DNA from: Flavobacteriales bacterium | GTDB taxonomy: Bacteria > Bacteroidota > Bacteroidia > Flavobacteriales_F > PHOS-HE28 | NCBI GenBank assembly: GCA_018057455.1 | Contig: JAGPDT010000005.1 | Location: forward strand, 1-64,000 | DNA length: 64,000 bases | Direction: 5' to 3' | Shown here: positions 1-64,000 of the stretch, in pieces | How the letters are laid out: every line of letters starts with the position of its first letter | Numbering within the stretch: position 1 is the stretch's first letter | Position numbers and translations under genes: made by a program | Notes under the pieces: model-generated | The model's input: only the letters and a program-made list of their open reading frames with translations | The model's database searches: none | Told to the model about the DNA's origin: nothing

Positions 1-52
1 ATGACCGCGCGCAACTTGCACCCCGATTCACCCCCCAAAAACAACCCGGCAG

Positions 53-511
53 ATGAAACACGAAGTGGAGGCCATGTGGATGCAAGGCATGCAGTTCAAC
101 GCACTGGTGCAAGGCCACACCGTGGTCATGGACGCGCCCGAGCGCGTTGGCGGCCAAGACCAAGGACCCATCCCCAAACCCTTCGTGCTCTCCGCCCTGG
201 CCGGCTGCACCGGCATGGACGTGATCGCCCTGCTGCGCAAGGAAGGCAAGCACCCCACCGCTTTCGACCTGCGCATCAGCGGTGAGCTTTCAAAGGGTGC
301 CCCCATGGTGTACGTGGGGGTGCATGTGGTGTACGACGTCAAGGGCGATCCGGCCGATGAACAAGCCGTGCTCAACGTGGTGTCCCGCTCCCAGAACGAG
401 ATCTGCGGGGTGAGCGCCATGCTCAAGTGCAGCATGCCCGTGACCTGGGAACTGGTCTACAACGGGCACACGGTAACGGTGCCACAAGGCACCCTCGCCA
501 CCCCCGCCTGA
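53..511 (+). CDS. OsmC/Ohr-family protein
   Basis: 152 residues, the usual OsmC-fold length. Two cysteines sit where the family has its peroxidatic pair: Cys52 in the motif SALAGCTGMDV and Cys118 in EICGVSAML. OsmC/Ohr proteins reduce organic or fatty acid hydroperoxides in the cytoplasm with these two thiols, so a thiol peroxidase role is likely; the physiological reductant cannot be read from the sequence. The start is the ATG that gives the standard N-terminal beta strand (KHEVEAMWMQGMQF). The gene stands 111 bp before the next one on the same strand and no terminator is visible between them. The OsmC versus Ohr subgroup is not resolved. The 52 bases before it hold nothing I can support. 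Confidence 0.88.
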   Translation: MKHEVEAMWMQGMQFNALVQGHTVVMDAPERVGGQDQGPIPKPFVLSALAGCTGMDVIALLRKEGKHPTAFDLRISGELSKGAPMVYVGVHVVYDVKGDPADEQAVLNVVSRSQNEICGVSAMLKCSMPVTWELVYNGHTVTVPQGTLATPA

Positions 512-622
512 TCCATGACACTTGCCTCCGGGGCCCTGCAACAACCATGAAACACGATACCATCGCCCCGAAGTCCCGCGTCTTCCGTGGAGCCCGCCGA
601 TGATGGTCCGGTGCAATAACCA

Positions 623-2443
623 ATGAACGGGACAACCACACCACAAACATTCCACATCCCCGTGATGGGGCTGGGCTACACCATCGACACGCCGTTGAAG
701 GTGGCCCATCTCGGCATCACCTCCGTGGTCTCCATCATTGAGGACGAACTGATCGAACGCATGCGCGAGCACCACAGTGAGCGCAATGGCGAACCCTACG
801 AGCCGATCCCCAAACCGGGGCATGATCACCGCGCCCAACGCATCACCGCCTATTTGGACCTGCTGCAACGACTGGTGGACCGCAACATGGACCGGCTGCG
901 TGCCACACCCATCACCCGGGGTTCAGCCAGTGCCCGTTACTTCACACTGCTTCCATCCGGCTCTCCCCTGCGCAAGCGCTACCAGGACCTGCTCGCCATG
1001 CCGGCGGGTCCCCACCGGGAACAAGCCGATGCAGCGCTGCGCCAAGCCATGGTGCCCGGGGCCATCGATGTGAACATCATGGCCAAGATCGACCCGGTGA
1101 ACTACGATCGCGACGGCCATGCCCTGCCGCCGGAATACTGCGATGCCATGGCCTCCTTCCGCGGGTTCGCCAACAGCTCCCTGCGCACCTCCGTGGTGCT
1201 CAGCGCCGGCTACAACCCGCGGCTCTATGCATACATCCCCGAGTTCGCCGATTTCCTGCCCGACGAGCATGGCCAACAGCGCAAGCACATCATCCTCAAG
1301 GTGAGCGACCTGCGCTCGGCCCAGGTGCAAGGCCGCCTGTTGGCCAAAAAGGGGGTTTGGGTCTCGGAATTCCGTGTCGAATCGGGCCTGAACTGCGGAG
1401 GGCATGCCTTCGCCACCGACGGTCTGCTCATGGGCCCCATCCTCGATGCCTTCCGCCTGGAACGGGAAGCCCTGGCCGAGGAACTCTGGCACGCCTGCAA
1501 CAGCGCACTGGCAGCCGCAGGCAAGCCCGGTTTCAACACACGCCCCGAACAGCGCATCACCGCCCAGGGCGGCATCGGCACCGCGGCCGAAGACTGCTTC
1601 CTGCGTGAATACTATGGCGTGGACGGCACCGGCTGGGGCAGCCCTTTCCTCTTCGTGCCCGAGGCCACCAACGTGGACCCCGCCACCTTGGACCAAATGC
1701 TCCATGCCCGGCCCGAGGACTACTTCCTCAGCCACGCCTCCCCATTGGGCGTGCCGTTCCACAACTTCAGGCCCAGCAGCTCCGAACAGCAGCGAAAGAC
1801 CCGCATCGCCAAGAACCGGCCCGGCAGCGCCTGCTACAAGGAATTCCTGCGCAACAACACGGAATTCACCGAGGTCCCCATCTGCACCGCCTCACGCCAG
1901 TACCAGCACCTGAAGATCAAGCAGCTCAGGACCCTGGGACTGGATGAAGAAACCCTCCAGCGCGAGATCGATGCCGTGACCGAAAAGGACTGCCTGTGCG
2001 AAGGCTTGGGCGCCGCAGCCATCCTCAACGCCGGCCGCACCCCCGCCCACAAGATGGAAGCCGTGGCCATTTGCCCCGGGCCCAATGCCGCCTACTTCCA
2101 CAAGAAGACCACCTTGCAGGCCATGGTGGACCATATCCACGGCCGTACCGACTTGCTCGCGGGCAAGGACCGGCCGCACATGTTCGTCAAGGAGCTCTCG
2201 CTCTATGTGGACTACCTGCGCGGCGAATTCAAACGGCTCACGGCCGAAGCCAACGCGAAACAACATCGCCGCCTGGCCACCTTCCGCACCAACTTGCTTG
2301 AAGGCGTGCAGCACTACTCCAACCTGCTGCCCGTATTGCAAGAACGCGTGGCGGCCGATGTGCAGCGCATGCGCACCGACCTGGAGCGCTACGCCGCCGA
2401 GATCCGGGCCATGGCCTTGCCCGAGCTGCTGCCCACGTCCTGA
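623..2443 (+). CDS. Conserved protein of unknown function with a cysteine set
   Basis: 606 residues, no signal peptide or membrane segment, so probably cytoplasmic. I do not recognise a named family. The N-terminus has a conserved-looking block (HIPVMGLGYTIDTPLKVAHLG). The middle alternates strands and helices as in a TIM barrel: IILKVSDLRSAQVQG, then GLNCGGHAFATDG around Cys258, then RITAQGGIGTAAEDC, which resembles the phosphate-binding turn of FMN barrels such as IMP dehydrogenase or nitronate monooxygenase. The last third carries cysteines at 421 (ICTASRQ), 457 and 459 (DCLCEG) and 484 (ICPGPN), suggestive of a metal or Fe-S site. It lies 45 bp before the tryptophanase gene on the same strand, so cotranscription is possible. 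Any redox role is inference. Confidence 0.8.
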   Translation: MNGTTTPQTFHIPVMGLGYTIDTPLKVAHLGITSVVSIIEDELIERMREHHSERNGEPYEPIPKPGHDHRAQRITAYLDLLQRLVDRNMDRLRATPITRGSASARYFTLLPSGSPLRKRYQDLLAMPAGPHREQADAALRQAMVPGAIDVNIMAKIDPVNYDRDGHALPPEYCDAMASFRGFANSSLRTSVVLSAGYNPRLYAYIPEFADFLPDEHGQQRKHIILKVSDLRSAQVQGRLLAKKGVWVSEFRVESGLNCGGHAFATDGLLMGPILDAFRLEREALAEELWHACNSALAAAGKPGFNTRPEQRITAQGGIGTAAEDCFLREYYGVDGTGWGSPFLFVPEATNVDPATLDQMLHARPEDYFLSHASPLGVPFHNFRPSSSEQQRKTRIAKNRPGSACYKEFLRNNTEFTEVPICTASRQYQHLKIKQLRTLGLDEETLQREIDAVTEKDCLCEGLGAAAILNAGRTPAHKMEAVAICPGPNAAYFHKKTTLQAMVDHIHGRTDLLAGKDRPHMFVKELSLYVDYLRGEFKRLTAEANAKQHRRLATFRTNLLEGVQHYSNLLPVLQERVAADVQRMRTDLERYAAEIRAMALPELLPTS

Positions 2444-2488
2444 ACCTCCTACGGACCCTGTCATCCATTTCGTCCCACACGATCAACC

Positions 2489-3862
2489 ATGATCCATCGC
2501 ACCATCATCGAACCCTTCCGCATCAAGAGCGTGGAACCCATCGGCCTGAGCACCGGGGCGGAGCGCACCGGACAGTTGAAGGCCGCGCATTACAACCCCT
2601 TCCTGCTGCGCTCCGAGGACGTGGTGATCGACCTGATGACCGATAGCGGCACCGGCGCGATGAGCGCCCGCCAATGGGCCGGGGTGATGGAGGGCGATGA
2701 AGCCTATGCGGGCTCGCGCTCCTGGGTGCGCATGGAGAAGACCATCCAGGACCTCACCAGCATGCAGCATGTGCTGCCCACCCACCAGGGCCGGGCGGCG
2801 GAACGCATCATCTATGGGCACTTGGGCGGCGCCGGCAAGGTGTTCATAAGCAATACCCACTTCGACACCACCCGCGCCAACATCGAGTTCTCCGGGGCCA
2901 CGGCCATTGACATCCCCATACCCGAAGGACAGGACCCCGCCGCCCAGCACCCCTTCAAGGGCAACATGGACCTGGGCCTGCTGGACCAACTGCTCAAAGA
3001 ACACAAGGGCCATGTGGGCGCCGTGATCCTCACGGTGACCAACAACAGCGGCGGCGGCCAACCGGTAAGCCTGGCCAACGCCGAGGGCGTGGCCGCCATC
3101 TGCAAGCGGCACGGCGTGCCCTTCATGCTGGATTGCTGCCGCGTGGCCGAGAACAGCTGGTTCGTGAAGCACCGCGAACCGGGCATGGACCAGCTCTCCT
3201 ACCGGGAGATCGCCCAGCGCATGTTCGCCTTGGCCGATGGCGCCGTGATGAGCGCCAAGAAGGATGGCATGGTGAACATGGGCGGCTTCCTGGCGCTGCG
3301 CGACCCCGAACTGGCCGAGGCGTGCACCAATCTGCTGATCATCACCGAAGGCTTCACCACCTACGGCGGCCTCAGCGGCCGCGACATGGAAGCCATCGCC
3401 ACCGGTCTCGAGGAGGTCTTTGACCCGCATTATTTGGACTACCGCATCCGCAGCACCACCTTCCTGGGCGAGCGCCTGCATGAACTGGGCGTGCCCCTGA
3501 TGCGCCCCATCGGCGGCCATGCCGTGTACATCGACGCCAAGGCGCTCTACCCGCACATCCCTCCGCACGAGTACCCCGGCCAGGCGTTGGTATGCGAACT
3601 GTACCGGCTGGGCGGCATCCGCAGCGTGGAGATCGGCTCGGTGATGTTCGGCACCTACGCCGAGGACGGCAGCTTGCGCCCCGCCCGCATGGAACTGGTA
3701 CGCTTGGCCATACCGCGCCGCGTATACACCCAAAGCCACATTGAATACGTGGCCGAGACCTTTGAGGAGATCATGCGCACCCGCAGCCAGGCCCGCGGCT
3801 TGCGCATCATCAAGGAACCCCGGTTCCTGCGCCACTTCACCGCGCACTTCGCCGAGCTTTGA
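2489..3862 (+). CDS. tnaA: Tryptophanase (tryptophan indole-lyase)
   Basis: 457 residues, PLP-dependent beta-eliminating lyase splitting L-tryptophan to indole, pyruvate and ammonia in the cytoplasm. The start FRIKSVEPI, the LTDSGTGAM block, PTHQGRAAE and the PLP lysine Lys258 in MSAKKDGMVNMGG are all present. Tyrosine phenol-lyase is the close alternative. Two discriminating positions favour tryptophanase: SVEIGS has no arginine where phenol-lyases have MERG, and the C-terminus reads LRHFTA (His449, equivalent to TnaA His463) rather than LRFFTA. No tnaC-like leader or tnaB permease is adjacent, so the E. coli type of tryptophan-induced attenuation is not evident. The gene converges on the Crp/Fnr gene with 43 bp between them and no clear terminator. 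Confidence 0.93.
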   Translation: MIHRTIIEPFRIKSVEPIGLSTGAERTGQLKAAHYNPFLLRSEDVVIDLMTDSGTGAMSARQWAGVMEGDEAYAGSRSWVRMEKTIQDLTSMQHVLPTHQGRAAERIIYGHLGGAGKVFISNTHFDTTRANIEFSGATAIDIPIPEGQDPAAQHPFKGNMDLGLLDQLLKEHKGHVGAVILTVTNNSGGGQPVSLANAEGVAAICKRHGVPFMLDCCRVAENSWFVKHREPGMDQLSYREIAQRMFALADGAVMSAKKDGMVNMGGFLALRDPELAEACTNLLIITEGFTTYGGLSGRDMEAIATGLEEVFDPHYLDYRIRSTTFLGERLHELGVPLMRPIGGHAVYIDAKALYPHIPPHEYPGQALVCELYRLGGIRSVEIGSVMFGTYAEDGSLRPARMELVRLAIPRRVYTQSHIEYVAETFEEIMRTRSQARGLRIIKEPRFLRHFTAHFAEL

Positions 3863-3905
3863 CCGCGCGGACCTCGGGCATGCGCCGCCTGGTCCAACGT
3901 TGCGT

Positions 3906-4604
3906 TCAGCTTGTTTTCAGCATCCGCTCCAACGCCTTGGGCTTGCGCAGGCGGACCTCCTTGCCCACCAATTCCACCATCTTCTGCCGGTGCAAGGCAG
4001 CCAATGCGCGTACCACCGATTCATACGTGGTATCGGCCATGCTGGCGATATCACGGCGCGACAACGTGTAGGCCAGCTTCTTCGGGTCGGCTTCATCCAT
4101 GCCGAAGGTGTCCCGGCAGAGCAGCAGCACCTTCACCACCCGCCGGGCCACGTCCAGCACCATCAGGTCATGTGTGTCCCGGTCCAACTGCCGCATGCGC
4201 GCCGCGAAGTACATCAGGAAGTGGTAGCAGAACAGGCCGTTGGCCTTGAGCGTGCTGAGGAACAACGGCATGGGGATCACGTTCATCACCGTGGGGGCCA
4301 AGGCAACGGCGCTGGCCGCATACACCGGTTCATCGCCGAGACCGCGGTGCCCCAGTACTTCGCCCCGGCCGGCCAGGCGGATCACACGGCCCGGCCCCTT
4401 GCCCAGTTCAGCCACCACCTTCACCCGGCCCCGATGCACCATGTACATGTGGCCGGCCTTCTCCCCGGCGGTAAAAATGGCCTGGCCTTTCGCAAAGGCG
4501 GTCTGTATGTTCTTCTCCTTGAGCAGCTGCCGCCATTCCGGATAGCAGTACTGACGGATCAGCTCCTCCAACGTGGCCGATGAATCGCTTCCGTTCTCAT
4601 GCAT
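3906..4604 (-). CDS. Crp/Fnr-family transcriptional regulator
   Basis: 232 residues. An N-terminal cyclic-nucleotide-binding-type beta barrel (about residues 35-120, with FTAGEKAGHMYMVHRGRVKVV) is followed by a dimer helix and a C-terminal winged helix (about 180-215, LSRRDIASMADTTYESVVRAL as recognition region). The cluster of N-terminal cysteines typical of Fnr is absent, so an oxygen-sensing Fe-S cluster is unlikely; the effector is unknown. It starts 33 bp downstream of the di-haem peroxidase gene on the same strand and could be the third gene of that unit, although a one-mismatch -7 box (TACTTTAG, 4612-4619) sits 7 nt before its own ATG. Bacteroidota regulators of this type often control stress or electron-transport genes. 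Confidence 0.88.
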   Translation of the reverse strand: MHENGSDSSATLEELIRQYCYPEWRQLLKEKNIQTAFAKGQAIFTAGEKAGHMYMVHRGRVKVVAELGKGPGRVIRLAGRGEVLGHRGLGDEPVYAASAVALAPTVMNVIPMPLFLSTLKANGLFCYHFLMYFAARMRQLDRDTHDLMVLDVARRVVKVLLLCRDTFGMDEADPKKLAYTLSRRDIASMADTTYESVVRALAALHRQKMVELVGKEVRLRKPKALERMLKTS

Positions 4605-4637
4605 GGGATCGCTAAAGTACCGCGCCTTGGTGCGCGT

Positions 4638-5672
4638 TCAGAAGGGGCTCGCCAACGCCGGGTCGGTGATGAATTGTTCGTCCGTGAGCGTGTGCAGGAA
4701 TGCGATCAGGTCGGCTTTCTGTTGGGGTGTAAGGCCCAAAGTGATGCCCGTGCCCGGCTTGGTCATGATGGGGTCCAGGCTGGGGGAGTGGTGCACCCCG
4801 CCGCTGTAGAAATCCAATACCTCCGCCAACGTCTGGAACCGTCCGTCGTGCATGTATGGGGCGGTGAGTGCGATGTTGCGCAGGGTGGGCGTTTTGAAAG
4901 AGCCGAGGTCCGCAGGGTCGCCCGTAATGGCAAAGCGCCCAACGCCGCTGCCGCTGAAGCTGCTGTCCAGCCCGATGTTGTGGAAGGCGTTGTCGGTCAT
5001 CAGCGGCAGGGCATGGCAATGGAAGCAATCGCCGGCTTCGGTGAGGAAGAGGTTCATGCCGCTGGTCTCTTGCGCACTCAATGTGCCTTCATGGCGCAAG
5101 TACTGGTCGAACCGGCTGTTGAACGAAATCATCCGGCGCATCCATTGGGCCAGGGCCTTGGCCACATCGTGCTCCGTGATCGAGCAGGTGCCCATGGCCC
5201 TGTGGAACAGTTCCGGGTATTCCGGATGCGCGCGCAGCACTTCCACGTCCACTTGGAAAAACTCCTCCACCTCAAAGCGCATCACATCCTCCAGGGTGCC
5301 GCTCACCCGCCCGTCCCACAGGAAATGGGTGCTCCAGGCCAGGTTGGCGTGGGAGAGCACGCCCGTGCCCGGCGTAGGCACGGTGAACGCCTTGTCCTGG
5401 TGGTGGCAGCTGGCGCAGGCCATGCCTTGGAACGGGCCATGGGTGGACAGCAACGGGTCGTAGTACAGTCTCCGTCCCAGTTCCACGCCTTGTACCGTGA
5501 GGGGATTGTCCGCGGGGATGACCAGCGCAGGGAAGTAGGTTGGCAACGCCAGCTCCAAGGGTGTGGTGCTGGCGGCACAGGGGTCGGCCGGTGCCTGCAC
5601 TTCCCTACGGCAACCCAAGAGGGCCACCCACGCAGCAACCACGCCGACCCACATCACCGTGCGCTGTTTCAT
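4638..5672 (-). CDS. Di-haem cytochrome c peroxidase / MauG / MbnH-like lipoprotein
   Basis: 344 residues. A lipoprotein signal (AWVALLGC, Cys21) places it in the periplasm, anchored to a membrane. Two c-type haem sites are present: CASCH (86-90) and CFHCH (216-220), in the order and spacing of bacterial di-haem peroxidases. The C-terminal haem region contains TLRNIALTAPYMHDG, with Tyr273 and Met274 at the place where MauG (Tyr) and classical peroxidases (Met) differ, so the distal ligand cannot be decided by eye. It overlaps the upstream MbnP-like gene by four bases (ATGA), a sign of translational coupling. In methanobactin loci the equivalent enzyme, MbnH, oxidises a tryptophan of MbnP to kynurenine. 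A plain peroxide-scavenging role is the alternative. Confidence 0.88.
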   Translation of the reverse strand: MKQRTVMWVGVVAAWVALLGCRREVQAPADPCAASTTPLELALPTYFPALVIPADNPLTVQGVELGRRLYYDPLLSTHGPFQGMACASCHHQDKAFTVPTPGTGVLSHANLAWSTHFLWDGRVSGTLEDVMRFEVEEFFQVDVEVLRAHPEYPELFHRAMGTCSITEHDVAKALAQWMRRMISFNSRFDQYLRHEGTLSAQETSGMNLFLTEAGDCFHCHALPLMTDNAFHNIGLDSSFSGSGVGRFAITGDPADLGSFKTPTLRNIALTAPYMHDGRFQTLAEVLDFYSGGVHHSPSLDPIMTKPGTGITLGLTPQQKADLIAFLHTLTDEQFITDPALASPF

Positions 5673-6397
5673 GGCCGGTGCTCCAAGCTGAATGCATCCG
5701 CCGTGTTGTCCCGTAAAAGACCCATGAGCACCATGCTGCCCATGCTTTGGGTACCGGTGACCAGGTCGTAGGTGTGCGGGCTGCGGAACACCTCATTGAG
5801 GTTGAAGCGAAGCACCAAACTGTCCGCGGTTCCGTCCCGAGTGAAGGCACCGGGCATGGCACCATGTACCAGGTTCTCATTGCGCCCCAAGTGCATGGCG
5901 AAGCCCGTGGGCGACCCGTTGTGCAGAAAGTGCCCTTCGAACTTCAGGAAGTGGTAACCGCCGCCCATGGGCCCGGGCCAGGCCATGTTCACATGGGCCA
6001 TGGTGGCGGGCAAGGCATCGCTGAGATTGAGTGCTGGCGGAAGGCCCAACTGCACGGTGGCACCGCTGAAGCTGCCCGGGGGAAGCACCCCGAGGTCGAA
6101 AGCATTCCCCAATGCGCCATTGATGTACCACGGGCCTGCCACCACATGGTCCGGGGTGCCCGCCGCGCCCACCAAGACCAGTTCACTGAGGAAGTACTCC
6201 AGTCGCGACACGCTGTAGACATGGCCTGCCTCATTGGTGTACAGCATCGTACCGTACTGGAGCGGCACCTGATCCACCCGGTGTTCCACCAACAGGACCG
6301 TGCGTGGCACAGGCGGGGCCTGCGGAACAGGAGGATCTTCCCGGGCACAGGAAAGCAGGACGAGCGAGGAAAGTATCAACCAGGTACAGCGGTCCAT
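5669..6397 (-). CDS. MbnP-like periplasmic copper-binding lipoprotein
   Basis: 242 residues from the ATG at 6397; a GTG 15 bases further out would add five residues. A lipobox (SLVLLSC, Cys17) predicts a lipid-anchored exported protein. The fold is beta-rich, and the block MAWPGPMGGGYHFLKFEG (Trp140, His149, nearby His156) resembles the W...GY.F.K.EG signature of MbnP proteins. In characterised MbnP a tryptophan is converted to kynurenine by the partner MbnH and helps bind copper. The gene overlaps the di-haem peroxidase gene by ATGA, the pairing expected for MbnP/MbnH. No methanobactin precursor or biosynthesis genes are in the window. Family assignment is from motif memory; the modified residue is inference. 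Confidence 0.75.
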   Translation of the reverse strand: MDRCTWLILSSLVLLSCAREDPPVPQAPPVPRTVLLVEHRVDQVPLQYGTMLYTNEAGHVYSVSRLEYFLSELVLVGAAGTPDHVVAGPWYINGALGNAFDLGVLPPGSFSGATVQLGLPPALNLSDALPATMAHVNMAWPGPMGGGYHFLKFEGHFLHNGSPTGFAMHLGRNENLVHGAMPGAFTRDGTADSLVLRFNLNEVFRSPHTYDLVTGTQSMGSMVLMGLLRDNTADAFSLEHRP

Positions 6398-6518
6398 GCC
6401 GGTTCCGATCACCGCTTTTCAGCGACCGGGACAAGATGGGACATGCGCACCACGGAAAGTATGATGCATGTCACCCCTACCCCTGAGCATCCGGCTGGCA
6501 GCCTCCCACCGGGAAAGC

Positions 6519-6549
6519 GAACAGCCCCGGCGGTGTGCCGGGGCTGTTC
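6519..6549 (-). terminator. Intrinsic terminator of RNase P RNA
   Basis: A perfect 13-bp stem (6519-6531 with 6537-6549) with a 5-nt loop lies just after the 3' end of the RNase P RNA on its strand. The following bases (CGCTTTCCC) give only a weak U-tract, so termination or 3' trimming could both occur here. Confidence 0.7.
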
Positions 6550-6555
6550 AACAAA

Positions 6556-6962
6556 TGCCCGCGCATCTATAAGCCGGATCCTGTTCCTGCATGCAAGCAT
6601 GCGGGACTCCGCCATTTATCTGGGACCTCGCTCGCGCGCGGCCTCGATCGACCTACCCGCCGGGATCGGGCGGGCCGCCCTTTTCCCGCCCGAAGACGGG
6701 AGCCCCGGCCTATTTGGTCTTTCAGCCCGTGGGGTTTACCAGCCACCGCCATCACTGGCGGCGCGGTGGTCTCTTGCACCACCCTTTCACCCATGCCTGT
6801 GCCTTGCGGCCATCGGCGGTTTGCTTTCTGTTGCACTTTCCGTGGCACAGCCGTCGCCGGCCATACCCCTTCCCGTTAGGAAGCACGGTGCCCTGTGCTG
6901 CCCGGACTTTCCTCCCCTCCGGCCTTGCGGACGGAGAAGCGGCGGAGCGATGCGCGGGATGT
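6556..6962 (-). ncRNA. rnpB: RNase P RNA, bacterial class A
   Basis: About 405 nt, the catalytic RNA of RNase P that matures tRNA 5' ends. Reading the minus strand, the conserved GAGGAAAGTCCGGGC lies near the 5' end, then ACAGAAAGCAAACCGCC, then AAAGACCAAATAGG, and the 3' part holds AGGATCCGGCTTAT. The P1 helix is visible as a 10-bp pairing of 6949-6958 with 6558-6567, which sets both ends to within a few bases. A 13-bp terminator hairpin follows. I saw no clear -7 box immediately upstream. The gene is flanked by the Smr-domain gene on the same strand and by the MbnP-like gene downstream. There is no protein-coding gene in 6398-6980; reading frames there are artefacts of this RNA. Confidence 0.95.
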
Positions 6963-6980
6963 CAAGGAACTGATCACCGT

Positions 6981-7571
6981 TCAATAGTGCAGGATCTCCA
7001 CCGCCGTGGCGCCATGTCCATAGCGCCGCGGATCGGCATCATCAAAACGCACGCCTTCGTAAAACTGCAACGCCTTGCGCACTTCCTCCCGCAAGATCCC
7101 CTCACCCACGCCATGGATCACAATGACGCGTTTCTTGCGCTCGCGGATGGCCGTGTTCAGCCGCCGCTCGAAGAAATCCAGCTGGAAGCTCAGCTTCTCG
7201 CCGTCGTTCAGCGCAGTTTCATCTTCCACCAGCTTGTGCAGGTGAAGGTCCACCACCATCACCGCGGGATCCTCCACCGGCTGGTGCGCCCGGCCCCCGT
7301 TCACCGCCGTGGCCCCGCGCCCTTTCCCCTTCTCAATGCGTTCCGCCAAGCGGTCGTTCGAGGCCCGCAATTGGGCATGGTGGTCGCTCACCGAACGGCT
7401 GGGATCACCTTGCACCACGACCAATTCCCCCACCGGATAGACCAGTTCAAAGCCGTCGTGCGTGCGCACCTTCACGCGGTCCCGCCCCACGGCGGCAAGC
7501 ACAACCCCGCCCCCCACCTCGTTGAGGAAGGAGAATTGATCGCCGGGGACCAGCTTCTGTTGCGCGGACAT
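6981..7571 (-). CDS. Smr-domain protein (DUF2027/MutS2 C-terminal type)
   Basis: 196 residues. The N-terminal part (about 1-60) is a small beta-rich region like the one preceding Smr domains in Bacteroidota DUF2027 proteins. A charged low-complexity linker (RIEKGKGRG) follows. The C-terminal Smr domain carries the two diagnostic motifs VDLHLHKL and VIHGVGEGILREEVRKAL. Smr domains nick or cleave nucleic acids; in MutS2 the domain acts on stalled ribosomes or recombination structures. The other MutS2 domains are absent, so this is a stand-alone Smr protein. Its start is 18 bp from the divergent TonB-domain gene. A perfect TAAATTTG -7 box is only 4 nt upstream of the ATG. Confidence 0.88.
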   Translation of the reverse strand: MSAQQKLVPGDQFSFLNEVGGGVVLAAVGRDRVKVRTHDGFELVYPVGELVVVQGDPSRSVSDHHAQLRASNDRLAERIEKGKGRGATAVNGGRAHQPVEDPAVMVVDLHLHKLVEDETALNDGEKLSFQLDFFERRLNTAIRERKKRVIVIHGVGEGILREEVRKALQFYEGVRFDDADPRRYGHGATAVEILHY

Positions 7572-7575
7572 TTCG

Positions 7576-7583
7576 CAAATTTA
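7576..7583 (-). promoter_or_regulatory. -7 promoter box of the Smr gene
   Basis: TAAATTTG on the minus strand matches the Bacteroidota -7 consensus TAnnTTTG exactly and ends 4 nt before the ATG of the Smr gene. Transcription would begin at or next to the start codon, so the mRNA would be leaderless. No TTTG is found at the -33 distance. It lies inside the 18-bp gap between two divergent genes. Confidence 0.5.
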
Positions 7584-7589
7584 CGGACC

Positions 7590-8357
7590 ATGCCACGTTT
7601 CCTCGCCATTCTTCTTCCCGTGTTGTTCTTCGCCACCGCGGTGGCCGCACAAAGTTTTGTTGCCCCGCAACCCTTGGGCGGCAAGCAAGCCGTGACCTGG
7701 TTGCTGGAGCAGGAGCAACGCTTCCCGGCGGAGGCCTTGGCCTCGGGCATCAATGGTGAAGTGGTCGTGGCCTTCAAGGTGCTGGCCGATGGCACCTCCA
7801 GCCAGCTCCGGGTGCAGATCCCGCTGGAGCCTGGCTGCGATGCCGAAGCGGTCCGGCTGGCCCGCATGATCCGCTGGAAGCCCGCCTCCGTGGGCGGAAC
7901 AGTGCTGGACAGCGACCATTCCTTGGCCATCCCTTTCAGTGCAAAGCGCTTCAACAAGCTCCATGGCAAAGACGCCCCGTGCCCAACGCTCCCTGCGGAC
8001 CGGCCCGCGGACAGCAGCAATTCGCTCTACACCGACCGGCAGGTGGACACCTTGGCCGCGCCGCGGATCGATGGTGGCCTGTATGCCTTGCCCTCGTTCC
8101 TGGCCGCCAACCTCAACTACCCGCCCGAAGCTTTCCGGCTGGACATCCAAGGAAAGGTTTCCATTGAATTCGTGGTGGAGACCAGCGGGAGCGTGAGCAA
8201 CCTGCGCACGTTGAATTTCCTTGGCGGGGGCTGCGATGAGGAGGCCATGCGCCTGGCGCGAACCATTTGCTGGGCCCCGGCCTTGAAGAACGGCCGCCGT
8301 GTGCGCAGCATCATGAAGCTCGATATCGTGTTCCGCCTGGATCCATCGCGGCGATGA
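7590..8357 (+). CDS. Secreted protein with two TonB C-terminal-like domains
   Basis: 255 residues from the ATG at 7590, chosen because it gives a clean signal peptide (MPRFLAILLPVLFFATAVAAQ). Two similar modules follow. The first (about 30-110) has GEVVVAFKVLADGTSSQLRV and CDAEAVRLARMIRWKPA; the second (about 165-255) has GKVSIEFVVETSGSVSNLRT and CDEEAMRLARTICWAPA. Both match the TonB C-terminal fold, an internal duplication. Unlike true TonB there is no cytoplasmic or transmembrane anchor and no Pro-rich spanner, so the protein is probably free in the periplasm. Such proteins are common in Bacteroidota and their partners are unknown. Function in TonB-dependent transport is inference only. 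Confidence 0.85.
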   Translation: MPRFLAILLPVLFFATAVAAQSFVAPQPLGGKQAVTWLLEQEQRFPAEALASGINGEVVVAFKVLADGTSSQLRVQIPLEPGCDAEAVRLARMIRWKPASVGGTVLDSDHSLAIPFSAKRFNKLHGKDAPCPTLPADRPADSSNSLYTDRQVDTLAAPRIDGGLYALPSFLAANLNYPPEAFRLDIQGKVSIEFVVETSGSVSNLRTLNFLGGGCDEEAMRLARTICWAPALKNGRRVRSIMKLDIVFRLDPSRR

Positions 8358-8366
8358 AGACCTCGG

Positions 8367-8380
8367 CCCGCTGAAGCGGG
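8367..8380 (+). terminator. Weak hairpin after the TonB-domain gene
   Basis: CCCGCT and AGCGGG pair around a 2-nt loop, 10 nt after the stop codon, followed by only two T residues. It is the only terminator-like structure between this gene and the NUDIX gene; weak candidate. Confidence 0.25.
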
Positions 8381-8459
8381 TTCCCACGCCTCCGTGCAAG
8401 GATCGCACGCTGCACCATGGGCGGAACCCATTGATCCGTGGACAAACCACCGGTGCCAT

Positions 8460-8467
8460 CATCTTTG
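8460..8467 (+). promoter_or_regulatory. -7-like box of the NUDIX gene
   Basis: CATCTTTG, one mismatch to TAnnTTTG, ends 5 nt before the ATG at 8473. The identical octamer lies 4 nt before the response regulator start (59356) and 26 nt before topA on the minus strand, which supports a shared promoter element and supports the ATG at 8473 rather than upstream in-frame codons. Confidence 0.4.
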
Positions 8468-8472
8468 GGCCC

Positions 8473-9030
8473 ATGAAAAAGCGCGGACCATGGACCACCC
8501 TCAGTGAACGGCTCGCCTATGAAACACCGTGGATCTCCGTCACCCATCACGAGGTGATCGACCCCGGTGGCAACCCCGGCATCTATGGCGTGGTCCATTT
8601 CAAAAACATCGCCGTGGGCGTGATCCCGCTGGATGACGACCTGAACACCTGGATCGTGGGCCAATACCGCTACCCGTTGGAAGCCTACAGCTGGGAGATG
8701 CCCGAAGGCGGGGGCCGGCGCAACCTGCCCGCCTTGGAAAGTGCCAAGCGCGAGCTGCGTGAAGAGGTGGGCATTGAAGCGGTGCGCTGGACGGAGATCC
8801 TGCAGATGGACCTCAGCAACAGCGCCAGCGATGAGCAGGCCGTGATCTTCGTGGCACAGGGCCTCACGTTCCACGTTCCCGAGCCGGACCATGACGAGGA
8901 ACTCGAACAGCGCAAGCTGCCCTTCCATGAACTCTATGGCATGGTTCTTCGCGGCGAAGTGCGCGACAGCCTTACCGTGGCAGCGGTGCTGAAGGTGCAG
9001 CTGCTGTTGCTGGAGGGCCGCTTGAAGTGA
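8473..9030 (+). CDS. NUDIX hydrolase, ADP-ribose pyrophosphatase-like
   Basis: 185 residues from the ATG at 8473. The Nudix helix is present as GGGRRNLPALESAKRELREEVG, with the catalytic REL-REE glutamates intact; the acidic residue usually found in the first half (G-x5-E) is replaced by leucine. The surrounding strands (IAVGVIPLDDDLNTWIVGQYRYP and SWEMPEGG) match the ADP-ribose / nucleoside-diphosphate-sugar pyrophosphatase subgroup, which hydrolyses X-linked nucleoside diphosphates in the cytoplasm. The substrate cannot be fixed. A CATCTTTG box 5 nt upstream suggests a leaderless or nearly leaderless message. It converges on the next gene with 42 bp between them. Confidence 0.88.
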   Translation: MKKRGPWTTLSERLAYETPWISVTHHEVIDPGGNPGIYGVVHFKNIAVGVIPLDDDLNTWIVGQYRYPLEAYSWEMPEGGGRRNLPALESAKRELREEVGIEAVRWTEILQMDLSNSASDEQAVIFVAQGLTFHVPEPDHDEELEQRKLPFHELYGMVLRGEVRDSLTVAAVLKVQLLLLEGRLK

Positions 9031-9072
9031 AGGAGCACCGTAGGCAACAAGCACCGGGCCGTGCCACGCGGC

Positions 9073-10020
9073 CTACCGGCCGCGCTTCGCCTTGCCAGTC
9101 CCGCCGGAGCGCTTCTCCTGCCGACCACGCCCGGCTTTCTCCTTGGGCAGGCCTTGGTCATCCGCTCCCTGTTTGCGCACCTTGCCCGGTTGGTCGGCTT
9201 GGCTGCGCCGTTCGCTTCTTTCCACGGACTTGCTCCTGTTGGCAGGCTGGTTCCGCTCTGCCTTGCGCTTCTCGATCACCGGCGCCGTGGCCGTACGCAC
9301 CCGGGGCGAGTGCACGGCACGGGGCACGTACACGGTATGTGCCCGCGTGACCCGGCACACGTGCACCGGGCGGTACACCACATGGCGTGGCCGCTGCCAA
9401 CCCCAGAACACCCGGTAAGGATGCGGCCGCCACGGCCTCCACCAGGGCGGATAGTACCCCCAATACCACGGTGAGGACCAGACCACGTAGCGGGGCCCGT
9501 ACATCCAGTTCACGCAGGGCCAACCCCACACATTCACCCACACATGCACCCGCACCAGCTCCGGCAAAAAAGGTCCTTTTGAAGGTCGCATGCCCGCATC
9601 CTCCTCGCCGTACGGCTCCACGATCACGTCCGGCCCGTAGAGGTCTCCCGCGCCTCGGATCTGCAACACGGCATCGTCCTTTGCTTTCTTCTCCAGTTCA
9701 ATCACGGCCACGTCCTGCGATTCATCCTTGGAAACGGCCACCTGCAGGACGATGGCATGGGCATCGCCGTCCCGGTGGTCCACCACGCGGATGTAGTCCA
9801 CCTCGCCATCACCGTCCAGGTCCAGGTTGTTCACCTGGCTGCCGTCCGCGTTCAGCGCCCGTTCAAAGCCCTCCAGGTCCTTGGCCTGCTTGAAGAGGTC
9901 CAACGCCCCTGCCAGGCTGAAATCGTCACCGGGCAACCCGGTGCTGTCCGTGGCGGCATCCTGCGCATTGAGGCCGATGGAACAGGCCAGAAAGGCCGAA
10001 AGAAGGATTGTTGCCCGCAT
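9073..10020 (-). CDS. Exported W/Y/P/R-rich protein with a conserved N-terminal domain
   Basis: 315 residues from the ATG at 10020, which opens a signal peptide (MRATILLSAFLACSIGLNAQ); an ATG five codons earlier is possible. The N-terminal half (about 30-150) belongs to a recurrent Bacteroidota secreted family, recognisable by VNNLDLDGDGEVDYIRVVDH (an acidic DxDxDG loop that could bind calcium), HAIVLQVAVSKDESQDVAVIE and LYGPDVIVEPYGEE. The middle is extremely rich in Trp, Tyr, Pro and Arg (YWGYYPPWWRPWRPHPYR). The last 80 residues are Lys/Arg/Gln/Gly-rich and look disordered. This could be a surface or matrix-associated protein; no function is established. Antisense reading frames across it are artefacts. 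Confidence 0.8.
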   Translation of the reverse strand: MRATILLSAFLACSIGLNAQDAATDSTGLPGDDFSLAGALDLFKQAKDLEGFERALNADGSQVNNLDLDGDGEVDYIRVVDHRDGDAHAIVLQVAVSKDESQDVAVIELEKKAKDDAVLQIRGAGDLYGPDVIVEPYGEEDAGMRPSKGPFLPELVRVHVWVNVWGWPCVNWMYGPRYVVWSSPWYWGYYPPWWRPWRPHPYRVFWGWQRPRHVVYRPVHVCRVTRAHTVYVPRAVHSPRVRTATAPVIEKRKAERNQPANRSKSVERSERRSQADQPGKVRKQGADDQGLPKEKAGRGRQEKRSGGTGKAKRGR

Positions 10021-10133
10021 GGTTGTCCGTTGCATTGCCCGTTGGACCCGCACGGCCGCCCGGGGTTTGATCGGCACGGGAAAAAAGTTCAACGGGCGCT
10101 CCGGTGCCCTGGCTTCACGGGTCCTCCGTGTGC

Positions 10134-11009
10134 TCAGAAGAAAAGCCAATGGCCCACCACGGCTCCCTGTCGGAATTCCAATGCCGGCGCGGGCATCTTC
10201 AGGGCATCCAGCAGGAAGAAGGCGGTGCGCAGGAACTTGCTTCCGGTGGGGATGCGCGAGAAGGTGACATCGGGCGAGAGGTAGAACTGACGGAATTCGC
10301 CGGGGTTGTGGCGGGCGTTCAGCATGCCTTCCGCCCCCATGCCGGCAGCGATGTTCAGCCAAGGTGGCAGGCCTTTCCAACCGCAGGCGTGCGGGTTGGC
10401 GCTCAGCCACACCGTGGTGCCGTTGTAGTCCTTCAACAAACGTTCGGGCAACGTGGAGCCCAACACCGCCGGGCGCCGGGGCGCAAATGCCGTAAGGTGC
10501 GCAGACCATTTGAGCACGATGCGCTGCTCCCGCCAGGCCTGCTGTTGGCCGATGAACAACGCGGTGCCCGCGGCATTGGCCGCCATGTCCCAACCGCTGA
10601 AGCCCCAAGCCGAGGAATAGCCGTCGAGGTATTCGATGCCGGTGAGGTAGATGAGCCCCAGGGATCCGCCAAGCCAGATGGAAGTGCTCTCCTTGATGCC
10701 GGCCCAACGGAACGCGGCGTGCCCCGCACGGCCCATCTGATAGGCGCTGTGGGCATGGCCCAGTTTGTCCACTTGCAACCATTCACCGCCATCATTGAAG
10801 CCGTGGAAGGCGGAACGCCCATGGCCTTGGTACCACGCCTGGTCCAGGGCGATCAATGATCCGGCGGTGTAGGCCGTGGCGCCGCCGGCCACCAGCCATG
10901 CCCGGCCCACATGCAGGCTGTCCGCCACCGCCTGTGCCCGGCAACCTACCGCTACCGGGCCGAGCAAGACGGCCGTGAGGGCGATCAGCGGCAGCCGTGA
11001 TCGCCACAT
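10134..11009 (-). CDS. DUF2279-like exported protein
   Basis: 291 residues from the ATG at 11009; upstream in-frame codons run into the phosphohexomutase gene. The N-terminus is a signal peptide with a lipobox-like end (PVAVGCRAQ), so it may be lipidated. The rest matches DUF2279: YQGHGRSAFHGFNDGGEWLQVDKLGHA, GYSSAWGFSGWDMAANAAG, and a C-terminal region of short beta strands. The His- and Asp-containing segments recall membrane-embedded envelope proteins of unknown role that Bacteroidota carry as single copies. It lies 41 bp downstream of the phosphohexomutase gene on the same strand and is probably cotranscribed with it. I know no reaction for the family. Confidence 0.8.
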   Translation of the reverse strand: MWRSRLPLIALTAVLLGPVAVGCRAQAVADSLHVGRAWLVAGGATAYTAGSLIALDQAWYQGHGRSAFHGFNDGGEWLQVDKLGHAHSAYQMGRAGHAAFRWAGIKESTSIWLGGSLGLIYLTGIEYLDGYSSAWGFSGWDMAANAAGTALFIGQQQAWREQRIVLKWSAHLTAFAPRRPAVLGSTLPERLLKDYNGTTVWLSANPHACGWKGLPPWLNIAAGMGAEGMLNARHNPGEFRQFYLSPDVTFSRIPTGSKFLRTAFFLLDALKMPAPALEFRQGAVVGHWLFF

Positions 11010-11050
11010 GCCCGGCTTCCCGGATGTGGAAGCCGGCCCACCTGGCGCGT

Positions 11051-12457
11051 TCACGCTCCGATGGTGGAACGGCACGCTTGAAGGATCTTGCCGGCACGGT
11101 CCATGGTGCTTCCCCCGGCATACAACCGCAGCACCGGTTCGGTGCCGCTGGCCCGGATCATCAGCCACTCCTCGTTCTCGAAGAAGAATTTGTAGCCGTC
11201 CATGGTATCGCGCCTTTGCGGCACGAACGGCCCGAACTGCTTGAAGGCATCCGCCTCGCAGGCCTTCAGCACCTGCTGTTTCAGTGCCTCGGTGATGTGG
11301 AGGTCGTCCCGGTCGTAGGCGAACGGCCCCACGATGGCATACACCTCGGCGACCAGGTCGTCCAGGCTCTTGCCGCTCTTGGCCATGAACTCCCAGATGG
11401 TGAGGCCCATCCAGATGCCGTCACGTTCGGGGATGTGGCCCTTGATGGCGATGCCGCCGCTTTCCTCTCCGCCCAGCAGCACATCATCGGTGATCATGAT
11501 GCCGCAGATCCACTTGAAACCGATCTTGGTGACCTGGTACTCCAGGCCGAAGTGCTTGCAGATCCGCTCCACTTTGGGGGTGGTACTGGTGGCCACCACC
11601 ACCTTTCCGCCATAGTTCTTGTACTTCACCAAGTAGTGGATCAGCAACAGGATGATATGGTGTGAATCAACGAACTCGCCGCGACCGTTGTACAGGCCGA
11701 TGCGGTCCGCGTCGCCATCGGTGGCCAGTCCGCAATCCAATCCCCGGGCCTGGATCAATCCGGAGAACTCCAGCAGGTTCTTGTGGATGGGCTCCGGAGC
11801 CTGGCCATGGAATCCGGGGTTGTGGTCGCAGTGCAACAGGGTGGCCTCGGGCAGCAGGCGCGGCAGCACGCGCTGGCCCGCGCCGTACATGGCATCATAG
11901 CCCAGCCTGAGCCCGCTCTTGCGGATGGCTTCCAGGTCGAAGCTCTCCTTCACATGGTCCACGTACATGTCCTCCAAGGCGATGGGCACCAGCAAGCCAT
12001 CGGCTTGGGCTTTCGCCAAGTCAATTCCGGCGAGGTCCAGGCCGTGCGCTTCCGGGATCAGGTCCTCAACCTCCTGCACTTGCTCGGGGATCAACGGTCC
12101 GCCATGCGGCCCCTTCAACTTGTAGCCGTTGTAGGTGGGCGGGTTGTGGCTGGCCGTGATGATCACGCCCATGCCGGCCTTCATCCGCAAGGTGCCCAGC
12201 GATACCATGGGCGTGCTCACGAAGCCCTTGGCCAAGTGCACCGTGATGCCCTGGCTGATGAGCACCTTGGCGGTGGTCTCGGCAAAAAGCTCACCGGCGA
12301 ACCGGCAATCATGGCCCACCACCACACGGGTGCCGTCCGGGTATCTGGCCTTCAGCCATCGGGCCAGCCCCAGGGTGACCCGCGCCACGTTCTCCACGGT
12401 GAATTCCTGGGCGATGATCGCACGCCAACCGTCGGTTCCGAACTTGATCTTGCTCAT
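11051..12457 (-). CDS. Phosphoglucomutase/phosphomannomutase family
   Basis: 468 residues, alpha-D-phosphohexomutase superfamily. The phosphoserine loop is TASHNP with Ser103; the metal loop is DGDADR (247-252); the sugar-binding loop is GEESGG (330-335); the C-terminal phosphate loop is RASGTEPVLRLY. These enzymes interconvert 1- and 6-phosphohexoses through a bisphosphate intermediate in the cytoplasm. GEESGG is usual in the phosphoglucomutase / phosphomannomutase branch, so glycogen, LPS or nucleotide-sugar supply is plausible; the exact sugar is not decidable. A one-mismatch -7 box (TATTTTCG, 12483-12490) lies 25 nt upstream of the ATG. Confidence 0.92.
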   Translation of the reverse strand: MSKIKFGTDGWRAIIAQEFTVENVARVTLGLARWLKARYPDGTRVVVGHDCRFAGELFAETTAKVLISQGITVHLAKGFVSTPMVSLGTLRMKAGMGVIITASHNPPTYNGYKLKGPHGGPLIPEQVQEVEDLIPEAHGLDLAGIDLAKAQADGLLVPIALEDMYVDHVKESFDLEAIRKSGLRLGYDAMYGAGQRVLPRLLPEATLLHCDHNPGFHGQAPEPIHKNLLEFSGLIQARGLDCGLATDGDADRIGLYNGRGEFVDSHHIILLLIHYLVKYKNYGGKVVVATSTTPKVERICKHFGLEYQVTKIGFKWICGIMITDDVLLGGEESGGIAIKGHIPERDGIWMGLTIWEFMAKSGKSLDDLVAEVYAIVGPFAYDRDDLHITEALKQQVLKACEADAFKQFGPFVPQRRDTMDGYKFFFENEEWLMIRASGTEPVLRLYAGGSTMDRAGKILQACRSTIGA

Positions 12458-12566
12458 GTATGCCGGATAGTATTGACCGGGGCGAAAATAGGTCGGCCCG
12501 GGGATCGCCTTTCAACTGTGCCGGGAATGCGTTGGTTGCATTGCGGACCAGGGTCCACCGATCCGG

Positions 12567-13595
12567 TCAGCGGTAAATACCCCGCTGGTTCAAGGCTTGC
12601 TGGTACCGGCGGGCATGCACCATGTGCTGTTGGTAGCTGGTACTGAAATTGCTGTAGCCGCTCAGGTCCTCGCGGGCACAGAAATACAGGTATTCGGAAG
12701 TGGCCGGTTTCAGCACGGCATCGATGAAACGCGGTTCGGGCAGGTTGATGGGGCCCGGCGGGAGCCCTTTGTGGGTGTACGTGTTGTACGGCGAATCCAC
12801 CTGCTTGTCCGCATGCAGCACGCGGTTGAGCGAATCCAGGCCCAAGGCGTACTTCAAGGTGGGGTCGGCCTGCAAGGGCATGCCGATACGAAGCCGGTTG
12901 AGATAAACGCTGGCGATCAGCGGTGCGTCGCTGGCCTTGCCCGTTTCGGCTTGTACAATGCTGGCCAGGGTGCTCACCTCGCTCTGGCTGAGCCCCAATT
13001 TGCGCGCCGCAACTTGGCGTTCGTCCGTCCAGAAGCGCTTGTATTCCCTGGCGAACCGGTCGATCAGTTCCGCCGGCTCCACCGTCCACCATACCTCATA
13101 CGTATCCGGAAGGAACAGCGAAATAATGGTGGCCTCATTGAAGCCCAGGCGCTGTGCCGTGGCGGGGTCCATGATGGCATCAAGCACCGCCAAGGAATCC
13201 GCCTCGATGTACTTGGCCACCTGCCCGGCCAATTGGGGCAGGTTGCGTATGTTGGTGAAGGTGATCCGCACGGGGTCCTGTTCCCCGCTGCGCAACTTGT
13301 CCACCAGGTCGTTCATGGACATGCCGTGCGGCACCACATAGCGTCCCGGCTTTACCCGCGCTGCGTAGTTCTTCCGCTTCACCACCCAGCGGAACAACTG
13401 CTCATCACGGATGACCGACTTGGCCAACAAGGTGTCCATGACCTGTTCCAGAGGGGCACCACGCGGGATCAATACCACCTGCTCCGGCGGTGCAAAGTCC
13501 GTGGCAGGCCCATAGATCTTCCGCCATGCCTGCCAAGCCACATAGGCACCGGCGGACAGCACCAGCAGGACAACGAGGGGCGCGGCTTTCTTCAT
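12567..13595 (-). CDS. mltG: Endolytic murein transglycosylase MltG (YceG-like)
   Basis: 342 residues, one N-terminal transmembrane anchor (about 6-22) and a large periplasmic part with a LysM-like region followed by the YceG fold. The catalytic glutamate is Glu217 in ASIVQAETGK, followed by family blocks IASVYLNRLRIGMPLQADPT and GLPPGPINLP. MltG cleaves nascent glycan strands and is thought to end their elongation. Its ATG overlaps the dapF stop by four bases (ATGA), so the two genes for peptidoglycan precursor synthesis and glycan processing are translationally coupled. The coupled pair is read from the minus strand, with the phosphohexomutase gene 109 bp further on. Confidence 0.93.
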   Translation of the reverse strand: MKKAAPLVVLLVLSAGAYVAWQAWRKIYGPATDFAPPEQVVLIPRGAPLEQVMDTLLAKSVIRDEQLFRWVVKRKNYAARVKPGRYVVPHGMSMNDLVDKLRSGEQDPVRITFTNIRNLPQLAGQVAKYIEADSLAVLDAIMDPATAQRLGFNEATIISLFLPDTYEVWWTVEPAELIDRFAREYKRFWTDERQVAARKLGLSQSEVSTLASIVQAETGKASDAPLIASVYLNRLRIGMPLQADPTLKYALGLDSLNRVLHADKQVDSPYNTYTHKGLPPGPINLPEPRFIDAVLKPATSEYLYFCAREDLSGYSNFSTSYQQHMVHARRYQQALNQRGIYR

Positions 13596-14380
13596 GATCC
13601 AAGTTCCACCATGCCTTGATAGACCTCCTGCACCGGACCTTGCAGGCGTATATCGGTATACTTCCCTTGGTGCACGTGGGCCCGCACATGGAGCAGGCCT
13701 CCGAGTGCCTGCACAGGGCAGGCGCCCGTGGCAAGGCCTTCTTGCATGGCCCAGATCGCAGCGGCAGCAACACCGGTTCCGCAGCTCAGTGTTTCCGCCT
13801 CCACCCCGCGCTCATAGGTGCGCATCTCCACGCGCCCGTCCTGCCAGCGCACGAAATTCACGTTCACGCCGGCTTTTGCGAAGCGGGCACCATAGCGGTG
13901 CCGGTGCGCCTCCGCAACAAGGTCCACCGCAGCGGGATCGGCCACGTGCACCACCAGGTGCGGCGACCCCGTGTCCAACAGCCAGGACCGTTCATCGATC
14001 CGCTCGATCCCTTGCACATCGCGCATCGCCACCTCCACTTCCCGGTCCGTCCATCGGGCATCGTGTTCACCATCAATGGCGGTGAACCGTGCCCCACCGC
14101 GATCGCCGGTGAGCCTGCTGTGGAAGGCGAAGGCACAGCGGCTTCCGTTCCCGCAGAAGCTCCGGCTACCATCCGGATTGAGGAACTCCATGTGGTAGTG
14201 CGTGCCCGGTTCCTGTGCGGTGCGCAGCAGGATCAGCCCGTCGCTTCCGATGCCGAAGTGGCGGTCGCAGAGCTGTACGGCCATGGCTGATGCATCGTTG
14301 GGCAACGTGCGTTGCCGATCATCCACCAGGATGAAATCGTTGCCCGTGCCATGCCATTTGGAAAAGGGAGTGATCGCCAT
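13592..14380 (-). CDS. dapF: Diaminopimelate epimerase
   Basis: 262 residues from the ATG at 14380 (MAITPFSKWHGTGNDF); in-frame codons further upstream lack the conserved N-terminus. Converts LL- to meso-diaminopimelate for lysine and peptidoglycan synthesis, using two cysteines as acid and base: Cys76 in FCGNGSRC and Cys200 in LSCGTG. Both motifs are intact. It overlaps mltG by four bases. A one-mismatch -7 box (GATATTTG, 14389-14396) ends 8 nt before the start, again leaving almost no 5' leader. The gene diverges from the HtrA protease gene across 152 bp. Confidence 0.94.
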   Translation of the reverse strand: MAITPFSKWHGTGNDFILVDDRQRTLPNDASAMAVQLCDRHFGIGSDGLILLRTAQEPGTHYHMEFLNPDGSRSFCGNGSRCAFAFHSRLTGDRGGARFTAIDGEHDARWTDREVEVAMRDVQGIERIDERSWLLDTGSPHLVVHVADPAAVDLVAEAHRHRYGARFAKAGVNVNFVRWQDGRVEMRTYERGVEAETLSCGTGVAAAAIWAMQEGLATGACPVQALGGLLHVRAHVHQGKYTDIRLQGPVQEVYQGMVELGS

Positions 14381-14532
14381 TTCGTCAGCAAATATCGGGG
14401 TGGCACGCTCCTCGCAAGGCACCGTGAACACAAGAGGAACAGCAAAAACGATCAACACTCCTTAACAACGCCAGCATGAACAAGGGGCGTGGGGGAGCGT
14501 TCCCTGTTTGCGCTTGAAAAGCACGATCCATC

Positions 14533-15993
14533 ATGAGCCCACAAAGCGGAAAACTGAAGCAGACCTTGGGATACATTGGAATGGCCGTGGCCGGCGGCCT
14601 GCTGGCCTTGGGCCTGCACGACAGGCTTGCCCCATCCCCGGGACCCGGCAGCGCTGGGCAGGCGCCCGCCGTGCCGGTGCAACAAGTGGGCCTGCCCATG
14701 GCCGCCGCCCCCGTGGCCGTGCCGGATTTCACCGGCGCCGCTGCCAAGAGCATTGATGCCGTGGTGCACGTGACCACGGAGGCCACCGTGCAACAGGCCC
14801 CGGTATACAACTACTTCTGGGGCTATCAGCAGCGGGCCCCTCAGCAGGTGCGCGGTGCGGGCAGCGGAGTGATCATTTCCGGCGATGGTTACATCGTGAC
14901 CAACAACCACGTGGTGGATGGTGCCGACAAGATCCAGGTGCACCTCAACGACAAACGCAAGTATGAGGCAACGGTGATCGGGCGCGACCCCAGCACGGAC
15001 ATCGCGCTCATCAAGGTCGAAGCCGACCAATTGCCTACCCTTCCCTTCGCCAACAGCGATGAGGTGAAGGTGGGCCAATGGGTGCTGGCCGTGGGCAACC
15101 CCATGAACCTCACCAGCACCGTTACCGCCGGCATCGTCAGTGCCAAAGCCCGCAACATCAACATATTGGAATACGACCCCGACCAGGACATCTTCCCCAT
15201 CGAGAGCTTCATACAGACCGATGCCGCGGTGAACCCGGGCAACAGCGGCGGTGCTTTGGTGGATGCCGAGGGCAACCTGATCGGCATCAACAGCGCCATT
15301 GCCAGCACCACCGGCAGCTACACCGGCTATGCCTTTGCCGTGCCCGCCAACATCGTCAACAAAGTGGCCCGCGACCTGATGGAATTCGGCCATGTGCGCC
15401 GGGCCTACTTGGGGGTCACCATCAGCGATATCGACCAGGACATGGCCAAAAGCCTCGACCTGAAAAGGCTCAAGGGCGTGTATGTAAAGGATGTGCAACC
15501 GGAGGGGGCGGCCCAGAAGGCCGGCATGAAGGGCGGTGACGTGATCGTTAAAGTGGGCGCCATTGACGTGGACAATGTGCCCGAGCTGCAAGGCCAGATC
15601 AGCAAATTCAGCCCGGGGGACAAGCTGTCCATCACCATGGTGCGCAACGGCCTGGAACAGACCAAGGAACTCACCTTATTGGCCCGCTCGGGTGAAGAAG
15701 ACGGTCGCACGGCCCGATCCACCATGCCCACCCTGGGCGCTGAACTGGCACCGGCCGAGGCAGCCGAACTCAAGGCCCTGAAGATCACAAACGGGGTGAA
15801 GGTGGTACGCCTCGGCGGCGGAAAACTCCGCAGCATCGGCATCCGCGAAGGGTTCATCATCACCAGGATCGACCAGAAGCCGGTGGCCGCACCACAAGAC
15901 ATTGAAAAAGCCCTCAACAGCCGGTCCGGTGGCGTACTGATCGAGGGCGTGTATCCCAATGGCGCCCGTGCCTACTACGGGCTTGGCGTGTAA
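14533..15993 (+). CDS. HtrA/DegP-type periplasmic serine protease
   Basis: 486 residues: an N-terminal membrane anchor or uncleaved signal (about 10-28), a low-complexity Ala/Pro/Val linker, the trypsin-like domain and two PDZ domains (about 285-370 and 395-486). The catalytic triad is His126 (TNNHVVDG), Asp156 (PSTDIAL) and Ser238 (NPGNSGGA). Members degrade or refold damaged envelope proteins, with PDZ domains controlling access and oligomerisation. Length and domain order fit the DegP/DegQ group (Do-like). The divergent dapF gene shares the 152-bp intergenic region, in which I find no clear operator. A 191-bp gap with no recognisable terminator separates it from the sigma factor gene. Confidence 0.93.
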   Translation: MSPQSGKLKQTLGYIGMAVAGGLLALGLHDRLAPSPGPGSAGQAPAVPVQQVGLPMAAAPVAVPDFTGAAAKSIDAVVHVTTEATVQQAPVYNYFWGYQQRAPQQVRGAGSGVIISGDGYIVTNNHVVDGADKIQVHLNDKRKYEATVIGRDPSTDIALIKVEADQLPTLPFANSDEVKVGQWVLAVGNPMNLTSTVTAGIVSAKARNINILEYDPDQDIFPIESFIQTDAAVNPGNSGGALVDAEGNLIGINSAIASTTGSYTGYAFAVPANIVNKVARDLMEFGHVRRAYLGVTISDIDQDMAKSLDLKRLKGVYVKDVQPEGAAQKAGMKGGDVIVKVGAIDVDNVPELQGQISKFSPGDKLSITMVRNGLEQTKELTLLARSGEEDGRTARSTMPTLGAELAPAEAAELKALKITNGVKVVRLGGGKLRSIGIREGFIITRIDQKPVAAPQDIEKALNSRSGGVLIEGVYPNGARAYYGLGV

Positions 15994-16184
15994 ACACCTG
16001 GCATCCAAACCTTTCACCTGGTTTCCAAGGATGGCCCGTGGACACTCTTGCCCCGTGCATGGGGTGGATGTACCTTCGCGGCCTGAGCGAACGAAGCGCA
16101 CCCTCCGCTTGTTATCAACCGGACGCGCTTCATTGAACTGCCGATCCACACCCACCAACACCTCCGACGCCCGTGACTAGCCGT

Positions 16185-17048
16185 ATGCGCCAACTCAAGA
16201 TCACCAAGTCGATCACCAACCGGGAAAGCCAGTCCTTGGACAAGTACCTGCAGGAGATCGGCAAGGAAGGATTGATCAATGCCGAAATGGAGGTTGAGCT
16301 TGCCCGCAAGATCAAGAAGGGCGATAGCGCGGCCTTGGACAAACTGGTCAAGGCCAACCTGCGGTTCGTAGTGTCCGTGGCCAAGCAATACCAGAACCAA
16401 GGCCTCAGCCTGCCGGACCTGATCAACGAAGGGAACCTGGGATTGATCAAAGCGGCCCAACGCTTTGACGAGACCCGCGGCTTCAAGTTCATCAGCTACG
16501 CCGTGTGGTGGATCCGCCAAAGCATCCTGCAAGCGCTGGCCGAACAAAGCCGCATCGTGCGCTTGCCGCTGAACCAGGTGGGCTCGCTCAACAAGATCAA
16601 CAAGGCCTTTGCCAAGCTGGAGCAGGAGTTCGAGCGGCCGCCCAGCGCCGATGAACTGGCCACCCTGTTGGAGCTGCCACCGGAAAAAGTGGCCGACACC
16701 ATGAAGGTGAGCGGCCGGCACATCAGCATGGACGCGCCCTTCGTGGAAGGGGAGAGCAACAGCCTGCTGGACGTGCTGCCCAACAACGACAGCATGCCTG
16801 CGGACCGCGTGCTGATCAATGAGAGCCTCTCCAAGGAGATCGACCGCGCCCTGAGCACCCTCACCGAACGCGAACGGGATGTCGTGAAGCTCTTCTTCGG
16901 GATCAACATCAACCACGGCCTGACCTTGGAGGAGATCGGCGCCAAGTTCGACCTCACCCGCGAGCGTGTGCGCCAGATCAAGGAAAAAGCCATCCGCCGC
17001 CTGCGCCACACCAGCCGCAGCAAGCTGCTGAAAGCCTATTTGGGTTGA
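16185..17048 (+). CDS. rpoD: Primary sigma factor, short Bacteroidota RpoD
   Basis: 287 residues from the ATG at 16185 ([12 protein letters not shown]), preferred over a GTG 12 bases upstream because it is the family N-terminus. Region 1.1 is missing and region 1.2 begins near residue 18 ([15 protein letters not shown]), the usual short form in Bacteroidota. Region 2 ([20 protein letters not shown]), region 3 and region 4 ([20 protein letters not shown]) are complete. It directs RNA polymerase to housekeeping promoters, which in this phylum have TTTG at -33 and TAnnTTTG at -7; boxes of that type occur repeatedly in this window. The GAPDH gene follows after 40 bp on the same strand. Confidence 0.95.
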
Positions 17049-17088
17049 TCCCGAATTGAACCATTCAGTCCCAACACGAACCCTGATC

Positions 17089-18543
17089 ATGGAGACCTTG
17101 GAAAAAAAGGCCAGCTATGAGGCTGGCCTAAAGGAGTATGTGGATCGCGAGAAAGCCGCCGTGGACCTGCTCGGTTCGGTCGGCCAGCTCATGTACGAGC
17201 ATGGTGTGGAGCTGGTGCTCTTCCGCAATCACCTGCTGGACATCAACACCTCGGAGGCCATCAAGCTCTTCAACTACGCCGAAACGGTGGTGCACAAGCC
17301 CATCGACATAGGCATCGCCGCCGAAATGGCCCGCATCATGCGGGGCATGGACCTGGCCCCCAGCAAGATCGACATCGGCCGCTTGGCACATGAATTCAAG
17401 CAGTCCGGCACTGCTTCGGTCGCCGGCTTCTTGGGGACCACCCTCAAGGAGTTCATCGGCCAGGACAAGCATACCTTCAAACCGCAGGACGTGGTGCTGT
17501 ACGGCTTCGGCCGCATTGGCCGCATCGCCGCGCGTGAGCTCGTGAAACAGGCCGGCAAGGGCCAACAGCTCCGCCTGCGCGCCATCGTGCTGCGCACCCT
17601 GAACGATACCGAGATCGTGAAGCGCGCCGCCCTGTTGCGCAACGACAGCGTGCACGGCGCCTTCAAAGGCACCGTGGAAGAGGACCTCGCCAACAAGTCG
17701 ATCATCGTCAACGGCCAGCGCGTGCAACTGATCGCCGCTGCCAATCCCGAGGACATCGACTACACGGAATACGGCATCCACGATGCCATGGTGATCGACA
17801 ACACCGGCGTGTTCAAGGACCGCACCGCACTGGAGCGGCATCTGAAGCCCAAGGGCGCCAAGTTCGTCCTGCTCACCGCTCCCGGCAAGGAGATCCCGAA
17901 CATCGTGTACGGCATCAACCACAAAGGCTTGGACCTGGAGCAGGAGCGCATCTTCAGCGCAGCCAGCTGCACCACCAACGCCATCGCCCCCATCCTCAAG
18001 GTGGTGGAAGACAACCTCGGCATTGAGAAAGGCCACATCGAAACGGTGCACGCCTATACCAACGACCAGAACCTGCTGGACAATTACCACAAGGGCGCCC
18101 GCCGCGGGCGCAGTGCCGCCATCAACATGGTGATTACCACCACCGGTGCCGGTTCCGCCGTAAGCAAGGCCATCCCCAGCCTGAAGGACAAACTGACGGC
18201 CAATGCCGTGCGCGTGCCCACGCCCAACGGTTCGCTGGCCATCATGAGCCTCACCGTGAAAAAGGACGTGACCCGCGACGACATGAACGCCATGGTGCGC
18301 CATGCCGCCCTCAACGGCGACCTGATCAACCAGATCCACTACCAGGTGGACCCGGAACTGGTGAGCAGCGACATCATTGGCGACCCCTGCTGCAGCGTGT
18401 TCGACAGCAACGCCACCATCGCCAGCAACGACAGGCGTAACGTGGTGCTCTACGCGTGGTATGACAACGAATTCGGATACACCAAACAGGTGATCCGCCT
18501 GGCGAAATACGTTGCCAAAGTGCGCCGCCTGGTGTACTACTGA
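17089..18543 (+). CDS. gap: Glyceraldehyde-3-phosphate dehydrogenase with N-terminal extension
   Basis: 484 residues from the ATG at 17089. The catalytic core begins near residue 133: Rossmann motif GFGRIGR (from Gly139), catalytic Cys294 in ASCTTNAIAP, and the C-terminal WYDNEFGY signature. Typical GAPDH has about 335 residues; here about 130 helical residues precede it (including LFRNHLLDINTSEAIKLFNYAE), a type known in Bacteroidota and some gammaproteobacteria. The enzyme oxidises glyceraldehyde 3-phosphate with NAD(P) and phosphate in glycolysis or gluconeogenesis. The role of the extension is unknown. It sits 40 bp after the sigma factor gene and ends at a clear intrinsic terminator. Confidence 0.94.
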   Translation: METLEKKASYEAGLKEYVDREKAAVDLLGSVGQLMYEHGVELVLFRNHLLDINTSEAIKLFNYAETVVHKPIDIGIAAEMARIMRGMDLAPSKIDIGRLAHEFKQSGTASVAGFLGTTLKEFIGQDKHTFKPQDVVLYGFGRIGRIAARELVKQAGKGQQLRLRAIVLRTLNDTEIVKRAALLRNDSVHGAFKGTVEEDLANKSIIVNGQRVQLIAAANPEDIDYTEYGIHDAMVIDNTGVFKDRTALERHLKPKGAKFVLLTAPGKEIPNIVYGINHKGLDLEQERIFSAASCTTNAIAPILKVVEDNLGIEKGHIETVHAYTNDQNLLDNYHKGARRGRSAAINMVITTTGAGSAVSKAIPSLKDKLTANAVRVPTPNGSLAIMSLTVKKDVTRDDMNAMVRHAALNGDLINQIHYQVDPELVSSDIIGDPCCSVFDSNATIASNDRRNVVLYAWYDNEFGYTKQVIRLAKYVAKVRRLVYY

Positions 18544-18565
18544 ACATTTTCGATCACGGACCATC

Positions 18566-18600
18566 AAGGGCTGCCCACCGGGCGGCCCTTGCCTTTTCCT
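18566..18600 (+). terminator. Intrinsic terminator after GAPDH
   Basis: An 11-bp stem with one T-G wobble (18566-18576 with 18580-18590) and a 3-nt loop, 22 nt after the stop, followed by GCCTTTTCCT. Confidence 0.75.
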
Positions 18601-18644
18601 GATCACGCCACGCCCTATCGGTCAACCCCGGAGACGCCACCCCA

Positions 18645-18663
18645 AGGCCATGGACCATGGCCT
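18645..18663. repeat. Perfect 19-nt palindrome between convergent genes
   Basis: Two 9-nt arms, AGGCCATGG and CCATGGCCT, flank a single A. It lies between the GAPDH terminator and the end of the moxR gene, where neither gene starts. The 1-nt centre makes it look more like a protein-binding site than a terminator. The rest of the 18601-18822 interval shows nothing recognisable. Confidence 0.6.
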
Positions 18664-18822
18664 GCTTCAGGTGCCGCCGGGTGCGCGGCCAGGGCTTTTC
18701 CAGAGGCCCGATCCGGCGCCCCAGCGCCGTGAGTTCCCGACCGTGAAGGCGAAGCACGTGTCGGCGCATGCTTCCAAGCCCACCCGACGCCCGATCCCTG
18801 TGTTAGGCCCTCACGGCGTGGT

Positions 18823-19809
18823 TCACAGCAGCTCGCGTACGATCCGCTCCACCGTAACGCCCTCCGCCTCGGCTTTGTAGTTGCGCACCAATCGGTGCCT
18901 GAGGATGGGCTCCGCCACGGCCTGCACGTCGGCAATGTCCGGACTGAACCGCCCGCGCACCATGGCGTGGCATTTGGCGCCGATCACCAGGTACTGGCTG
19001 GCCCGGGGCCCGGCGCCCCAACTCACGTGGTCCGATACGACTTGCGGGGTGTCCTTGTGGCCAGGTCGCGTACGCGTGGCCAGCCTCACGGCATACTCCA
19101 ACACGTTGTCCGGTACCGGAAGGCGCCGCACCAGGCCTTGGTAGAACAGGATCTGCTCCTGGTCAATCACCGGTTGCACCTGCGTGCTGGTCCCGCCGGT
19201 GGTTGACCTCACCACCGCAAGTTCCTCATCGAACGTGGGGTAATCCACCCAGATGTTGAACATGAAGCGGTCCAACTGGGCTTCAGGCAACGGATATGTG
19301 CCCTCCTGCTCAATGGGGTTCTGGGTGGCCAGCACGAAGAACGGGTCCGGCAACTGGTACGTGGTGCCCGCGGCCGTCACTGCCTTTTCCTGCATGGCCT
19401 CCAACAGGGCCGCCTGCGTCTTGGGCGGGGTCCGGTTGATCTCGTCCGCCAGGATGATGTTGGCGAAGAGAGGACCTTTCAAGAATCGGAAATGGCGGTC
19501 CTGGTCCAGCACTTCCGAGCCGATGATGTCGCTGGGCATCAGGTCCGGTGTGAACTGGATCCGGTTGAAGGAGAGCCCCAGGGCATTGCCCACGGTATTG
19601 ACCAACAGCGTTTTTGCCAAGCCCGGTACTCCCACCAGCAAGCAATGCCCCTTGCTGAAGATGGCGATGAGCACGTCCTCCACCACTTTCTCCTGGCCGA
19701 TGATCACCTTGCCGATCTCGGCCTTCAGCTGTGCGTAGCGGGCACCAAACTCCTCCACCGCACGCACATCGTTGTTTCCTCCGCTCATTCCCATGGTGTT
19801 TGCGCTCAT
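18823..19809 (-). CDS. MoxR-family AAA+ ATPase
   Basis: 328 residues. Walker A is GVPGLAKTLL (about 59-68), Walker B with the MoxR-type extension is ILADEINRTPPKTQAALLEAMQE, and sensor regions follow (VLATQNPIEQEGTYPLPEAQLDRF). MoxR ATPases act as chaperones for cofactor insertion or maturation of partner proteins, often VWA or DUF58 proteins. No such partner gene is adjacent here; the gene is the last of a minus-strand set after three periplasmic folding-factor genes, with one base between the preceding stop and its ATG. That order suggests cotranscription and a shared envelope protein quality role, which is inference. Confidence 0.92.
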   Translation of the reverse strand: MSANTMGMSGGNNDVRAVEEFGARYAQLKAEIGKVIIGQEKVVEDVLIAIFSKGHCLLVGVPGLAKTLLVNTVGNALGLSFNRIQFTPDLMPSDIIGSEVLDQDRHFRFLKGPLFANIILADEINRTPPKTQAALLEAMQEKAVTAAGTTYQLPDPFFVLATQNPIEQEGTYPLPEAQLDRFMFNIWVDYPTFDEELAVVRSTTGGTSTQVQPVIDQEQILFYQGLVRRLPVPDNVLEYAVRLATRTRPGHKDTPQVVSDHVSWGAGPRASQYLVIGAKCHAMVRGRFSPDIADVQAVAEPILRHRLVRNYKAEAEGVTVERIVRELL

Positions 19810-19810
19810 G

Positions 19811-21199
19811 CTATGGCCGTTCCCCTGTTCGCCCCAACCATGGATGCTGGAAGGAGCATCCTTGGTAGGCCTTGATGATGTTCACGTACGTTGTCCGCAG
19901 CTTCTCCTGCACCCAGTCATCCACGGCACGTTGGCGCATCTTGCCCTCGGCTGCTTGTTGCACCAGCGGGTAGTCCTGCACCAGGTCCATGCGGTGCGGT
20001 TCGGTCCGTTTCAGCAAGCGCAACACCTGGTACCCCTTGGTGCCATCGGGTGCTTCAAAGGCAAGGGCCGTGCTGATCTGACCGGGCTGCAGCTTGTCCA
20101 ACACCAGGAAGGTGCGCTGGTCCAGGTCGCCGATGGCCCAATGGGGGCTGTTGGTATTGGGTTCGAGCACGGTGCCGTTGGTGCCCTTGGTCTCCTCGTC
20201 CTGGTTGTGCTCCCTGGCCACTGCGGTGAAATCCAGCTGGCCATCACGCACCAGGGTCATCAGGCTGTCCAACTGTTGTTTGGATGCCTCCACATCCGCC
20301 GATGAGGCTTTCGGCGAGAGCAGGATGTGCCGTGCATTGTATTGATCGCCCTTGCGTTCGATCATTTCCATGAGGTGGTAGCCGTACTTGGTCTTGAACA
20401 CCGGTGAGATGGCCCCTTCCTTCAGGCTTACCGCCACCGCGTCGAACTCAGGCACCATCACCCCCATGGGCACCATGCCCAATTCCCCGCATTGCGAGGC
20501 CGAGCCAGGATCGGCGCTGTACAGGATGGCCACCGTGCAGAAGTCCTTTTGGCCCTTGACGATCGCATCGCGGTACTCCTCAAGCTTCAGCTTTACACGC
20601 CGGTCTTCCTCCTCGGTGGGCACGGCCAGGACGCTGATCCGCGCGAACTCCACCCCCGCGTTGATGAACGGCAGACTGTCCGGGGGAATGTCCTTGAAGA
20701 AACGTTCCACTTCCCGGGGCGTGACGCGGGCATCGCCGATGATCTTTTGCTGCATCTGCTGGGCCAGCAGCTGGTTGGAGACCTGCTCCCTGAAATCCGC
20801 CTTGATCTCGGTCACGCTCTTTCCATAGAACTTCTCCAATTTCTCACGGCTGCCGATCTGCTGTTCGAAGTAACTGATGCGCCGGTCCAGCTCGGCGTTC
20901 ACCTGTGCCTCGTCCGCAAAGACGCTGTCGATCCGGGCCTGTTCAAGCAACAATTGCTGGTAGAGCAGGTCCTCCAGTTCACCGCAGGCCAGCTCATCAG
21001 TAACGGCAACCCCGGACTGGCGGGCTTGCTCCAACCGGCCGGCCAGGTCGCTGTACAGCACGATGCGCCCGGCCACATTGGCGATCACCCCATCGATGTA
21101 GCGGCCGGGAGGGGCCGGTTGCTGCCCTGTGGCCTGTGCAGCAAGCGCGCCGGGCAGCACACCGAGGACCAAGGCGAAGGTGCTAGGGGAAATGGACAT
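19811..21199 (-). CDS. SurA-like periplasmic chaperone/peptidyl-prolyl isomerase
   Basis: 462 residues from the ATG at 21199, selected for its signal peptide (MSISPSTFALVLGVLPGALAAQ). A SurA-type N-terminal helical chaperone region is followed by two parvulin domains (about 180-280 and 290-395), recognised by GELGMVPMGVMVPEFDAVA, YGYHLMEMIERKGDQ and ARHILLSP. A C-terminal helix completes the chaperone module. SurA assists folding of outer membrane beta-barrels. It overlaps the preceding lipoprotein gene by 17 nt in another frame, and its stop is one base from the moxR start, so the four genes very probably form one transcript. Confidence 0.9.
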   Translation of the reverse strand: MSISPSTFALVLGVLPGALAAQATGQQPAPPGRYIDGVIANVAGRIVLYSDLAGRLEQARQSGVAVTDELACGELEDLLYQQLLLEQARIDSVFADEAQVNAELDRRISYFEQQIGSREKLEKFYGKSVTEIKADFREQVSNQLLAQQMQQKIIGDARVTPREVERFFKDIPPDSLPFINAGVEFARISVLAVPTEEEDRRVKLKLEEYRDAIVKGQKDFCTVAILYSADPGSASQCGELGMVPMGVMVPEFDAVAVSLKEGAISPVFKTKYGYHLMEMIERKGDQYNARHILLSPKASSADVEASKQQLDSLMTLVRDGQLDFTAVAREHNQDEETKGTNGTVLEPNTNSPHWAIGDLDQRTFLVLDKLQPGQISTALAFEAPDGTKGYQVLRLLKRTEPHRMDLVQDYPLVQQAAEGKMRQRAVDDWVQEKLRTTYVNIIKAYQGCSFQHPWLGRTGERP

Positions 21200-22055
21200 C
21201 CTTGTTGGCCACGGCATTGGTGTAAAGTTCTTCGCGCATACGCTCCACGAGCTTGAGCTTGCGCTGGTTGAGGATAATGGAGCGGATCTGCGGTTCCACC
21301 AGGTCGATGGGCGTGGTGCTGTCCTTGAGCCGGTGGTCCAGGAAGTTGACAAAGTAGGTGCCCGTGGAGTCCTCCACGGTGACCTTGCCCTGGCGTTGCA
21401 ACCAGTCGGTGGGGTTGCTTGGCCGCAAGGGTACCTGCTGCTGCAGGCTGCTGAACTCGACCCATTCGTCATGTGAATCCACGATGATCACGCCTTGGCG
21501 GGCCAGTAGCAGCTCCAACTTGTGCAGGTCGTCCCGGTCGCCGCTCCGCCACAATTGGTCCACACGCTTCACTTGCCGCTTGTCTTCGCCCCTGTACTTG
21601 AACCATCGAACGCGCACGATGTTGTCCCGCAACTGGAAATTGGCCATGTTCTTGTCGTAGTAGTCCTGGATCTGTGATCCGGTCACCACCGTGTCCAAAT
21701 TCTGCGCCACCAGGGCTTGTTCATAGGCGAACGTGAGCAGGGACCCGCGATAGGCCTTCAACTGGGCCTCAAGATTGATCTGCGTTTTGTCCAAGTTCTG
21801 CTCGGCCATGTGCAGCATCACCCGGTCCCGCGCCCAATTGTCCATGAAACGCTTGGCGATTGCTGCGCTATCCTCCGCGCTGGAGGCCATGGGCACCACC
21901 ACGCGCAGGTCGCTCCAATAGAGTTTGTCCCCATAGGCCTCGGCCACCACCTTGCCCGCCGCGTCCTCGTGGTCCTTGCAGGCCACAAGGGCAAGGGCGG
22001 CCATGATCGCCGCCCTCGTCCAACCGGTATGCAGGTGGAACGCCACCATGCCCAT
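21183..22055 (-). CDS. SurA-N-like lipoprotein, probable folding factor without clear parvulin core
   Basis: 290 residues from the ATG at 22055. A lipobox (MAALALVAC) predicts a periplasm-facing lipoprotein. The N-terminal helical part (DNWARDRVMLHMAEQNLD, YRGSLLTFAYEQALVAQNLD) and the linker IQDYYDKNMANFQLRDNIVRVRWFKY resemble the chaperone region of PpiC/SurA proteins. The following region lacks the usual parvulin catalytic blocks, so isomerase activity is doubtful. Its ATG shares a base with the stop of the upstream parvulin gene (TGATG), and its 3' end overlaps the SurA-like gene by 17 nt, an arrangement that implies coupled translation. It could be an accessory chaperone of the two flanking proteins. 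Confidence 0.82.
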   Translation of the reverse strand: MGMVAFHLHTGWTRAAIMAALALVACKDHEDAAGKVVAEAYGDKLYWSDLRVVVPMASSAEDSAAIAKRFMDNWARDRVMLHMAEQNLDKTQINLEAQLKAYRGSLLTFAYEQALVAQNLDTVVTGSQIQDYYDKNMANFQLRDNIVRVRWFKYRGEDKRQVKRVDQLWRSGDRDDLHKLELLLARQGVIIVDSHDEWVEFSSLQQQVPLRPSNPTDWLQRQGKVTVEDSTGTYFVNFLDHRLKDSTTPIDLVEPQIRSIILNQRKLKLVERMREELYTNAVANKDVHFP

Positions 22056-24202
22056 CACTTGATGCTGTACAAAACGTCCTGTTCCACACGCACCGGGTAT
22101 TTCGTCCGCAGGTCCTTGATCCAATCTTTCTCCAATTGGTCCTGGTAGGCGGCGGTGACCAGGCCGCGTGCCTCATCCAGGGGCTTGGGCGCTGGTTGCA
22201 CCACTTGCTTCAAGTCGGCAAATACCACTTTGCCATCTTGGGCAAGGTCCGCGGTGAGCCCCGGCATGGCCACATCCTTGAGCACGGTCTTTTCTTCCTT
22301 GGTGAACAGGCCGCTTTCCACCGCCACGGCTTTGTTGTCGCCCTTGTTAACCGCGGCCAGCAGCTCATCCCCCTTTTTGCCCTTCTTCAGCAACCCGCGT
22401 ACGGCCTTGGACGTGGCGGCATCTGCGCAGGTATAGATGTCCGCCTCGTAACGCACGGGGTACATGAAGTCGAACTTGTGCTGCTGGTAATACTGTTCCA
22501 GTCCCACGGTGTCTTTCACGGCCTTGCTCCAAACCATGCGGTCGGTAAGGTCAAAGAGCAGGATGCCGTCGTGATACTCCTTCATCAGCATGCGGAACTC
22601 GGGGTACTTCTCTTCCAAGCGTGCATCTTCATAGGCCAGCAGGCGATCGTCCACGAACGTGGCGAACTGCTGCCGCACATACTGGGCCAATGGTTGCGTG
22701 GCTTCACGGCGCTGTTTCTGCTGGATGTAGTCCAAGAGGTCGAGCTGGCTGAAGCTCTTGCCACTGATGGTGAAGACGGCTTTGGTGAGCTTGGCGTTCT
22801 TTAGGGCATCGTTGAGCCACCCGCGCTGCATGTCCCGAACGACCACCGTGTCTTCCGGCGAGGAAGCGGCCTGTTCCTCCACGCGGGCGTTCATGCCGAT
22901 GAGCTTGCCGCCCCGGAGCGTCCCGGTGATGGTCCGGTCGAAGGCCATGCCGTTGTGCAGGACCAGTGCCTGGCTGGCATCTTTGCGCAGCAAGGTGTCC
23001 ATCAACATGGTGCCCTTCTTGAACACCGTGCTGTCCAAGGCCTTCACCACGGCCTCCAGGTTCTTTGGATAGTCCTTGTACTGGTACTCGGTGCGCAGGT
23101 CGGCCAGGAATTTCCGCCGGGTGATCTCCGCCCGGCTGTCATGGGCGATCTTGGTCTTGAGGTCGGCTTGAGCCTCCTCAAAGGATGGTGGCGGGGTAAA
23201 GGCCAGGCGCTTCACCACATGCCAACCGTAAGGGGTGCGGAACGGCACGCTCATATCCCCGTCGTGTTGCAAGGCAAAGGCCTTGGCCTCGAACTCCGGG
23301 ATCATCTTCCCTGTACCGAACGGGGGCAACTCGCCTCCTTTGGCACTGGTGGCGGCATCATCGCTGTACTTCAGGGCCGCGTCGGCGAAGGTGAGTTCCC
23401 CGCTCTTCACGCGGTTGTATGCCTCCTGGATCCGCACTTCCGCAGCGGCCTTCTTCTCGGGGCTGTCCCCTTCCACGGAGCGGATCATGATGTGCGCCAC
23501 TTTCACCTCGCCTTGCGCCGGCCTGCGGTCCGCAACCTTGATGATGTGGTAGCCGAATTTGGTGCGCACCGGTTGGCTCACCTGCCCCACCGGGGTCTTA
23601 TAGGCCGCGGTTTCGAAGGGGTAGACCATCTGAAGCACGCTGAAATAGCCCAAGTCACCACCATTGCTCTTGGCACTGGGGTCGTCGCTGCTGCTTGCAG
23701 CCACTTTGGCGAAGTCTTCGCCGCCCGCCACACGGGCCCGCAAGGCTGTGATGCGCTTCCAAGCGGCTGTGGTGTCCTCCGGGCTGGCATCGGGGCCAAC
23801 GGTGACCAGGATGTGGCTGGCGCGGATCTCTTCACCTTTGCGCAGGAACGCCTCCTGCATCAGGTGGTCGTTCAAGCCCCGATCGATCAAATAGGGCCGG
23901 GCCAGTTGGGCCCGGTATCCGCTTAGTTCGGATTTGAACTTGGAGGACGTGTCCAAGCCGGCGGCTTCGGCGGCACGCACCTTCAGTTTGTAGTTGATGA
24001 AGAGGTCCAGGTATTCATCCAGGGCCTCCTTGGTCACGGGGGCGTCCTTGTTGTTCTTCTTGTAGATGGCCTCGAACTCACTGCGCAGGACAGGTTGGCC
24101 GTCCACTGTCATCAGCACGGGGTCGCCGGGAGCGGATTGGGCCATGGCCGCCATGGAAGCGAGGCCGAAGGCCGCCCCGAACAAGATCCGTTTCATCATC
24201 AT
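22055..24202 (-). CDS. Periplasmic peptidyl-prolyl isomerase with two parvulin domains
   Basis: 715 residues from the ATG at 24202 (MMMKRILFGAAFGLASMAAMAQ, signal peptide); ATGs at 24211 and 24196 are alternatives. An N-terminal helical region is followed by two parvulin domains at about 120-230 and 235-340: RASHILVTVG with GGDLGYFSVLQMVYPFE, and VAHIMIRS with GGELPPFGTGKMIPEFE. The C-terminal half is a long helical chaperone-like region. Larger than SurA (about 430) or PpiD (about 620); no PpiD-type membrane anchor. Probably helps fold exported beta-barrels, including type IX substrates. It is the first gene of the minus-strand set ending with moxR. A perfect TACATTTG box lies 21 nt upstream. 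Confidence 0.9.
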   Translation of the reverse strand: MMMKRILFGAAFGLASMAAMAQSAPGDPVLMTVDGQPVLRSEFEAIYKKNNKDAPVTKEALDEYLDLFINYKLKVRAAEAAGLDTSSKFKSELSGYRAQLARPYLIDRGLNDHLMQEAFLRKGEEIRASHILVTVGPDASPEDTTAAWKRITALRARVAGGEDFAKVAASSSDDPSAKSNGGDLGYFSVLQMVYPFETAAYKTPVGQVSQPVRTKFGYHIIKVADRRPAQGEVKVAHIMIRSVEGDSPEKKAAAEVRIQEAYNRVKSGELTFADAALKYSDDAATSAKGGELPPFGTGKMIPEFEAKAFALQHDGDMSVPFRTPYGWHVVKRLAFTPPPSFEEAQADLKTKIAHDSRAEITRRKFLADLRTEYQYKDYPKNLEAVVKALDSTVFKKGTMLMDTLLRKDASQALVLHNGMAFDRTITGTLRGGKLIGMNARVEEQAASSPEDTVVVRDMQRGWLNDALKNAKLTKAVFTISGKSFSQLDLLDYIQQKQRREATQPLAQYVRQQFATFVDDRLLAYEDARLEEKYPEFRMLMKEYHDGILLFDLTDRMVWSKAVKDTVGLEQYYQQHKFDFMYPVRYEADIYTCADAATSKAVRGLLKKGKKGDELLAAVNKGDNKAVAVESGLFTKEEKTVLKDVAMPGLTADLAQDGKVVFADLKQVVQPAPKPLDEARGLVTAAYQDQLEKDWIKDLRTKYPVRVEQDVLYSIK

Positions 24203-24223
24203 GTGTGGCATTGCAAAGGGCGA

Positions 24224-24231
24224 CAAATGTA
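24224..24231 (-). promoter_or_regulatory. -7 promoter box of the folding-factor operon
   Basis: TACATTTG on the minus strand, an exact TAnnTTTG match, 21 nt before the ATG at 24202 (12 nt before the alternative at 24211). Confidence 0.5.
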
Positions 24232-24357
24232 ACCGATGCACAAAGCGCGCGCCGGCATGGGGGCTTCGGGGCCGTTAATTTGATCCAAGCCGGGCCGGGC
24301 CGGGCATGGGCGCCAAGTTGAAGCTCGCGGACCTCCGGAGGGCCACCCGCCCAGGAC

Positions 24358-25662
24358 CTATTTCTTGCGGAAGAACACCCGCAAAGGAACACCTGTGTAT
24401 CCAAAGTGCTCGCGCAGTTTGTTCTCCAGGAAACGGGCGTAACTGTCCGGAACGTATTGCGGCAGATTGCAGAAGAAAGCGAATGCCGGCACCACGCCCG
24501 GCAGTTGGGTGATGTACTTGATGCGCACCAGCTTGTCCTTCACCGAAGGCGGGGGCCTGCGCTCGATCTCGGGCAGCAGGACATCGTTGAGCTTGCGCGT
24601 TGCGATGCGCTTGCGCCGGTCGGCATGTACCTGCATGGCGAGTTCCAAGGCCTTGTGGATCCGCTGCTTGCCGATCACGGAAGTGAAGACGACGGGAACG
24701 TCGTTGAACGGCGCGAACTTGGCACGAACCTGGTCCTCGTACTCCTTGGCCGTGTTGGTCTCCTTCTGCAACAGGTCCCACTTGTTCACCACCACCACCA
24801 CGCCCTTGCCCGCTTTGGCGATCAGGGAGAAAATGTGCTGGTCCTGGTGCTGCACGCCGTCCTGTGCATCGATGAGCAACATGCATACGTCGCTTTCCTC
24901 GATGGCCCGGACACTGCGCAACACGCTGTAGAACTCAATGTCTTCATCGACCTTGCTCTTGCGTCGGATCCCTGCGGTGTCCAGCAGGGTCACATCAAAC
25001 CCGAATCCCGTGTAGCGCGTGTTGACGTTGTCGCGTGTGGTGCCGGCTAAGGGGGTGACGATGTTGCGTTCCGTGCCCAGGAGTGTGTTCACCAAGGAGG
25101 ATTTGCCCACGTTGGGCTTGCCTACGATGGCGATCTTGGGGCGTTCGTCCACTTCCACCTCGGCGGGTTTGGCAAAGGTGTCCACCACGGCGTCCAGAAG
25201 TTCACCGGTACCGGCCCCGCTCTGTGCGCTGATGGAATGCACCTCACCCAGGCCCAGCTTATAGAATTCCGCTGCGTACACCTCTTTGTCGTGGGAATCC
25301 ACTTTGTTGGCCACCAGGAAAACCGGCTTGTTCGCCCGGCGCAGGATGGCGGCCACGGCCTGGTCCATCCCCGTGAGCCCATGCAGGGCATCCACCAAGA
25401 AGAGGATGCAGTCGGCCTCCTCAATCGCCAACTCCGCCTGCTTGCGGATCTCGGATTCGAAGATGTCGTCAGTGCCCTGCACGTACCCCCCGGTGTCGAT
25501 CACGGAAAAATGTTTCCCGTTCCACTCCGCTTGTCCGTAAAGGCGGTCGCGCGTGGTGCCCGCCACGGGGGTTGTAATGGCCGTGCGGTGCTCCACCAGG
25601 CGGTTGAAGAGCGTGCTCTTGCCCACGTTGGGGCGGCCTACGATGGCCACGATGTTTGCCAT
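24358..25662 (-). CDS. der: Ribosome-assembly GTPase Der (EngA)
   Basis: 434 residues from the ATG at 25662 (MANIVAIVGRPNVGKST). Two GTPase domains in tandem, each with its own P-loop (GRPNVGKST near residue 9 and GKPNVGKSS near 180), DxxG (DTGGY and DTAGI) and NKxD (NKVD and NKWD), then a C-terminal KH-like domain. Der acts late in 50S subunit assembly. It lies between the folding-factor operon and era, all on the minus strand, with 80 bp to era. No strong promoter box is visible directly upstream, so transcription from era is possible. Confidence 0.95.
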   Translation of the reverse strand: MANIVAIVGRPNVGKSTLFNRLVEHRTAITTPVAGTTRDRLYGQAEWNGKHFSVIDTGGYVQGTDDIFESEIRKQAELAIEEADCILFLVDALHGLTGMDQAVAAILRRANKPVFLVANKVDSHDKEVYAAEFYKLGLGEVHSISAQSGAGTGELLDAVVDTFAKPAEVEVDERPKIAIVGKPNVGKSSLVNTLLGTERNIVTPLAGTTRDNVNTRYTGFGFDVTLLDTAGIRRKSKVDEDIEFYSVLRSVRAIEESDVCMLLIDAQDGVQHQDQHIFSLIAKAGKGVVVVVNKWDLLQKETNTAKEYEDQVRAKFAPFNDVPVVFTSVIGKQRIHKALELAMQVHADRRKRIATRKLNDVLLPEIERRPPPSVKDKLVRIKYITQLPGVVPAFAFFCNLPQYVPDSYARFLENKLREHFGYTGVPLRVFFRKK

Positions 25663-25742
25663 TTCAACATGCGCCGTCAAGCGCGGTTTTTCATGCCCTG
25701 AGGTCCCGGTTGGCCGCAGCCGGAGCCCTCCGTGCGGTCCGT

Positions 25743-26618
25743 TCAATACCCGTAGCGGCGCAATTTGCGGTCATCACCCCTCCAATCCTCGTCCACCTTC
25801 ACCTTCAGGTCCAGGAACACCTTGTTGCCGAGGAATTTCTCCATGGCCTTGCGGGCTTCCGTGCCCAACTGCCTCAAGGCGCCCCCCCCACGGCCGATGA
25901 TGATCCCCTTCTGGCTTTCACGCATCACGATGACATCCGCCTGCACCTTCACCAATTCCGGGCTTTCCTCAAAACTGTTCACCACCACCTGGGTGCTGTA
26001 GGGGATCTCCTGTTTGTAAAGGCCGAGCACCTTTTCCCGGATGATCTCACTGATGAAGAACCGCAGGTCGCGATCGCTGAGCTCATCCTTGGGGAAATAG
26101 GGTGGATGCACGGGCAGCATATTGACCAGCTTGCTCCGTAGTTCCTTGATATGGAGGCCATGCAGGGCCGAGATCGGCAATATGGGCGCCCCGGGAAAGG
26201 CCGCCTGCCAAAGCTCGAACGCTTCATTCAACCGCACCTCGTCTCCTTGGTCCACTTTGTTGATCAGCACCAGGGTAGCCCCGGTGAACCGACGCGCCCG
26301 GCGGAGCAGCTCGCCGCTTTTTTCCGGCACTTCGCCAAGTTCCACCATCACCAGGAGCACGTCCGCATCGCCCAAGGCCTCATCCACGGCATGCATCATG
26401 CTTTCCTGCAACTTGTACGCCGGCTCCAGGATGCCGGGCGTATCGGAGAGGATGAGCTGGAAATCCGCTTCATTGAGGATGCCCAGAATGCGGTGGCGCG
26501 TGGTTTGCGCCTTTGGGTTCACGATCACCAGGTCATCTCCAAGCAAGGCATTCAGCAGGGTGCTCTTCCCCACATTGGGCCTTCCGATGATATTGACGTA
26601 TCCCGCGCGGTGATCCAT
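25743..26618 (-). CDS. era: GTPase Era
   Basis: 291 residues. GTPase domain with P-loop GRPNVGKST, the Era switch QTTRHR, DTPG and NKVD, then a type II KH domain with the loop GIIIGRGGGAL that binds the 3' end of 16S rRNA. Era acts in 30S assembly. The ATG stands only 15 nt after the terminator hairpin of the initiator tRNA, so era expression may depend on readthrough past that hairpin or on a promoter inside the tRNA region. Der follows on the same strand, giving an Era-Der pair of ribosome GTPases. Confidence 0.95.
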   Translation of the reverse strand: MDHRAGYVNIIGRPNVGKSTLLNALLGDDLVIVNPKAQTTRHRILGILNEADFQLILSDTPGILEPAYKLQESMMHAVDEALGDADVLLVMVELGEVPEKSGELLRRARRFTGATLVLINKVDQGDEVRLNEAFELWQAAFPGAPILPISALHGLHIKELRSKLVNMLPVHPPYFPKDELSDRDLRFFISEIIREKVLGLYKQEIPYSTQVVVNSFEESPELVKVQADVIVMRESQKGIIIGRGGGALRQLGTEARKAMEKFLGNKVFLDLKVKVDEDWRGDDRKLRRYGY

Positions 26619-26633
26619 GGTCTGTACAACAAA

Positions 26634-26655
26634 GAACCCGGCTTTCGCCGGGTTC
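26634..26655 (-). terminator. Intrinsic terminator between tRNA-fMet and era
   Basis: A perfect 9-bp stem (26634-26642 with 26647-26655) with loop GAAA on the minus strand, followed by TTTGTTGT. It begins 2 nt after the encoded CCA of the tRNA and ends 15 nt before the era start codon. Confidence 0.75.
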
Positions 26656-26657
26656 CG

Positions 26658-26733
26658 TGGTAGCGGGGGTAGGACTCGAACCTACGGCCTTCGGGTTATG
26701 AGCCCGACGAGCTACCATCTGCTCCACCCCGCA
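26658..26733 (-). tRNA. Initiator tRNA-fMet (CAU)
   Basis: 76 nt including an encoded 3' CCA. The anticodon loop is CTCATAA flanked by the three consecutive G:C pairs (GGG/CCC) that mark initiator tRNAs. The D stem has the initiator-type A11:U24 pair (GAGC/GCTC). Position 1 and position 72 are both T in the DNA, giving a U1-U72 mismatch; an unpaired 1-72 end is the feature recognised by methionyl-tRNA formyltransferase, though C1-A72 is more common. A perfect -7 box lies 9 nt upstream and an intrinsic terminator follows, so it is an independent transcription unit between the ABC-F gene and era. Confidence 0.95.
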
Positions 26734-26742
26734 ATAGGGGCG

Positions 26743-26775
26743 CAAATATAGTACATTCCGCGATAGCTCCTCAAA
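26743..26775 (-). promoter_or_regulatory. Promoter of the initiator tRNA
   Basis: TATATTTG (26743-26750, minus strand) is an exact TAnnTTTG -7 box ending 9 nt before the tRNA 5' end. TTTG at 26772-26775 is a -33 element with a 21-nt spacer, close to the 19-21 nt used in Bacteroidota. This is the most complete promoter in the window. Confidence 0.65.
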
Positions 26776-26793
26776 AGCGTTGCACTTTTAGGG

Positions 26794-28722
26794 CTATCCC
26801 GCGGTTTCTTCACCCAGTTCGGCCAAGAGGGTGGACGCCGCCTCCCACTCTTCCATGACCCCGGCGATGCGCTGGGCCAGTTCACCCAAGCGCGCATAAC
26901 CGGCCTGCACCACATCGGGGGCGCTGGCGCCCTTCATCACTTGGGCCTGCAGCTCCTGCTCTTCCCGCTCCAGTCCGGCCAATTGTTTCTCCAGGCGTTC
27001 CACGCTGTTGCGGGCTTTGCGGACTTCCTTCTCCCGGTCCCGCTTGTCCCGTTGGTCAGCACCGCCTTTGGGCTTGTCCTCTTTCACACGGGCTGAGCTC
27101 TTGCCGATATCGGCCCCTTGGAGGGCCTTGCGCTTGGCGATCAGTTCCAGGATGTCCATGTGCTGGTCGCGGATGCGCAGGTCGTCCAGTTCCAGCAGGC
27201 GGTCGGTGAGTCCGGTGAGGAAATCGCGATCGTGGCTCACCAACAGGAAGGTGCCGTCATAATTCTTCAGTGCGGACTTCAGCACATCCTTGCTTTGGAT
27301 GTCCAAATGGTGCGTGGGTTCGTCCAGGATCAGGAAATTGAGCGGCTTGAGCAGCATGCAGCACAAGGCCAGGCGGGCACGCTCGCCCCCGCTGAGCACT
27401 TTCACCTTCTTGTCCACATCCTCCCCGCTGAACATGAAAGCGCCTAGCATGGCCCTTACGCGCGCACGGTTGTCTTCACTGGCTGCATCCTCGGCGGTCT
27501 CCAGCACGGTCCGTTGCGGCACCATGCGCTCCGGCATGTCCTGCGCATAATAGCCCACGATCACATTGTGCCCCAGGCGGATCTCGCCCTCGTAGGGTTC
27601 CTCGCCCATGATCATGCGCACCAACGTGGACTTGCCCGTGCCGTTGGCCCCCACCAGGGCCAGGTGTTCACCTTTGGCGATGGTGAGTTCCGCTAGCTGG
27701 AAGATCTGCTTGGCCCCATAGTCTTTGGACACGCCGATGACTTCGCATACCAGCTTGCCGCTGGAGGGAGCCGGCGGGAATTTCACCAGCATCTTGCGGA
27801 GGTCTTCGTCCTCCACCTCAATGCGCTCCAACTTGTCCAACTTGGTGATCAAGCTCTGTGCAAAGGCCGCTTTGCTGGCCTTGGCGCGGAACTTGTTGAT
27901 CAGGGCCTCGGTCTCCTTGATGTAACGCTGCTGGTCCTTGGCAGCAGCCGACTGCTGCTCCCGCTCCACCTTGCGCAGCTCCACATACTGGCTCCAAGGG
28001 ACTTTGCGGTCGATCAAGTCCCCTCCCGTCACTTCCAACGTTCGCCGGGTCAGGTTGTCCAGGAAGGTCTTGTCGTGGCTGATGAGGACCAAGGCCGCGG
28101 GGTAGCTGCGCAACAGGTCCTCCAACCATTGGATGGCCGGAAGGTCCAAGTGGTTGGTGGGCTCGTCCAGCAGGAGCAGGTCCGGTTGCATCAACAGGAT
28201 GCGGGCGAGCTCGGCGCGCATGCGCCAACCACCGCTGAGCTCGGACATGGGCCGGTGCAGGTCCTGTTCCGCATAGCCGATGCCCTTGAGCATGCGCTCG
28301 ATCTTCATCTCATGGTCGGACACGCCCAAGGTGTTCAACCGCTCATGGGCATGGGCCAGCAAGGTGGCCAGCTCCATGGCCTGCTCATCGGTCGTGGCGT
28401 GCTCCAGCTCCTGCGCGATGCGCTCGATGTCGCGGTTCAAGTGCATGGCCTCGGCGAAGGCCTTCTCCGCCACTTGCCAGGGGCTGAGATGCAGGTCATG
28501 GTCCATCTGCTGGGGCAGGTAGCCCATGGACAATTCCTTGGGTTTGCCGATGCTGCCCGTGTCATAGTGCTGTTGACCGGCCAGGATCTTCAGCAGGGTG
28601 CTCTTGCCGGCGCCGTTGCGGCCCACCAGGCCGATGCGGTCATCGGCTCCGATGAAGAAGGACACGTTGTCGAACATCGGGCGTTCGCCGAAGTGCAGCA
28701 CGAGGTTGTTTACGCTGATCAT
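26794..28722 (-). CDS. ABC-F family ATPase (ribosome-associated)
   Basis: 642 residues from the ATG at 28722 (MISVNNLVLHFGERPMF). Two ATP-binding cassettes without membrane segments. First: GRNGAGKST, signature LSGGWRMRAELAR, Walker B LLLLDEPTNHLD. Second: GANGTGKST, signature LSGGERARLAL, Walker B FLILDEPTHHLD, where the usual Asn is His. The interdomain linker with many charged residues (about 240-300) and a C-terminal coiled coil (about 560-640, RDKREKEVRKARNSVERLEKQ) match ABC-F factors that bind the ribosomal E site. It may act as a translation factor or in antibiotic protection; the subgroup is not determined. A TACCTTTG box lies 11 nt upstream. Confidence 0.92.
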   Translation of the reverse strand: MISVNNLVLHFGERPMFDNVSFFIGADDRIGLVGRNGAGKSTLLKILAGQQHYDTGSIGKPKELSMGYLPQQMDHDLHLSPWQVAEKAFAEAMHLNRDIERIAQELEHATTDEQAMELATLLAHAHERLNTLGVSDHEMKIERMLKGIGYAEQDLHRPMSELSGGWRMRAELARILLMQPDLLLLDEPTNHLDLPAIQWLEDLLRSYPAALVLISHDKTFLDNLTRRTLEVTGGDLIDRKVPWSQYVELRKVEREQQSAAAKDQQRYIKETEALINKFRAKASKAAFAQSLITKLDKLERIEVEDEDLRKMLVKFPPAPSSGKLVCEVIGVSKDYGAKQIFQLAELTIAKGEHLALVGANGTGKSTLVRMIMGEEPYEGEIRLGHNVIVGYYAQDMPERMVPQRTVLETAEDAASEDNRARVRAMLGAFMFSGEDVDKKVKVLSGGERARLALCCMLLKPLNFLILDEPTHHLDIQSKDVLKSALKNYDGTFLLVSHDRDFLTGLTDRLLELDDLRIRDQHMDILELIAKRKALQGADIGKSSARVKEDKPKGGADQRDKRDREKEVRKARNSVERLEKQLAGLEREEQELQAQVMKGASAPDVVQAGYARLGELAQRIAGVMEEWEAASTLLAELGEETAG

Positions 28723-28733
28723 TTTTGGGGCGG

Positions 28734-28741
28734 CAAAGGTA
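28734..28741 (-). promoter_or_regulatory. -7 promoter box of the ABC-F gene
   Basis: TACCTTTG on the minus strand, exact TAnnTTTG match, ending 11 nt before the ATG. The same octamer lies upstream of the tetR gene. Confidence 0.5.
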
Positions 28742-28759
28742 GGCGGAGGGCGGAGGTCT

Positions 28760-28797
28760 GGAAAAACGAAGGCCCCGCTTTTAGCGGGGCCTTCGTT
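28760..28797 (-). terminator. Intrinsic terminator of the gldKLMN cluster
   Basis: A perfect 15-bp stem (28765-28779 with 28783-28797) with a 3-nt loop, 21 nt after the gldN stop, followed on the minus strand by a short T run. One of the two strongest terminators in the window. Confidence 0.85.
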
Positions 28798-28818
28798 GGC
28801 TTGGTCCAAGGGAGCCGG

Positions 28819-29679
28819 TCAGAAATTCCAGAGGTCGTGTTCGAAGTTGAACAGGTACTCCTTGATCTCTTCACCTTCCAACAGCGCGTCAATGCCCGTT
28901 TTATGCTGGGCGATGTTGCGGTCGTACACGTTGCTCATCTTGGTGATGGTGCTGTTGAACTGGCGCGTCCAGAAAAGATGGTCGAAGGAGCGCCGTTCCG
29001 CATCGTTCTCGCGGTTGTACACGTCCCAGTTCACCAGTACGTAACGCAGCTCGGGGAAGTACAGCCAGAACAGCTTGGTGTACCCGCGCATCTCACCATC
29101 CGGACCGATGTTCTCCTTCATGGGGCACATACCGATGATGCGGATGTCCATCACCGAGCGCTGGCGGTCGAAGATCCAGTCCTCCTTGAGCAGGTATTTG
29201 CGGATCGCCTCGCTGTTCACTTCGGTGTTGATGATCTCCGTTTTCATCTCCCCGGTGTAGATGTCCTCCGTTTGGGTGGTGTCCGATTTGGTGAGCAGGG
29301 CCTTTACCTCGGCGGGCAACATCGGTTTGGTGAACTCATCGTCCGTACCGATCGGGCCCGGGTCGTAGGCGGTGATCGAACCGTCCTCCAGCACACCTTG
29401 CTTGATCACGTCGAACAAGCTCTTGCGGTCCTGGATCGGTTCCGTGGGGTAATACAAGGGGTGGTTGATCTTTTCCCGCAGGTCAATTTCACGCCACACC
29501 CGGCGGTACCACATCACATCGGCCTCGCGGATGAACGGGTAGGGCACCACGCGCTGGGTCTTGGTGTGCTCCTTGATGTAGGCACCATCTAGCACCGTTT
29601 GCGCCTGGCCCGCTGCGGGAACCAAGGCCATGCCTGCACAAAGCAGCGTGCCGGACAGGATGCTGTGGGAGGTTCTCAT
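28819..29679 (-). CDS. gldN: Type IX secretion/gliding protein GldN
   Basis: 286 residues with a signal peptide ending GQAQ. The conserved GldN/PorN body begins with VVPYPFIREADVMWYRRVWREIDLREKINHPLYYP and continues with SLFDVIKQG, RIIGMCPMKENI, LFWLYFPELRYVL and DHLFWTRQFNSTITKMSNVYDR. GldN is periplasmic and forms, with the lipoprotein GldK, the ring attached to the outer membrane in the type IX secretion system. It is the last gene of the gldKLMN cluster, 22 bp after gldM, and is followed by a strong terminator. All conserved blocks are present and the length is standard. Confidence 0.95.
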   Translation of the reverse strand: MRTSHSILSGTLLCAGMALVPAAGQAQTVLDGAYIKEHTKTQRVVPYPFIREADVMWYRRVWREIDLREKINHPLYYPTEPIQDRKSLFDVIKQGVLEDGSITAYDPGPIGTDDEFTKPMLPAEVKALLTKSDTTQTEDIYTGEMKTEIINTEVNSEAIRKYLLKEDWIFDRQRSVMDIRIIGMCPMKENIGPDGEMRGYTKLFWLYFPELRYVLVNWDVYNRENDAERRSFDHLFWTRQFNSTITKMSNVYDRNIAQHKTGIDALLEGEEIKEYLFNFEHDLWNF

Positions 29680-29701
29680 GGGCTTGCGGTGATTAGCGGG
29701 A

Positions 29702-31345
29702 TCAGATCACTTTGAAGGACAGGGCACCCAAGTTCCTGATGGAGCCGTCCGGGCCTTTGGCCTTGATGTTCTCGATGAAGACCTTCTGGCCGGACTTGAC
29801 CCGGTTGAGCACCTCCTTGGCCTCGGAGGTGAGGGCCGGGCCGCGGCAGGGCTTCTCCAATACGTTGCCCGCAATAGTGGCGGTCACCGTATAGCTGACC
29901 ACCTCGAACCGCAGGTCGAACTCGAAGTTCTCCATCTTGGCGATCACCCCTTGGGCAGCGGCGAGTTCATTCTTCCGGACCGATTCATCATTCACGCTTT
30001 TACCGGCGAAGTACGGGGTGGGGTTGGGCACGTTCTTCACCCGGAACTCCACACCCGGCAAGCTCTTCTTGCTGCCATCGGCATTGGTAACGGTGACATT
30101 CACCGTGGCCGTAGCGCCGGAACCGGGTTTCACCACATAGCCGTCAGCGCTGCGCGCCAATGTCCCGTTGGACATGCTTGGGGCGATGTTGGTGGCGCTG
30201 TAGCCGGCCACGCTGATGCTCACCGGGTTGTCCACACCCCGGTAGAACACGTTCATCTTGGTGGGGCTCACCACCAAACTGGGTGCGGCCACCTCGTACT
30301 CCGCCTTGAAGGGCTGGATCTGCAGGTCACCGCCCACCGGTTTGAACTTGATGATGCCGGTGACGGTCTTCAAGCCGGCGCTGGAAGCGGGTTGCTCCAA
30401 CACGGCCATGGCACCGTTCATGGGCAACTTCACGGCATCACCGATGATCGCCGGAGGAGTTGCCGTGGTATCCACACGGCCGATGTAGACCTCGGGGGCG
30501 TTCTGGTTGTCGTAGGCGCCCAGGAAGATGTTCGCCTGGTACTTGCCTCCCACGGTCACATAGCTGCTCAAGGGCTGGATGATGGCCGTGAGCGTATTGA
30601 ACTTGAAGGTCTTGGCCTCCACCCCGCTCATCATGCGGCCCACCAGTTCGTTCTCCATGGTGCGGATATCGGTCTGCATCTTGGAGAGGATGGTGATGCC
30701 CGCGGCGAGCGGCACATGGTAGAAGTTCATGGAAGCCCAGTTGTTGAGCGTTCCACTGGCGTCCTTGCGGGGTTCGAAGTTGAACATCTCATCGGCGCTG
30801 GCCTGCAACTTGGGGTCGTTGGCGGCGGCCTTCTTCACCATGTCGCGGAAGTTCTCCAACATGCCCTGCAATTCCATGGCGCTGTTGGGGCCGGTCTTGG
30901 GCTTGGCCGGTTCGGAACCCACCATCAGCTCGGTGATGTGCGAGTTGTTGTCCTTGGTGGCCACATGCTCCAGGTTCAGCACCGTATCCACCCCGTTGGC
31001 CTTGCCCATCACCTTTTCCAAGGGAAGCCCCTCGGCCTTGGAGATGATCAGGCCCTTGAGGGTATCGATGTGCGACACCAGCTTGGCGGCCAGGCCTTGT
31101 ACTTGCTGGGCATCTTTCCATGCCGCACCGTACTTGGCCTGGTTCTCCTGGGCCAGTTGGCCGAACTGCGAGTAGGTCGCGTCCATCTTCTCCTTGAACG
31201 TGGACTTGGTGTTCTCCAAGCCCTCGTTGACGATGATGAAGCTGTCGAGGATCTCCTTGGATACGTTCAGCGCCAGGAGCGCGGTCAGCACCAAGTACAT
31301 CAAATTGATCATTTTCTGTCGCGGGGACAGATTTCCACCTGCCAT
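29702..31345 (-). CDS. gldM: Type IX secretion/gliding motor protein GldM
   Basis: 547 residues. One transmembrane helix near the N-terminus (NLMYLVLTALLALNVS, about 13-30) and a long periplasmic part of four domains, ending in Ig-like repeats (PYFAGKSVNDESVRKNELAAAQG near the end). GldM dimers span the periplasm and couple the GldL proton channel to the GldK-GldN ring, transmitting rotation. The first residues MAGGNLSPRQKMINLMYLVLTA are the family signature. The gene lies 53 bp after gldL and 22 bp before gldN. Confidence 0.95.
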   Translation of the reverse strand: MAGGNLSPRQKMINLMYLVLTALLALNVSKEILDSFIIVNEGLENTKSTFKEKMDATYSQFGQLAQENQAKYGAAWKDAQQVQGLAAKLVSHIDTLKGLIISKAEGLPLEKVMGKANGVDTVLNLEHVATKDNNSHITELMVGSEPAKPKTGPNSAMELQGMLENFRDMVKKAAANDPKLQASADEMFNFEPRKDASGTLNNWASMNFYHVPLAAGITILSKMQTDIRTMENELVGRMMSGVEAKTFKFNTLTAIIQPLSSYVTVGGKYQANIFLGAYDNQNAPEVYIGRVDTTATPPAIIGDAVKLPMNGAMAVLEQPASSAGLKTVTGIIKFKPVGGDLQIQPFKAEYEVAAPSLVVSPTKMNVFYRGVDNPVSISVAGYSATNIAPSMSNGTLARSADGYVVKPGSGATATVNVTVTNADGSKKSLPGVEFRVKNVPNPTPYFAGKSVNDESVRKNELAAAQGVIAKMENFEFDLRFEVVSYTVTATIAGNVLEKPCRGPALTSEAKEVLNRVKSGQKVFIENIKAKGPDGSIRNLGALSFKVI

Positions 31346-31398
31346 GTCGGGCTCTGGGTTTGGTCGTTGGTTGGGTTCCTAACAGGTCGTGGATACGG

Positions 31399-32187
31399 TC
31401 AACGCACGGTCATGGCGGCCAACATGTTGCCGTAGACGGTGTTGAGCTTGGCCAAGTTGTTGCTCAGCTCGGAGATGTTGTCCTTGTAGCGCTTGGTGTC
31501 GCTGACGCTTTCGTTCAGGTTGGCGATCATGTCGCTCATGCCGGCGAACATCTGGTTGGCGGCCTCGAGCTTCTCGCGGCTGGTGCGCAACTGGAGTTCG
31601 TACATCTCGTTGAGGTCGCTGAGGTTCTTGCTCATGCGGCCCAGGCTTTCACCGGCGCTGCGGCCGGCATCCACATTGGCGGTGAGGCCCACCAGGCTCT
31701 CGCTTGCCTTGGCGTAGCTCTCGCTCAACTGGCTCACCTTGCTGGAGGCGCCCTTGAGGCTGTCGGCATATTCGCTGGTGGCGGCGGCGGCCCCGGTGAT
31801 CTCGCCCATGGCCCGGGCTTGGTCGCTCAGGCTGCGCATGCCCGCGCCCAGGCTTTCAATGAGCTCGGGCTCGATCTTGGCGCTTTCCAGCATGTCATCC
31901 AATTGCTCGGTGATCGAGCGTTGGTCATCGGTCTTGAAGTCCTGGCCGATGGCGTGGTCCGCCGAGGCAAGCTCGGGATACACCAGGCTCCAATCGGGTT
32001 CTTCATGCGGGGGTTCGAAGGCCGAGAAGGCGAAAATGATGGCCTCGGTGGTAAGACCGATGATCAGGAAGAAGTCGGCCATGGGCCAGTGCTGGATCTT
32101 GAAGAGCGCACCGACGAGCACAACGGAGGCGCCCAATCCGTACAACTTGGCCATGAAGTTCTTCCACCGCTTGCTGCCTGGTTTCAT
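31399..32187 (-). CDS. gldL: Type IX secretion/gliding motor protein GldL
   Basis: 262 residues. Two transmembrane helices (about 15-33 and 37-57) precede a long cytoplasmic coiled coil rich in Ser/Leu/Ala repeats. Lys30 and His33 in GALFKIQHWP and Glu48 in LTTEAIIFAFSAFEPP correspond by position to the charged residues shown in F. johnsoniae GldL to be needed for proton-driven rotation. GldL pentamers surround two GldM helices in the inner membrane. The gene follows gldK after 101 bp, a gap that contains a strong terminator-like hairpin, so its level may differ from that of gldK. Confidence 0.95.
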   Translation of the reverse strand: MKPGSKRWKNFMAKLYGLGASVVLVGALFKIQHWPMADFFLIIGLTTEAIIFAFSAFEPPHEEPDWSLVYPELASADHAIGQDFKTDDQRSITEQLDDMLESAKIEPELIESLGAGMRSLSDQARAMGEITGAAAATSEYADSLKGASSKVSQLSESYAKASESLVGLTANVDAGRSAGESLGRMSKNLSDLNEMYELQLRTSREKLEAANQMFAGMSDMIANLNESVSDTKRYKDNISELSNNLAKLNTVYGNMLAAMTVR

Positions 32188-32235
32188 CTGTGTTCCTTGC
32201 TTTTAGGGTTGATCGGGTTCTTCCTTGCTGTCTTG

Positions 32236-32267
32236 AAAAAATGGTCCGGCGGTTCCAGTGCCGGACC
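32236..32267 (-). terminator. Intrinsic terminator or attenuator between gldK and gldL
   Basis: On the minus strand GGTCCGGC pairs with GCCGGACC (32260-32267 with 32243-32250) around a 9-nt loop, followed by A and a run of six T residues. It begins 21 nt after the gldK stop and precedes gldL by 48 nt. Structure and U-tract are those of a classical intrinsic terminator, placed inside a gene set normally treated as one operon. Confidence 0.8.
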
Positions 32268-32288
32268 GTGGTTCTCGTTCGCTTGGGC

Positions 32289-33641
32289 CTACAGGTCCTC
32301 GGCCCTCACCGCCTTGCCACGCCCCAGGAAGGTCAGCGCGCTGCGGAAGCCGATGTAGCACTTGGCCGTATCCTGGTACTCGTATGCACGGGTACCGGTC
32401 TGCAGGTACAGGCCCACGTCCTTGAACGAACCGCCGCGCACCACTTTGCGCTTCATCGAGGGCGGGTCGTTCTCCAAGGCATCGTAGGTGTACTCGGAGT
32501 TCATGTCGTGGTCGAAATCATATACGCTCTCATCGAAGGCCGTGTTGGTCCACTCCGCGGCGTTGCCGCTCATGTTGTACAGGCCGTAGTCGTTGGGCGA
32601 ATAGCTGTCCACCGGCACGGTGTGGAAACCGCCATCATCGGTGTAGTTGCCATGCAAGGGCTTGAAGTTGGCCAGGAAGCACCCTTGGCGATTGCGGGGG
32701 TACGGGCCGCCCCACGGCCAAGGGCTCAAATCCAGGCCGCCGCGGGCGGCATACTCCCATTCCGCTTCCGAAGGCAGGCGGAAGTGGTTGATGAAGGGCT
32801 CGCCTTGGGTTTGCATCCAGGCGTTCATCATGTTCTGGGTGCGCCAAACGTTGAAGGCCTTGGCCTGGCTCCAGGTGACGCCGACCAACGGGTACTCGTC
32901 ATAGGCCGGGTGCCAGAAGTAGTTCTCGGTCATCGGCTCATTGTAGGAGTAGGTGAAATCATGCACCCAGGCGAGCGTGTCCGGGTAGACATTGATGATC
33001 TCCTTGATGATGAACTTGCTGCGGTCACTGTGGCCTTGGATGGATGTTTTTCCGCCCTTGGTGTTGGTGTAGCCCAGGTCCAGGTCGCGGCCGCTCTTGC
33101 GTGCGGCTTCCTTGAGGTCGATCCAGTAGTACTCGAACATGAGCTTGCGCGTGTCGATCTCCTTGCGGCGATAGAAGCGTTCGCTCTCGGGATAGTACAT
33201 ATCGGCCAAGGCCTCGGTCTCCTCCTCGCCGTACCAGTCGATGCGGGACCTCCAATTGATCACCGGCGGATCGATCTCCTCGCCGAACTCATCCTCGCTG
33301 AACACATGCTCTCCGATGTCCTCCTCACCGAGGATCTTCTTGGCCGTTGAGTCGATCACATACTCCACGAATTGGCGGTACTCGTTGTTGCTGATCTCGG
33401 TCTGGTCCATATAGAACGCCTGGATGGAGACCGTTTTGGACTTGGCCACCTGGGCATAGGGCGCATCCTGGTCACTGGGCCCCATGACATAGCTGCCCAT
33501 GGGGATGTAATTCATCCCGTAGGGGTCCACTTGGTAGTAGGCGGGTCGGTTCTGGGCGCCGATCAGCTGGCCTTGCCCACCGCTGCCGCAACTGGCCAGC
33601 ACGGCAATTCCGCAGAGATAAAGGATGGGACGTAGCTCCAT
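32289..33641 (-). CDS. gldK: Type IX secretion lipoprotein GldK
   Basis: 450 residues from the ATG at 33641 (MELRPILYLCGIAVLASCGSG): lipobox VLASC, so outer-membrane lipoprotein. The body is a formylglycine-generating-enzyme/sulfatase-modifying fold (GSYVMGPSDQD, FYMDQTEISNNEYRQFV, VGVTWSQAKAFNVWR, RLPSEAEWEYAARGG, NMSGNAAEWTNTAF, VVRGGSFKD). The catalytic role of that fold is not used in GldK/PorK, which instead binds GldN in the outer-membrane-linked ring. No strong -7 consensus is seen; TATAATTAG lies about 10 bases upstream of the start. A 9-bp inverted repeat sits between it and the upstream PorP/SprF gene. Confidence 0.95.
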   Translation of the reverse strand: MELRPILYLCGIAVLASCGSGGQGQLIGAQNRPAYYQVDPYGMNYIPMGSYVMGPSDQDAPYAQVAKSKTVSIQAFYMDQTEISNNEYRQFVEYVIDSTAKKILGEEDIGEHVFSEDEFGEEIDPPVINWRSRIDWYGEEETEALADMYYPESERFYRRKEIDTRKLMFEYYWIDLKEAARKSGRDLDLGYTNTKGGKTSIQGHSDRSKFIIKEIINVYPDTLAWVHDFTYSYNEPMTENYFWHPAYDEYPLVGVTWSQAKAFNVWRTQNMMNAWMQTQGEPFINHFRLPSEAEWEYAARGGLDLSPWPWGGPYPRNRQGCFLANFKPLHGNYTDDGGFHTVPVDSYSPNDYGLYNMSGNAAEWTNTAFDESVYDFDHDMNSEYTYDALENDPPSMKRKVVRGGSFKDVGLYLQTGTRAYEYQDTAKCYIGFRSALTFLGRGKAVRAEDL

Positions 33642-33666
33642 GGTCTTCCTAATTATACCGTTCCCG

Positions 33667-33728
33667 ACTTGTCCAGGTTCCTTGCAGGGTTCCTTGGAGG
33701 CCAGCCCGTAGGGGCAGGGTGGACAAGT
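33667..33728. repeat. Inverted and direct repeats in the gldK leader
   Basis: ACTTGTCCA (33667-33675) is the reverse complement of TGGACAAGT (33720-33728). Inside the 44-nt interval GGTTCCTTG occurs twice (33676-33684 and 33688-33696). The set lies in the 122-bp gap between the PorP/SprF gene and gldK. It could be a long RNA hairpin in the gldK leader or a pair of protein sites. Confidence 0.5.
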
Positions 33729-33763
33729 TTCCAACGGTGATCTGGTCCTTTTGTTACGCTTGA

Positions 33764-34699
33764 TCAGAGGAATCGGGGGTGATGGTAGATCTCATTCACC
33801 ACCGGTTTGACGATCATGAAGCAATAGCTGAGCATCACCTCGTGGCTGCCGCTGCTGTAATTCTTCAGTTCGGAGGTGGTCACATCATAGCTGTAACCGA
33901 TGCGCAACATGCTCTCGCCGTTGGGGAACTGGTACTGGTAGCCGAGTATGGGGGCGATGGCGTCTTCGGTGCGGTAGCCCACACCCAGCCAGAACATGTT
34001 GTCATAGAGGAACAAGGCGCCCAGGTCGAGCTGGGTGGAACTTGCATCGCTCTTCAGCAGGATGCTGGGCTGGAGGGTGTACTTCTTGTTGCCCCCGATG
34101 GCCCAATCGTAGCCGGCCTGTACATAAAAGTGGCGCTTGTTGGTGATGCTGACGTCCTTGAGCTCGGTCTCGGGCAGTTGTGTGCTGGAGATGCCCAACC
34201 ACATTTGGGGGGTCTTGAAATAGATGCCCGCACCCAAGTCGAAGCCGCTTGCGCTTTTGCCGGCGGTGGGGATGGCATCATCGTTCGCCACCGGGTCGAT
34301 GGCGACCCAGTTGCCGTCCAGGGCGCGTCCCGAAAGTCCGGCATACAACCCGGCGCTGAGCGTGCTTTGGGCGCCCACCTTCAAGTGATAGGCATAGCTC
34401 AGCCGGGCAATGGTACTCTTCTCCTGGCCGAGCTTGTCGAAGTACACGGACAGGCCCAAGCCGCTGTTGATTGAGGCCAAGGGGCCTTGGAGGTTGATCA
34501 ACCCGGTTTTGGGGGCCCCATCAAAGCCTGACCATTGCTGGCGAAGCAGCATGGTGGCACAGATATTGCCTGTTGATCCTGCCACGGCCGGGTTCACCGA
34601 CAGGCGGTCGAACATGTACTGGCTGAATTGCGGGTCCTGCTGGGCGGAGGCAACGCTCCCCACCAGGGCACAGGCACCTGCGATAATGATCCTCCTCAT
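33764..34699 (-). CDS. PorP/SprF-family type IX membrane protein
   Basis: 311 residues from the ATG at 34699 (MRRIIIAGACALVGSVASAQQ, signal peptide). The start of the mature part, QQDPQFSQYMFDRLSVNPAVAGS, is the PorP/SprF hallmark, followed by alternating beta strands of an outer membrane barrel and an aromatic C-terminal region. PorP/SprF proteins bind or anchor specific type IX cargo at the surface; SprF serves the SprB adhesin. It lies directly upstream of gldK on the same strand, so it may be read into gldKLMN. No SprB-like giant adhesin gene is in the window, so its partner is elsewhere. Confidence 0.92.
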   Translation of the reverse strand: MRRIIIAGACALVGSVASAQQDPQFSQYMFDRLSVNPAVAGSTGNICATMLLRQQWSGFDGAPKTGLINLQGPLASINSGLGLSVYFDKLGQEKSTIARLSYAYHLKVGAQSTLSAGLYAGLSGRALDGNWVAIDPVANDDAIPTAGKSASGFDLGAGIYFKTPQMWLGISSTQLPETELKDVSITNKRHFYVQAGYDWAIGGNKKYTLQPSILLKSDASSTQLDLGALFLYDNMFWLGVGYRTEDAIAPILGYQYQFPNGESMLRIGYSYDVTTSELKNYSSGSHEVMLSYCFMIVKPVVNEIYHHPRFL

Positions 34700-34845
34700 G
34701 CGGCTTTTTCCAGTTTTGACGCGGCTCTCAGCGTTTTTCATCAGGGGCAACACACCCAAATAACAGCCGCCAAAATAGCAAAAAAGCATACGGCCCGAAC
34801 TTTTCAACAATTTCCGCGGCCCCTTGCTTGCCTTCATCCTTGGGA

Positions 34846-36015
34846 TCAAGCCAGCTTTTGGAAGGTGCGCCACCACCGGTCCGGCACCTCCTCCCGGCAG
34901 GCGGCGGTGTAGTCGCTGAAGGCGCAAGGCACCAGGTGGTGCCGCTCGAAGCGGGCCTCGCGTTCGGCGCGGTAGGGCACGTCCATCCACCAGCGGTCGC
35001 TCACGGTGCTTTTGTAGAAGATGAGTTCCTGTTCGTGCCCCTTGATGGGTACATGGAAACGTGTGAAGCGCTTACGGTCCAGCCAGGGCAGGTCGTTGGT
35101 GCGGCTGCCGAAACCATCCAGGAAGCACCACACCATTTGGGCGGCGAGCTGGGCGGTTGCCTGGTCCTGGTCGCGCCAAGGGTCCATTTCGTAGAGACCG
35201 ATGGAGGTGACCTTCTCACTGATCCCCGCATAGCGCATCAGTTGGCAGGCTTCTTCGCCATGGAAGCCGTTGGGGCCGGGGCGCGTGGTGCCGGGCGCAT
35301 CGGAGCGGCGGATGCCGGTCATGTCCACGCTGACGGTATCGGCGTTGCGCAACACCGGTTCGGCATCGGCCATGTTGGCCCGGATCTCGCCCAGCCGGTG
35401 GGCATCGAAAAAGAGTTTGTCGATCAGCTCGATGCCGGGCTGGTCCACCAGATAGGTCTGGAACCCCAGGTTGCTGTAGTTGAACAGAAAGTTGGGTTGG
35501 CGTAGCACGATGTGGCTCAGGTAGCTGCTCTCGGCGAGCCCTTGGCCGGGTTCCCCCAGGTCGAAGCGGGCGTCGATGCACGCCAAGTTGGCCGTGCGTT
35601 CCAGTTTTTCGTAGGCCAGGTACTGGGTGAAGGTATGCCCCTGCCCTCCGCCGAGGATCACCGGGACGATGTTCATGCGCACCAGCTCGGCGATGGTGGA
35701 GGCCAGTGCGTGGCGGGTGTCCTCCGGGGTTTCACCTGGATGGATGTCACCCAGGTCGGCGATGCCGAGGTTGTTGGCCGGCATGAAGAGCTTGTAGAGT
35801 TGGGCGCGCACGGCATCGGGGGCATCCACGCACCCGCGGGGTTTCGCGTGGCCGGGATCGTCCAGCACACCGAGGATGGCCACCTTTATGCCTTCAAGCA
35901 ACGGAAACCCTTGGTTGGTGTGAAAGGCCACGTTGTCGCCCAAGGTGTTGGCGGCCCACTCGGGGCGGCGCTCGCCCAAGGCCTTGGAGGGTTGAAAGAA
36001 GATGCTCGATTCCAT
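34846..36015 (-). CDS. Arginase-fold (ureohydrolase family) protein with degenerate metal site
   Basis: 389 residues. The arginase/formimidoylglutamase fold is visible from IVPVILGGGQGHTFTQYLAYE, ACIDARFDLGE, ADTVSVDMTGIRRSDAPG and GLYEMDP. In active ureohydrolases these read GGDHS, DAHxD and SxDxDxxDP and hold two Mn ions. Here the first ligand His is Gln, the DAHxD His is Arg, and the second Asp of SxDxD is Thr, so a two-metal hydrolase centre is unlikely as drawn. Annotation pipelines often call such proteins formimidoylglutamase. It lies between topA and the PorP/SprF gene, close to gldKLMN on the same strand. A pseudoenzyme or altered metal enzyme are the options. Confidence 0.85.
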   Translation of the reverse strand: MESSIFFQPSKALGERRPEWAANTLGDNVAFHTNQGFPLLEGIKVAILGVLDDPGHAKPRGCVDAPDAVRAQLYKLFMPANNLGIADLGDIHPGETPEDTRHALASTIAELVRMNIVPVILGGGQGHTFTQYLAYEKLERTANLACIDARFDLGEPGQGLAESSYLSHIVLRQPNFLFNYSNLGFQTYLVDQPGIELIDKLFFDAHRLGEIRANMADAEPVLRNADTVSVDMTGIRRSDAPGTTRPGPNGFHGEEACQLMRYAGISEKVTSIGLYEMDPWRDQDQATAQLAAQMVWCFLDGFGSRTNDLPWLDRKRFTRFHVPIKGHEQELIFYKSTVSDRWWMDVPYRAEREARFERHHLVPCAFSDYTAACREEVPDRWWRTFQKLA

Positions 36016-36170
36016 GCTTGAGGGCTGCTGGGGCCAATGGAGCGAAGGTCGCGCCGGGCCCGTGGCCGAAGCATGCAGCCCCTTGGCAGATGCACACAGG
36101 GGTCTGTTAGTTGGGGCAGCCAGCCGCTAGCTGACCGGCAGGGACAAGCCTGGCGCTGAGCGTTCTTTCC

Positions 36171-38735
36171 CTACTTCTTCTTGGCCGCCTTTTTCTTGGG
36201 GGCCGCCTTCTTCTTGGGGGCCGCTTTGGGGGTTGCGGCCTTCTTTGGCGCGCTCTTGCGGCCGCGTCCCTTGCGTTCAGGGGCATCGGCCAACTGTTTC
36301 AGCGCTTCTTCCAAAGTGACCTCGGCGGGTTGCTTGCCTTCGGGCATCTTGGCGATCTTGGCCCCGTCGGTGAGGTAAGGACCATAACGCCCGTCGATGA
36401 TCTCCACGGTGGAACCCTCGAAGGTCTTGAGGATGTTCTGGCGCACACCGGCCAGTTTGGCCTCGATCAGTTCCACGGCGCGTTCGAAGGTGACCGCTGC
36501 CGGGTCTTCGCCCTTGGGGATGTTGGCGTAGGTTTTCCCGAACTTCACGAAGGGACCGAAACGTCCGCGGCCCTGGACGATTACCTCGCCTTTGTGATTA
36601 CCCAGTTCGCGCGTGGTGCTGGCGGCCTTTTTCAGGTCCACGAGTTCAATGGCCCGGGCCAGTTCGATGGAAAGCGGGTCATCATCGGGGGTAAGGCTGG
36701 CGAAGGTGGTGCCCAGCTTCACGTAAGGGCCGTAGCGGCCCACGTTCACCACCACTTCTTCCTCGCCACTACGGCCCAAGGTGCGCGGCAGCTTGAAGAG
36801 GTCCAGTGCCTCCTGCAGGGTGATGGTGGCGATGCTTTGGTCCTTGCGCAGGCTGGCGAAGCGGGGTTTCTCCTCATCCTCGGCCTCACCGATCTGCACC
36901 ATGGGCCCGAAGCGCCCGATGCGCGCATTGACCGGTTTGCCGCTGCCGGGGTCGGCGCCCAACAGGCGCGCGCCGGTGGCCTTCTCGGCGGTCTCCACCA
37001 CCGTGCCGATGCTGGTGTGGAAGGGCTTGTAGAAGCGGGCGATCATTTCGCGCCAGTTCTCCTTGCCCTCGGCGATCACGTCGAACTCCTCTTCCACCTT
37101 GGCGGTGAAGTTGAGGTCCACGATGCTGGGGAAGTGCTCCACCAGGAAATCGTTCACCACCAGGCCGATGTCCGTGGGGAACAGCTTCTGCTTTTCGGCA
37201 CCCACGTTCTCTGTGGCGGTGGTTCCCACGATGGACCCATTGGACAAAGCCAAAACGCGGTACGGCCGTTGGGTCCCCTCGCGGTTCTCCTTCACCACGT
37301 AGCCGCGCTTCTGCACGGTGCTGATGGTGGGCGCGTAGGTGCTTGGGCGGCCGATGCCCAGTTCCTCGAGCTTCTTCACCAAGCTGGCCTCGGTGAAGCG
37401 CGGGGCGGGCCGGTCGTAGCGTTGGGTGGCGATCATTTCCTGCAAGGCGAGCTGTTCGCCCTGGCGCATTTCGGGCAGCAGGCCTTCCTGTTCCTCATCA
37501 CCCTCATCGTCCTTGCCTTCGAGGTACACCTTGAGGAAGCCGTCGAAGGTGATCACCTCGCCCTGTGCCTTCAATTGGTCTTGGGGCCGGGTGCTGATGG
37601 CGATGTCCACGATGGTCCTTTCCAGCTCGGCATCGGCCATTTGGCTGGCGAGGGTGCGCTTCCAGATCAGGTCGTAGAGCTTTTCGGCGTCGCGGTCGCT
37701 GCCGGCGTTGCGCACGCGCATGTCGGCGGGGCGGATGGCCTCGTGGGCCTCTTGCGCACCCTTGCTCTTGGTGGCGAAGCGGCGCGGCTTGCTGTAACGT
37801 GCACCGTATTGCTCCGTGATCGCTTCTGCGGCAGCGCCAATGGCCAGCTCACTGAGGTTCACGCTGTCGGTACGCATGTACGTGATGTGCCCCTGCTCGT
37901 ACAGGCCTTGGGCGATGCGCATGGTGCGGTCCACGCCGTAGCCTAGCTTGCGGCTGGCTTCCTGCTGCAAGGTGCTGGTGGTGAAGGGCGCGGCGGGCGT
38001 GCGTTTGGCCGGTTTCCTCTCCACGGCCTTCACGGTGAAGTCCGCGCCGATGCAACCCGTGAGGAATTCCATCGCTTCGGCCTCGGTGGCGAAACGCTGC
38101 GGGAGTTCGGCCTTCACCGCGGCTTTGCGCGGGGTAAGCAATTGTGCCGTGATGCGGAATGCGCTCTTGGCATCGAAGCCGGTAATCTCGCGCTCGCGTT
38201 CCACGATCAGGCGCACGGCCACGCTCTGCACGCGGCCCGCGCTGAGGCTGGGCTTCACCTTGCGCCAAAGCACAGGGCTGAGCTCGTAGCCCACCAAACG
38301 GTCCAGCACGCGGCGGGCCTGTTGGGCGTCCACCAGGTGCAGGTCGATGGTGCGCGGTGCGGCCATGGCCTCGGTGACGGCCTTCTTGGTGATCTCGTTG
38401 AAGGTGATGCGCTTCACCTTGGAATCCGGCAGGTCCAGCGCTTCCTTGAGGTGCCAGCTGATGGCCTCCCCTTCGCGGTCTTCGTCAGTTGCGAGCCACA
38501 CGGTCTCTGCTTTGTTGGCCTGCTTGCGCAGCTCGGCGAGCTTTCCCTTCTTCTCGTCGGGTACGATGTACTTGGGCTCGAAGCCGTTCTCCACGTCCAC
38601 GCTCAGGTCGCGCTCGGGCAGGTCGCGCACATGGCCGAAGCTGCTGAGCACGGTATAGCCGGGGCCCAGGTACTTCTCGATGGTCTTGGCTTTCGCGGGG
38701 GATTCCACGATCACCAGATCGGATTGCTTCGCCAT
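36171..38735 (-). CDS. topA: DNA topoisomerase I
   Basis: 854 residues from the ATG at 38735 (MAKQSDLVIVESPAKAKTIEKYLG). The TOPRIM domain (about 1-115), the type IA core with active-site tyrosine in ITYMRTDS, and QARRVLDRLVGYELSP are all present. The C-terminal part holds four short Cys-free topoisomerase repeats (RIGRFGPMVQIG, NVGRYGPYVKLG, GRGRFGPFVKFG, IDGRYGPYLTDG) and ends in a Lys/Ala/Pro tail. It relaxes negative supercoils. A CATCTTTG box (38762-38769, minus strand) lies 26 nt upstream. A 6-bp hairpin separates it from the DUF2141 gene. Confidence 0.95.
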   Translation of the reverse strand: MAKQSDLVIVESPAKAKTIEKYLGPGYTVLSSFGHVRDLPERDLSVDVENGFEPKYIVPDEKKGKLAELRKQANKAETVWLATDEDREGEAISWHLKEALDLPDSKVKRITFNEITKKAVTEAMAAPRTIDLHLVDAQQARRVLDRLVGYELSPVLWRKVKPSLSAGRVQSVAVRLIVEREREITGFDAKSAFRITAQLLTPRKAAVKAELPQRFATEAEAMEFLTGCIGADFTVKAVERKPAKRTPAAPFTTSTLQQEASRKLGYGVDRTMRIAQGLYEQGHITYMRTDSVNLSELAIGAAAEAITEQYGARYSKPRRFATKSKGAQEAHEAIRPADMRVRNAGSDRDAEKLYDLIWKRTLASQMADAELERTIVDIAISTRPQDQLKAQGEVITFDGFLKVYLEGKDDEGDEEQEGLLPEMRQGEQLALQEMIATQRYDRPAPRFTEASLVKKLEELGIGRPSTYAPTISTVQKRGYVVKENREGTQRPYRVLALSNGSIVGTTATENVGAEKQKLFPTDIGLVVNDFLVEHFPSIVDLNFTAKVEEEFDVIAEGKENWREMIARFYKPFHTSIGTVVETAEKATGARLLGADPGSGKPVNARIGRFGPMVQIGEAEDEEKPRFASLRKDQSIATITLQEALDLFKLPRTLGRSGEEEVVVNVGRYGPYVKLGTTFASLTPDDDPLSIELARAIELVDLKKAASTTRELGNHKGEVIVQGRGRFGPFVKFGKTYANIPKGEDPAAVTFERAVELIEAKLAGVRQNILKTFEGSTVEIIDGRYGPYLTDGAKIAKMPEGKQPAEVTLEEALKQLADAPERKGRGRKSAPKKAATPKAAPKKKAAPKKKAAKKK

Positions 38736-38811
38736 GCGGATCGGAATTTGAGGGCCCAAAGCAAAGATGTTCTTTTGAAATTCGGATGCCAACCCATCGA
38801 CTTGCCTTGGT

Positions 38812-38826
38812 TTCCCCGAAGGGGAA
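38812..38826 (-). terminator. Weak hairpin after the efflux/LpxR operon
   Basis: TTCCCC pairs with GGGGAA around a 3-nt loop, about 20 nt after the DUF2141 stop and before the topA promoter region. No T run follows; candidate only. Confidence 0.3.
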
Positions 38827-38845
38827 GAAAGTTGCATCAGGCATT

Positions 38846-39328
38846 TCACAAATACACCACCTTCACCCGCACCCGCATTTCCCCCTTCACCTCAAAGCTG
38901 GCCTTCTTGAAGTTGGGCCGGTTCATTGGCCCCACTGAGCTGTAGTTGGAGAAGCCGATGCCTTCCTTGGGCAGGAAGAGGCCCTTGTCGATCTTGCCGT
39001 TCCCGTTCTCGTCGTGCAGGATGTTCACGGCGTATCGCCCCGGGGGCAGGCCGGTGAAGGTGTAGCTGGCCTTCCCATCCGTGATCGCTGCCGTGCCCTT
39101 TTTATACCAGTGCTCGTAGTGCTCGTCAGGGATGGTGCCCTCCGGGTTGTACAAAGCGAACTGCACCCAGCCCTTTGCGTTCCGCAGTTGTTCCACTTCC
39201 ACGGTGAGGGTTGCGGTGCGTTCCGCCTGGTTCACCGGGGAGGGTGGATCAACGGGAAAAGGTGTGTCGGCTAGCATAGTGGCCATGTACAAGGCCAAGA
39301 CTGCCACGCTGCTCGCGATCGTGTTCAT
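38846..39328 (-). CDS. DUF2141 exported protein
   Basis: 160 residues from the ATG at 39328, with a hydrophobic signal-like N-terminus (NTIASSVAVLALYMATMLA). A single small beta-sandwich follows, with the DUF2141 blocks LTVEVEQLRNAKGWVQFALYN, YTFTGLPPGRYAVNILHDENGNGKID and GIGFSNY. The DENGNGKID loop could bind calcium. Function is unknown; members are small periplasmic or outer-membrane-associated proteins. It is the last of five closely packed genes after tolC, adaptor, RND pump and lpxR-like, 22 bp after the latter, which is the only functional hint. Confidence 0.85.
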   Translation of the reverse strand: MNTIASSVAVLALYMATMLADTPFPVDPPSPVNQAERTATLTVEVEQLRNAKGWVQFALYNPEGTIPDEHYEHWYKKGTAAITDGKASYTFTGLPPGRYAVNILHDENGNGKIDKGLFLPKEGIGFSNYSSVGPMNRPNFKKASFEVKGEMRVRVKVVYL

Positions 39329-39350
39329 GTATGGTCCGCAGTTTCCGGGT

Positions 39351-40319
39351 TCACAGGTTGAAGGCCGCGGTGACGCTTCCGTATTCCAGTGCATGGCCAC
39401 CCTTGAAAGGTGCGGTGCGCATCTTCTGGGCAAGCTTGATGGACAGTTTCGGCCGTTCGTACACCACCCCTACTTCGGTGAAGGCGCTGATCCGCTCCAT
39501 CTGGTCCTTGCCCAGAGTGTAGCCTTCCTCCGAGGCGGTGATGTGGTGCATGATCCCGCCTTGCAACAAGGCGTTGTAGTAGATCACCCGGGCGGTGGGC
39601 CGCATTAACAGGTAGAGCTGGTACTTCCTTGCCCCGTTGCTCGCTTCGGAAGTTGCATCATACGGGCTTTGCACACGGCCCATCCGCAGGCTGAACCCTG
39701 CACCCATGGCATCGTACAGCGTACCTGCATACGCATCCATGATGCCCGACACAATGAGCTTGCCAGGCACGTGTACCACTTCGCGCTCCACCTCCAGGTT
39801 ATAGTTGAGGATGATGTCGTTGGGCACCTGATTGCCCCAGCCTTCGGGAATGGTGTAGCCGATGGCGCCATGCACCCAAGTCTGTGCTTGGCCGGCCATG
39901 CTCAGCGGGCCTATTACCCCGATGTTCATCTCCGTGGTCACGGTCATCCGCTTCGCGCGGTCCATGGAACGGAGCGAGTGGATGGCGAAGAGCGCGCCGG
40001 CGTACGGCCGGTCATCAGGCTGCACCTCGGCGATGTTGATCCGCGAGGGTGTGAACATGTGCTGGGCAAGCCCCAAGCCGTACAGGTTATCGTCATCCGC
40101 CACCTGTAGGAGCACACGTTGCAGGAAGTTGCGCTTTTCCCGGCGGAAGAAATACTCCACCCGCACCCCATTGGTGTAGTAGCGGTCGGTGCCGTCGCCC
40201 TTGAAAATAAGGTAGTCGTTGTCCCACGCCACCTGCATGGACGGGCTTGCGGGCGTTTGGGCAAGTGCGGCCAAGGGCAGCAGCGCAGCGAGCCATGCGG
40301 TGCCGATGATCCTGTTCAT
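39351..40319 (-). CDS. LpxR-like lipid A deacylase (DUF2219)
   Basis: 322 residues with a signal peptide ending LAALAQ. The LpxR family motif is present near the N-terminus: QVAWDNDYLIFKGDGTDRYYTNGVRVEYFF, containing the Asn/Asp pair and YTNG of the active region; further blocks are DDRPYAGALF and the aromatic C-terminal strand VTAAFNL. LpxR is an outer membrane barrel that removes the 3'-acyloxyacyl chain of lipid A with calcium. Activity here is inferred from family. It lies 18 bp after the RND pump gene and 22 bp before the DUF2141 gene, so it appears cotranscribed with an efflux system. Confidence 0.87.
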   Translation of the reverse strand: MNRIIGTAWLAALLPLAALAQTPASPSMQVAWDNDYLIFKGDGTDRYYTNGVRVEYFFRREKRNFLQRVLLQVADDDNLYGLGLAQHMFTPSRINIAEVQPDDRPYAGALFAIHSLRSMDRAKRMTVTTEMNIGVIGPLSMAGQAQTWVHGAIGYTIPEGWGNQVPNDIILNYNLEVEREVVHVPGKLIVSGIMDAYAGTLYDAMGAGFSLRMGRVQSPYDATSEASNGARKYQLYLLMRPTARVIYYNALLQGGIMHHITASEEGYTLGKDQMERISAFTEVGVVYERPKLSIKLAQKMRTAPFKGGHALEYGSVTAAFNL

Positions 40320-40337
40320 GGCCTGTTGTTCCGGTTT

Positions 40338-43300
40338 TCACACGGTGCGTGTCCGTTTGGTGAAGCGCTCCTTGATGCGATCCACCACGTAGTACACCAT
40401 GGGCACTAAGAACACGGTAAGGGCCAGCGAGGAGAGCAGGCCGCCGATGATCACCCAGGCCAGGCCGTTCTTCCATTCAGCAGCGGTGCCGGTGGCCAGG
40501 GCGATGGGCAGCATGCCGATGGCCATGGAGAGGGTGGTCATGAGAATGGGGCGCATGCGTTCCTTGCCGGCAATGAGCAGCGCTTCGGCGAAGTGCTTGC
40601 CTTCAGCCTTCATCTGGTTGGTGAAGTCCACGATGAGGATGGCATTCTTGGTGACCAGACCCATGAGCATGATGAGGCCCAGCAGGGCGAAGAGGCTGAG
40701 CTGGCTCATGGAGAGGTTGAGCGCGAGGAAGGCGCCGATGGCCGCCACGGGGATGGCGAAGAGCGCTACGAAGGGGTAGATGTAGCTGTCGTAGAGCGCC
40801 ACCAGAATGAGGTAGATCAGGATGAAGGAGATGAGCAACACCGAGCCCAATGCGCCGAAACTTTCATTCTGCCGCTTGATGTCACTGCCCCAGGTCATGG
40901 ACATGCCTTCAGGCAGCGGGTGGTCCTTGATGTAGGCCACCACGTCGTCGGCCACGGAGCCTGAGGGCCTACCGAGGGCATCGGCGGTGAGGGTAACGGC
41001 GGGCTGACGGTCCTTGCGTTCCAGCAGCGATGGCGCGTTGCCGCGTTGGATGTCGGCGAACTGGGCCACTTGCAGGGGCATGCCCATGGGGTTCACCACG
41101 GTGAGCTGCTGTACGTCGGAGAAGTTGCGGCGGTCGAAGCGGTCCAGACGGATGCGCACGGGGTATTCAGTGCCGGCCTCGGTGAGGGTGGCGTCGTCGT
41201 TGCCGGTAAAGGCCGTGCGCAGAGCCATACCGGTAAAGGCGGTGTTGAGGCCGAGGCGCTGCATCTTGTCCGCATCGGGCACCACTTTCCATTCGGGGCT
41301 TCCTTCCTCCACGGAAAGCCGCACATTGTCCGCGCCCGGAACCGCTTGGACCACGGCTTTTAGGGTGTTCGCGGTGGTCATCACTTCTTCGCGGCTGCGG
41401 CCGCTGAGGGTGATCTCGATCGGTGCGGTCCGCGGCACCAGGCCCAAGGCCATCATGGAGAAGTTGATGCCCGTGTGTTCCTTGGCGAGTTTCTCCCGGA
41501 GCTTGCGCATGAAAGCCTCGGTGGCCACGTTGCCGACCTCCTGCTTGGGTTTGATCTGCACGGTGAACTCGCTCTTGTTGGCGGCACCCACGCCCAAGCT
41601 GCCGATGCCGGTGCTGGGCCCGCCCACGTTGCTGAAGAGGGTGGCCACTTCGGGCTGTGCGAGGATGTAGGAGCCGATCACGCTGGAAACCGAATCATTG
41701 CGGGGCAAGGCCGTGGCCTTGTCGAATTCCAGCGCGAGGCGGAACTTGCCTTGGTCGCCGGTGGTGATGAGTTCCTTGCCGATGATGTTCTGTTTCATCA
41801 TGGCGGCGGTGCCCACGAACAGCAGCAGCACGAAGCCGGTGAACAGCAGTTTGTGGCCAAGCACCCATTGCAGGGCGCGCCCGTACCATTGGATGAAGGC
41901 TTCCAAACCACTTTCGAACCAGAGCAGTAAGCGGTTGAAGAGGTTGGTGGGCCGCAGGTCTTCCTGGGTGCCTATGCGCGAGGCGAGCCATGGCGTAAGG
42001 GTGAAGCCCACGAGCAGGCTGGTGAGCGTGGAGGTGATCACCACCACGGAGAATTGCTTGAGCATGTCGGCCACGAACACTTGCAGGAAGAGGATGGGCA
42101 GGAAGACCACCACGTCCACCAAGGTGATGGAGAGGGCTGCGAAGCCGATCTCCATGCGGCCATCGAAGGCGGCGGTGCGCTTGGGCTTGCCCATGTCCAA
42201 GTGGCGCTGGATGTTCTCCAGCACCACGGTGGCATCGTCCACCAAGATGCCGATGATGAGCGACATGGCCAGCAGGGTCATCAGGTTGAGGGTGTAGCCC
42301 AGCAGCCACATCATGGCGAAGGCGGTGATGAGCGAGGTGGGGATGGCCACGGCCACGATGAACGCATTACGGAAGCTGCGCAGGAAAAGCAGCATCACCA
42401 GGGAGACGAGGATCACGGCGAGGAGGAGGTCGAATACGACGGAGTTCACCGCGGCAATGGTGTTGTCGGTGCTGTCGTCGGCCACCACGAACTGCACGCC
42501 GGCCGTGCGGTTGGCGGCTTCCATCTCCTGGAACTTCACACGTACGGCCTTGGACACGTCCACGGCGTTGGCATCGCCTTGCTTCTTGATCAGCAGCCCG
42601 ATGCCCTTTTGCCCGTTGTAGTAGCTCACGGAGGTGGCTTCCTTGCTGCCGTCCACCACTTCGGCGAGGTCCTTCACATATACCGGACTGCCTGGCACGG
42701 GCATGGCCACCTGCACGTTGCGGATGGCTTGCAGCGAAGTGAACTTGCCCAGCAGGCGCACGGTGCTGCTCTGCTCATCGTTCTCCACACGCCCTGCGGG
42801 CAGGTCGATGCCAGCGCGTTTGATGGCTTCCACCACCTGCTGCAAGGGCACGCGGTAGAGGCGCAGTTTGTCGCGGTCCACCTTCACCTGCACTTCACGC
42901 TGCTCGCCGCCCAGCACGGTGATCTCTGCCACGCCTTTGATCTGCTGCACCTGCGGCAGGAATTCGTCCTTCATGCGCTGGAAGAATACCGTGGGCGGCA
43001 GGTTGCTCACAGCGCTGACGGACATGATGGGCAGGTCGTTGGGCGACACTTTGCTCATCACGGGGTTGAGGATGTCCACCGGGAGGTCCTTACGGATGTT
43101 GTCGATGTAGCGCTGGGCATCCTGCATGGTGCGGTCCAGGTCGGTGCCGTACTTCAGGTTGGCGATGATCACCGAGGCATCAGGCAGTGATTTGGTGACC
43201 AAATAGTCCACACCTTCCAAGTTGGACAGCGCGTCCTCGATCTTGCGCGATACGGAAGTCTCCACTTCGTTGGGTTCGGCCCCCGGATAGCCGGTGCGGA

Positions 43301-43439
43301 TCACCACCACGGGCTGGTTGAAGTCGGGCATGAGCTCGTAGCTCAGGTTCATGTACCCAATGATGCCCAGGAGCGCGAACACGCTGAAGAGCACGATGAT
43401 CAGCGAGGGCCGCCGGATCGAGATTTCGGTGATGTTCAT
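40338..43439 (-). CDS. RND efflux pump inner membrane permease
   Basis: 1033 residues, the standard length for AcrB/MexB/CusA-type proteins: 12 transmembrane helices and two large periplasmic loops. Family marks include ITEISIRRPSLIIVLFSVFALLG, the helix-4 acidic pair in GILVDDATVVLENIQRHL and the C-terminal half LLGLIMLMGLVTKNAILIVDFTNQ. It lacks the Met/charged relay expected of heavy-metal CusA, so it fits the hydrophobe/amphiphile exporter group. It forms a tripartite pump with the adaptor (12 bp upstream) and the TolC-like channel, and is followed by an LpxR-like gene 18 bp downstream. Probable repression by the TetR protein encoded upstream. Confidence 0.93.
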   Translation of the reverse strand: MNITEISIRRPSLIIVLFSVFALLGIIGYMNLSYELMPDFNQPVVVIRTGYPGAEPNEVETSVSRKIEDALSNLEGVDYLVTKSLPDASVIIANLKYGTDLDRTMQDAQRYIDNIRKDLPVDILNPVMSKVSPNDLPIMSVSAVSNLPPTVFFQRMKDEFLPQVQQIKGVAEITVLGGEQREVQVKVDRDKLRLYRVPLQQVVEAIKRAGIDLPAGRVENDEQSSTVRLLGKFTSLQAIRNVQVAMPVPGSPVYVKDLAEVVDGSKEATSVSYYNGQKGIGLLIKKQGDANAVDVSKAVRVKFQEMEAANRTAGVQFVVADDSTDNTIAAVNSVVFDLLLAVILVSLVMLLFLRSFRNAFIVAVAIPTSLITAFAMMWLLGYTLNLMTLLAMSLIIGILVDDATVVLENIQRHLDMGKPKRTAAFDGRMEIGFAALSITLVDVVVFLPILFLQVFVADMLKQFSVVVITSTLTSLLVGFTLTPWLASRIGTQEDLRPTNLFNRLLLWFESGLEAFIQWYGRALQWVLGHKLLFTGFVLLLFVGTAAMMKQNIIGKELITTGDQGKFRLALEFDKATALPRNDSVSSVIGSYILAQPEVATLFSNVGGPSTGIGSLGVGAANKSEFTVQIKPKQEVGNVATEAFMRKLREKLAKEHTGINFSMMALGLVPRTAPIEITLSGRSREEVMTTANTLKAVVQAVPGADNVRLSVEEGSPEWKVVPDADKMQRLGLNTAFTGMALRTAFTGNDDATLTEAGTEYPVRIRLDRFDRRNFSDVQQLTVVNPMGMPLQVAQFADIQRGNAPSLLERKDRQPAVTLTADALGRPSGSVADDVVAYIKDHPLPEGMSMTWGSDIKRQNESFGALGSVLLISFILIYLILVALYDSYIYPFVALFAIPVAAIGAFLALNLSMSQLSLFALLGLIMLMGLVTKNAILIVDFTNQMKAEGKHFAEALLIAGKERMRPILMTTLSMAIGMLPIALATGTAAEWKNGLAWVIIGGLLSSLALTVFLVPMVYYVVDRIKERFTKRTRTV

Positions 43440-43451
43440 GGCTCGGGTCGA

Positions 43452-44525
43452 TTATTTCACCACCACCTGGGCACCGTCGTGCAGGTCAATGAATCCGCCG
43501 GTGACCACCACATCGCCGGGGGCGAGGCCGTGGGTGATCTCCAGTCTGTCGCCCACATGCGTTCCCGTGGAGACACCGTGGCGTGCGGCCTTGCCGGCCT
43601 TCACCACGTACACTTGGGCACGGCCTTCCTCCATCATCACCGCGTTGGTGGCCAGCAGCACACCTTGTTGCTGTTCGTCTTCATTCAGATACACGTGGCC
43701 GAACATGCCCGCACGAATGTTGCTGTCGGCGGTGTTCCTCACCCGCAACTGCACCGGGTAATTGTGGGCCGGGTCGGCCTTGGTGCCTACGAGCACCACG
43801 GTTCCCTCCAACGGCATGCGGGACAGTGCATCCGCGGTGATACGCCAAGTTTGGCCTTCCTTGAAGCTGGTGATGTCCGCCTCGGGCACGCTGACGGTGA
43901 AGCGCAGCGTAGCGATGTCGGTAAGCTGGACCAAGGGCACGCCCGGCGCGGCGAAGGCCCCCGCTTCATTGAACTTGGCGGTAACGATGCCCGCGAAGGG
44001 TGCGCGGATGGTGGTCTTGGAGATCTGCTCCTGCAGGGTGGCGCGTTGCACCTGGGCCGCCCGCAAGCCCAATTCGGCTTTTTCCAATTGTATGCCTTGC
44101 ACGGCATCGGCCTTGGCCAGCACGGTGTAGCGGTCCACGTCGCTTTGCAGGCCGCTGATCTGCACCTCAACGCCCTGCAGTTGCAGGCGCAGCAACGCAT
44201 GGTCCAACTGCACCAGCGGCTGGCCCTGGCTTACACGGCTGCCAACGTCCACCAACAGCTCCGTGATCTTGCCCTGCACCTCGGTGCTCACCTTGCTCTC
44301 GCGGTCCGGCTCGAAAAGGCCCACATACGAACGCCCTTCGCCCAAAGACTCCAGCCGTATGGTATCCACGGCCACCGTTACGGGCTGTTCACTATCGTAG
44401 TGATACACCAGGCCTTCCGCCGTGTGCTTGTTGTGCGCCAAACGCACGAACACTAAGGCCACCACCGCTACCGAGAGCCCGATGAAGATCCACCGGCGCT
44501 TGCTGTTCTTCTTCTTCGCATCCAT
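43452..44525 (-). CDS. RND efflux periplasmic adaptor (membrane fusion protein)
   Basis: 357 residues. An N-terminal transmembrane anchor (about 12-29, after MDAKKKNSKRRW) is followed by a barrel-sandwich hybrid, an alpha-hairpin (about 125-180, LQLQGVEVQISGLQSDVDRY) and a second lipoyl half (TIRAPFAGIVTAKFNEAGAF), then beta-barrel and membrane-proximal domains. It connects the RND permease to the TolC-like channel. No lipobox is present, so it is membrane-anchored rather than lipidated. It starts 6 bp after the tolC-like stop and ends 12 bp before the pump start, a tight operon. Confidence 0.92.
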   Translation of the reverse strand: MDAKKKNSKRRWIFIGLSVAVVALVFVRLAHNKHTAEGLVYHYDSEQPVTVAVDTIRLESLGEGRSYVGLFEPDRESKVSTEVQGKITELLVDVGSRVSQGQPLVQLDHALLRLQLQGVEVQISGLQSDVDRYTVLAKADAVQGIQLEKAELGLRAAQVQRATLQEQISKTTIRAPFAGIVTAKFNEAGAFAAPGVPLVQLTDIATLRFTVSVPEADITSFKEGQTWRITADALSRMPLEGTVVLVGTKADPAHNYPVQLRVRNTADSNIRAGMFGHVYLNEDEQQQGVLLATNAVMMEEGRAQVYVVKAGKAARHGVSTGTHVGDRLEITHGLAPGDVVVTGGFIDLHDGAQVVVK

Positions 44526-44531
44526 TGTCCG

Positions 44532-45866
44532 TCAGTTGTTCGTTCGCAGGAGGTTGCCCGTTGCCGCCTTCAGTTCCAGATCGGCCTTGAGGTAGTCCAC
44601 CAAGGCGGCGAGATGGTCCTGCTGGGCGGTGCGCAGGGCATTGTCCGCCAGCAGCACGTCGGTGAGCGAGGCGGTGCCTTGGGCCTGTTGCATCAAGGTT
44701 TGTTCGTAGATCCTGCCGGCCAGGCCCACCTGCTCCCGTGTGTTGGCCACCGTGGTGCGGGCCACCTCCCGCTGCCGTTCGGCGGTGGCGGTACGCAGAG
44801 CTTGCTTGTCGTCCAGCAGCTTCAACTGCAGTTCGCTGTTGCGGAGTTCCAGCCGCTTCCCGGCCATCTTCCGGTTGATCACCGTGCCGTTGAACAAGGG
44901 CCAGGACACTTGCAGGCCTGCCATGCTCACCGGGTGGAACTTCAGGAACTCGTTGGGTTCCTTGTCGTAGCCGAAGCCCATGGTGCCGTAGCTGCCCATC
45001 AGGCTCACCGATGGCAAGTAGCGGGAACGGCCGAGTGTGCCCAGTTCGCTGCGCACCAGTGCGGTCCGTGTTTCGGCCAACCGGTGCTCCACGGTGGTGG
45101 TGGACAAGTAGGCGGCTTCCTGGCCCATGACGATGGCGGGATCAATAGGCAGCTCGCGTTGCAAGGGCAGGCCCATGGCCAGCTTCAGCGCATCGAGCAC
45201 CTGGGCGTACCGGCTCGCCGCTTGCTCGTGTTGGTTGGCCAGCTGGGCGGCTTGCAATTCCACCCGGCCCACATCGGTGCCCTTGGCCAGCAATTGTTCG
45301 CGCAGCAAGCGCATGTTCCGCAGCAGCTTGTCGGTGTTCACCGCGTTGCTGTCCAGAAAGGCCAATTGGTGCTGCAGAACCTGAGCGTTGTAGTACAGCG
45401 TGGTCACCTCCTGCACCACTTGTTCCTCGGTCTTGCGCAGTTGCAGCGCCTGCAGCTCGGCGGCCACACCAGCCGTGCCGATCCCCCCGAACAGCTGCGG
45501 GCTGTACAGCGGCAAGGCCAGTTGCACGTTCGCATTGATGTTGTGCGGCACGCCGAACTGCACCTCCTTGAACTGCCCTTCACCTGCCAGTGGATCGAAG
45601 GTGCTCATGGGCATGAATTGGTAGGGCAAGTCGATGGAGTATCGGTAGTCACCGTTGGCGGTGAGTTTGGGCAGCAGGTTGGCCCGGGCTTCCTTCAGGC
45701 GCTCCTCTCCCCCCTCCGCATTGTTTCGGTCGATCAGCAGCTCGGCATTGCGCGCCAAGGCGGTGTCCACACATTGCTGCAGGGAGAGGGTGGCCTGGCC
45801 TTCAGCCGCGCCCCCGAACAGGAGCAGAAGGAAGGCTATTCCGTGTTTGTGAATGGTCACTAACAT
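44532..45866 (-). CDS. TolC-family outer membrane efflux protein
   Basis: 444 residues from the ATG at 45866 (MLVTIHKHGIAFLLLLFGGAAEG), which gives a signal peptide; an upstream in-frame extension to 45905 is less likely. Two repeats of helical barrel segments follow (LSLQQCVDTALARNAELLIDRNN and the C-terminal YEQTLMQQAQGTASLTDVLLADNAL), the usual TolC duplication. It provides the outer membrane exit for the adjacent RND pump. A palindrome resembling a TetR operator overlaps codons 2-7 directly after the ATG, and a one-mismatch -7 box (AAAATTTG, 45874-45881) lies 7 nt upstream. Confidence 0.92.
   Translation of the reverse strand: MLVTIHKHGIAFLLLLFGGAAEGQATLSLQQCVDTALARNAELLIDRNNAEGGEERLKEARANLLPKLTANGDYRYSIDLPYQFMPMSTFDPLAGEGQFKEVQFGVPHNINANVQLALPLYSPQLFGGIGTAGVAAELQALQLRKTEEQVVQEVTTLYYNAQVLQHQLAFLDSNAVNTDKLLRNMRLLREQLLAKGTDVGRVELQAAQLANQHEQAASRYAQVLDALKLAMGLPLQRELPIDPAIVMGQEAAYLSTTTVEHRLAETRTALVRSELGTLGRSRYLPSVSLMGSYGTMGFGYDKEPNEFLKFHPVSMAGLQVSWPLFNGTVINRKMAGKRLELRNSELQLKLLDDKQALRTATAERQREVARTTVANTREQVGLAGRIYEQTLMQQAQGTASLTDVLLADNALRTAQQDHLAALVDYLKADLELKAATGNLLRTNN
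45846..45863. promoter_or_regulatory. Candidate TetR operator at the tolC start
   Basis: TTTGTGA-N4-TCACTAA, an imperfect palindrome (six of seven arm positions pair) immediately after the tolC ATG. Its better half-site TTAGTGA also occurs, with changes, in the site upstream of tetR (46580-46597). A repressor bound here would block the pump operon just downstream of its -7 box. Confidence 0.45.
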
Positions 45867-45965
45867 TTGAGGGCAAATTTTTTTGTTCCTATGGCCGAAC
45901 GGCACCGGCCCATCGTATCCGTTGATCCCGTGCCTGTGTTGTAGTACCCATGTCCTTTCGACCGT

Positions 45966-46559
45966 TCATTTGCCGCTTTCCGCCAATTTCAGGATGCCAC
46001 CCAGCACGGCCTTTCCGTCCTTCAGCAAGTTGGAACGGTGGCCCCCGAGTTTCCATTTCATCACGGCCAGCCTCATACTGCCCAAGATGATGGTGGAAAG
46101 CGTGGCGGCGCCCACCAGCTTGCCGTAGTGCCCCGCCTCTTGTCCGGCTGTCACGTTGCGCCGGATCATCTCCTGCATAAGGTCCATGATCTCTGCCACC
46201 TTCACACTCAGGGCTTCATGGAAGCGGAAGATGCTCTCGGCGAAGATCACGCTTACCACGGCAGGCTTGGCCGTGAAAGCCTCCAACTGCGAATCGAAGA
46301 TCGCCCGCAGCTCAGCGCCTTTATCCGGATACGGCTTGGCAAGCACCCCATCCAAGCGCACCTTCATCTCCCCCATGAAATAATCCAGTACCCCCAACAG
46401 GATCTCGTTCTTCCCCTTGAAGTGGCGATACAGCGCGGGTTCCGAAAGGCCGAGGTCAGCCGCGAGGTTCTTGATCGTCAGGTGCTGGATGCCATGCGCG
46501 TCAATCCGTGCCGTGGCGGCTTCCATGATCTCTATCTGGCGTTCGGTGAAGGGTTCCAT
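45966..46559 (-). CDS. TetR/AcrR-family transcriptional repressor
   Basis: 197 residues. The N-terminal helix-turn-helix (about 8-55) has the TetR pattern RQIEIMEAATARIDAHGIQHLTIKNLAADLGLSEPALYRHFKGKNEIL. The C-terminal ligand/dimerisation half is helical and variable. It is the first gene upstream of the tolC-adaptor-pump operon on the same strand (99 bp gap), the standard place for its repressor. A perfect TACCTTTG -7 box is 38 nt upstream, followed directly by a partial palindrome similar to one at the tolC start, pointing to autoregulation. The inducing ligand is unknown. Confidence 0.9.
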   Translation of the reverse strand: MEPFTERQIEIMEAATARIDAHGIQHLTIKNLAADLGLSEPALYRHFKGKNEILLGVLDYFMGEMKVRLDGVLAKPYPDKGAELRAIFDSQLEAFTAKPAVVSVIFAESIFRFHEALSVKVAEIMDLMQEMIRRNVTAGQEAGHYGKLVGAATLSTIILGSMRLAVMKWKLGGHRSNLLKDGKAVLGGILKLAESGK

Positions 46560-46579
46560 GGTGCCTTTCGGGTGAAAGG

Positions 46580-46605
46580 TTAGTTAGTATTCACTCGCAA
46601 AGGTA
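46580..46605 (-). promoter_or_regulatory. tetR promoter with overlapping operator candidate
   Basis: TACCTTTG on the minus strand (46598-46605) is an exact -7 match. Directly downstream lies 46580-46597, read on the plus strand as TTAGTTA-GTAT-TCACTCG, which matches the ideal TTAGTGA-N4-TCACTAA at 6 of 7 and 5 of 7 arm positions. Confidence 0.5.
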
Positions 46606-46707
46606 GGCGGAAACTTGTAATCCACAAGAATCCATCAAAAAACTGCGCTTGCTCGTTCCCGGACATCAAATACAGAATACCGACCGGCAATAGGTCTTCC
46701 CGAGCCC

Positions 46708-47439
46708 TTACCACTGCGCCCCAGCCGCCGGATCACGCGGCGGCGCCTTGAACAAGCTGGTAAGCGCTTTGCGTTGGGATCGCCTCGAAAGCCCAATGCG
46801 CAGGCCGATGTCCGACCCGCGGATGTTACCATCAGTGTGCAAAATTGAAGTAAGGCCGATGGTGGCTTCCGGATCAATGGTGACGGCCCAATGATCGCCC
46901 ACAGGCACTCTGAAACCAAAGCCGAAGGCAAAGCGGAATTCGCCGCCGAAGTCGCTGGTGAGGTCGGCATCATCATTCCTGGTGCCCGGGCTGGCCATTG
47001 ACCAGGTACTCGCTCCTCCCCGCGCCGAGCCTCCGACCCGAAAGCCAGCCATGAAGCCGAAACGCACCACGGCCATTCGCTTGGCATCCATGCGCACTTC
47101 AGGCTTAATGCCGAGGTAAAGCTGATCGATCTCCACGCGGGCATATCGGCTGCTCCCGCCACTCAATCCGCTATTGCTGTAGCCTGCACGGAAGGATTGA
47201 TGAGCGAGCGTGAGATCGAAGCCCAGGTCCACGAAATCCGAATAGCGCTCGCGGTAGAAGGCTGAAGCGGAGAACGCCGTGTGCCCTACATCGCTGACCC
47301 AGGTGGAAACGTGCGGATCATCGCTTTCGAAGGCCCTGATCGCAACAAGCACCCCGCCCGCGGAAACACCAAAGTCGAATTGGGCCATGGCAGGCACCAC
47401 CGCCGCGAACGGCGCAAGGAAGGCAAGCACCCGCTTCAT
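46708..47439 (-). CDS. Predicted outer membrane beta-barrel protein
   Basis: 243 residues from the ATG at 47439 (signal peptide MKRVLAFLAPFAAVVPAMAQ). The mature part alternates amphipathic strands (FDFGVSAGGVLVAIRAF, VDLGFDLTLAHQSF, MAVVRFGFMAGFRVGGS, FGGEFRFAFGFGFRVPVGDHW, SDIGLRIGLS) as in small porin-like barrels of Bacteroidota. No enzymatic motif is seen. It diverges from the lipid A acyltransferase gene across 99 bp. The C-terminal 25 residues are not aromatic-terminated, which is atypical for a BAM substrate. Function unknown. Confidence 0.75.
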   Translation of the reverse strand: MKRVLAFLAPFAAVVPAMAQFDFGVSAGGVLVAIRAFESDDPHVSTWVSDVGHTAFSASAFYRERYSDFVDLGFDLTLAHQSFRAGYSNSGLSGGSSRYARVEIDQLYLGIKPEVRMDAKRMAVVRFGFMAGFRVGGSARGGASTWSMASPGTRNDDADLTSDFGGEFRFAFGFGFRVPVGDHWAVTIDPEATIGLTSILHTDGNIRGSDIGLRIGLSRRSQRKALTSLFKAPPRDPAAGAQW

Positions 47440-47538
47440 GATCCATCGCAAGTCAGGCCTGTCCGTAACGCCCCGCGCCGGCCGATCCTCACGGTCCGCA
47501 ACCTTGGCACTGCCGTTCCTCCCTTTCTTTGGCAATCC

Positions 47539-48429
47539 ATGGGCGCGCTGTCCTTCTACCTGCTTCTTCCGTTGATCTATGGCATTTCACTGTTGCCGTT
47601 CCGGGTGCTGTACGTGCTGAGCGATGTGCTGGAATCCCTCCTCTTCGGGGTGTTCGGCTACCGGCTGAAGGTGGTGCGGGAAAACCTGCGCAACAGCTTT
47701 CCGGGGAAGAGCGTAGCGGACCTGCAGCGGATCGAGCATGAATTCCGGCGGTGGTTCTGCGACCTGATGGTGGAAACGATCAAAACGCTGACAATCACGC
47801 CCAAGCAGGTGAACATGCGCATCAGCGTGGAGGGCACCGAGGTGCTGCAAAGGTACTATGACGCGGGGCAGAGCGTGATCCTCGTAATGGGGCATTGGGG
47901 CAACTGGGAGTTGGGCGGGGCGCGCTTCAGCCAACTGCCCTTCCATAAGTTGAATGTGATCTACCACCCCTTGCAGAACAAGCACTTCGACCGCCTGTTC
48001 ATCCGCATGCGCACCCGCTTGGGCAATGGCCTGTACCCCATGAAGGATACGGTGCGGTGCATGGTGCGCGACCGCCATGAGGTGACGGCCACGGCGTTCA
48101 TCGCCGACCAGACGCCCTCGCCGGAACATGCCTACTGGACCACCTTCCTGCACCAGGACACACCGGTATTTTGGGGCACGGAGACCATTGCACGCAAGCT
48201 GGACCGGCCCGTGGTCTACTTGGGCCTCGATCAACCCCGGCGCGGTCATTACACCATGCGTTTCGAGCTCTTGGAGGCCGACCCCGCCACAACCCAGGAG
48301 GGCGCCATCAGCGAGCGGCACACCCGTCGGTTGGAAGAAGACATCCGCATGCGGCCGGCCCTTTGGTTGTGGACACACCGGCGATGGAAGCACGGTGGGC
48401 GCGAGCCGTTCACCGGGCGCATCCGGTAG
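47539..48429 (+). CDS. Lipid A biosynthesis acyltransferase (LpxL/HtrB-like)
   Basis: 296 residues from the ATG at 47539. An N-terminal membrane helix (SFYLLLPLIYGISLLPFRVLY) and the family block VVRENLRNSFPGKS precede the catalytic motif HWGNWE, the H-x4-E form, in VILVMGHWGNWELGG; IADQTPSP and WLWTHRRWK follow. These enzymes transfer secondary acyl chains to Kdo-lipid A or related lipids at the inner membrane. A one-mismatch -7 box (TTTCTTTG, 47524-47531) lies 7 nt upstream of the ATG. A desaturase gene follows on the same strand. The specific acyl chain cannot be inferred. Confidence 0.92.
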   Translation: MGALSFYLLLPLIYGISLLPFRVLYVLSDVLESLLFGVFGYRLKVVRENLRNSFPGKSVADLQRIEHEFRRWFCDLMVETIKTLTITPKQVNMRISVEGTEVLQRYYDAGQSVILVMGHWGNWELGGARFSQLPFHKLNVIYHPLQNKHFDRLFIRMRTRLGNGLYPMKDTVRCMVRDRHEVTATAFIADQTPSPEHAYWTTFLHQDTPVFWGTETIARKLDRPVVYLGLDQPRRGHYTMRFELLEADPATTQEGAISERHTRRLEEDIRMRPALWLWTHRRWKHGGREPFTGRIR

Positions 48430-48522
48430 GCCGGTGTTCAGCTTGAGCGCGACCGTACGCCGTTGTTGCCGGTTTCACCCCGGACCCATGGCATCCCCAA
48501 ACCGGGACCCGAGTTTCCCGCG

Positions 48523-48541
48523 GGCTTGGCCACTCCAAGCC
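48523..48541 (+). terminator. Hairpin between acyltransferase and desaturase genes
   Basis: GGCTTGG pairs with CCAAGCC around a 5-nt loop, 93 nt after the acyltransferase stop and without a T run. It could end that transcript or be a leader structure. Confidence 0.3.
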
Positions 48542-48593
48542 TGAATGAACACCTATTTGCACCGGCGGGAAAGCGCCTTGTGTGGAACCGGTA

Positions 48594-48601
48594 TAAATTA
48601 G
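48594..48601 (+). promoter_or_regulatory. -7-like box of the desaturase gene
   Basis: TAAATTAG, one mismatch to TAnnTTTG, inside TATAAATTAG and ending 7 nt before the ATG at 48609. Predicts a very short or absent leader. Confidence 0.4.
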
Positions 48602-48608
48602 CAGCCCC

Positions 48609-49589
48609 ATGCTTCAAGGAAGAGACCTCATTTTGGCCACCCGTGCCTACGCCAAGGAATACCGCGGCCGCAGTTGGTGGCACCTCATCATCACCTTGGT
48701 GGTGCTCGCCGCGGGTTACACCGGCGTGTTCCTGCCCACCCCGCTCTGGGCGAAATTGCTGTGCACGGTGCTGGTGGCGCTCACCTTGGGGCGCATGTTC
48801 GTGATCTACCATGACTTTCTCCACCAGAGCATCCTGCAGAACTCCAAGGCCGCCAAAGGCATCTTCACGGTGTTCGGCTGGTACATGCTGGCGCCGGTGA
48901 GCATCTGGGAACGCAGCCACAACTACCACCACGCCCACAACAGCAAGCTGTACACCAGCAGCATCGGTTCCTTTCCGGTGGTCACCAAGGAGAAGTTCCT
49001 CTCCTCCCCTTGGGGTGAGCGCACGGCCTACCTGTTCGTGCGCCACCCCCTTACCATCGGTTTGGGCTACCTCTTCATGTTCATCTACGGCATGTGCATC
49101 CGTTCGCTGGTGAGCAATTCCGGCAAGCACTGGGACAGCGTGGTCGCGCTGGTATTCCACTTCGCCATCGGCACCGGCATCTTCCTGCTCGCAGGCTGGT
49201 GGGGCCTGCTGTTCGGCTTTCTCATCCCCTTCCTGATCAGCTTGGGGCTGGGCAGCTACCTGTTCTATGCGCAGCACAACTTCCCCGGTGTGCAGTATGC
49301 CGAGAAGGACGGCTGGACCTACCATGATGCAGCCCTTAGCAGCAGCAGCCACATGCGCATGAGTCCCGTGATGCGCTGGTTCCTGGCCAACATCGGCTAC
49401 CACCACATCCATCACCTCAATCCGCGCATCCCCTTCTACCGTTTGCCCGAGGTGTACAAGGCCATCCCCGAACTGCAACAGGCCAAAAAGACCAGCCTTC
49501 TTCCCTGGGATGTGATCAAGTGCTTGCGCCTGAAGGTGTGGGACCCGGTGCAGCAGCGGATGCTGAGCCGCAGGGAGATCTACGCTTGA
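48609..49589 (+). CDS. Membrane fatty acid desaturase
   Basis: 326 residues, several transmembrane helices and the three histidine boxes of di-iron desaturases: HDFLH (about residue 69), HNYHHAH (about 105) and YHHIHH (about 264). Such enzymes insert a double bond into acyl chains of lipids or acyl-CoA using oxygen and an electron donor. The substrate and position are not predictable. The HxxxH, HxxHH and HxxHH spacing fits acyl-lipid or acyl-CoA desaturases rather than hydroxylases. It follows the lipid A acyltransferase gene, both serving membrane lipid composition, but has its own promoter-like box 7 nt upstream. Confidence 0.9.
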   Translation: MLQGRDLILATRAYAKEYRGRSWWHLIITLVVLAAGYTGVFLPTPLWAKLLCTVLVALTLGRMFVIYHDFLHQSILQNSKAAKGIFTVFGWYMLAPVSIWERSHNYHHAHNSKLYTSSIGSFPVVTKEKFLSSPWGERTAYLFVRHPLTIGLGYLFMFIYGMCIRSLVSNSGKHWDSVVALVFHFAIGTGIFLLAGWWGLLFGFLIPFLISLGLGSYLFYAQHNFPGVQYAEKDGWTYHDAALSSSSHMRMSPVMRWFLANIGYHHIHHLNPRIPFYRLPEVYKAIPELQQAKKTSLLPWDVIKCLRLKVWDPVQQRMLSRREIYA

Positions 49590-49866
49590 GGGGTGGGGTT
49601 GGACGTTGCCGGATGCTGGTTGGCGGGCCAGGGCTTATCAGGTCCGGTGCGCACACGGCTTGGGCCATGCACCCTGTGCGGCACCCAAAGGCCCGGCTCA
49701 CCGGCCAACGGTTGCCTACAAGCAGTTCACCGCATCCAGCTCCACCGGTCGCGCCCAAGCGTGAACCAAGGAGGAACGGAACCGCAGCCGCACCAGCGGC
49801 GGCGGGCCGTTTGCACCAACGGTTACCTTCGGCCCCGCGCATTGCGCTTGATATCCGCACATCGGC

Positions 49867-50808
49867 ATGCTTGCAGTTGAGAACATCGTGAAACGGTACG
49901 GGGACCACTTGGCGCTGAACGGCGTGAGCATGGAAGTGCCCCAAGGCAAGATCTTCGGCTTGCTGGGCCCCAACGGCGCGGGCAAGACCACCTTGATCCG
50001 CATCATCACCCGGATCACGGGCCCGGACAGCGGCCGGGTGCTGCTCAACGGCCAGCCCATGACCGCCGATGATGTGATGCGCATGGGCTACCTGCCCGAG
50101 GAGCGCGGGCTGTACAAAAAAATGAAGGTGGGCGAACAAGCCCTGTACCTGGCCCAGCTCAAGGGCATGGACAAACGGGAGGCCACCGAACGCCTGAAAA
50201 CCTGGTTCGAACGCTGGGACATGGCCAACTGGTGGAACAAGAAAGTGGAGGAACTCAGCAAGGGCATGGCCCAGAAGGTGCAGTTCATCACCACCGTGCT
50301 CCACCGGCCCGACCTGCTGATCCTGGACGAACCCTTCAGCGGCTTCGACCCCATCAATGCGGACCTGATCCGCCAGGAGATCTTGCGCATGAGCGCCGAA
50401 GGCACCACCATCATGCTCAGCACCCACAACATGGGCAGCGTGGAGGAACTCTGCGACCACATCGCCCTGGTGGACCGCAACCACGTGGTGCTCAGCGGCA
50501 GCGTAAAGGACATCCGCAAGCAGTACAGCAACGCCACCTTCCGCGTGGAATTCCAAGGAAATGCCGTGGCCTTCGCCAATGCCCTGGCCTACCACGGGGA
50601 GCTCCTCGGCCACCAGGAAGACGACGGCCTGTGCACCGCCCGCGTGAAATTGTTGCATGGCGCCACCCTCAACAACGTGCTGGCCGCCACCCTGCCGGTG
50701 GCACAGATCAGCGGGGTGCGCGAGGAGGTGCCCGGCATGCACGAGATCTTCATCCGCGCGGTGAGCGCCACCGAACCGGCCAGCGTGGCCACGGGAACCA
50801 CTGAATGA
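49867..50808 (+). CDS. ABC transporter ATP-binding protein (NatA-like)
   Basis: 313 residues. Walker A GPNGAGKTT (about 37-45), signature ELSKGMAQK (Lys and Met variants of LSGGQ), Walker B LLILDEPFSGFD, and the H-loop LSTHNM. The C-terminal extension (about 220-313) is a domain found in NatA/DrrA-type exporters. It overlaps the permease start by ATGA, so the pair is translationally coupled. It resembles the Na+ extrusion NatAB or drug exporters; the substrate is unknown. The 277-bp region before the gene contains no recognisable promoter box. Confidence 0.92.
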   Translation: MLAVENIVKRYGDHLALNGVSMEVPQGKIFGLLGPNGAGKTTLIRIITRITGPDSGRVLLNGQPMTADDVMRMGYLPEERGLYKKMKVGEQALYLAQLKGMDKREATERLKTWFERWDMANWWNKKVEELSKGMAQKVQFITTVLHRPDLLILDEPFSGFDPINADLIRQEILRMSAEGTTIMLSTHNMGSVEELCDHIALVDRNHVVLSGSVKDIRKQYSNATFRVEFQGNAVAFANALAYHGELLGHQEDDGLCTARVKLLHGATLNNVLAATLPVAQISGVREEVPGMHEIFIRAVSATEPASVATGTTE

Positions 50809-52181
50809 ACCGCCACAGCGCACAAACGCAACAGGCACACATGGGCAAGATCAAACTGATCATCTGGCGGGAATTCATCACCCGCGTACGCAAGCCGAGC
50901 TTCCTGATCATGACCCTCCTGGGCCCGTTGCTGCTGGTGGGCGGCATGGTGCTGGTGACCTTCCTGGGCATGCAGGAGAACGGTGTGCAGAACATCGTGG
51001 TGATCGACAAGGCACAGCTGCTCACCAACAAGCTCAAGGAAAGCAGCGAGATCAAGTTCTTCTACGAACAGGCCGACCTCAGCGACTCGGTCTTCAAGGC
51101 CAGCCCGTACAATGCCCTGGTGGAGGTGAACCCGCTGGTATTGGAGAACAACACCATCCAGATCTTCTACAAGAACCTGCCCAGCATCACCGTGCAGAAC
51201 TACCTCTCCAAGGAGGTCGAATCGGTGCTGGAGCGGGAGAAGCTGCGGCTGAACAACGTGGACCCCGACACCTACCGGAAGATCAAGACCGCGCTGAAGG
51301 TGCAGCTGTTCGACATCGAGAAACAGGGCAAGCAGAGCTATGACCAGATCAAGGCCGGCTTGGGCTTCGGCTTCGGCTACCTGATCTTCCTGTTCATCTT
51401 CCTCTACGGCGCCCAGGTGATGCGTGGGGTGATGGAAGAGAAACAGAACCGCGTGGTGGAGGTGTTGATCAGCTCGGTGAAGCCCTTCCAATTGATGATG
51501 GGCAAGATCGTGGGCGTGGCCATGGTGGGCCTCACCCAGTTCCTGCTCTGGGTGGGCCTTACCCTGGTGCTGGGCACCGTGGGCATGAGCTTCGCCAAGG
51601 ACGCCATCAGCGGGGCCGCCGTGCAACAGCCCGCTGCGCAGATGACCACCCAGCTGCAGGCCCAGTTGGAAGAACAGGGCGCAGGCGTGGATGCGCCCGG
51701 CGAAGCCGCCGAAATGATGGGCGTGGCCATGCAGGTGTGGGACGAGCTGCCCGTGACCTGGATCATCCTGCTGTTCCTCTTCTACTTCCTGGGCGGATAC
51801 CTCCTGTACAGCTCGCTCTTCGCCGCCACCGGTGCGGCGGTGGACAGCGAAACGGACACCCAGCAGTTCATGCTGCCGATCACCATCCCGATGATCATCG
51901 CCATCATGATCGCGCAGACCGCCGTGTACAATCCCGACGGGCCCGCGGTGTTCTGGTGCTCGATCATCCCCTTCACCTCACCGGTGGTGATGATGGTGCG
52001 CGTGGCCACGGGCAATGCCTTCGCCCACCCCGGCGAACTGGCCCTGAGCATGGCCCTGCTGGTGGCCACCTTCTTCTTCACCACCTGGCTGGCCGGCCGC
52101 ATCTACCGCACCGGCATCCTGATGTACGGCAAGAAGGTCACCTGGAAGGAGCTGGGGAAGTGGTTGTTCTACAAGGGATGA
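50805..52181 (+). CDS. ABC transporter permease (NatB-like, ABC-2 type)
   Basis: 458 residues (446 if the ATG at 50841, MGKIKLIIWREFITRVRKPSF, is used; that position aligns best with the family start, whereas 50805 fits the ATGA overlap). ABC-2 architecture: one N-terminal helix (about 35-57), a long extracytoplasmic domain (about 60-190) and five or more C-terminal helices. The interior segment QQPAAQMTTQLQAQLEEQG is low complexity. It works with the preceding ATPase, probably as an exporter of sodium, an antibiotic or a lipid-linked substrate. Specificity unknown. Confidence 0.9.
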   Translation: MNRHSAQTQQAHMGKIKLIIWREFITRVRKPSFLIMTLLGPLLLVGGMVLVTFLGMQENGVQNIVVIDKAQLLTNKLKESSEIKFFYEQADLSDSVFKASPYNALVEVNPLVLENNTIQIFYKNLPSITVQNYLSKEVESVLEREKLRLNNVDPDTYRKIKTALKVQLFDIEKQGKQSYDQIKAGLGFGFGYLIFLFIFLYGAQVMRGVMEEKQNRVVEVLISSVKPFQLMMGKIVGVAMVGLTQFLLWVGLTLVLGTVGMSFAKDAISGAAVQQPAAQMTTQLQAQLEEQGAGVDAPGEAAEMMGVAMQVWDELPVTWIILLFLFYFLGGYLLYSSLFAATGAAVDSETDTQQFMLPITIPMIIAIMIAQTAVYNPDGPAVFWCSIIPFTSPVVMMVRVATGNAFAHPGELALSMALLVATFFFTTWLAGRIYRTGILMYGKKVTWKELGKWLFYKG

Positions 52182-52239
52182 TACGCGCCCGACAGTAGAT
52201 TCCCGACGGCCATTGGAAGAGCCACGACCTTATCCGGGC

Positions 52240-53175
52240 ATGCGCTTCGCCATCATCGACCTGGGCACCAACACGTTCAAACTGCTGGTGGCGCAGCATT
52301 CGGGCGGCGACCCTGGCTTGCGCGTCCTGCATGAGGAAGAGGTCGGCGTCTTCCTTGGTCGCGATGGCATAGAGCGCGGCGTACTGGCAGCTGACGCCAT
52401 GGACCGCGGCATGGGCGCACTGCGCACCTTGGCGGCCCGCGCCAAGGAGTTTGGCGCGGAGCGGGTGAATGCGTTCGGCACTTCCGCCATGCGAAACGCA
52501 CGCAACGGCGCGGAACTCGTTGCGCGGATCCAGGCGGAACTCGGCATCCTCGTCAGCATCATCCCCGGCGAGGATGAAGCGGGACTGATCCTGGACGGTG
52601 TGAGACAGGTGGTGACGTTCGGTGCGAAACCCGCGCTGGTAATGGACATCGGCGGGGGCAGCACCGAGTTCATCCTGGCCACGGACAAGGCCCTGATGTG
52701 GAAGCACAGCTTTGAACTGGGCACCACGCGGCTGTTCGAGCGCTTCCCGGCGATCGACCCCATGAACATGGACACCCAGTTGCGCATGGCGCAGCACATC
52801 GATGCCCAGCTGGAGGGCCTGTGGGCGGTGATGGACCGGCACTGGCCCGCCACCCTGATCGGCTCGGCGGGCTCATTCGATACCATTGCACACCTGGTCG
52901 CCTTGCAACGGGGCACCCCCCTGGCCCCCGGTGCGACCACCTTGGGGTTCGATGCCACGGAGTTTGATGCGCTCAAGGACCGGATCGTGGTGCTGGACCG
53001 TGCGCAACGGCTGCTGCTGCCCGGCATGCCCGCACACCGGTCGGACACCATTCTCCCCGCGCTGATGCTCATTGAGCGCGTGCTGCTCCATGGCATCCAG
53101 CGGCTGGAGTGGAGCAGCTATTCGCTGAAGGAGGGCGCCGCGGCCCGGTTGTGCGGACTGGCCCCCTTGGCATGA
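52240..53175 (+). CDS. Ppx/GppA-family phosphatase
   Basis: 311 residues from the ATG at 52240 (MRFAIIDLGTNTFKLLV). The actin-like ATPase fold is marked by DLGTNTF, GTSAMRNARNG, PGEDEAGLI, MDIGGGSTEF and the adenosine/phosphate region GSAGSFDTIA. Members hydrolyse polyphosphate or (p)ppGpp 5'-phosphates in the cytoplasm. The protein is limited to the two N-terminal domains, without the C-terminal HD-like domain of long Ppx, so it resembles short GppA/Ppx2 types. The neighbour downstream converges with 13 bp between stops and no terminator. Substrate preference is undetermined. Confidence 0.9.
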   Translation: MRFAIIDLGTNTFKLLVAQHSGGDPGLRVLHEEEVGVFLGRDGIERGVLAADAMDRGMGALRTLAARAKEFGAERVNAFGTSAMRNARNGAELVARIQAELGILVSIIPGEDEAGLILDGVRQVVTFGAKPALVMDIGGGSTEFILATDKALMWKHSFELGTTRLFERFPAIDPMNMDTQLRMAQHIDAQLEGLWAVMDRHWPATLIGSAGSFDTIAHLVALQRGTPLAPGATTLGFDATEFDALKDRIVVLDRAQRLLLPGMPAHRSDTILPALMLIERVLLHGIQRLEWSSYSLKEGAAARLCGLAPLA

Positions 53176-53188
53176 TGCCTGCCGCCAC

Positions 53189-54064
53189 TCAACCTTTCAT
53201 CAAGGGCTTCACCACCCGGGTTCCATTGGCCATGGTAATGCCCAGCACATAGCGGCCTGGGGCCAGATCGGCCAGGTCCAATTGCGCGCTGGTCCCGCTG
53301 GCCGGCCCTTCCAACACGATGCGCCCGCCCATGTCCTGCACCGTGATCCGCCGCATGGGTCCCGGGGCGCTCACATGCACCGGCCCGGTGACCGGCACGG
53401 GGTACACGTATACCCTGAACGCGTTGGGCGCCTCGTCCACACCGGCGATGCCGGTGAACTTGAGCTCGTCCACGGACATGGTGCTCCCCGGCGCCATGGC
53501 GATCAAACTGGCACTGGCGTTGACCGTGACGATGGCCGTGTCCGGGTCATCGGGAAAGGCATAGTCGAGCGTGACCTGGAACGGCTCCCAGCTGTCGATC
53601 GAGTCGGTGATCCACACGGTGCCGTAGGCGATCTGGTCCCGCATGCCCGTTGCGTTGTTCCAGCGGGTGAGCGCCACGGTCACTTCGCCCATGTCGAACG
53701 GCTTGATCGTGTATTGCCACTGCCCTTCCAACGCAGCCGGGCGCCAGGTGTACGGGAAACCGCGCCGGGAACTCGCCGTATCGCCCGTGGCCATGGTGCC
53801 CAAAAGGAACACGCCGCCCGGGCCGGTGCGACTGATGACCCGGGCATAGTAGTTCCCCGTGAACCCGGGTGTGCCTTGCTCACACGTGGGCTCCGTGCCG
53901 TAGTAGTTCGCCAGGCTGTTGGTGGTGATCCAGCCGGTGGGCTTCATCGCGCCCCCGCCGCTGGTCCAGGTCTCGAAGTTCCCGTTGGGCACTTGCGCCA
54001 TGCTGAAGGACAAGCAACCGAACAGGCCATAGGCCAAGGTGAAAAAATTGGTCGGCATCCGCAT
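53189..54064 (-). CDS. Type IX-secreted protein with C-terminal sorting domain (copy 2)
   Basis: 291 residues from the ATG at 54064. Signal peptide ending FSMA, then QVPNGNFETW and a jelly-roll-like body of about 180 residues (GGVFLLGTMATGD, RGFPYTWRPAALEGQWQYTI, VTVALTRWNNATG). The last 75 residues form a type A C-terminal domain: VYVYPVPVTGPVHV, MRRITVQDMGGRIVLE, LDLADLAPGRYVLGITMANGTRVVKPLMK. That domain sends the protein through the type IX system. It is paralogous to the next gene upstream; the two share PNGxFExW, the FPYT..PA.L.GQWQY block and tail order. No enzyme motif is seen; a carbohydrate-binding or matrix role is only a guess. Confidence 0.85.
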   Translation of the reverse strand: MRMPTNFFTLAYGLFGCLSFSMAQVPNGNFETWTSGGGAMKPTGWITTNSLANYYGTEPTCEQGTPGFTGNYYARVISRTGPGGVFLLGTMATGDTASSRRGFPYTWRPAALEGQWQYTIKPFDMGEVTVALTRWNNATGMRDQIAYGTVWITDSIDSWEPFQVTLDYAFPDDPDTAIVTVNASASLIAMAPGSTMSVDELKFTGIAGVDEAPNAFRVYVYPVPVTGPVHVSAPGPMRRITVQDMGGRIVLEGPASGTSAQLDLADLAPGRYVLGITMANGTRVVKPLMKG

Positions 54065-54212
54065 GGGTCGAGTTGTTGTCGTTGTTGGCACGAACCTGTT
54101 CAACCGGTGCTACGGCCGAAGCAAGCCCGCACGGGAAGGACGGCCCGGACCGCACGGCCGTTGCTCGGCGTTCCCCGGCCCGCCCGCACGGACCTAGGGC
54201 GGACCGGCACAA

Positions 54213-54240
54213 GGGCAACCTGCCCAATGGCGGGTTGCCC
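54213..54240 (-). terminator. Hairpin between the two paralogous cargo genes
   Basis: A 12-bp stem with one G-T wobble (54213-54224 with 54229-54240) and a 4-nt loop, 15 nt after the stop of the upstream cargo gene, then TTGT on the minus strand. Good stem, weak U-tract; it would separate the paralogues into two transcripts. Confidence 0.5.
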
Positions 54241-54255
54241 CATGCCACCATGCGA

Positions 54256-55125
54256 TCAGCGCTTCACGAAGGAGCTGACCGCCTGCGTGCCGTCCGCCAG
54301 GTCCACACGCACCAAGTACCGTCCTTGCGGCAATGCGGCCACATCCAGTTCCGTGACGAGGCCGTTCATGCGTTGGGCCAGCACCACGCGCCCGGTGGTC
54401 TCATAGATGGTTATCCGTTCCATGGGCTGCCCGCCGCTCACGGTCAGCCAGGTGGAAGCGGGCGAAGGATAAACCCGGAGCACTTCTGCCTGCTGCTCGG
54501 TGATGCCGGTGGCGGAACCGCTGAAGGCCAGTGCGTCCAGCTGGATCCAGCTGCCCGCCACACCACTGCCAATGCTTGACGCGGCCAGGATAAAGGCGGA
54601 ATCGGGCGTGGCGGGGCTGTTGTACGTGAAGGGGATGTTCATGGCCTGCCACCCGGTGGCATTGCCCGTGACCAATACCGCCGCGCCACCGATCACGTCG
54701 CTGGTCTGCGTGGCCGGGTTCCATTTGGAGAGCGCCACCACCAGGGTGCCGGAATCACCCGCAAGGATGTTGTACTGCCATTGGCCGGTAAGCGTGGCGG
54801 GTCGGCTGGTGTAAGGGAATCCCGTGGCACCGGTCATCATGTCGCCAACGGAAATGATCCCGGGCATCACCCCGATCCCCGTGGCTTGGCGGGTGGTGAC
54901 CTTCACGCAGAAACCACCGGCGGCGCCGGGCGCGACCTTTTCGCAGGACAGGCCCATGCCCGGGATCATGGACGTGAGCGCATTGAAGGTGATCCACTGG
55001 TCGGGATCCTGGTAGGTGGCGCCGGGCGGGGTGCTCCAGTTCTCAAATCCGCCATTTGGTATTTGTGCGATCGCAGGTAGCAAGGCGCCCAAGGCGATCG
55101 AAGCGAGCAGTAGCCGTGTTGTCAT
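54256..55125 (-). CDS. Type IX-secreted protein with C-terminal sorting domain (copy 1)
   Basis: 289 residues from the ATG at 55125 (MTTRLLLASIALGALLPAIAQ, signal peptide). Begins QIPNGGFENW and has the same body as its neighbour (GFPYTSRPATLTGQWQYNI, LVVALSKWNPATQTSDVI, FTYNSPATPDSAFILAA). The C-terminal sorting domain reads VLRVYPSPASTWLTV, MERITIYETTGRVVLAQ, LDVAALPQGRYLVRVDLADGTQAVSSFVK. Together with the downstream copy it is a tandem duplicate pair of surface or secreted proteins. Predicted substrates of the GldKLMN machinery encoded elsewhere in this window. Ligand unknown. Confidence 0.85.
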   Translation of the reverse strand: MTTRLLLASIALGALLPAIAQIPNGGFENWSTPPGATYQDPDQWITFNALTSMIPGMGLSCEKVAPGAAGGFCVKVTTRQATGIGVMPGIISVGDMMTGATGFPYTSRPATLTGQWQYNILAGDSGTLVVALSKWNPATQTSDVIGGAAVLVTGNATGWQAMNIPFTYNSPATPDSAFILAASSIGSGVAGSWIQLDALAFSGSATGITEQQAEVLRVYPSPASTWLTVSGGQPMERITIYETTGRVVLAQRMNGLVTELDVAALPQGRYLVRVDLADGTQAVSSFVKR

Positions 55126-55208
55126 TGTGGTCTGGTATTGGTGCCACGAAGTTCGCAAGGATCCTTCCGGCATGCAACAGGGCCGGCAATTTCTGCTTCC
55201 GGCCACGG

Positions 55209-56522
55209 TCAGGTGCGCCGCAAAGCGGAAAACAGCAGTGTTCCGGCCACGGCGGCAACCACGGAAGCGAACAGGATGCCCAATTTGGCGGCTTCGCGCA
55301 TGGCCTCGTCATCAAAGGCCAGTTCACTGATGAAGATGGCCATGGTGAAGCCCAGGCCGGACATCACGGAAATGGCCGCCAAGTGGCCCCAATGCACCTT
55401 GGCGCCCAGCCGGCCCCAGCCCATCTTCACGAAGAGCCAGGACATACCGAAGATGCCGATGGGCTTGCCCAGGACCAGGCCCAGGAACACGCCCATGGTG
55501 ACCGGATGGCCGAAGGCCGCGCCCATTTGCCCGGGCAGTTGGATGCCGGCATTGGCCAAGGCGAACAGAGGCAGGATGAAGAAGGCCACCCACGGGTGCA
55601 ATACCTGCTCCAAGCGTTGGGAAGGGGTTTCGGCGTAAGCACTGCAACGCTTCACCTTGGTGATGATCTGGACCTGTTCATCGGTGATCAGTGAAGAAGG
55701 TGTGTCCTTGGTGCGGTCGTAGTCATCGGCCAGCTGGCGGATCCGCTGGGTGTAGGACCTTCCGCTCATCTTGGTGCCGGCCGGTATGGTGAAGGCGGCG
55801 AGCACGCCGGCCACGGTGGCATGCACCCCGGAGAGCACGAACGCCAGCCAGAGACCGCCCACGGCAACGGCCCCATAGGCGGTCATGTTGCGTACGCCGA
55901 GCAGGTTCATGGAGGCCAACACCAACAAGAACAACACGCCCAGGCCGAGGTTCGCCATGGACAGGTGGGAGGTGTAGAAGAAGGCGATGACGCTCACCGA
56001 GGCGATATCGTCGATCACGGCCACGGCCAGGAAGAAGGCCTTGATGGCCGGGGGGATGCGCTTGCCCAGCAAGGTGAGCAGGCCGAGCACGAAGGCGGTG
56101 TCAGTGCCCAGGGTGATGCCCCAGCCATTGGCCGCCTCCCCCCCGGCACCGCTCGCCGCCAGGTAGATCATGGCCGGCACCAGCATGCCGCCCACGCTGG
56201 CCGCCAACGGCAGCATGGCCTGGCGCAAATGGGCGAACTCGCCGCCGATGAACTCCCGCTTCAGTTCCAAGGCCACCACGAAGAAGAAGACCGCCATCAG
56301 GCCGTCGTTGATCAAGTGGAGCAGGTCGCGTTTGAACACATAGCTCCCCGCCTGCACGGAGAGCGTGTGCTCCCAGAACCCGAAATAGGCTTCGCGCCAG
56401 GAGGAGTTGGCCAACACCACGGCCAACACCGCGGAGCAGAACAGGACCAACCCGGCGGTGGACTGGTCCTTGATGAAACGGTCCAGCGGCCTCAGCACAC
56501 GGTCGATGGGATACTCGCGCAT
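55209..56522 (-). CDS. nhaA: Na+/H+ antiporter NhaA
   Basis: 437 residues, 12 transmembrane helices. The transport-site aspartates are visible in GTDTAFVLG (helix IV) and AVIDDIAS (helix V, the paired Asp163/Asp164 of E. coli). FFFVVALELKREF and GIPAGTKM-like segments complete the family pattern. NhaA exchanges two protons for one sodium and supports salt and alkaline tolerance. It begins 16 bp after the amino acid permease stop, so both can share a promoter. A central insertion near residue 270-300 (DDYDRTKDTPSSLITDEQVQII) is a cytoplasmic loop longer than in E. coli. Confidence 0.94.
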   Translation of the reverse strand: MREYPIDRVLRPLDRFIKDQSTAGLVLFCSAVLAVVLANSSWREAYFGFWEHTLSVQAGSYVFKRDLLHLINDGLMAVFFFVVALELKREFIGGEFAHLRQAMLPLAASVGGMLVPAMIYLAASGAGGEAANGWGITLGTDTAFVLGLLTLLGKRIPPAIKAFFLAVAVIDDIASVSVIAFFYTSHLSMANLGLGVLFLLVLASMNLLGVRNMTAYGAVAVGGLWLAFVLSGVHATVAGVLAAFTIPAGTKMSGRSYTQRIRQLADDYDRTKDTPSSLITDEQVQIITKVKRCSAYAETPSQRLEQVLHPWVAFFILPLFALANAGIQLPGQMGAAFGHPVTMGVFLGLVLGKPIGIFGMSWLFVKMGWGRLGAKVHWGHLAAISVMSGLGFTMAIFISELAFDDEAMREAAKLGILFASVVAAVAGTLLFSALRRT

Positions 56523-56538
56523 GCCGGTTGCCGACGGG

Positions 56539-57954
56539 TCAGTATTTGCTGTGCTTCACGCTGTAGCGGAAATAGATCACGATGCCGATCAGCAACCAGA
56601 CCACCAACCGCAGCCAGGTGTCCCAAGGCAAGGCGGCCATCATGGCCCCGCACACCAGGATGCCCATGATGGGAACGAAAGGCACCCACGGCGTGCGGAA
56701 CGTGCGTGGGGCGTTGGGCATCTGCTTGCGCATGATCATGACGCCGATGCTCACCAGGATGAAGGCGAGCAGGGTGCCGATGCTGGTCATTTCACCCACC
56801 ACCTTGCCGGGCACCAAGCCGGCGAACAGGCCCACGAACACCATGAAGAGCATGTTGCTCTTGAGGGGGGTGCGGAACCGGGGGTGCACATCGGAGAAGA
56901 CCTTGGGCAGCAGGCCATCATGGCTCATGCTGTAGAACACGCGGCTCTGGCCCAGGAGCATGACCAGGATCACCGAGGAGAAACCTGCCAGGATGGCCAC
57001 GATCACACCTTGTTGCAACCAAACATAGGGTGTGTGGGCAATGGCCGTGGCCACCGGGGCAAGCTTGTCGTGGGTGCCTCCGAACTCGGTATAGTTGGCC
57101 AGGCCGGTCATCACGTGGCCGAAGAGCACATAGAGCACGGTGCAGATGGCCAATGACCCGAGGATCCCGATGGGCATGTTGCGCCCGGGGTTCTTGGCTT
57201 CCTGGGCGGCGGTGCTCACGGCATCGAAGCCGATGTAGGCGAAGAAGATGATGCCGGCGCCCTGCAAGATGCCGCTCCAACCGAACGCGCCGAACTTGCC
57301 GGTGTTCTCCGGGATGTAGGGCACCAGGTTCGCCGGATCGATATACGACCAGCCCAAGGCGATGAAGAGCAGCACCACGGCCACCTTGAGCACCACGATG
57401 ACGGCGTTCACCCCGGCACTTTCACGGGTGCCCCGGGCCAGCAGCAAGGACATGCAGACCACAATGAACACGGCGGGCAGGTTGATGATGCCCCCCTCGA
57501 AAGGCCCGGCCATGATGGCCTGCGGGATGTGCATGCCGTGCATCATCAGCAGCTTGTTGAGGTACTGGCTCCAGGAGATGGACACCATGGCCGCGCCCAC
57601 GGCATATTCCAGCACCAGGTCCCACCCGATGATCCAGGCCCAGAAGCGGCCCATGGTGGCGAAGCTGTAGGTGTACGCACTGCCCGCGATGGGGATCATG
57701 CTGGCGAACTCGGCATAGCACAGGCCGGCGAAGGCACAGCCGATGGCGCTGATGATGAAAGAGAGGGTAACGGCCGGCCCGGCATGTTCGGCGGCCACCA
57801 CCCCGGTGAGGGAGAAGAGCCCCGCGCCAATGATGGCCCCGATGCCCAAGGCCACCAAGCTGCCGGCCCCGAGGCGCCGCACCAAGGTGCCTTCGCCTTG
57901 GTCCGATGCCTCGTTCAACAATACCTCCAACGGCTTGCGGTGGTGATGGCTCAT
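56539..57954 (-). CDS. APC-family amino acid permease
   Basis: 471 residues, about 12 transmembrane helices of the cationic amino acid transporter-like APC branch: GIGAIIGAGLFSLTG (helix 1), AGLCYAEFASMIPIAGSAYTYSFATMG, FFAYIGFDAVSTAAQEAKNPGRNMPIGILGS, and FRTPWVPFVPIMGILV near the end. It imports amino acids with protons or exchanges them. The substrate is unknown. It diverges from an MFS transporter gene across 113 bp; a one-mismatch -7 box (TAGTTTAG, 57973-57980) lies 18 nt upstream. NhaA follows after 16 bp. Confidence 0.92.
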   Translation of the reverse strand: MSHHHRKPLEVLLNEASDQGEGTLVRRLGAGSLVALGIGAIIGAGLFSLTGVVAAEHAGPAVTLSFIISAIGCAFAGLCYAEFASMIPIAGSAYTYSFATMGRFWAWIIGWDLVLEYAVGAAMVSISWSQYLNKLLMMHGMHIPQAIMAGPFEGGIINLPAVFIVVCMSLLLARGTRESAGVNAVIVVLKVAVVLLFIALGWSYIDPANLVPYIPENTGKFGAFGWSGILQGAGIIFFAYIGFDAVSTAAQEAKNPGRNMPIGILGSLAICTVLYVLFGHVMTGLANYTEFGGTHDKLAPVATAIAHTPYVWLQQGVIVAILAGFSSVILVMLLGQSRVFYSMSHDGLLPKVFSDVHPRFRTPLKSNMLFMVFVGLFAGLVPGKVVGEMTSIGTLLAFILVSIGVMIMRKQMPNAPRTFRTPWVPFVPIMGILVCGAMMAALPWDTWLRLVVWLLIGIVIYFRYSVKHSKY

Positions 57955-58051
57955 GGGTTGGCTCGTTGGGCGCTAAACTAACCGAAAGCGGAAACCGCCC
58001 TTTGCATTTCTTGCCGCTGCCGCCGCCCCGCAACACTGAACACGTAAAGGC

Positions 58052-58059
58052 TAAATTCG
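58052..58059 (+). promoter_or_regulatory. -7-like box of the MFS gene
   Basis: TAAATTCG, one mismatch to TAnnTTTG, ending 8 nt before the ATG at 58068. The identical octamer occurs upstream of alaS on the other strand (63762-63769 for that gene). Confidence 0.4.
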
Positions 58060-58067
58060 CCGCGCCC

Positions 58068-59300
58068 ATGCCCGCCCCGGCCAGCCGCCCGTCCGTCTTC
58101 GTGCCGCATACGGTGGTTCCCGTGCTGTTGGCGATCAGTGCCTCGCACATGTTGAACGACATCGTGCAATCGCTGATCCCGGCCATCTACCCCATCGTGA
58201 AGGACCAGTTCGCGCTCAGCTTCACGCAAGTCGGCTTGATCACCTTGTGTTTCCAGCTCACGGCCTCCCTTCTGCAGCCCTTCGTGGGCCGCTACACCGA
58301 TAAACGGCCGAGTCCGTACTCCCTCCTGGTGGGCATGCTGTTCTCCCTGTCGGGCATCGTGGCCTTGTGGCTGGCGGGCAGCTACGCGGCGTTGCTTTTC
58401 GCGGTAATGCTGGTGGGCATGGGTTCCTCCATCTTCCATCCCGAATCGTCGCGCATTGCCAACGCCGCGGCCGGCGGCAAACGGGGCCTGGCCCAATCGG
58501 TGTTCCAGCTCGGGGGCACCTTCGGTTCCTCCTTGGGCCCGTTGCTGGCGGCGCTGATCGTGGTGCCGTACGGGCTGCAGAGCCTGGGCTGGTTCATGGC
58601 GATCCCGTTGATCGGCATGGCCGTGCTCCACCGCGTGGGCAAATGGTACCGGCGCACCTCGGCCATCCGCGCACGCCGCCCGCCCAAGCCGTCCGCCCCT
58701 CACGGCATTCCCGCGGCCACTGTGCGCCGCTCCATCATCATCCTCCTTGTGCTGGTCTTCTCCAAGCAGTTCTACCTGGCGGGCATGAGCAGTTATTACA
58801 CCTTCTACCTGATGGGCAAGTTCGGCCTGTCGGTGCGGGATGCGCAGATCCACCTGTTCATCTTCCTGCTGGCCGCCGCCATCGGCACCTACCTGGGAGG
58901 CCCCATCGGCGACCGCTATGGCCGCAAGTACGTGATCTGGTTCTCCATCCTGGGTGCGGCGCCCTTCACCTTGCTTCTGCCACACGCGGGCCTCGCCTGG
59001 ACGGGGATCCTGGCGGCGCTCATCGCCTTGGTGATGTCCTCGGCCTTCTCGGCCATCGTGGTGTACGCACAGGAGCTGGTGCCCGGTAAATTGGGCATGA
59101 TCAGCGGCTTGTTCTACGGCTTCTCCTTCGGCATGGCCGGCATTGGTTCGGCCCTGCTGGGCACCTTGGCCGACCACACCAGCATCAACTTCATCTTCCA
59201 GGTGTGCGCCTTCTTGCCGTTGATCGGCCTGGCCGCCGGCTGGCTGCCTCGCCTGCGCCTGCATCCACGCCCCCCGGAGCCCCCCGCCACCCGGGCCTGA
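58068..59300 (+). CDS. MFS transporter, fosmidomycin-resistance-like
   Basis: 410 residues from the ATG at 58068; an ATG further upstream would overlap the APC gene and lacks the family N-terminus. Twelve predicted helices with the fosmidomycin resistance (Fsr) subfamily pattern: SASHMLNDIVQSLIPAIYPIVKDQFALSFTQVGLITL, FVGRYTDKRP, GMGSSIFHPESSRIANAAAGGKRG and SSYYTFYLMGKF. Probably a proton-driven drug or metabolite exporter. A -7-like box lies 8 nt before the start. The response regulator gene follows after 55 bp on the same strand. Confidence 0.88.
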   Translation: MPAPASRPSVFVPHTVVPVLLAISASHMLNDIVQSLIPAIYPIVKDQFALSFTQVGLITLCFQLTASLLQPFVGRYTDKRPSPYSLLVGMLFSLSGIVALWLAGSYAALLFAVMLVGMGSSIFHPESSRIANAAAGGKRGLAQSVFQLGGTFGSSLGPLLAALIVVPYGLQSLGWFMAIPLIGMAVLHRVGKWYRRTSAIRARRPPKPSAPHGIPAATVRRSIIILLVLVFSKQFYLAGMSSYYTFYLMGKFGLSVRDAQIHLFIFLLAAAIGTYLGGPIGDRYGRKYVIWFSILGAAPFTLLLPHAGLAWTGILAALIALVMSSAFSAIVVYAQELVPGKLGMISGLFYGFSFGMAGIGSALLGTLADHTSINFIFQVCAFLPLIGLAAGWLPRLRLHPRPPEPPATRA

Positions 59301-59343
59301 TGCGTGCTCGGCGCCATGGGTTCGGCCACAAGGCCTCCAACCC

Positions 59344-59351
59344 CATCTTTG
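59344..59351 (+). promoter_or_regulatory. -7-like box of the response regulator gene
   Basis: CATCTTTG, one mismatch to TAnnTTTG, ending 4 nt before the ATG at 59356. Same octamer as upstream of the NUDIX gene and topA. Confidence 0.4.
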
Positions 59352-59355
59352 CCCC

Positions 59356-60522
59356 ATGGCCAAGATCCTGATCATCGACGACGAGAAGGCGATCCGCACG
59401 GCGCTGCGCGACATCCTGGAGCACGAGAAACACCAGGTGGACGAGGCCGAGGATGGTGCCGCGGGCCTGGAGAAGGCCAAGAAGGGCAGGTTCGACGTGG
59501 TGCTGTGCGACATCAAGATGCCCAAGTTGGACGGCATGGAAGTGCTGCAGCAACTGATGGCGCACGATGATTCCCTCCCCGTGGTGATGATCAGCGGGCA
59601 CGGCACCATCGATACGGCCGTTGAGGCCATCAAGAAGGGCGCCTTCGACTTCATTGCCAAACCACCGGACCTGAACCGGATCCTGGTGACCTTGCGCAAT
59701 GCGTTGGAACGCGGGTCGCTGGTGCAGGAGACCAAGACGCTGCGGCAGAAAGTGCAGCGGGGCAAGGCCGATGCCCGCATGGTGGGCGGCAGCAAGGCCT
59801 TGGAGCAGATCCGCGAAATGGTGGACAAGGTGGGGCCGAGCGATGCCCGGGTGCTGATCACCGGTGGCAACGGAGCCGGCAAGGAAGGCGTGGCCCGCCT
59901 GCTGCACGAAAAGAGCAGCCGCAAGGATGCCTCCTTCATTGAAGTGAACTGCGCGGCCATTCCGGGGGAACTGATCGAGAGCGAGCTGTTCGGGCACGAA
60001 AAGGGGGCCTTTACCAGCGCGGTGGCCCAGCGCAAGGGCAAATTCGAACTGGCCGACGGCGGCACGCTGTTCCTGGACGAGATCGGCGACATGAGCCTGG
60101 CCGCCCAGGCCAAGGTGCTGCGCGCCCTGCAGGAGAACCGCATCACACGGGTGGGCGGCGACAAGGAGATCAAGGTGAACCCGCGGGTGATCGCCGCCAC
60201 CAACAAGGACCTGCGCAAGGAGATCGCCGCGGGGCGTTTCCGCGAAGACCTCTTCCACCGCCTGAGCGTGATCCCCATCCACGTGCCGGACCTGAGCGAG
60301 CGCACGGAGGACATCCCCGAGCTGGTGCAGCATTTCATCGCCCTGGTGTGCACCGAACAGGGCATCGCCCCGAAAAAAGTGGGCGACAAGGCCCTGAAGG
60401 AGCTGCAGAAACTGCCGTGGACCGGCAATGTGCGCGAGCTGCGCAACGTGGTGGAACGCCTGGTGATCCTGGGCGGTGCCGAGATCAGCGATGCCGATGT
60501 GAAGCGCTACGCTTCCGCCTGA
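59356..60522 (+). CDS. Sigma-54-type response regulator lacking the Fis HTH domain
   Basis: 388 residues; NtrC-type proteins usually have about 450-480. Receiver domain 1-120 with the phosphoacceptor Asp52 in VLCDIKMPK and a Lys in FIAKPP. AAA+ domain about 140-370: Walker A region ITGGNGAGKEGVA, the sigma-54 contact loop reads GAFTSA instead of GAFTGA, Walker B GGTLFLDEIGD, and NVRELRNVVERLVIL. The chain ends at ISDADVKRYASA, so no DNA-binding Fis-type helix-turn-helix follows. It may act from solution, through a partner, or on other targets. No histidine kinase gene is adjacent. Transcribed with or after the MFS gene; own -7-like box present. Confidence 0.88.
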   Translation: MAKILIIDDEKAIRTALRDILEHEKHQVDEAEDGAAGLEKAKKGRFDVVLCDIKMPKLDGMEVLQQLMAHDDSLPVVMISGHGTIDTAVEAIKKGAFDFIAKPPDLNRILVTLRNALERGSLVQETKTLRQKVQRGKADARMVGGSKALEQIREMVDKVGPSDARVLITGGNGAGKEGVARLLHEKSSRKDASFIEVNCAAIPGELIESELFGHEKGAFTSAVAQRKGKFELADGGTLFLDEIGDMSLAAQAKVLRALQENRITRVGGDKEIKVNPRVIAATNKDLRKEIAAGRFREDLFHRLSVIPIHVPDLSERTEDIPELVQHFIALVCTEQGIAPKKVGDKALKELQKLPWTGNVRELRNVVERLVILGGAEISDADVKRYASA

Positions 60523-60591
60523 GGCCGCAAGGGACCCGCGGGGGGGGCGCCACAAACAGGCACCTGTTGGCATTCTTGGCAAACACGCCAT

Positions 60592-60613
60592 GCCGGGGCA
60601 GGCAACCCCCGGC
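60592..60613 (+). terminator. Weak hairpin after the response regulator gene
   Basis: GCCGGGG pairs with CCCCGGC around an 8-nt loop, 70 nt after the stop; no adjacent U-tract. Candidate only. Confidence 0.25.
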
Positions 60614-60673
60614 CACTCCTGCCGTCTTTCCCATGACCTTCGACAGAACGGCGGTCGCTAAAACTTGGAAGCC

Positions 60674-61117
60674 ATGGCTTTCCTGCAGCACACCTACCAG
60701 TACTTATACAACCAGTTCGGGGATAGCATGTTCTACATCCTCGGCTTCATGGTCCTGTTGTCCGTAGTGGCCCTGTGGCGGCTCTTCGAAAAAGCCGACC
60801 AGCCCGGAGTGGCAGCTGTTGTACCGGTATGGAACGCCGTGGTGTTCCTGAAGCTCATTGGCCGGCCGGCGTGGCACATCCTGCTCTTCTTCATCCCCGT
60901 GTATGGTCAGTTGTACCTGTTGCCCAAGGTGTGGGTGGAATTGTGCCAAAGCTTCGGCAAGCATTCCCTGCTGGACCATGTGCTGGTGATCCTTCTCAAC
61001 GGGTTGTACATCTTCAACCTGGGCATGAGCTACGACACGGCGTATGAGGGCCCGGTTTACGGCAAGCCCCAAACACGGCACACGGCCCGGCACGACCACC
61101 GGACCAGCCTGGCCTAG
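60674..61117 (+). CDS. Small membrane protein (DUF5684-like)
   Basis: 147 residues from the ATG at 60674; a TTG nine bases upstream is an alternative. Three or four hydrophobic segments: FYILGFMVLLSVVALWRLF, VAAVVPVWNAVVFLKLI, HILLFFIPVYGQLYLLP and DHVLVILLNGLYIFNLGM. The sequence PGVAAVVPVWNAVVFLKL with a following IPVYG is the DUF5684 pattern, a domain often fused to or encoded beside signal peptidase I in Bacteroidota. No catalytic Ser/Lys is present here. Its last 20 residues are hydrophilic and His/Arg-rich. It converges on alaS with 15 bp between stops. Function unknown. Confidence 0.75.
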   Translation: MAFLQHTYQYLYNQFGDSMFYILGFMVLLSVVALWRLFEKADQPGVAAVVPVWNAVVFLKLIGRPAWHILLFFIPVYGQLYLLPKVWVELCQSFGKHSLLDHVLVILLNGLYIFNLGMSYDTAYEGPVYGKPQTRHTARHDHRTSLA

Positions 61118-61132
61118 AGGGCGCCTTGAAGC

Positions 61133-63733
61133 TCAGCCCAGCAGTGCGGCCGCCTTCTTCAGCGCCTTGGGCAGCCCTTCCGGGTCTTTCCCTCCGGCCG
61201 TGGCATAGAATGGTTGCCCTCCACCGCCGCCCTTGATCTCCGCCGCCAGTTCCTTGATCGCCTTCGGCGCGGTGATGCCCTTGGCGATCAGGTCCGCGCC
61301 CACCATCACGGCCAGCAGTGCCTTGCCTTCTTTGCGGGCACCCAGCACCAGTAGGAGGTCCGGGTGGGCCTCTTTCAAACGGAAGGCCAGGTCGCGCATG
61401 CCGTTGGCATCCAGGTCCACCTCTTCGGCCACCACCCGGGCACCGTTCACTTCCACGGCGTTGGCAAGGATGGTGCCCTGCAGCTGGCCCACGCGCTCCT
61501 GTGCGGCCTTCTCCATTTCCTTGGCCATGGCCGCGTTCTGCTCCAGCAGGTGTTTCACGGCCTGGGTGATGTCCACGGGGTGCTTCAACAGTTCCTGCAG
61601 TGCATCCAAGGTGTCCAGCCGTTGCTGCACGAACTGCTCGGCACCTTCGCTGGTGATGGCCTCCAAGCGGCGGATGCCCGCGGCCAACGCCCCTTCGGAC
61701 ACAATGCGCAGGCTGCCGATCTCGCCGGTGCGCGGCACATGGGTGCCGCCGCACAGCTCCACGCTGCCACCGAACTTGACGACCCGTACCGCATCGCCGT
61801 ATTTCTCGCCGAACAACGCCATGGCCCCCATGGCTTTCGCCTGTTCCATGGGCGCTTCCCGGAGTTCCTCCAAGGGTACATCGGCACGGATGGCCTCATT
61901 GACCGCGACTTGCACCCGGGCCAACTCCTCCGCCGTGATCCGGGCGAAGTGCGATACATCGAAACGCAGCCGGTCCGGCGCCACCAAGGAGCCTTTCTGC
62001 TCCACATGGTTTCCCAACACGTGGCGCAGGGCATGGTGCAGCAAGTGGGTGGCGGTGTGGTTGCGCCGGGTGAGCTTGCGCCGGTGCTCATCCACCGCGG
62101 CGGTGAGCGGCGCGCCAACATCGGCAGGCAGCTCCTTGGTGAAGTGCACGATCAACTGGTTCTCCTTCCGGGTGTCCAGTACCTGCACCATTCCAGCTCC
62201 CTGTACGAGCCAACCCTGGTCGCCCACCTGGCCACCACCTTCGGGATAGAAGGGCGTGCGGTCCAACACGACCTGGAAGTGGTCGCCGGACTTGTCCTTC
62301 ACTTTGCGGTAGCGCAGCACCCTGGCCTGGGTGCGGAGCTCGTCGTAGCCCGTGAACTCCGGGGTGCCGTGGTGCAGTTCGGTCCAATCCCCGGCGGTGA
62401 TTGCCGTGGCGGCGCGGGAGCGCTCCTTCTGTTGCCTGAGTTCGCGGTCGAAGCCGTCCATGTCCACCTCCAGTCCCTGTTCCCGGGCCATCAGGCGGGT
62501 AAGGTCGATGGGGAACCCGAAGGTGTCGAAGAGTTCGAAGGCCTTGGCGCCGTCGAGGATGCGTGAGCTTTCGGCCACCAGCTGTTCCAAGCGCTTGGTA
62601 CCGGTCTCCAAGGTTCGCAGGAAGGCCCGTTCCTCTTCGTGGACCACGCTGGCCACCAGGGTTTGCTGCTTTCCAAGCTCGGGGAACTGCCCGCCCATCT
62701 GGTCCACCAGTACGGGTACCAGCGCATGGATGAACGGTTCGTGGAGGCCCAGGAAGCTGTAGCCGTAGCGAACGGCGCGGCGCAGGATCCGGCGGATCAC
62801 GTAGCCCGCGCCGGTGTTGGAAGGCAGCTGCCCATCGGCAATGGCGAAGGCGATGGCCCGCAGGTGGTCGGCCACCACGCGCATGGCCACGTCGGCCTTG
62901 TTGTCTGCACCGTAGCGCTTGCCGCACTGCCGGGCAATGGCCTGGATCAGCGGTTGGAAGACGTCGGTGTCGTAATTGCTCTGCTTGCCCTGAAGCACCA
63001 TGCAGAGCCGTTCGAAGCCCATGCCGGTATCCACGTGTTTGGCGGGCAGGGGGTGCAGGGAGCCGTCGGTCTTGCGCTCGAACTGCATGAACACGTTGTT
63101 CCAGATCTCGATCACCTGCGGATGGTCGTTGTTCACCAGGCTTGTGGCGGGGGCGGCCTTCTTTTCTTCCGCCGTGCGGATGTCCACGTGGATCTCCGTG
63201 CAAGGGCCGCAGGGGCCGGTGTCGCCCATCTCCCAGAAATTGTCCTTGCGGCCGAAGGGCATCACGCGTTCGGCGGGCAGGAAGTTCAGCCAGAGGTCCC
63301 GTGTCTCCACATCGGCCTCCAGCTTGTCGGCCGCATCACCCCCGAAATAGGTGACATAGATGTTGTTGGGATCGATCTTGAAAGTGTCCGTCAGCAATTC
63401 CCACGCCCACTGGATCGCTTGCGGCTTGAAGTAATCGCCGAAGCTCCAGTTGCCCAGCATCTCGAACATGGTGTGGTGGTAGGTGTCGATGCCCACCTCC
63501 TCCAAGTCGTTGTGCTTGCCTGATACGCGCAGGCATTTCTGCGTGTCGGCAATGCGGGGATGGGCCACGGGGCGGTTGCCCAGGAACAGGTCCTTGAACT
63601 GGTTCATGCCCGCATTGGTGAACATGAGCGTGGGATCGTCCTTCACCACCATGGGGGCACTGGGCAGAATGGTGTGGCCGTGTTTGGCGAAGTGGTCCAG
63701 GAAGGCTTGACGGATCTGCTGCGAGGAGGGCAT
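61133..63733 (-). CDS. alaS: Alanine-tRNA ligase
   Basis: 866 residues, normal length for bacterial AlaS. Class II aminoacylation domain at the N-terminus (SSQQIRQAFLDHFAKHGHTILPSAPMV, TNAGMNQFKDLFLG, HHTMFEMLGNWSFGDYFK), tRNA-binding middle, editing domain with zinc ligands HTATHLLHHAL and CGGTHVPRTG, and a C-terminal Ala domain with GGGGGQPFYATAGG. Charges tRNA-Ala and clears Ser/Gly-tRNA-Ala. A one-mismatch -7 box (TAAATTCG on the minus strand, 63762-63769) lies 28 nt upstream. The divergent partner starts 150 bp away, with a G-rich repeat between. Confidence 0.95.
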   Translation of the reverse strand: MPSSQQIRQAFLDHFAKHGHTILPSAPMVVKDDPTLMFTNAGMNQFKDLFLGNRPVAHPRIADTQKCLRVSGKHNDLEEVGIDTYHHTMFEMLGNWSFGDYFKPQAIQWAWELLTDTFKIDPNNIYVTYFGGDAADKLEADVETRDLWLNFLPAERVMPFGRKDNFWEMGDTGPCGPCTEIHVDIRTAEEKKAAPATSLVNNDHPQVIEIWNNVFMQFERKTDGSLHPLPAKHVDTGMGFERLCMVLQGKQSNYDTDVFQPLIQAIARQCGKRYGADNKADVAMRVVADHLRAIAFAIADGQLPSNTGAGYVIRRILRRAVRYGYSFLGLHEPFIHALVPVLVDQMGGQFPELGKQQTLVASVVHEEERAFLRTLETGTKRLEQLVAESSRILDGAKAFELFDTFGFPIDLTRLMAREQGLEVDMDGFDRELRQQKERSRAATAITAGDWTELHHGTPEFTGYDELRTQARVLRYRKVKDKSGDHFQVVLDRTPFYPEGGGQVGDQGWLVQGAGMVQVLDTRKENQLIVHFTKELPADVGAPLTAAVDEHRRKLTRRNHTATHLLHHALRHVLGNHVEQKGSLVAPDRLRFDVSHFARITAEELARVQVAVNEAIRADVPLEELREAPMEQAKAMGAMALFGEKYGDAVRVVKFGGSVELCGGTHVPRTGEIGSLRIVSEGALAAGIRRLEAITSEGAEQFVQQRLDTLDALQELLKHPVDITQAVKHLLEQNAAMAKEMEKAAQERVGQLQGTILANAVEVNGARVVAEEVDLDANGMRDLAFRLKEAHPDLLLVLGARKEGKALLAVMVGADLIAKGITAPKAIKELAAEIKGGGGGQPFYATAGGKDPEGLPKALKKAAALLG

Positions 63734-63771
63734 GTTGGGGGTCCGGATAGGAATGGCGGCGCGAATTTAGG

Positions 63772-63834
63772 GGGCAGGTGCAGTGGGCAGGTGCAGTGGG
63801 CAGGTGCAGGGGGCAGGGGGCAGGGGGCAGGGGG
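63772..63834 (+). repeat. G-rich tandem repeat with G-quadruplex motif
   Basis: A 13-bp unit GGGCAGGTGCAGT occurs three times (63772-63784, 63785-63797, 63798-63810, the last ending in G), then GGGGGCA three times followed by GGGGG (63809-63834). The second part has four G5 runs with 2-nt CA loops, an ideal intramolecular G-quadruplex pattern on the plus strand. It lies between alaS and the divergent gene. CACCTGCC at 63849-63856 can pair with the GGCAGGTG part of the units. Confidence 0.85.
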
Positions 63835-63868
63835 TGTGGCGGCCCACGCACCTGCCGCCTGCCATCTC

Positions 63869-63876
63869 TATTTTTG
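63869..63876 (+). promoter_or_regulatory. -7 promoter box of the window-end gene
   Basis: TATTTTTG, an exact TAnnTTTG match, followed by seven C residues and the ATG at 63884. Predicts a leaderless transcript. No -33 TTTG; the G-rich repeat lies 35 nt upstream. Confidence 0.55.
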
Positions 63877-63883
63877 CCCCCCC

Positions 63884-64000
63884 ATGGCCGAGCACAAGTA
63901 CCGCTTCAACCACGACACGCTCAACTTTGAGCGGATCCGGCTCAGTGGCTGGAAGAAGGTGAAGCGTGTGTCCCTTGCGTTGGCGCCGGGGCTGCTCTTG
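63884..64000 (+). CDS. Partial gene, possible M23 peptidase N-terminus
   Basis: The first 39 codons of a gene cut off by the window end. The start MAEHKYRFNHDTLNFERIRLSGWKKVKRVSLALAPGLLL has a short cytoplasmic tail (tyrosines and basic residues) followed by a beginning hydrophobic segment. This tail pattern (KYxxNxxTLxxExI) and the position divergent from alaS recall M23-family metallopeptidases of Bacteroidota, which cut peptidoglycan cross-bridges. The catalytic region lies outside the window, so this is an inference. Confidence 0.5.
   Translation, partial: MAEHKYRFNHDTLNFERIRLSGWKKVKRVSLALAPGLLL

Follow-up and report, generated by a model that had tools for sequence, protein, structure and literature searches.

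Cyanobacteria carry short tandemly repeated repetitive (STRR) heptanucleotides, and the palindromic elements of Rickettsia, which are conserved in sequence and about 100-150 bp long, form in-frame palindromic inserts in protein genes; a palindromic coding repeat has reportedly been described in Mollicutes. For Xanthomonas and Nostoc, G-rich heptameric repeats with the units GGGAATC and GGGGA(C/T)T have been described, and oligonucleotides of these heptads form quadruplexes in vitro (Rehm et al. 2015, PMC4692102). According to the same report, two xanthomonads contain 70 and 75 convergent inverted heptad pairs, respectively, 11% and 7% of the repeats at least partly overlap genes, and 8% and 7% are situated between divergent genes (PMC4692102). 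The report also mentions Calothrix heptads and describes heptameric repeats as over-represented in bacteria, offering for the number seven a hypothesis only, namely the idea of a polymerase contact (PMC4692102). Direct repeats of the heptad TAACTGA have been reported from, among others, five Bacteroidetes; in relatives, contigs frequently terminate in these repeats, and the author raises the possibility that they are mobile (MacGregor 2015, PMC4679880). Heptads within genes as such are therefore already known (PMC4679880, PMC4692102). In yeast, template switching homogenises the arms of inverted repeats (PMC8604942).

The repeat element between alaS and the peptidase gene

The stretch of DNA analysed here, referred to as the window, comprises the first 64,000 nucleotides of contig JAGPDT010000005.1 of a Flavobacteriales bacterium (assembly GCA_018057455.1; the source genome). 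Close to its end, the alanyl-tRNA synthetase gene alaS and a gene for a Peptidase_M23 protein are divergently arranged, and each is preceded by a box resembling TAnnTTTG, the -7 consensus in the phylum Bacteroidota. The first-pass annotation of this DNA had reported an ideal quadruplex sequence of four G5 runs, preceded by three 13-bp units, between these two boxes, and we confirmed all three points (Table 1). The G5 tracts lie at 63809-63813, 63816-63820, 63823-63827 and 63830-63834 and are joined by CA, and a fifth is found at 63770-63774, before the 13-bp units. The unit GCAGGTGCAGTGG occupies 63774-63786 and 63787-63799, and the third unit, at 63800-63812, differs from it in one base.

Table 1. 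Positions of the features discussed; coordinates refer to the window unless a contig of the source genome (C) or another genome (G) is given.
Feature	Position	Strand	Basis	Remark
alaS (alanyl-tRNA synthetase, 866 aa)	61133..63733	-	ORF; Pfam tRNA-synt_2c, tRNA_SAD, DHHA1	left neighbour
-7-like box of alaS, CGAATTTA on +, equal to TAAATTCG on -	63762..63769	-	sequence and spacer comparison	
G-rich left arm	63770..63834	+	sequence, TRF, shuffles	degenerate 7/6-bp repeats of GGCAGTN/GGGGGCA type
three 13-bp units (7+6)	63774..63812	+	sequence, TRF	third with one mismatch
quadruplex motif (GGGGGCA)3GGGGG	63809..63834	+	motif search, shuffles, G4Hunter	
centre	63835..63849	.	sequence, fold prediction	15 bases between arms
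short C-rich right arm, ACCTGCCGCCTGCC	63850..63863	-	sequence, predicted fold	14 bases, reverse-complement units
-7-like box of M23 gene, TATTTTTG	63869..63876	+	sequence and spacer comparison	
Peptidase_M23 gene, start	63884..64000	+	ORF; Pfam PF01551, E 3.8e-35	runs past window end
rsgA insert (L078)	C22:11415-11525			directly before DTPG motif of RsgA GTPase; length and type vary across genus
cyclase paralogues (L083, L084)	C25:3905-3990, C25:11405-11500			in-frame GTTGTCA hairpins at same C-terminal position
synthase (L086)	C32:20205-20290			linker joining acyl carrier and aminotransferase domains holds inverted heptads
Y1-like ORF (L142)	G004:C1:1469910-1471206			flanking arrays terminate copies of a repeated sequence that are separated by about 1.25 kb

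The array is periodic beyond chance. Its lag-7 self-match of 29/35 exceeded the maximum of 23 seen in 100 dinucleotide shuffles, TRF gave periods of 6, 7 and 13, and the lag-13 self-match was higher still (33/35). From its sequence, we read the 13-bp unit as a 7+6 variant of the 7-bp repeat. The quadruplex motif likewise stands out: with tracts of at least four G, one motif was found in the window against 0.09 expected from shuffles, its G4Hunter score is 2.96, and the most extreme 25-nt score of either sign in the whole window falls here. The exact four-tract motif occurs only once in the source assembly (3.31 Mb, 130 contigs). When G3+ motifs were counted, the window held four against 8.7 expected from shuffles, and hence there is no general excess of such motifs. 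Another quadruplex motif, at 47889-47920, appears by eye to lie inside a coding sequence.

On its left side the array starts immediately next to the alaS box TAAATTCG (minus strand), and on the right the last G5 tract is followed after 15 bases by a second, C-rich arm and then by the M23 box. The predicted fold pairs this right arm with the left one. The prediction was not convincingly stronger than for shuffled sequences (z -1.6 for the DNA plus strand, z -1.0 for RNA of the minus strand), and we rejected a strong RNA or DNA hairpin at the spacer because the fold lies within the shuffle range. The right arm is short and without ACT, which weakens the reading of the locus as a hairpin element; the window copy as a whole contains two AGT and zero ACT. 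Neither a terminator nor a sigma-70 promoter was found in 63500-64000.

We compared the spacer with those of related genomes. The alaS locus was queried in 45 genomes of the genus, of which 40 matched, and 36 spacers could be parsed (29 of 30 and 7 of 9 tried). In these homologous spacers the M23-type box shape occurred 26 times against 1.2 expected from shuffles and the alaS-type shape 27 times against 1.0; the promoters are thus retained in most relatives, whereas the sequence that separates them is not. A 7-bp period at p<0.01 was detected in five of the 36 spacers (source, G031, G013, G023 and, weakly, G012) and was absent at this threshold from the other 31, including that of G020, the sister of the source genome in the alaS tree (30 genomes, support 100/98; the tree rests on this one marker gene, and the genomes are drafts). 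The suggestion that the repeat varies among relatives was therefore borne out. Among the 36 spacers only source and G031 have a GGCAGT-type array, and the heptads of G013 and G023 are of TGACTG type. Only two spacers, those of source and G039, contain a G3 quadruplex motif, and the latter is not a heptad array; relatives thus do not retain the quadruplex at this promoter.

Source and G031 share both edges of the array, TTTAGGG..GCAGG and CCTGCCGCCTGCC..TATTTTTG, and a right edge resembling that of source was found in G031 and also in G021. The parsed stretch measures 449 bases in G031 against 168 in source, with GTTGTCA-type heptads inside it, so that in the G031 spacer (L048) one heptad type is enclosed by another. 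The alignment of the edges with those of G031 speaks against the concern that the repeat might be an assembly artefact, as does the position of the array inside a 74.5-kb contig, but six other arrays are found at or close to contig ends, and the exact copy number is therefore provisional.

Dispersed heptad arrays and their polarity

Similar repeats occur at unrelated genes throughout the source genome, some of them within genes. A pattern of three GGCAGTN units, GGCAGTNGGCAGTNGGCAGT, matched 127 places in this genome with up to three mismatches, compared with two for the reversed pattern. With at most one mismatch it was found in 23 of 31 genomes retrieved by an order-level search, all of which belong to the source genus, and the reversed control in none of the 31. 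At the looser threshold, the counts for pattern and reversed pattern were 71 and 3 in G004, 18 and 4 in G023, 14 and 3 in G017, 13 and 4 in G010 and 10 and 0 in G038; in two of the seven relatives the pattern fell below its control (G025, 9 vs 11; G019, 6 vs 18). Across the phylum, the GGCAGTN pattern with at most one mismatch was present in 41 of 296 genomes (24 of 140 genera), source included. This rules out that the pattern is unique to the genus, and the reversed control, with matches in 18 of the 296 genomes by hand count, indicates that heptads of several kinds are widespread.

Long arrays are located on source contigs C75, C129, C27, C22, C26, C56 and C57, and short ones between adjacent genes on C18 and C63. 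The units comprise GGGGGCA, GGCAGTN, GTTGTCA and others, but not GGGNATC or GGGGA(C/T)T, and (GTTGTCA)n is a second common array type. Six GGCAGT arrays lie at a contig end or within about 550 bp of it (C22, C26, C27, C56, C75 and C129). At the threshold used, 20 other contigs (C1-C20) showed no lag-7 segment within their initial 200 bases, and such arrays therefore account for only some of the contig breaks. On C10 (L296, around 18531-18797) a run of N adjoins an array of TTTCAGC heptads and may be a scaffold gap that the repeat produced. Another class of heptad is represented at G004:C1:1300392-1300461 (L341), where a regular (CGCTCTG)n array lacks the AGT core.

We also surveyed unbiased stretches at a permissive threshold, namely 339 kb of source (window included), 200 kb of G004 and 200 kb of G010. 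Heptad segments listed there numbered six, four and two, respectively. By lag, the source stretches contained four segments at lag 7, four at lag 8 and five at lag 14, those of G004 four each at lags 7 and 8, and those of G010 one at lag 7 and five at lag 6, so that period 7 has no large lead over other periods in these 739 kb. The heptad family is clear, as judged by the sequence and arrangement of its members, and not from sheer density.

Many of the arrays are inverted pairs in which AGT-bearing units are followed by a short centre and then by ACT-bearing units. In eight chosen genomes, AGTTGTC-N4-34-GACAACT occurred at 34 places (28 distinct by hand count) and its reversed control at six; the pair in opposite polarity was found at no place, and the control for that search again at six. 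Among 20 source arrays that were listed, and in part chosen, by hand, 12 hold both AGT and ACT, and the AGT arm comes first in 11 of these 12; six of the 20 contain a canonical G3 quadruplex motif and 14 do not. A constant centre, CGGCYGCC, is not claimed, because by eye it was present at only about five of the 28 inverted sites, some of them probably orthologous.

In-frame heptads in rsgA and other genes

Protein-coding genes of the source genome also contain inverted heptads in frame, namely rsgA, two paralogous cyclase genes and the gene of an acyl-carrier/aminotransferase synthase (Table 1; rsgA, one cyclase and the synthase were identified with Pfam). We followed the rsgA insert through the genus, searching 45 genomes, of which 39 matched, and parsing all 30 loci that were recovered. 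The loop ranges from 12 to 69 amino acids without interruption of the frame; in 14 loci it measures 12-22 amino acids and in 16 loci 25-69. Among the latter, lag 7 was the strongest of lags 4-11 in 14 of 16, and the similarity of the two arms lay above all 100 letter shuffles in 12; clear arm pairing was absent from the remaining four long inserts (G006, G013, G022 and G044). The largest insert, 69 amino acids in G044 (L331), carries heptads resembling CTCAACT and, in addition, a longer repeat inside it. The palindromic in-frame insert in rsgA, patchy among relatives, is a result for the family, and the window copy itself is intergenic.

By eye, the inserts are of GTTGTCA type in G032, G004, G023 and G035, of GTAGTTC type in G006, G020, G002 and G018, of GAGTGGC type in G019, G033, G026 and G008 and of other heptad types in source, G013 and G044. 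In source, an inner GGCAGT array is enclosed by an outer pair of GTTGTC type, and in G020 GTTGTC units remain at the left edge only. When source is scored as GTTGTC type, hand parsimony on the alaS tree requires at least four changes of type among the nine insert-bearing members of the source clade. The arms of an insert resemble each other more within genomes (mean similarity 16.6) than between genomes (9.8). The best match of a right arm was the left arm of its own genome in only three of 16 inserts, one of them a tie, because genomes that share a type also match one another; homogenisation of the arms is thus suggested, not proven.

The rsgA loop offers a natural series, that is, one site in one reading frame across 30 genomes, with and without an insert and with different heptads, in which the rule of growth, be it slippage, template switching or transposition, becomes testable.

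Origin of the array and comparison with known repeats

Hairpin elements of the kind seen in the spacer are, on the evidence of sequence comparison, dispersed in the source genome and in several others of the genus, in spacers as well as in protein loops, and different heptads appear at one and the same site in different species. Considering these observations together, we regard the spacer array as probably the left arm of an inverted heptad-repeat element, a loose hairpin spanning 63770-63863 that was shaped by slippage and template switching and whose quadruplex is likely a by-product. We infer that these two processes lie behind the arrays in general: replication slippage would add and remove units in 7-bp steps, template switching at the hairpin would keep the two arms alike, and new units may arise at its centre. 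In genes, selection would purge versions that break the frame, and in spacers those that break a promoter. The (GGGGGCA) version in the alaS spacer may derive from (T)GGGCAG units that drifted towards a higher G content, and the quadruplex would then be a likely by-product of it. Any effect on alaS or the M23 gene would be exerted by the element, which would occupy the alaS -33 region and space the two -7-like boxes by about 100 bp, and the formation of a hairpin or quadruplex might modulate it; a local effect on alaS, with its -33 region presumably inside the array, is possible.

Slippage alone does not predict the fixed polarity of the inverted pairs. One could envisage a lineage-wide, self-perpetuating family of hairpins with AGT at the 5' and ACT at the 3' side, which grow at the tip, nest within each other, have their type rewritten in both arms and are tolerated in frame in conserved genes such as rsgA, with a dedicated copying enzyme, perhaps a Y1 transposase, in place of plain slippage setting the polarity and the window copy as an invader of a divergent promoter whose G content rose far enough to allow a quadruplex; we put this forward as a speculative proposal that is rather unlikely to hold in full. 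It is also unlikely that the hairpins are simply mobile palindromic elements that a transposase, such as a REP-associated Y1 enzyme, copies and that subsequently drift. The fixed polarity, the distinctly shorter loop that 14 of the 30 rsgA loci have and the nesting of heptad types in the G031 alaS spacer and in source rsgA would fit such mobility. Moreover, Y1_Tnp matches were obtained in all five genomes tested, an ORF of G004 with the Y1-like motif MPNHLHL is situated between two short CTGCCGCCTGCC arrays of GGCAGT type (L142), and the single Y1 match of source (L126) lies about 600 bases from a heptad-like array of another type. However, this match is partial and the only one in a genome with many arrays, and neither a target duplication nor a constant centre was recognised. 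In addition, heptads were not generally enriched near Y1 matches: 24 of the 26 matches in the five genomes were examined, and their surroundings, 80 kb in all, contained two lag-7 segments, compared with about 1.3 expected from the 12 such segments in the 739 kb of unbiased stretches.

The first-pass annotation had proposed that quadruplex folding could affect both divergent genes. The motif itself is excellent, it is placed between -7-like boxes that are common among the homologous spacers, and quadruplexes introduced into E. coli promoters had effects (Rehm et al. 2015, PMC4692102). Nevertheless, a dedicated promoter quadruplex that jointly regulates alaS and the M23 gene is improbable, and the comparison with other loci and genomes did not support the proposal. 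The sister genome and 31 of the 36 spacers, at p<0.01, are without a heptad array, a G3 motif formed by heptads is confined to the source spacer, two of the other four period-7 spacers (G013 and G023) consist of TGACTG-type heptads, 14 of the 20 source arrays lack a G3 motif, and similar repeats occur at unrelated genes. For the heptameric repeats of Rehm et al., 7-9% of which lie between divergent genes, the authors were unable to assign a role in regulation (PMC4692102). Quadruplex motifs in such genomes may instead be by-products of repeat dynamics. It is very improbable that a sequence-specific protein or RNA regulator binds the heptads, as has been proposed for the TAACTGA repeats of Beggiatoaceae (PMC4679880): some arrays do stand immediately before a start codon, for instance on contig C18, but the heptads at one site differ among species and their positions include loops of conserved proteins.

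Among known systems, the STRR sequences of cyanobacteria are dispersed heptanucleotide tandems like the arrays described here, but with other sequences and in another phylum. The Rickettsia elements are conserved in sequence, whereas the features shared by the inserts reported here are the 7-bp period and the symmetry of the arms only. Template switching as found in yeast would explain why arms are alike, also in coding DNA, although the yeast case is without heptads (PMC8604942). The TAACTGA repeats resemble the present family in that they are heptads, form arrays at contig ends and include some sets within genes (PMC4679880). They differ from it in consisting of a single heptad that, in the main genome studied, is almost always directly repeated and mostly precedes start codons, and their sets within genes are located mainly at protein ends, unlike the inserts in the rsgA loop (PMC4679880). 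Among the titles and abstract openings searched in the open PMC literature, none concerned in-frame inverted heptads of changing type in bacterial genes. As described by Rehm et al. (PMC4692102), the repeats of Xanthomonas and Nostoc share with those reported here the 7-bp unit, the many dispersed, mostly intergenic copies, the capacity for quadruplexes, the inverted pairs and the variable copy number. They differ in that only part of the present arrays could form quadruplexes, the lineage here belongs to the Bacteroidota, the units are mostly xAGTnnn and not GGGNATC, and rsgA contains in-frame copies with species-specific heptads (cf. PMC4692102). Judged by its sequence features, the closest described relative of the spacer heptads is the heptameric repeat of Xanthomonas and Nostoc, from which they differ in unit sequence and in the rsgA inserts with their changing heptads.
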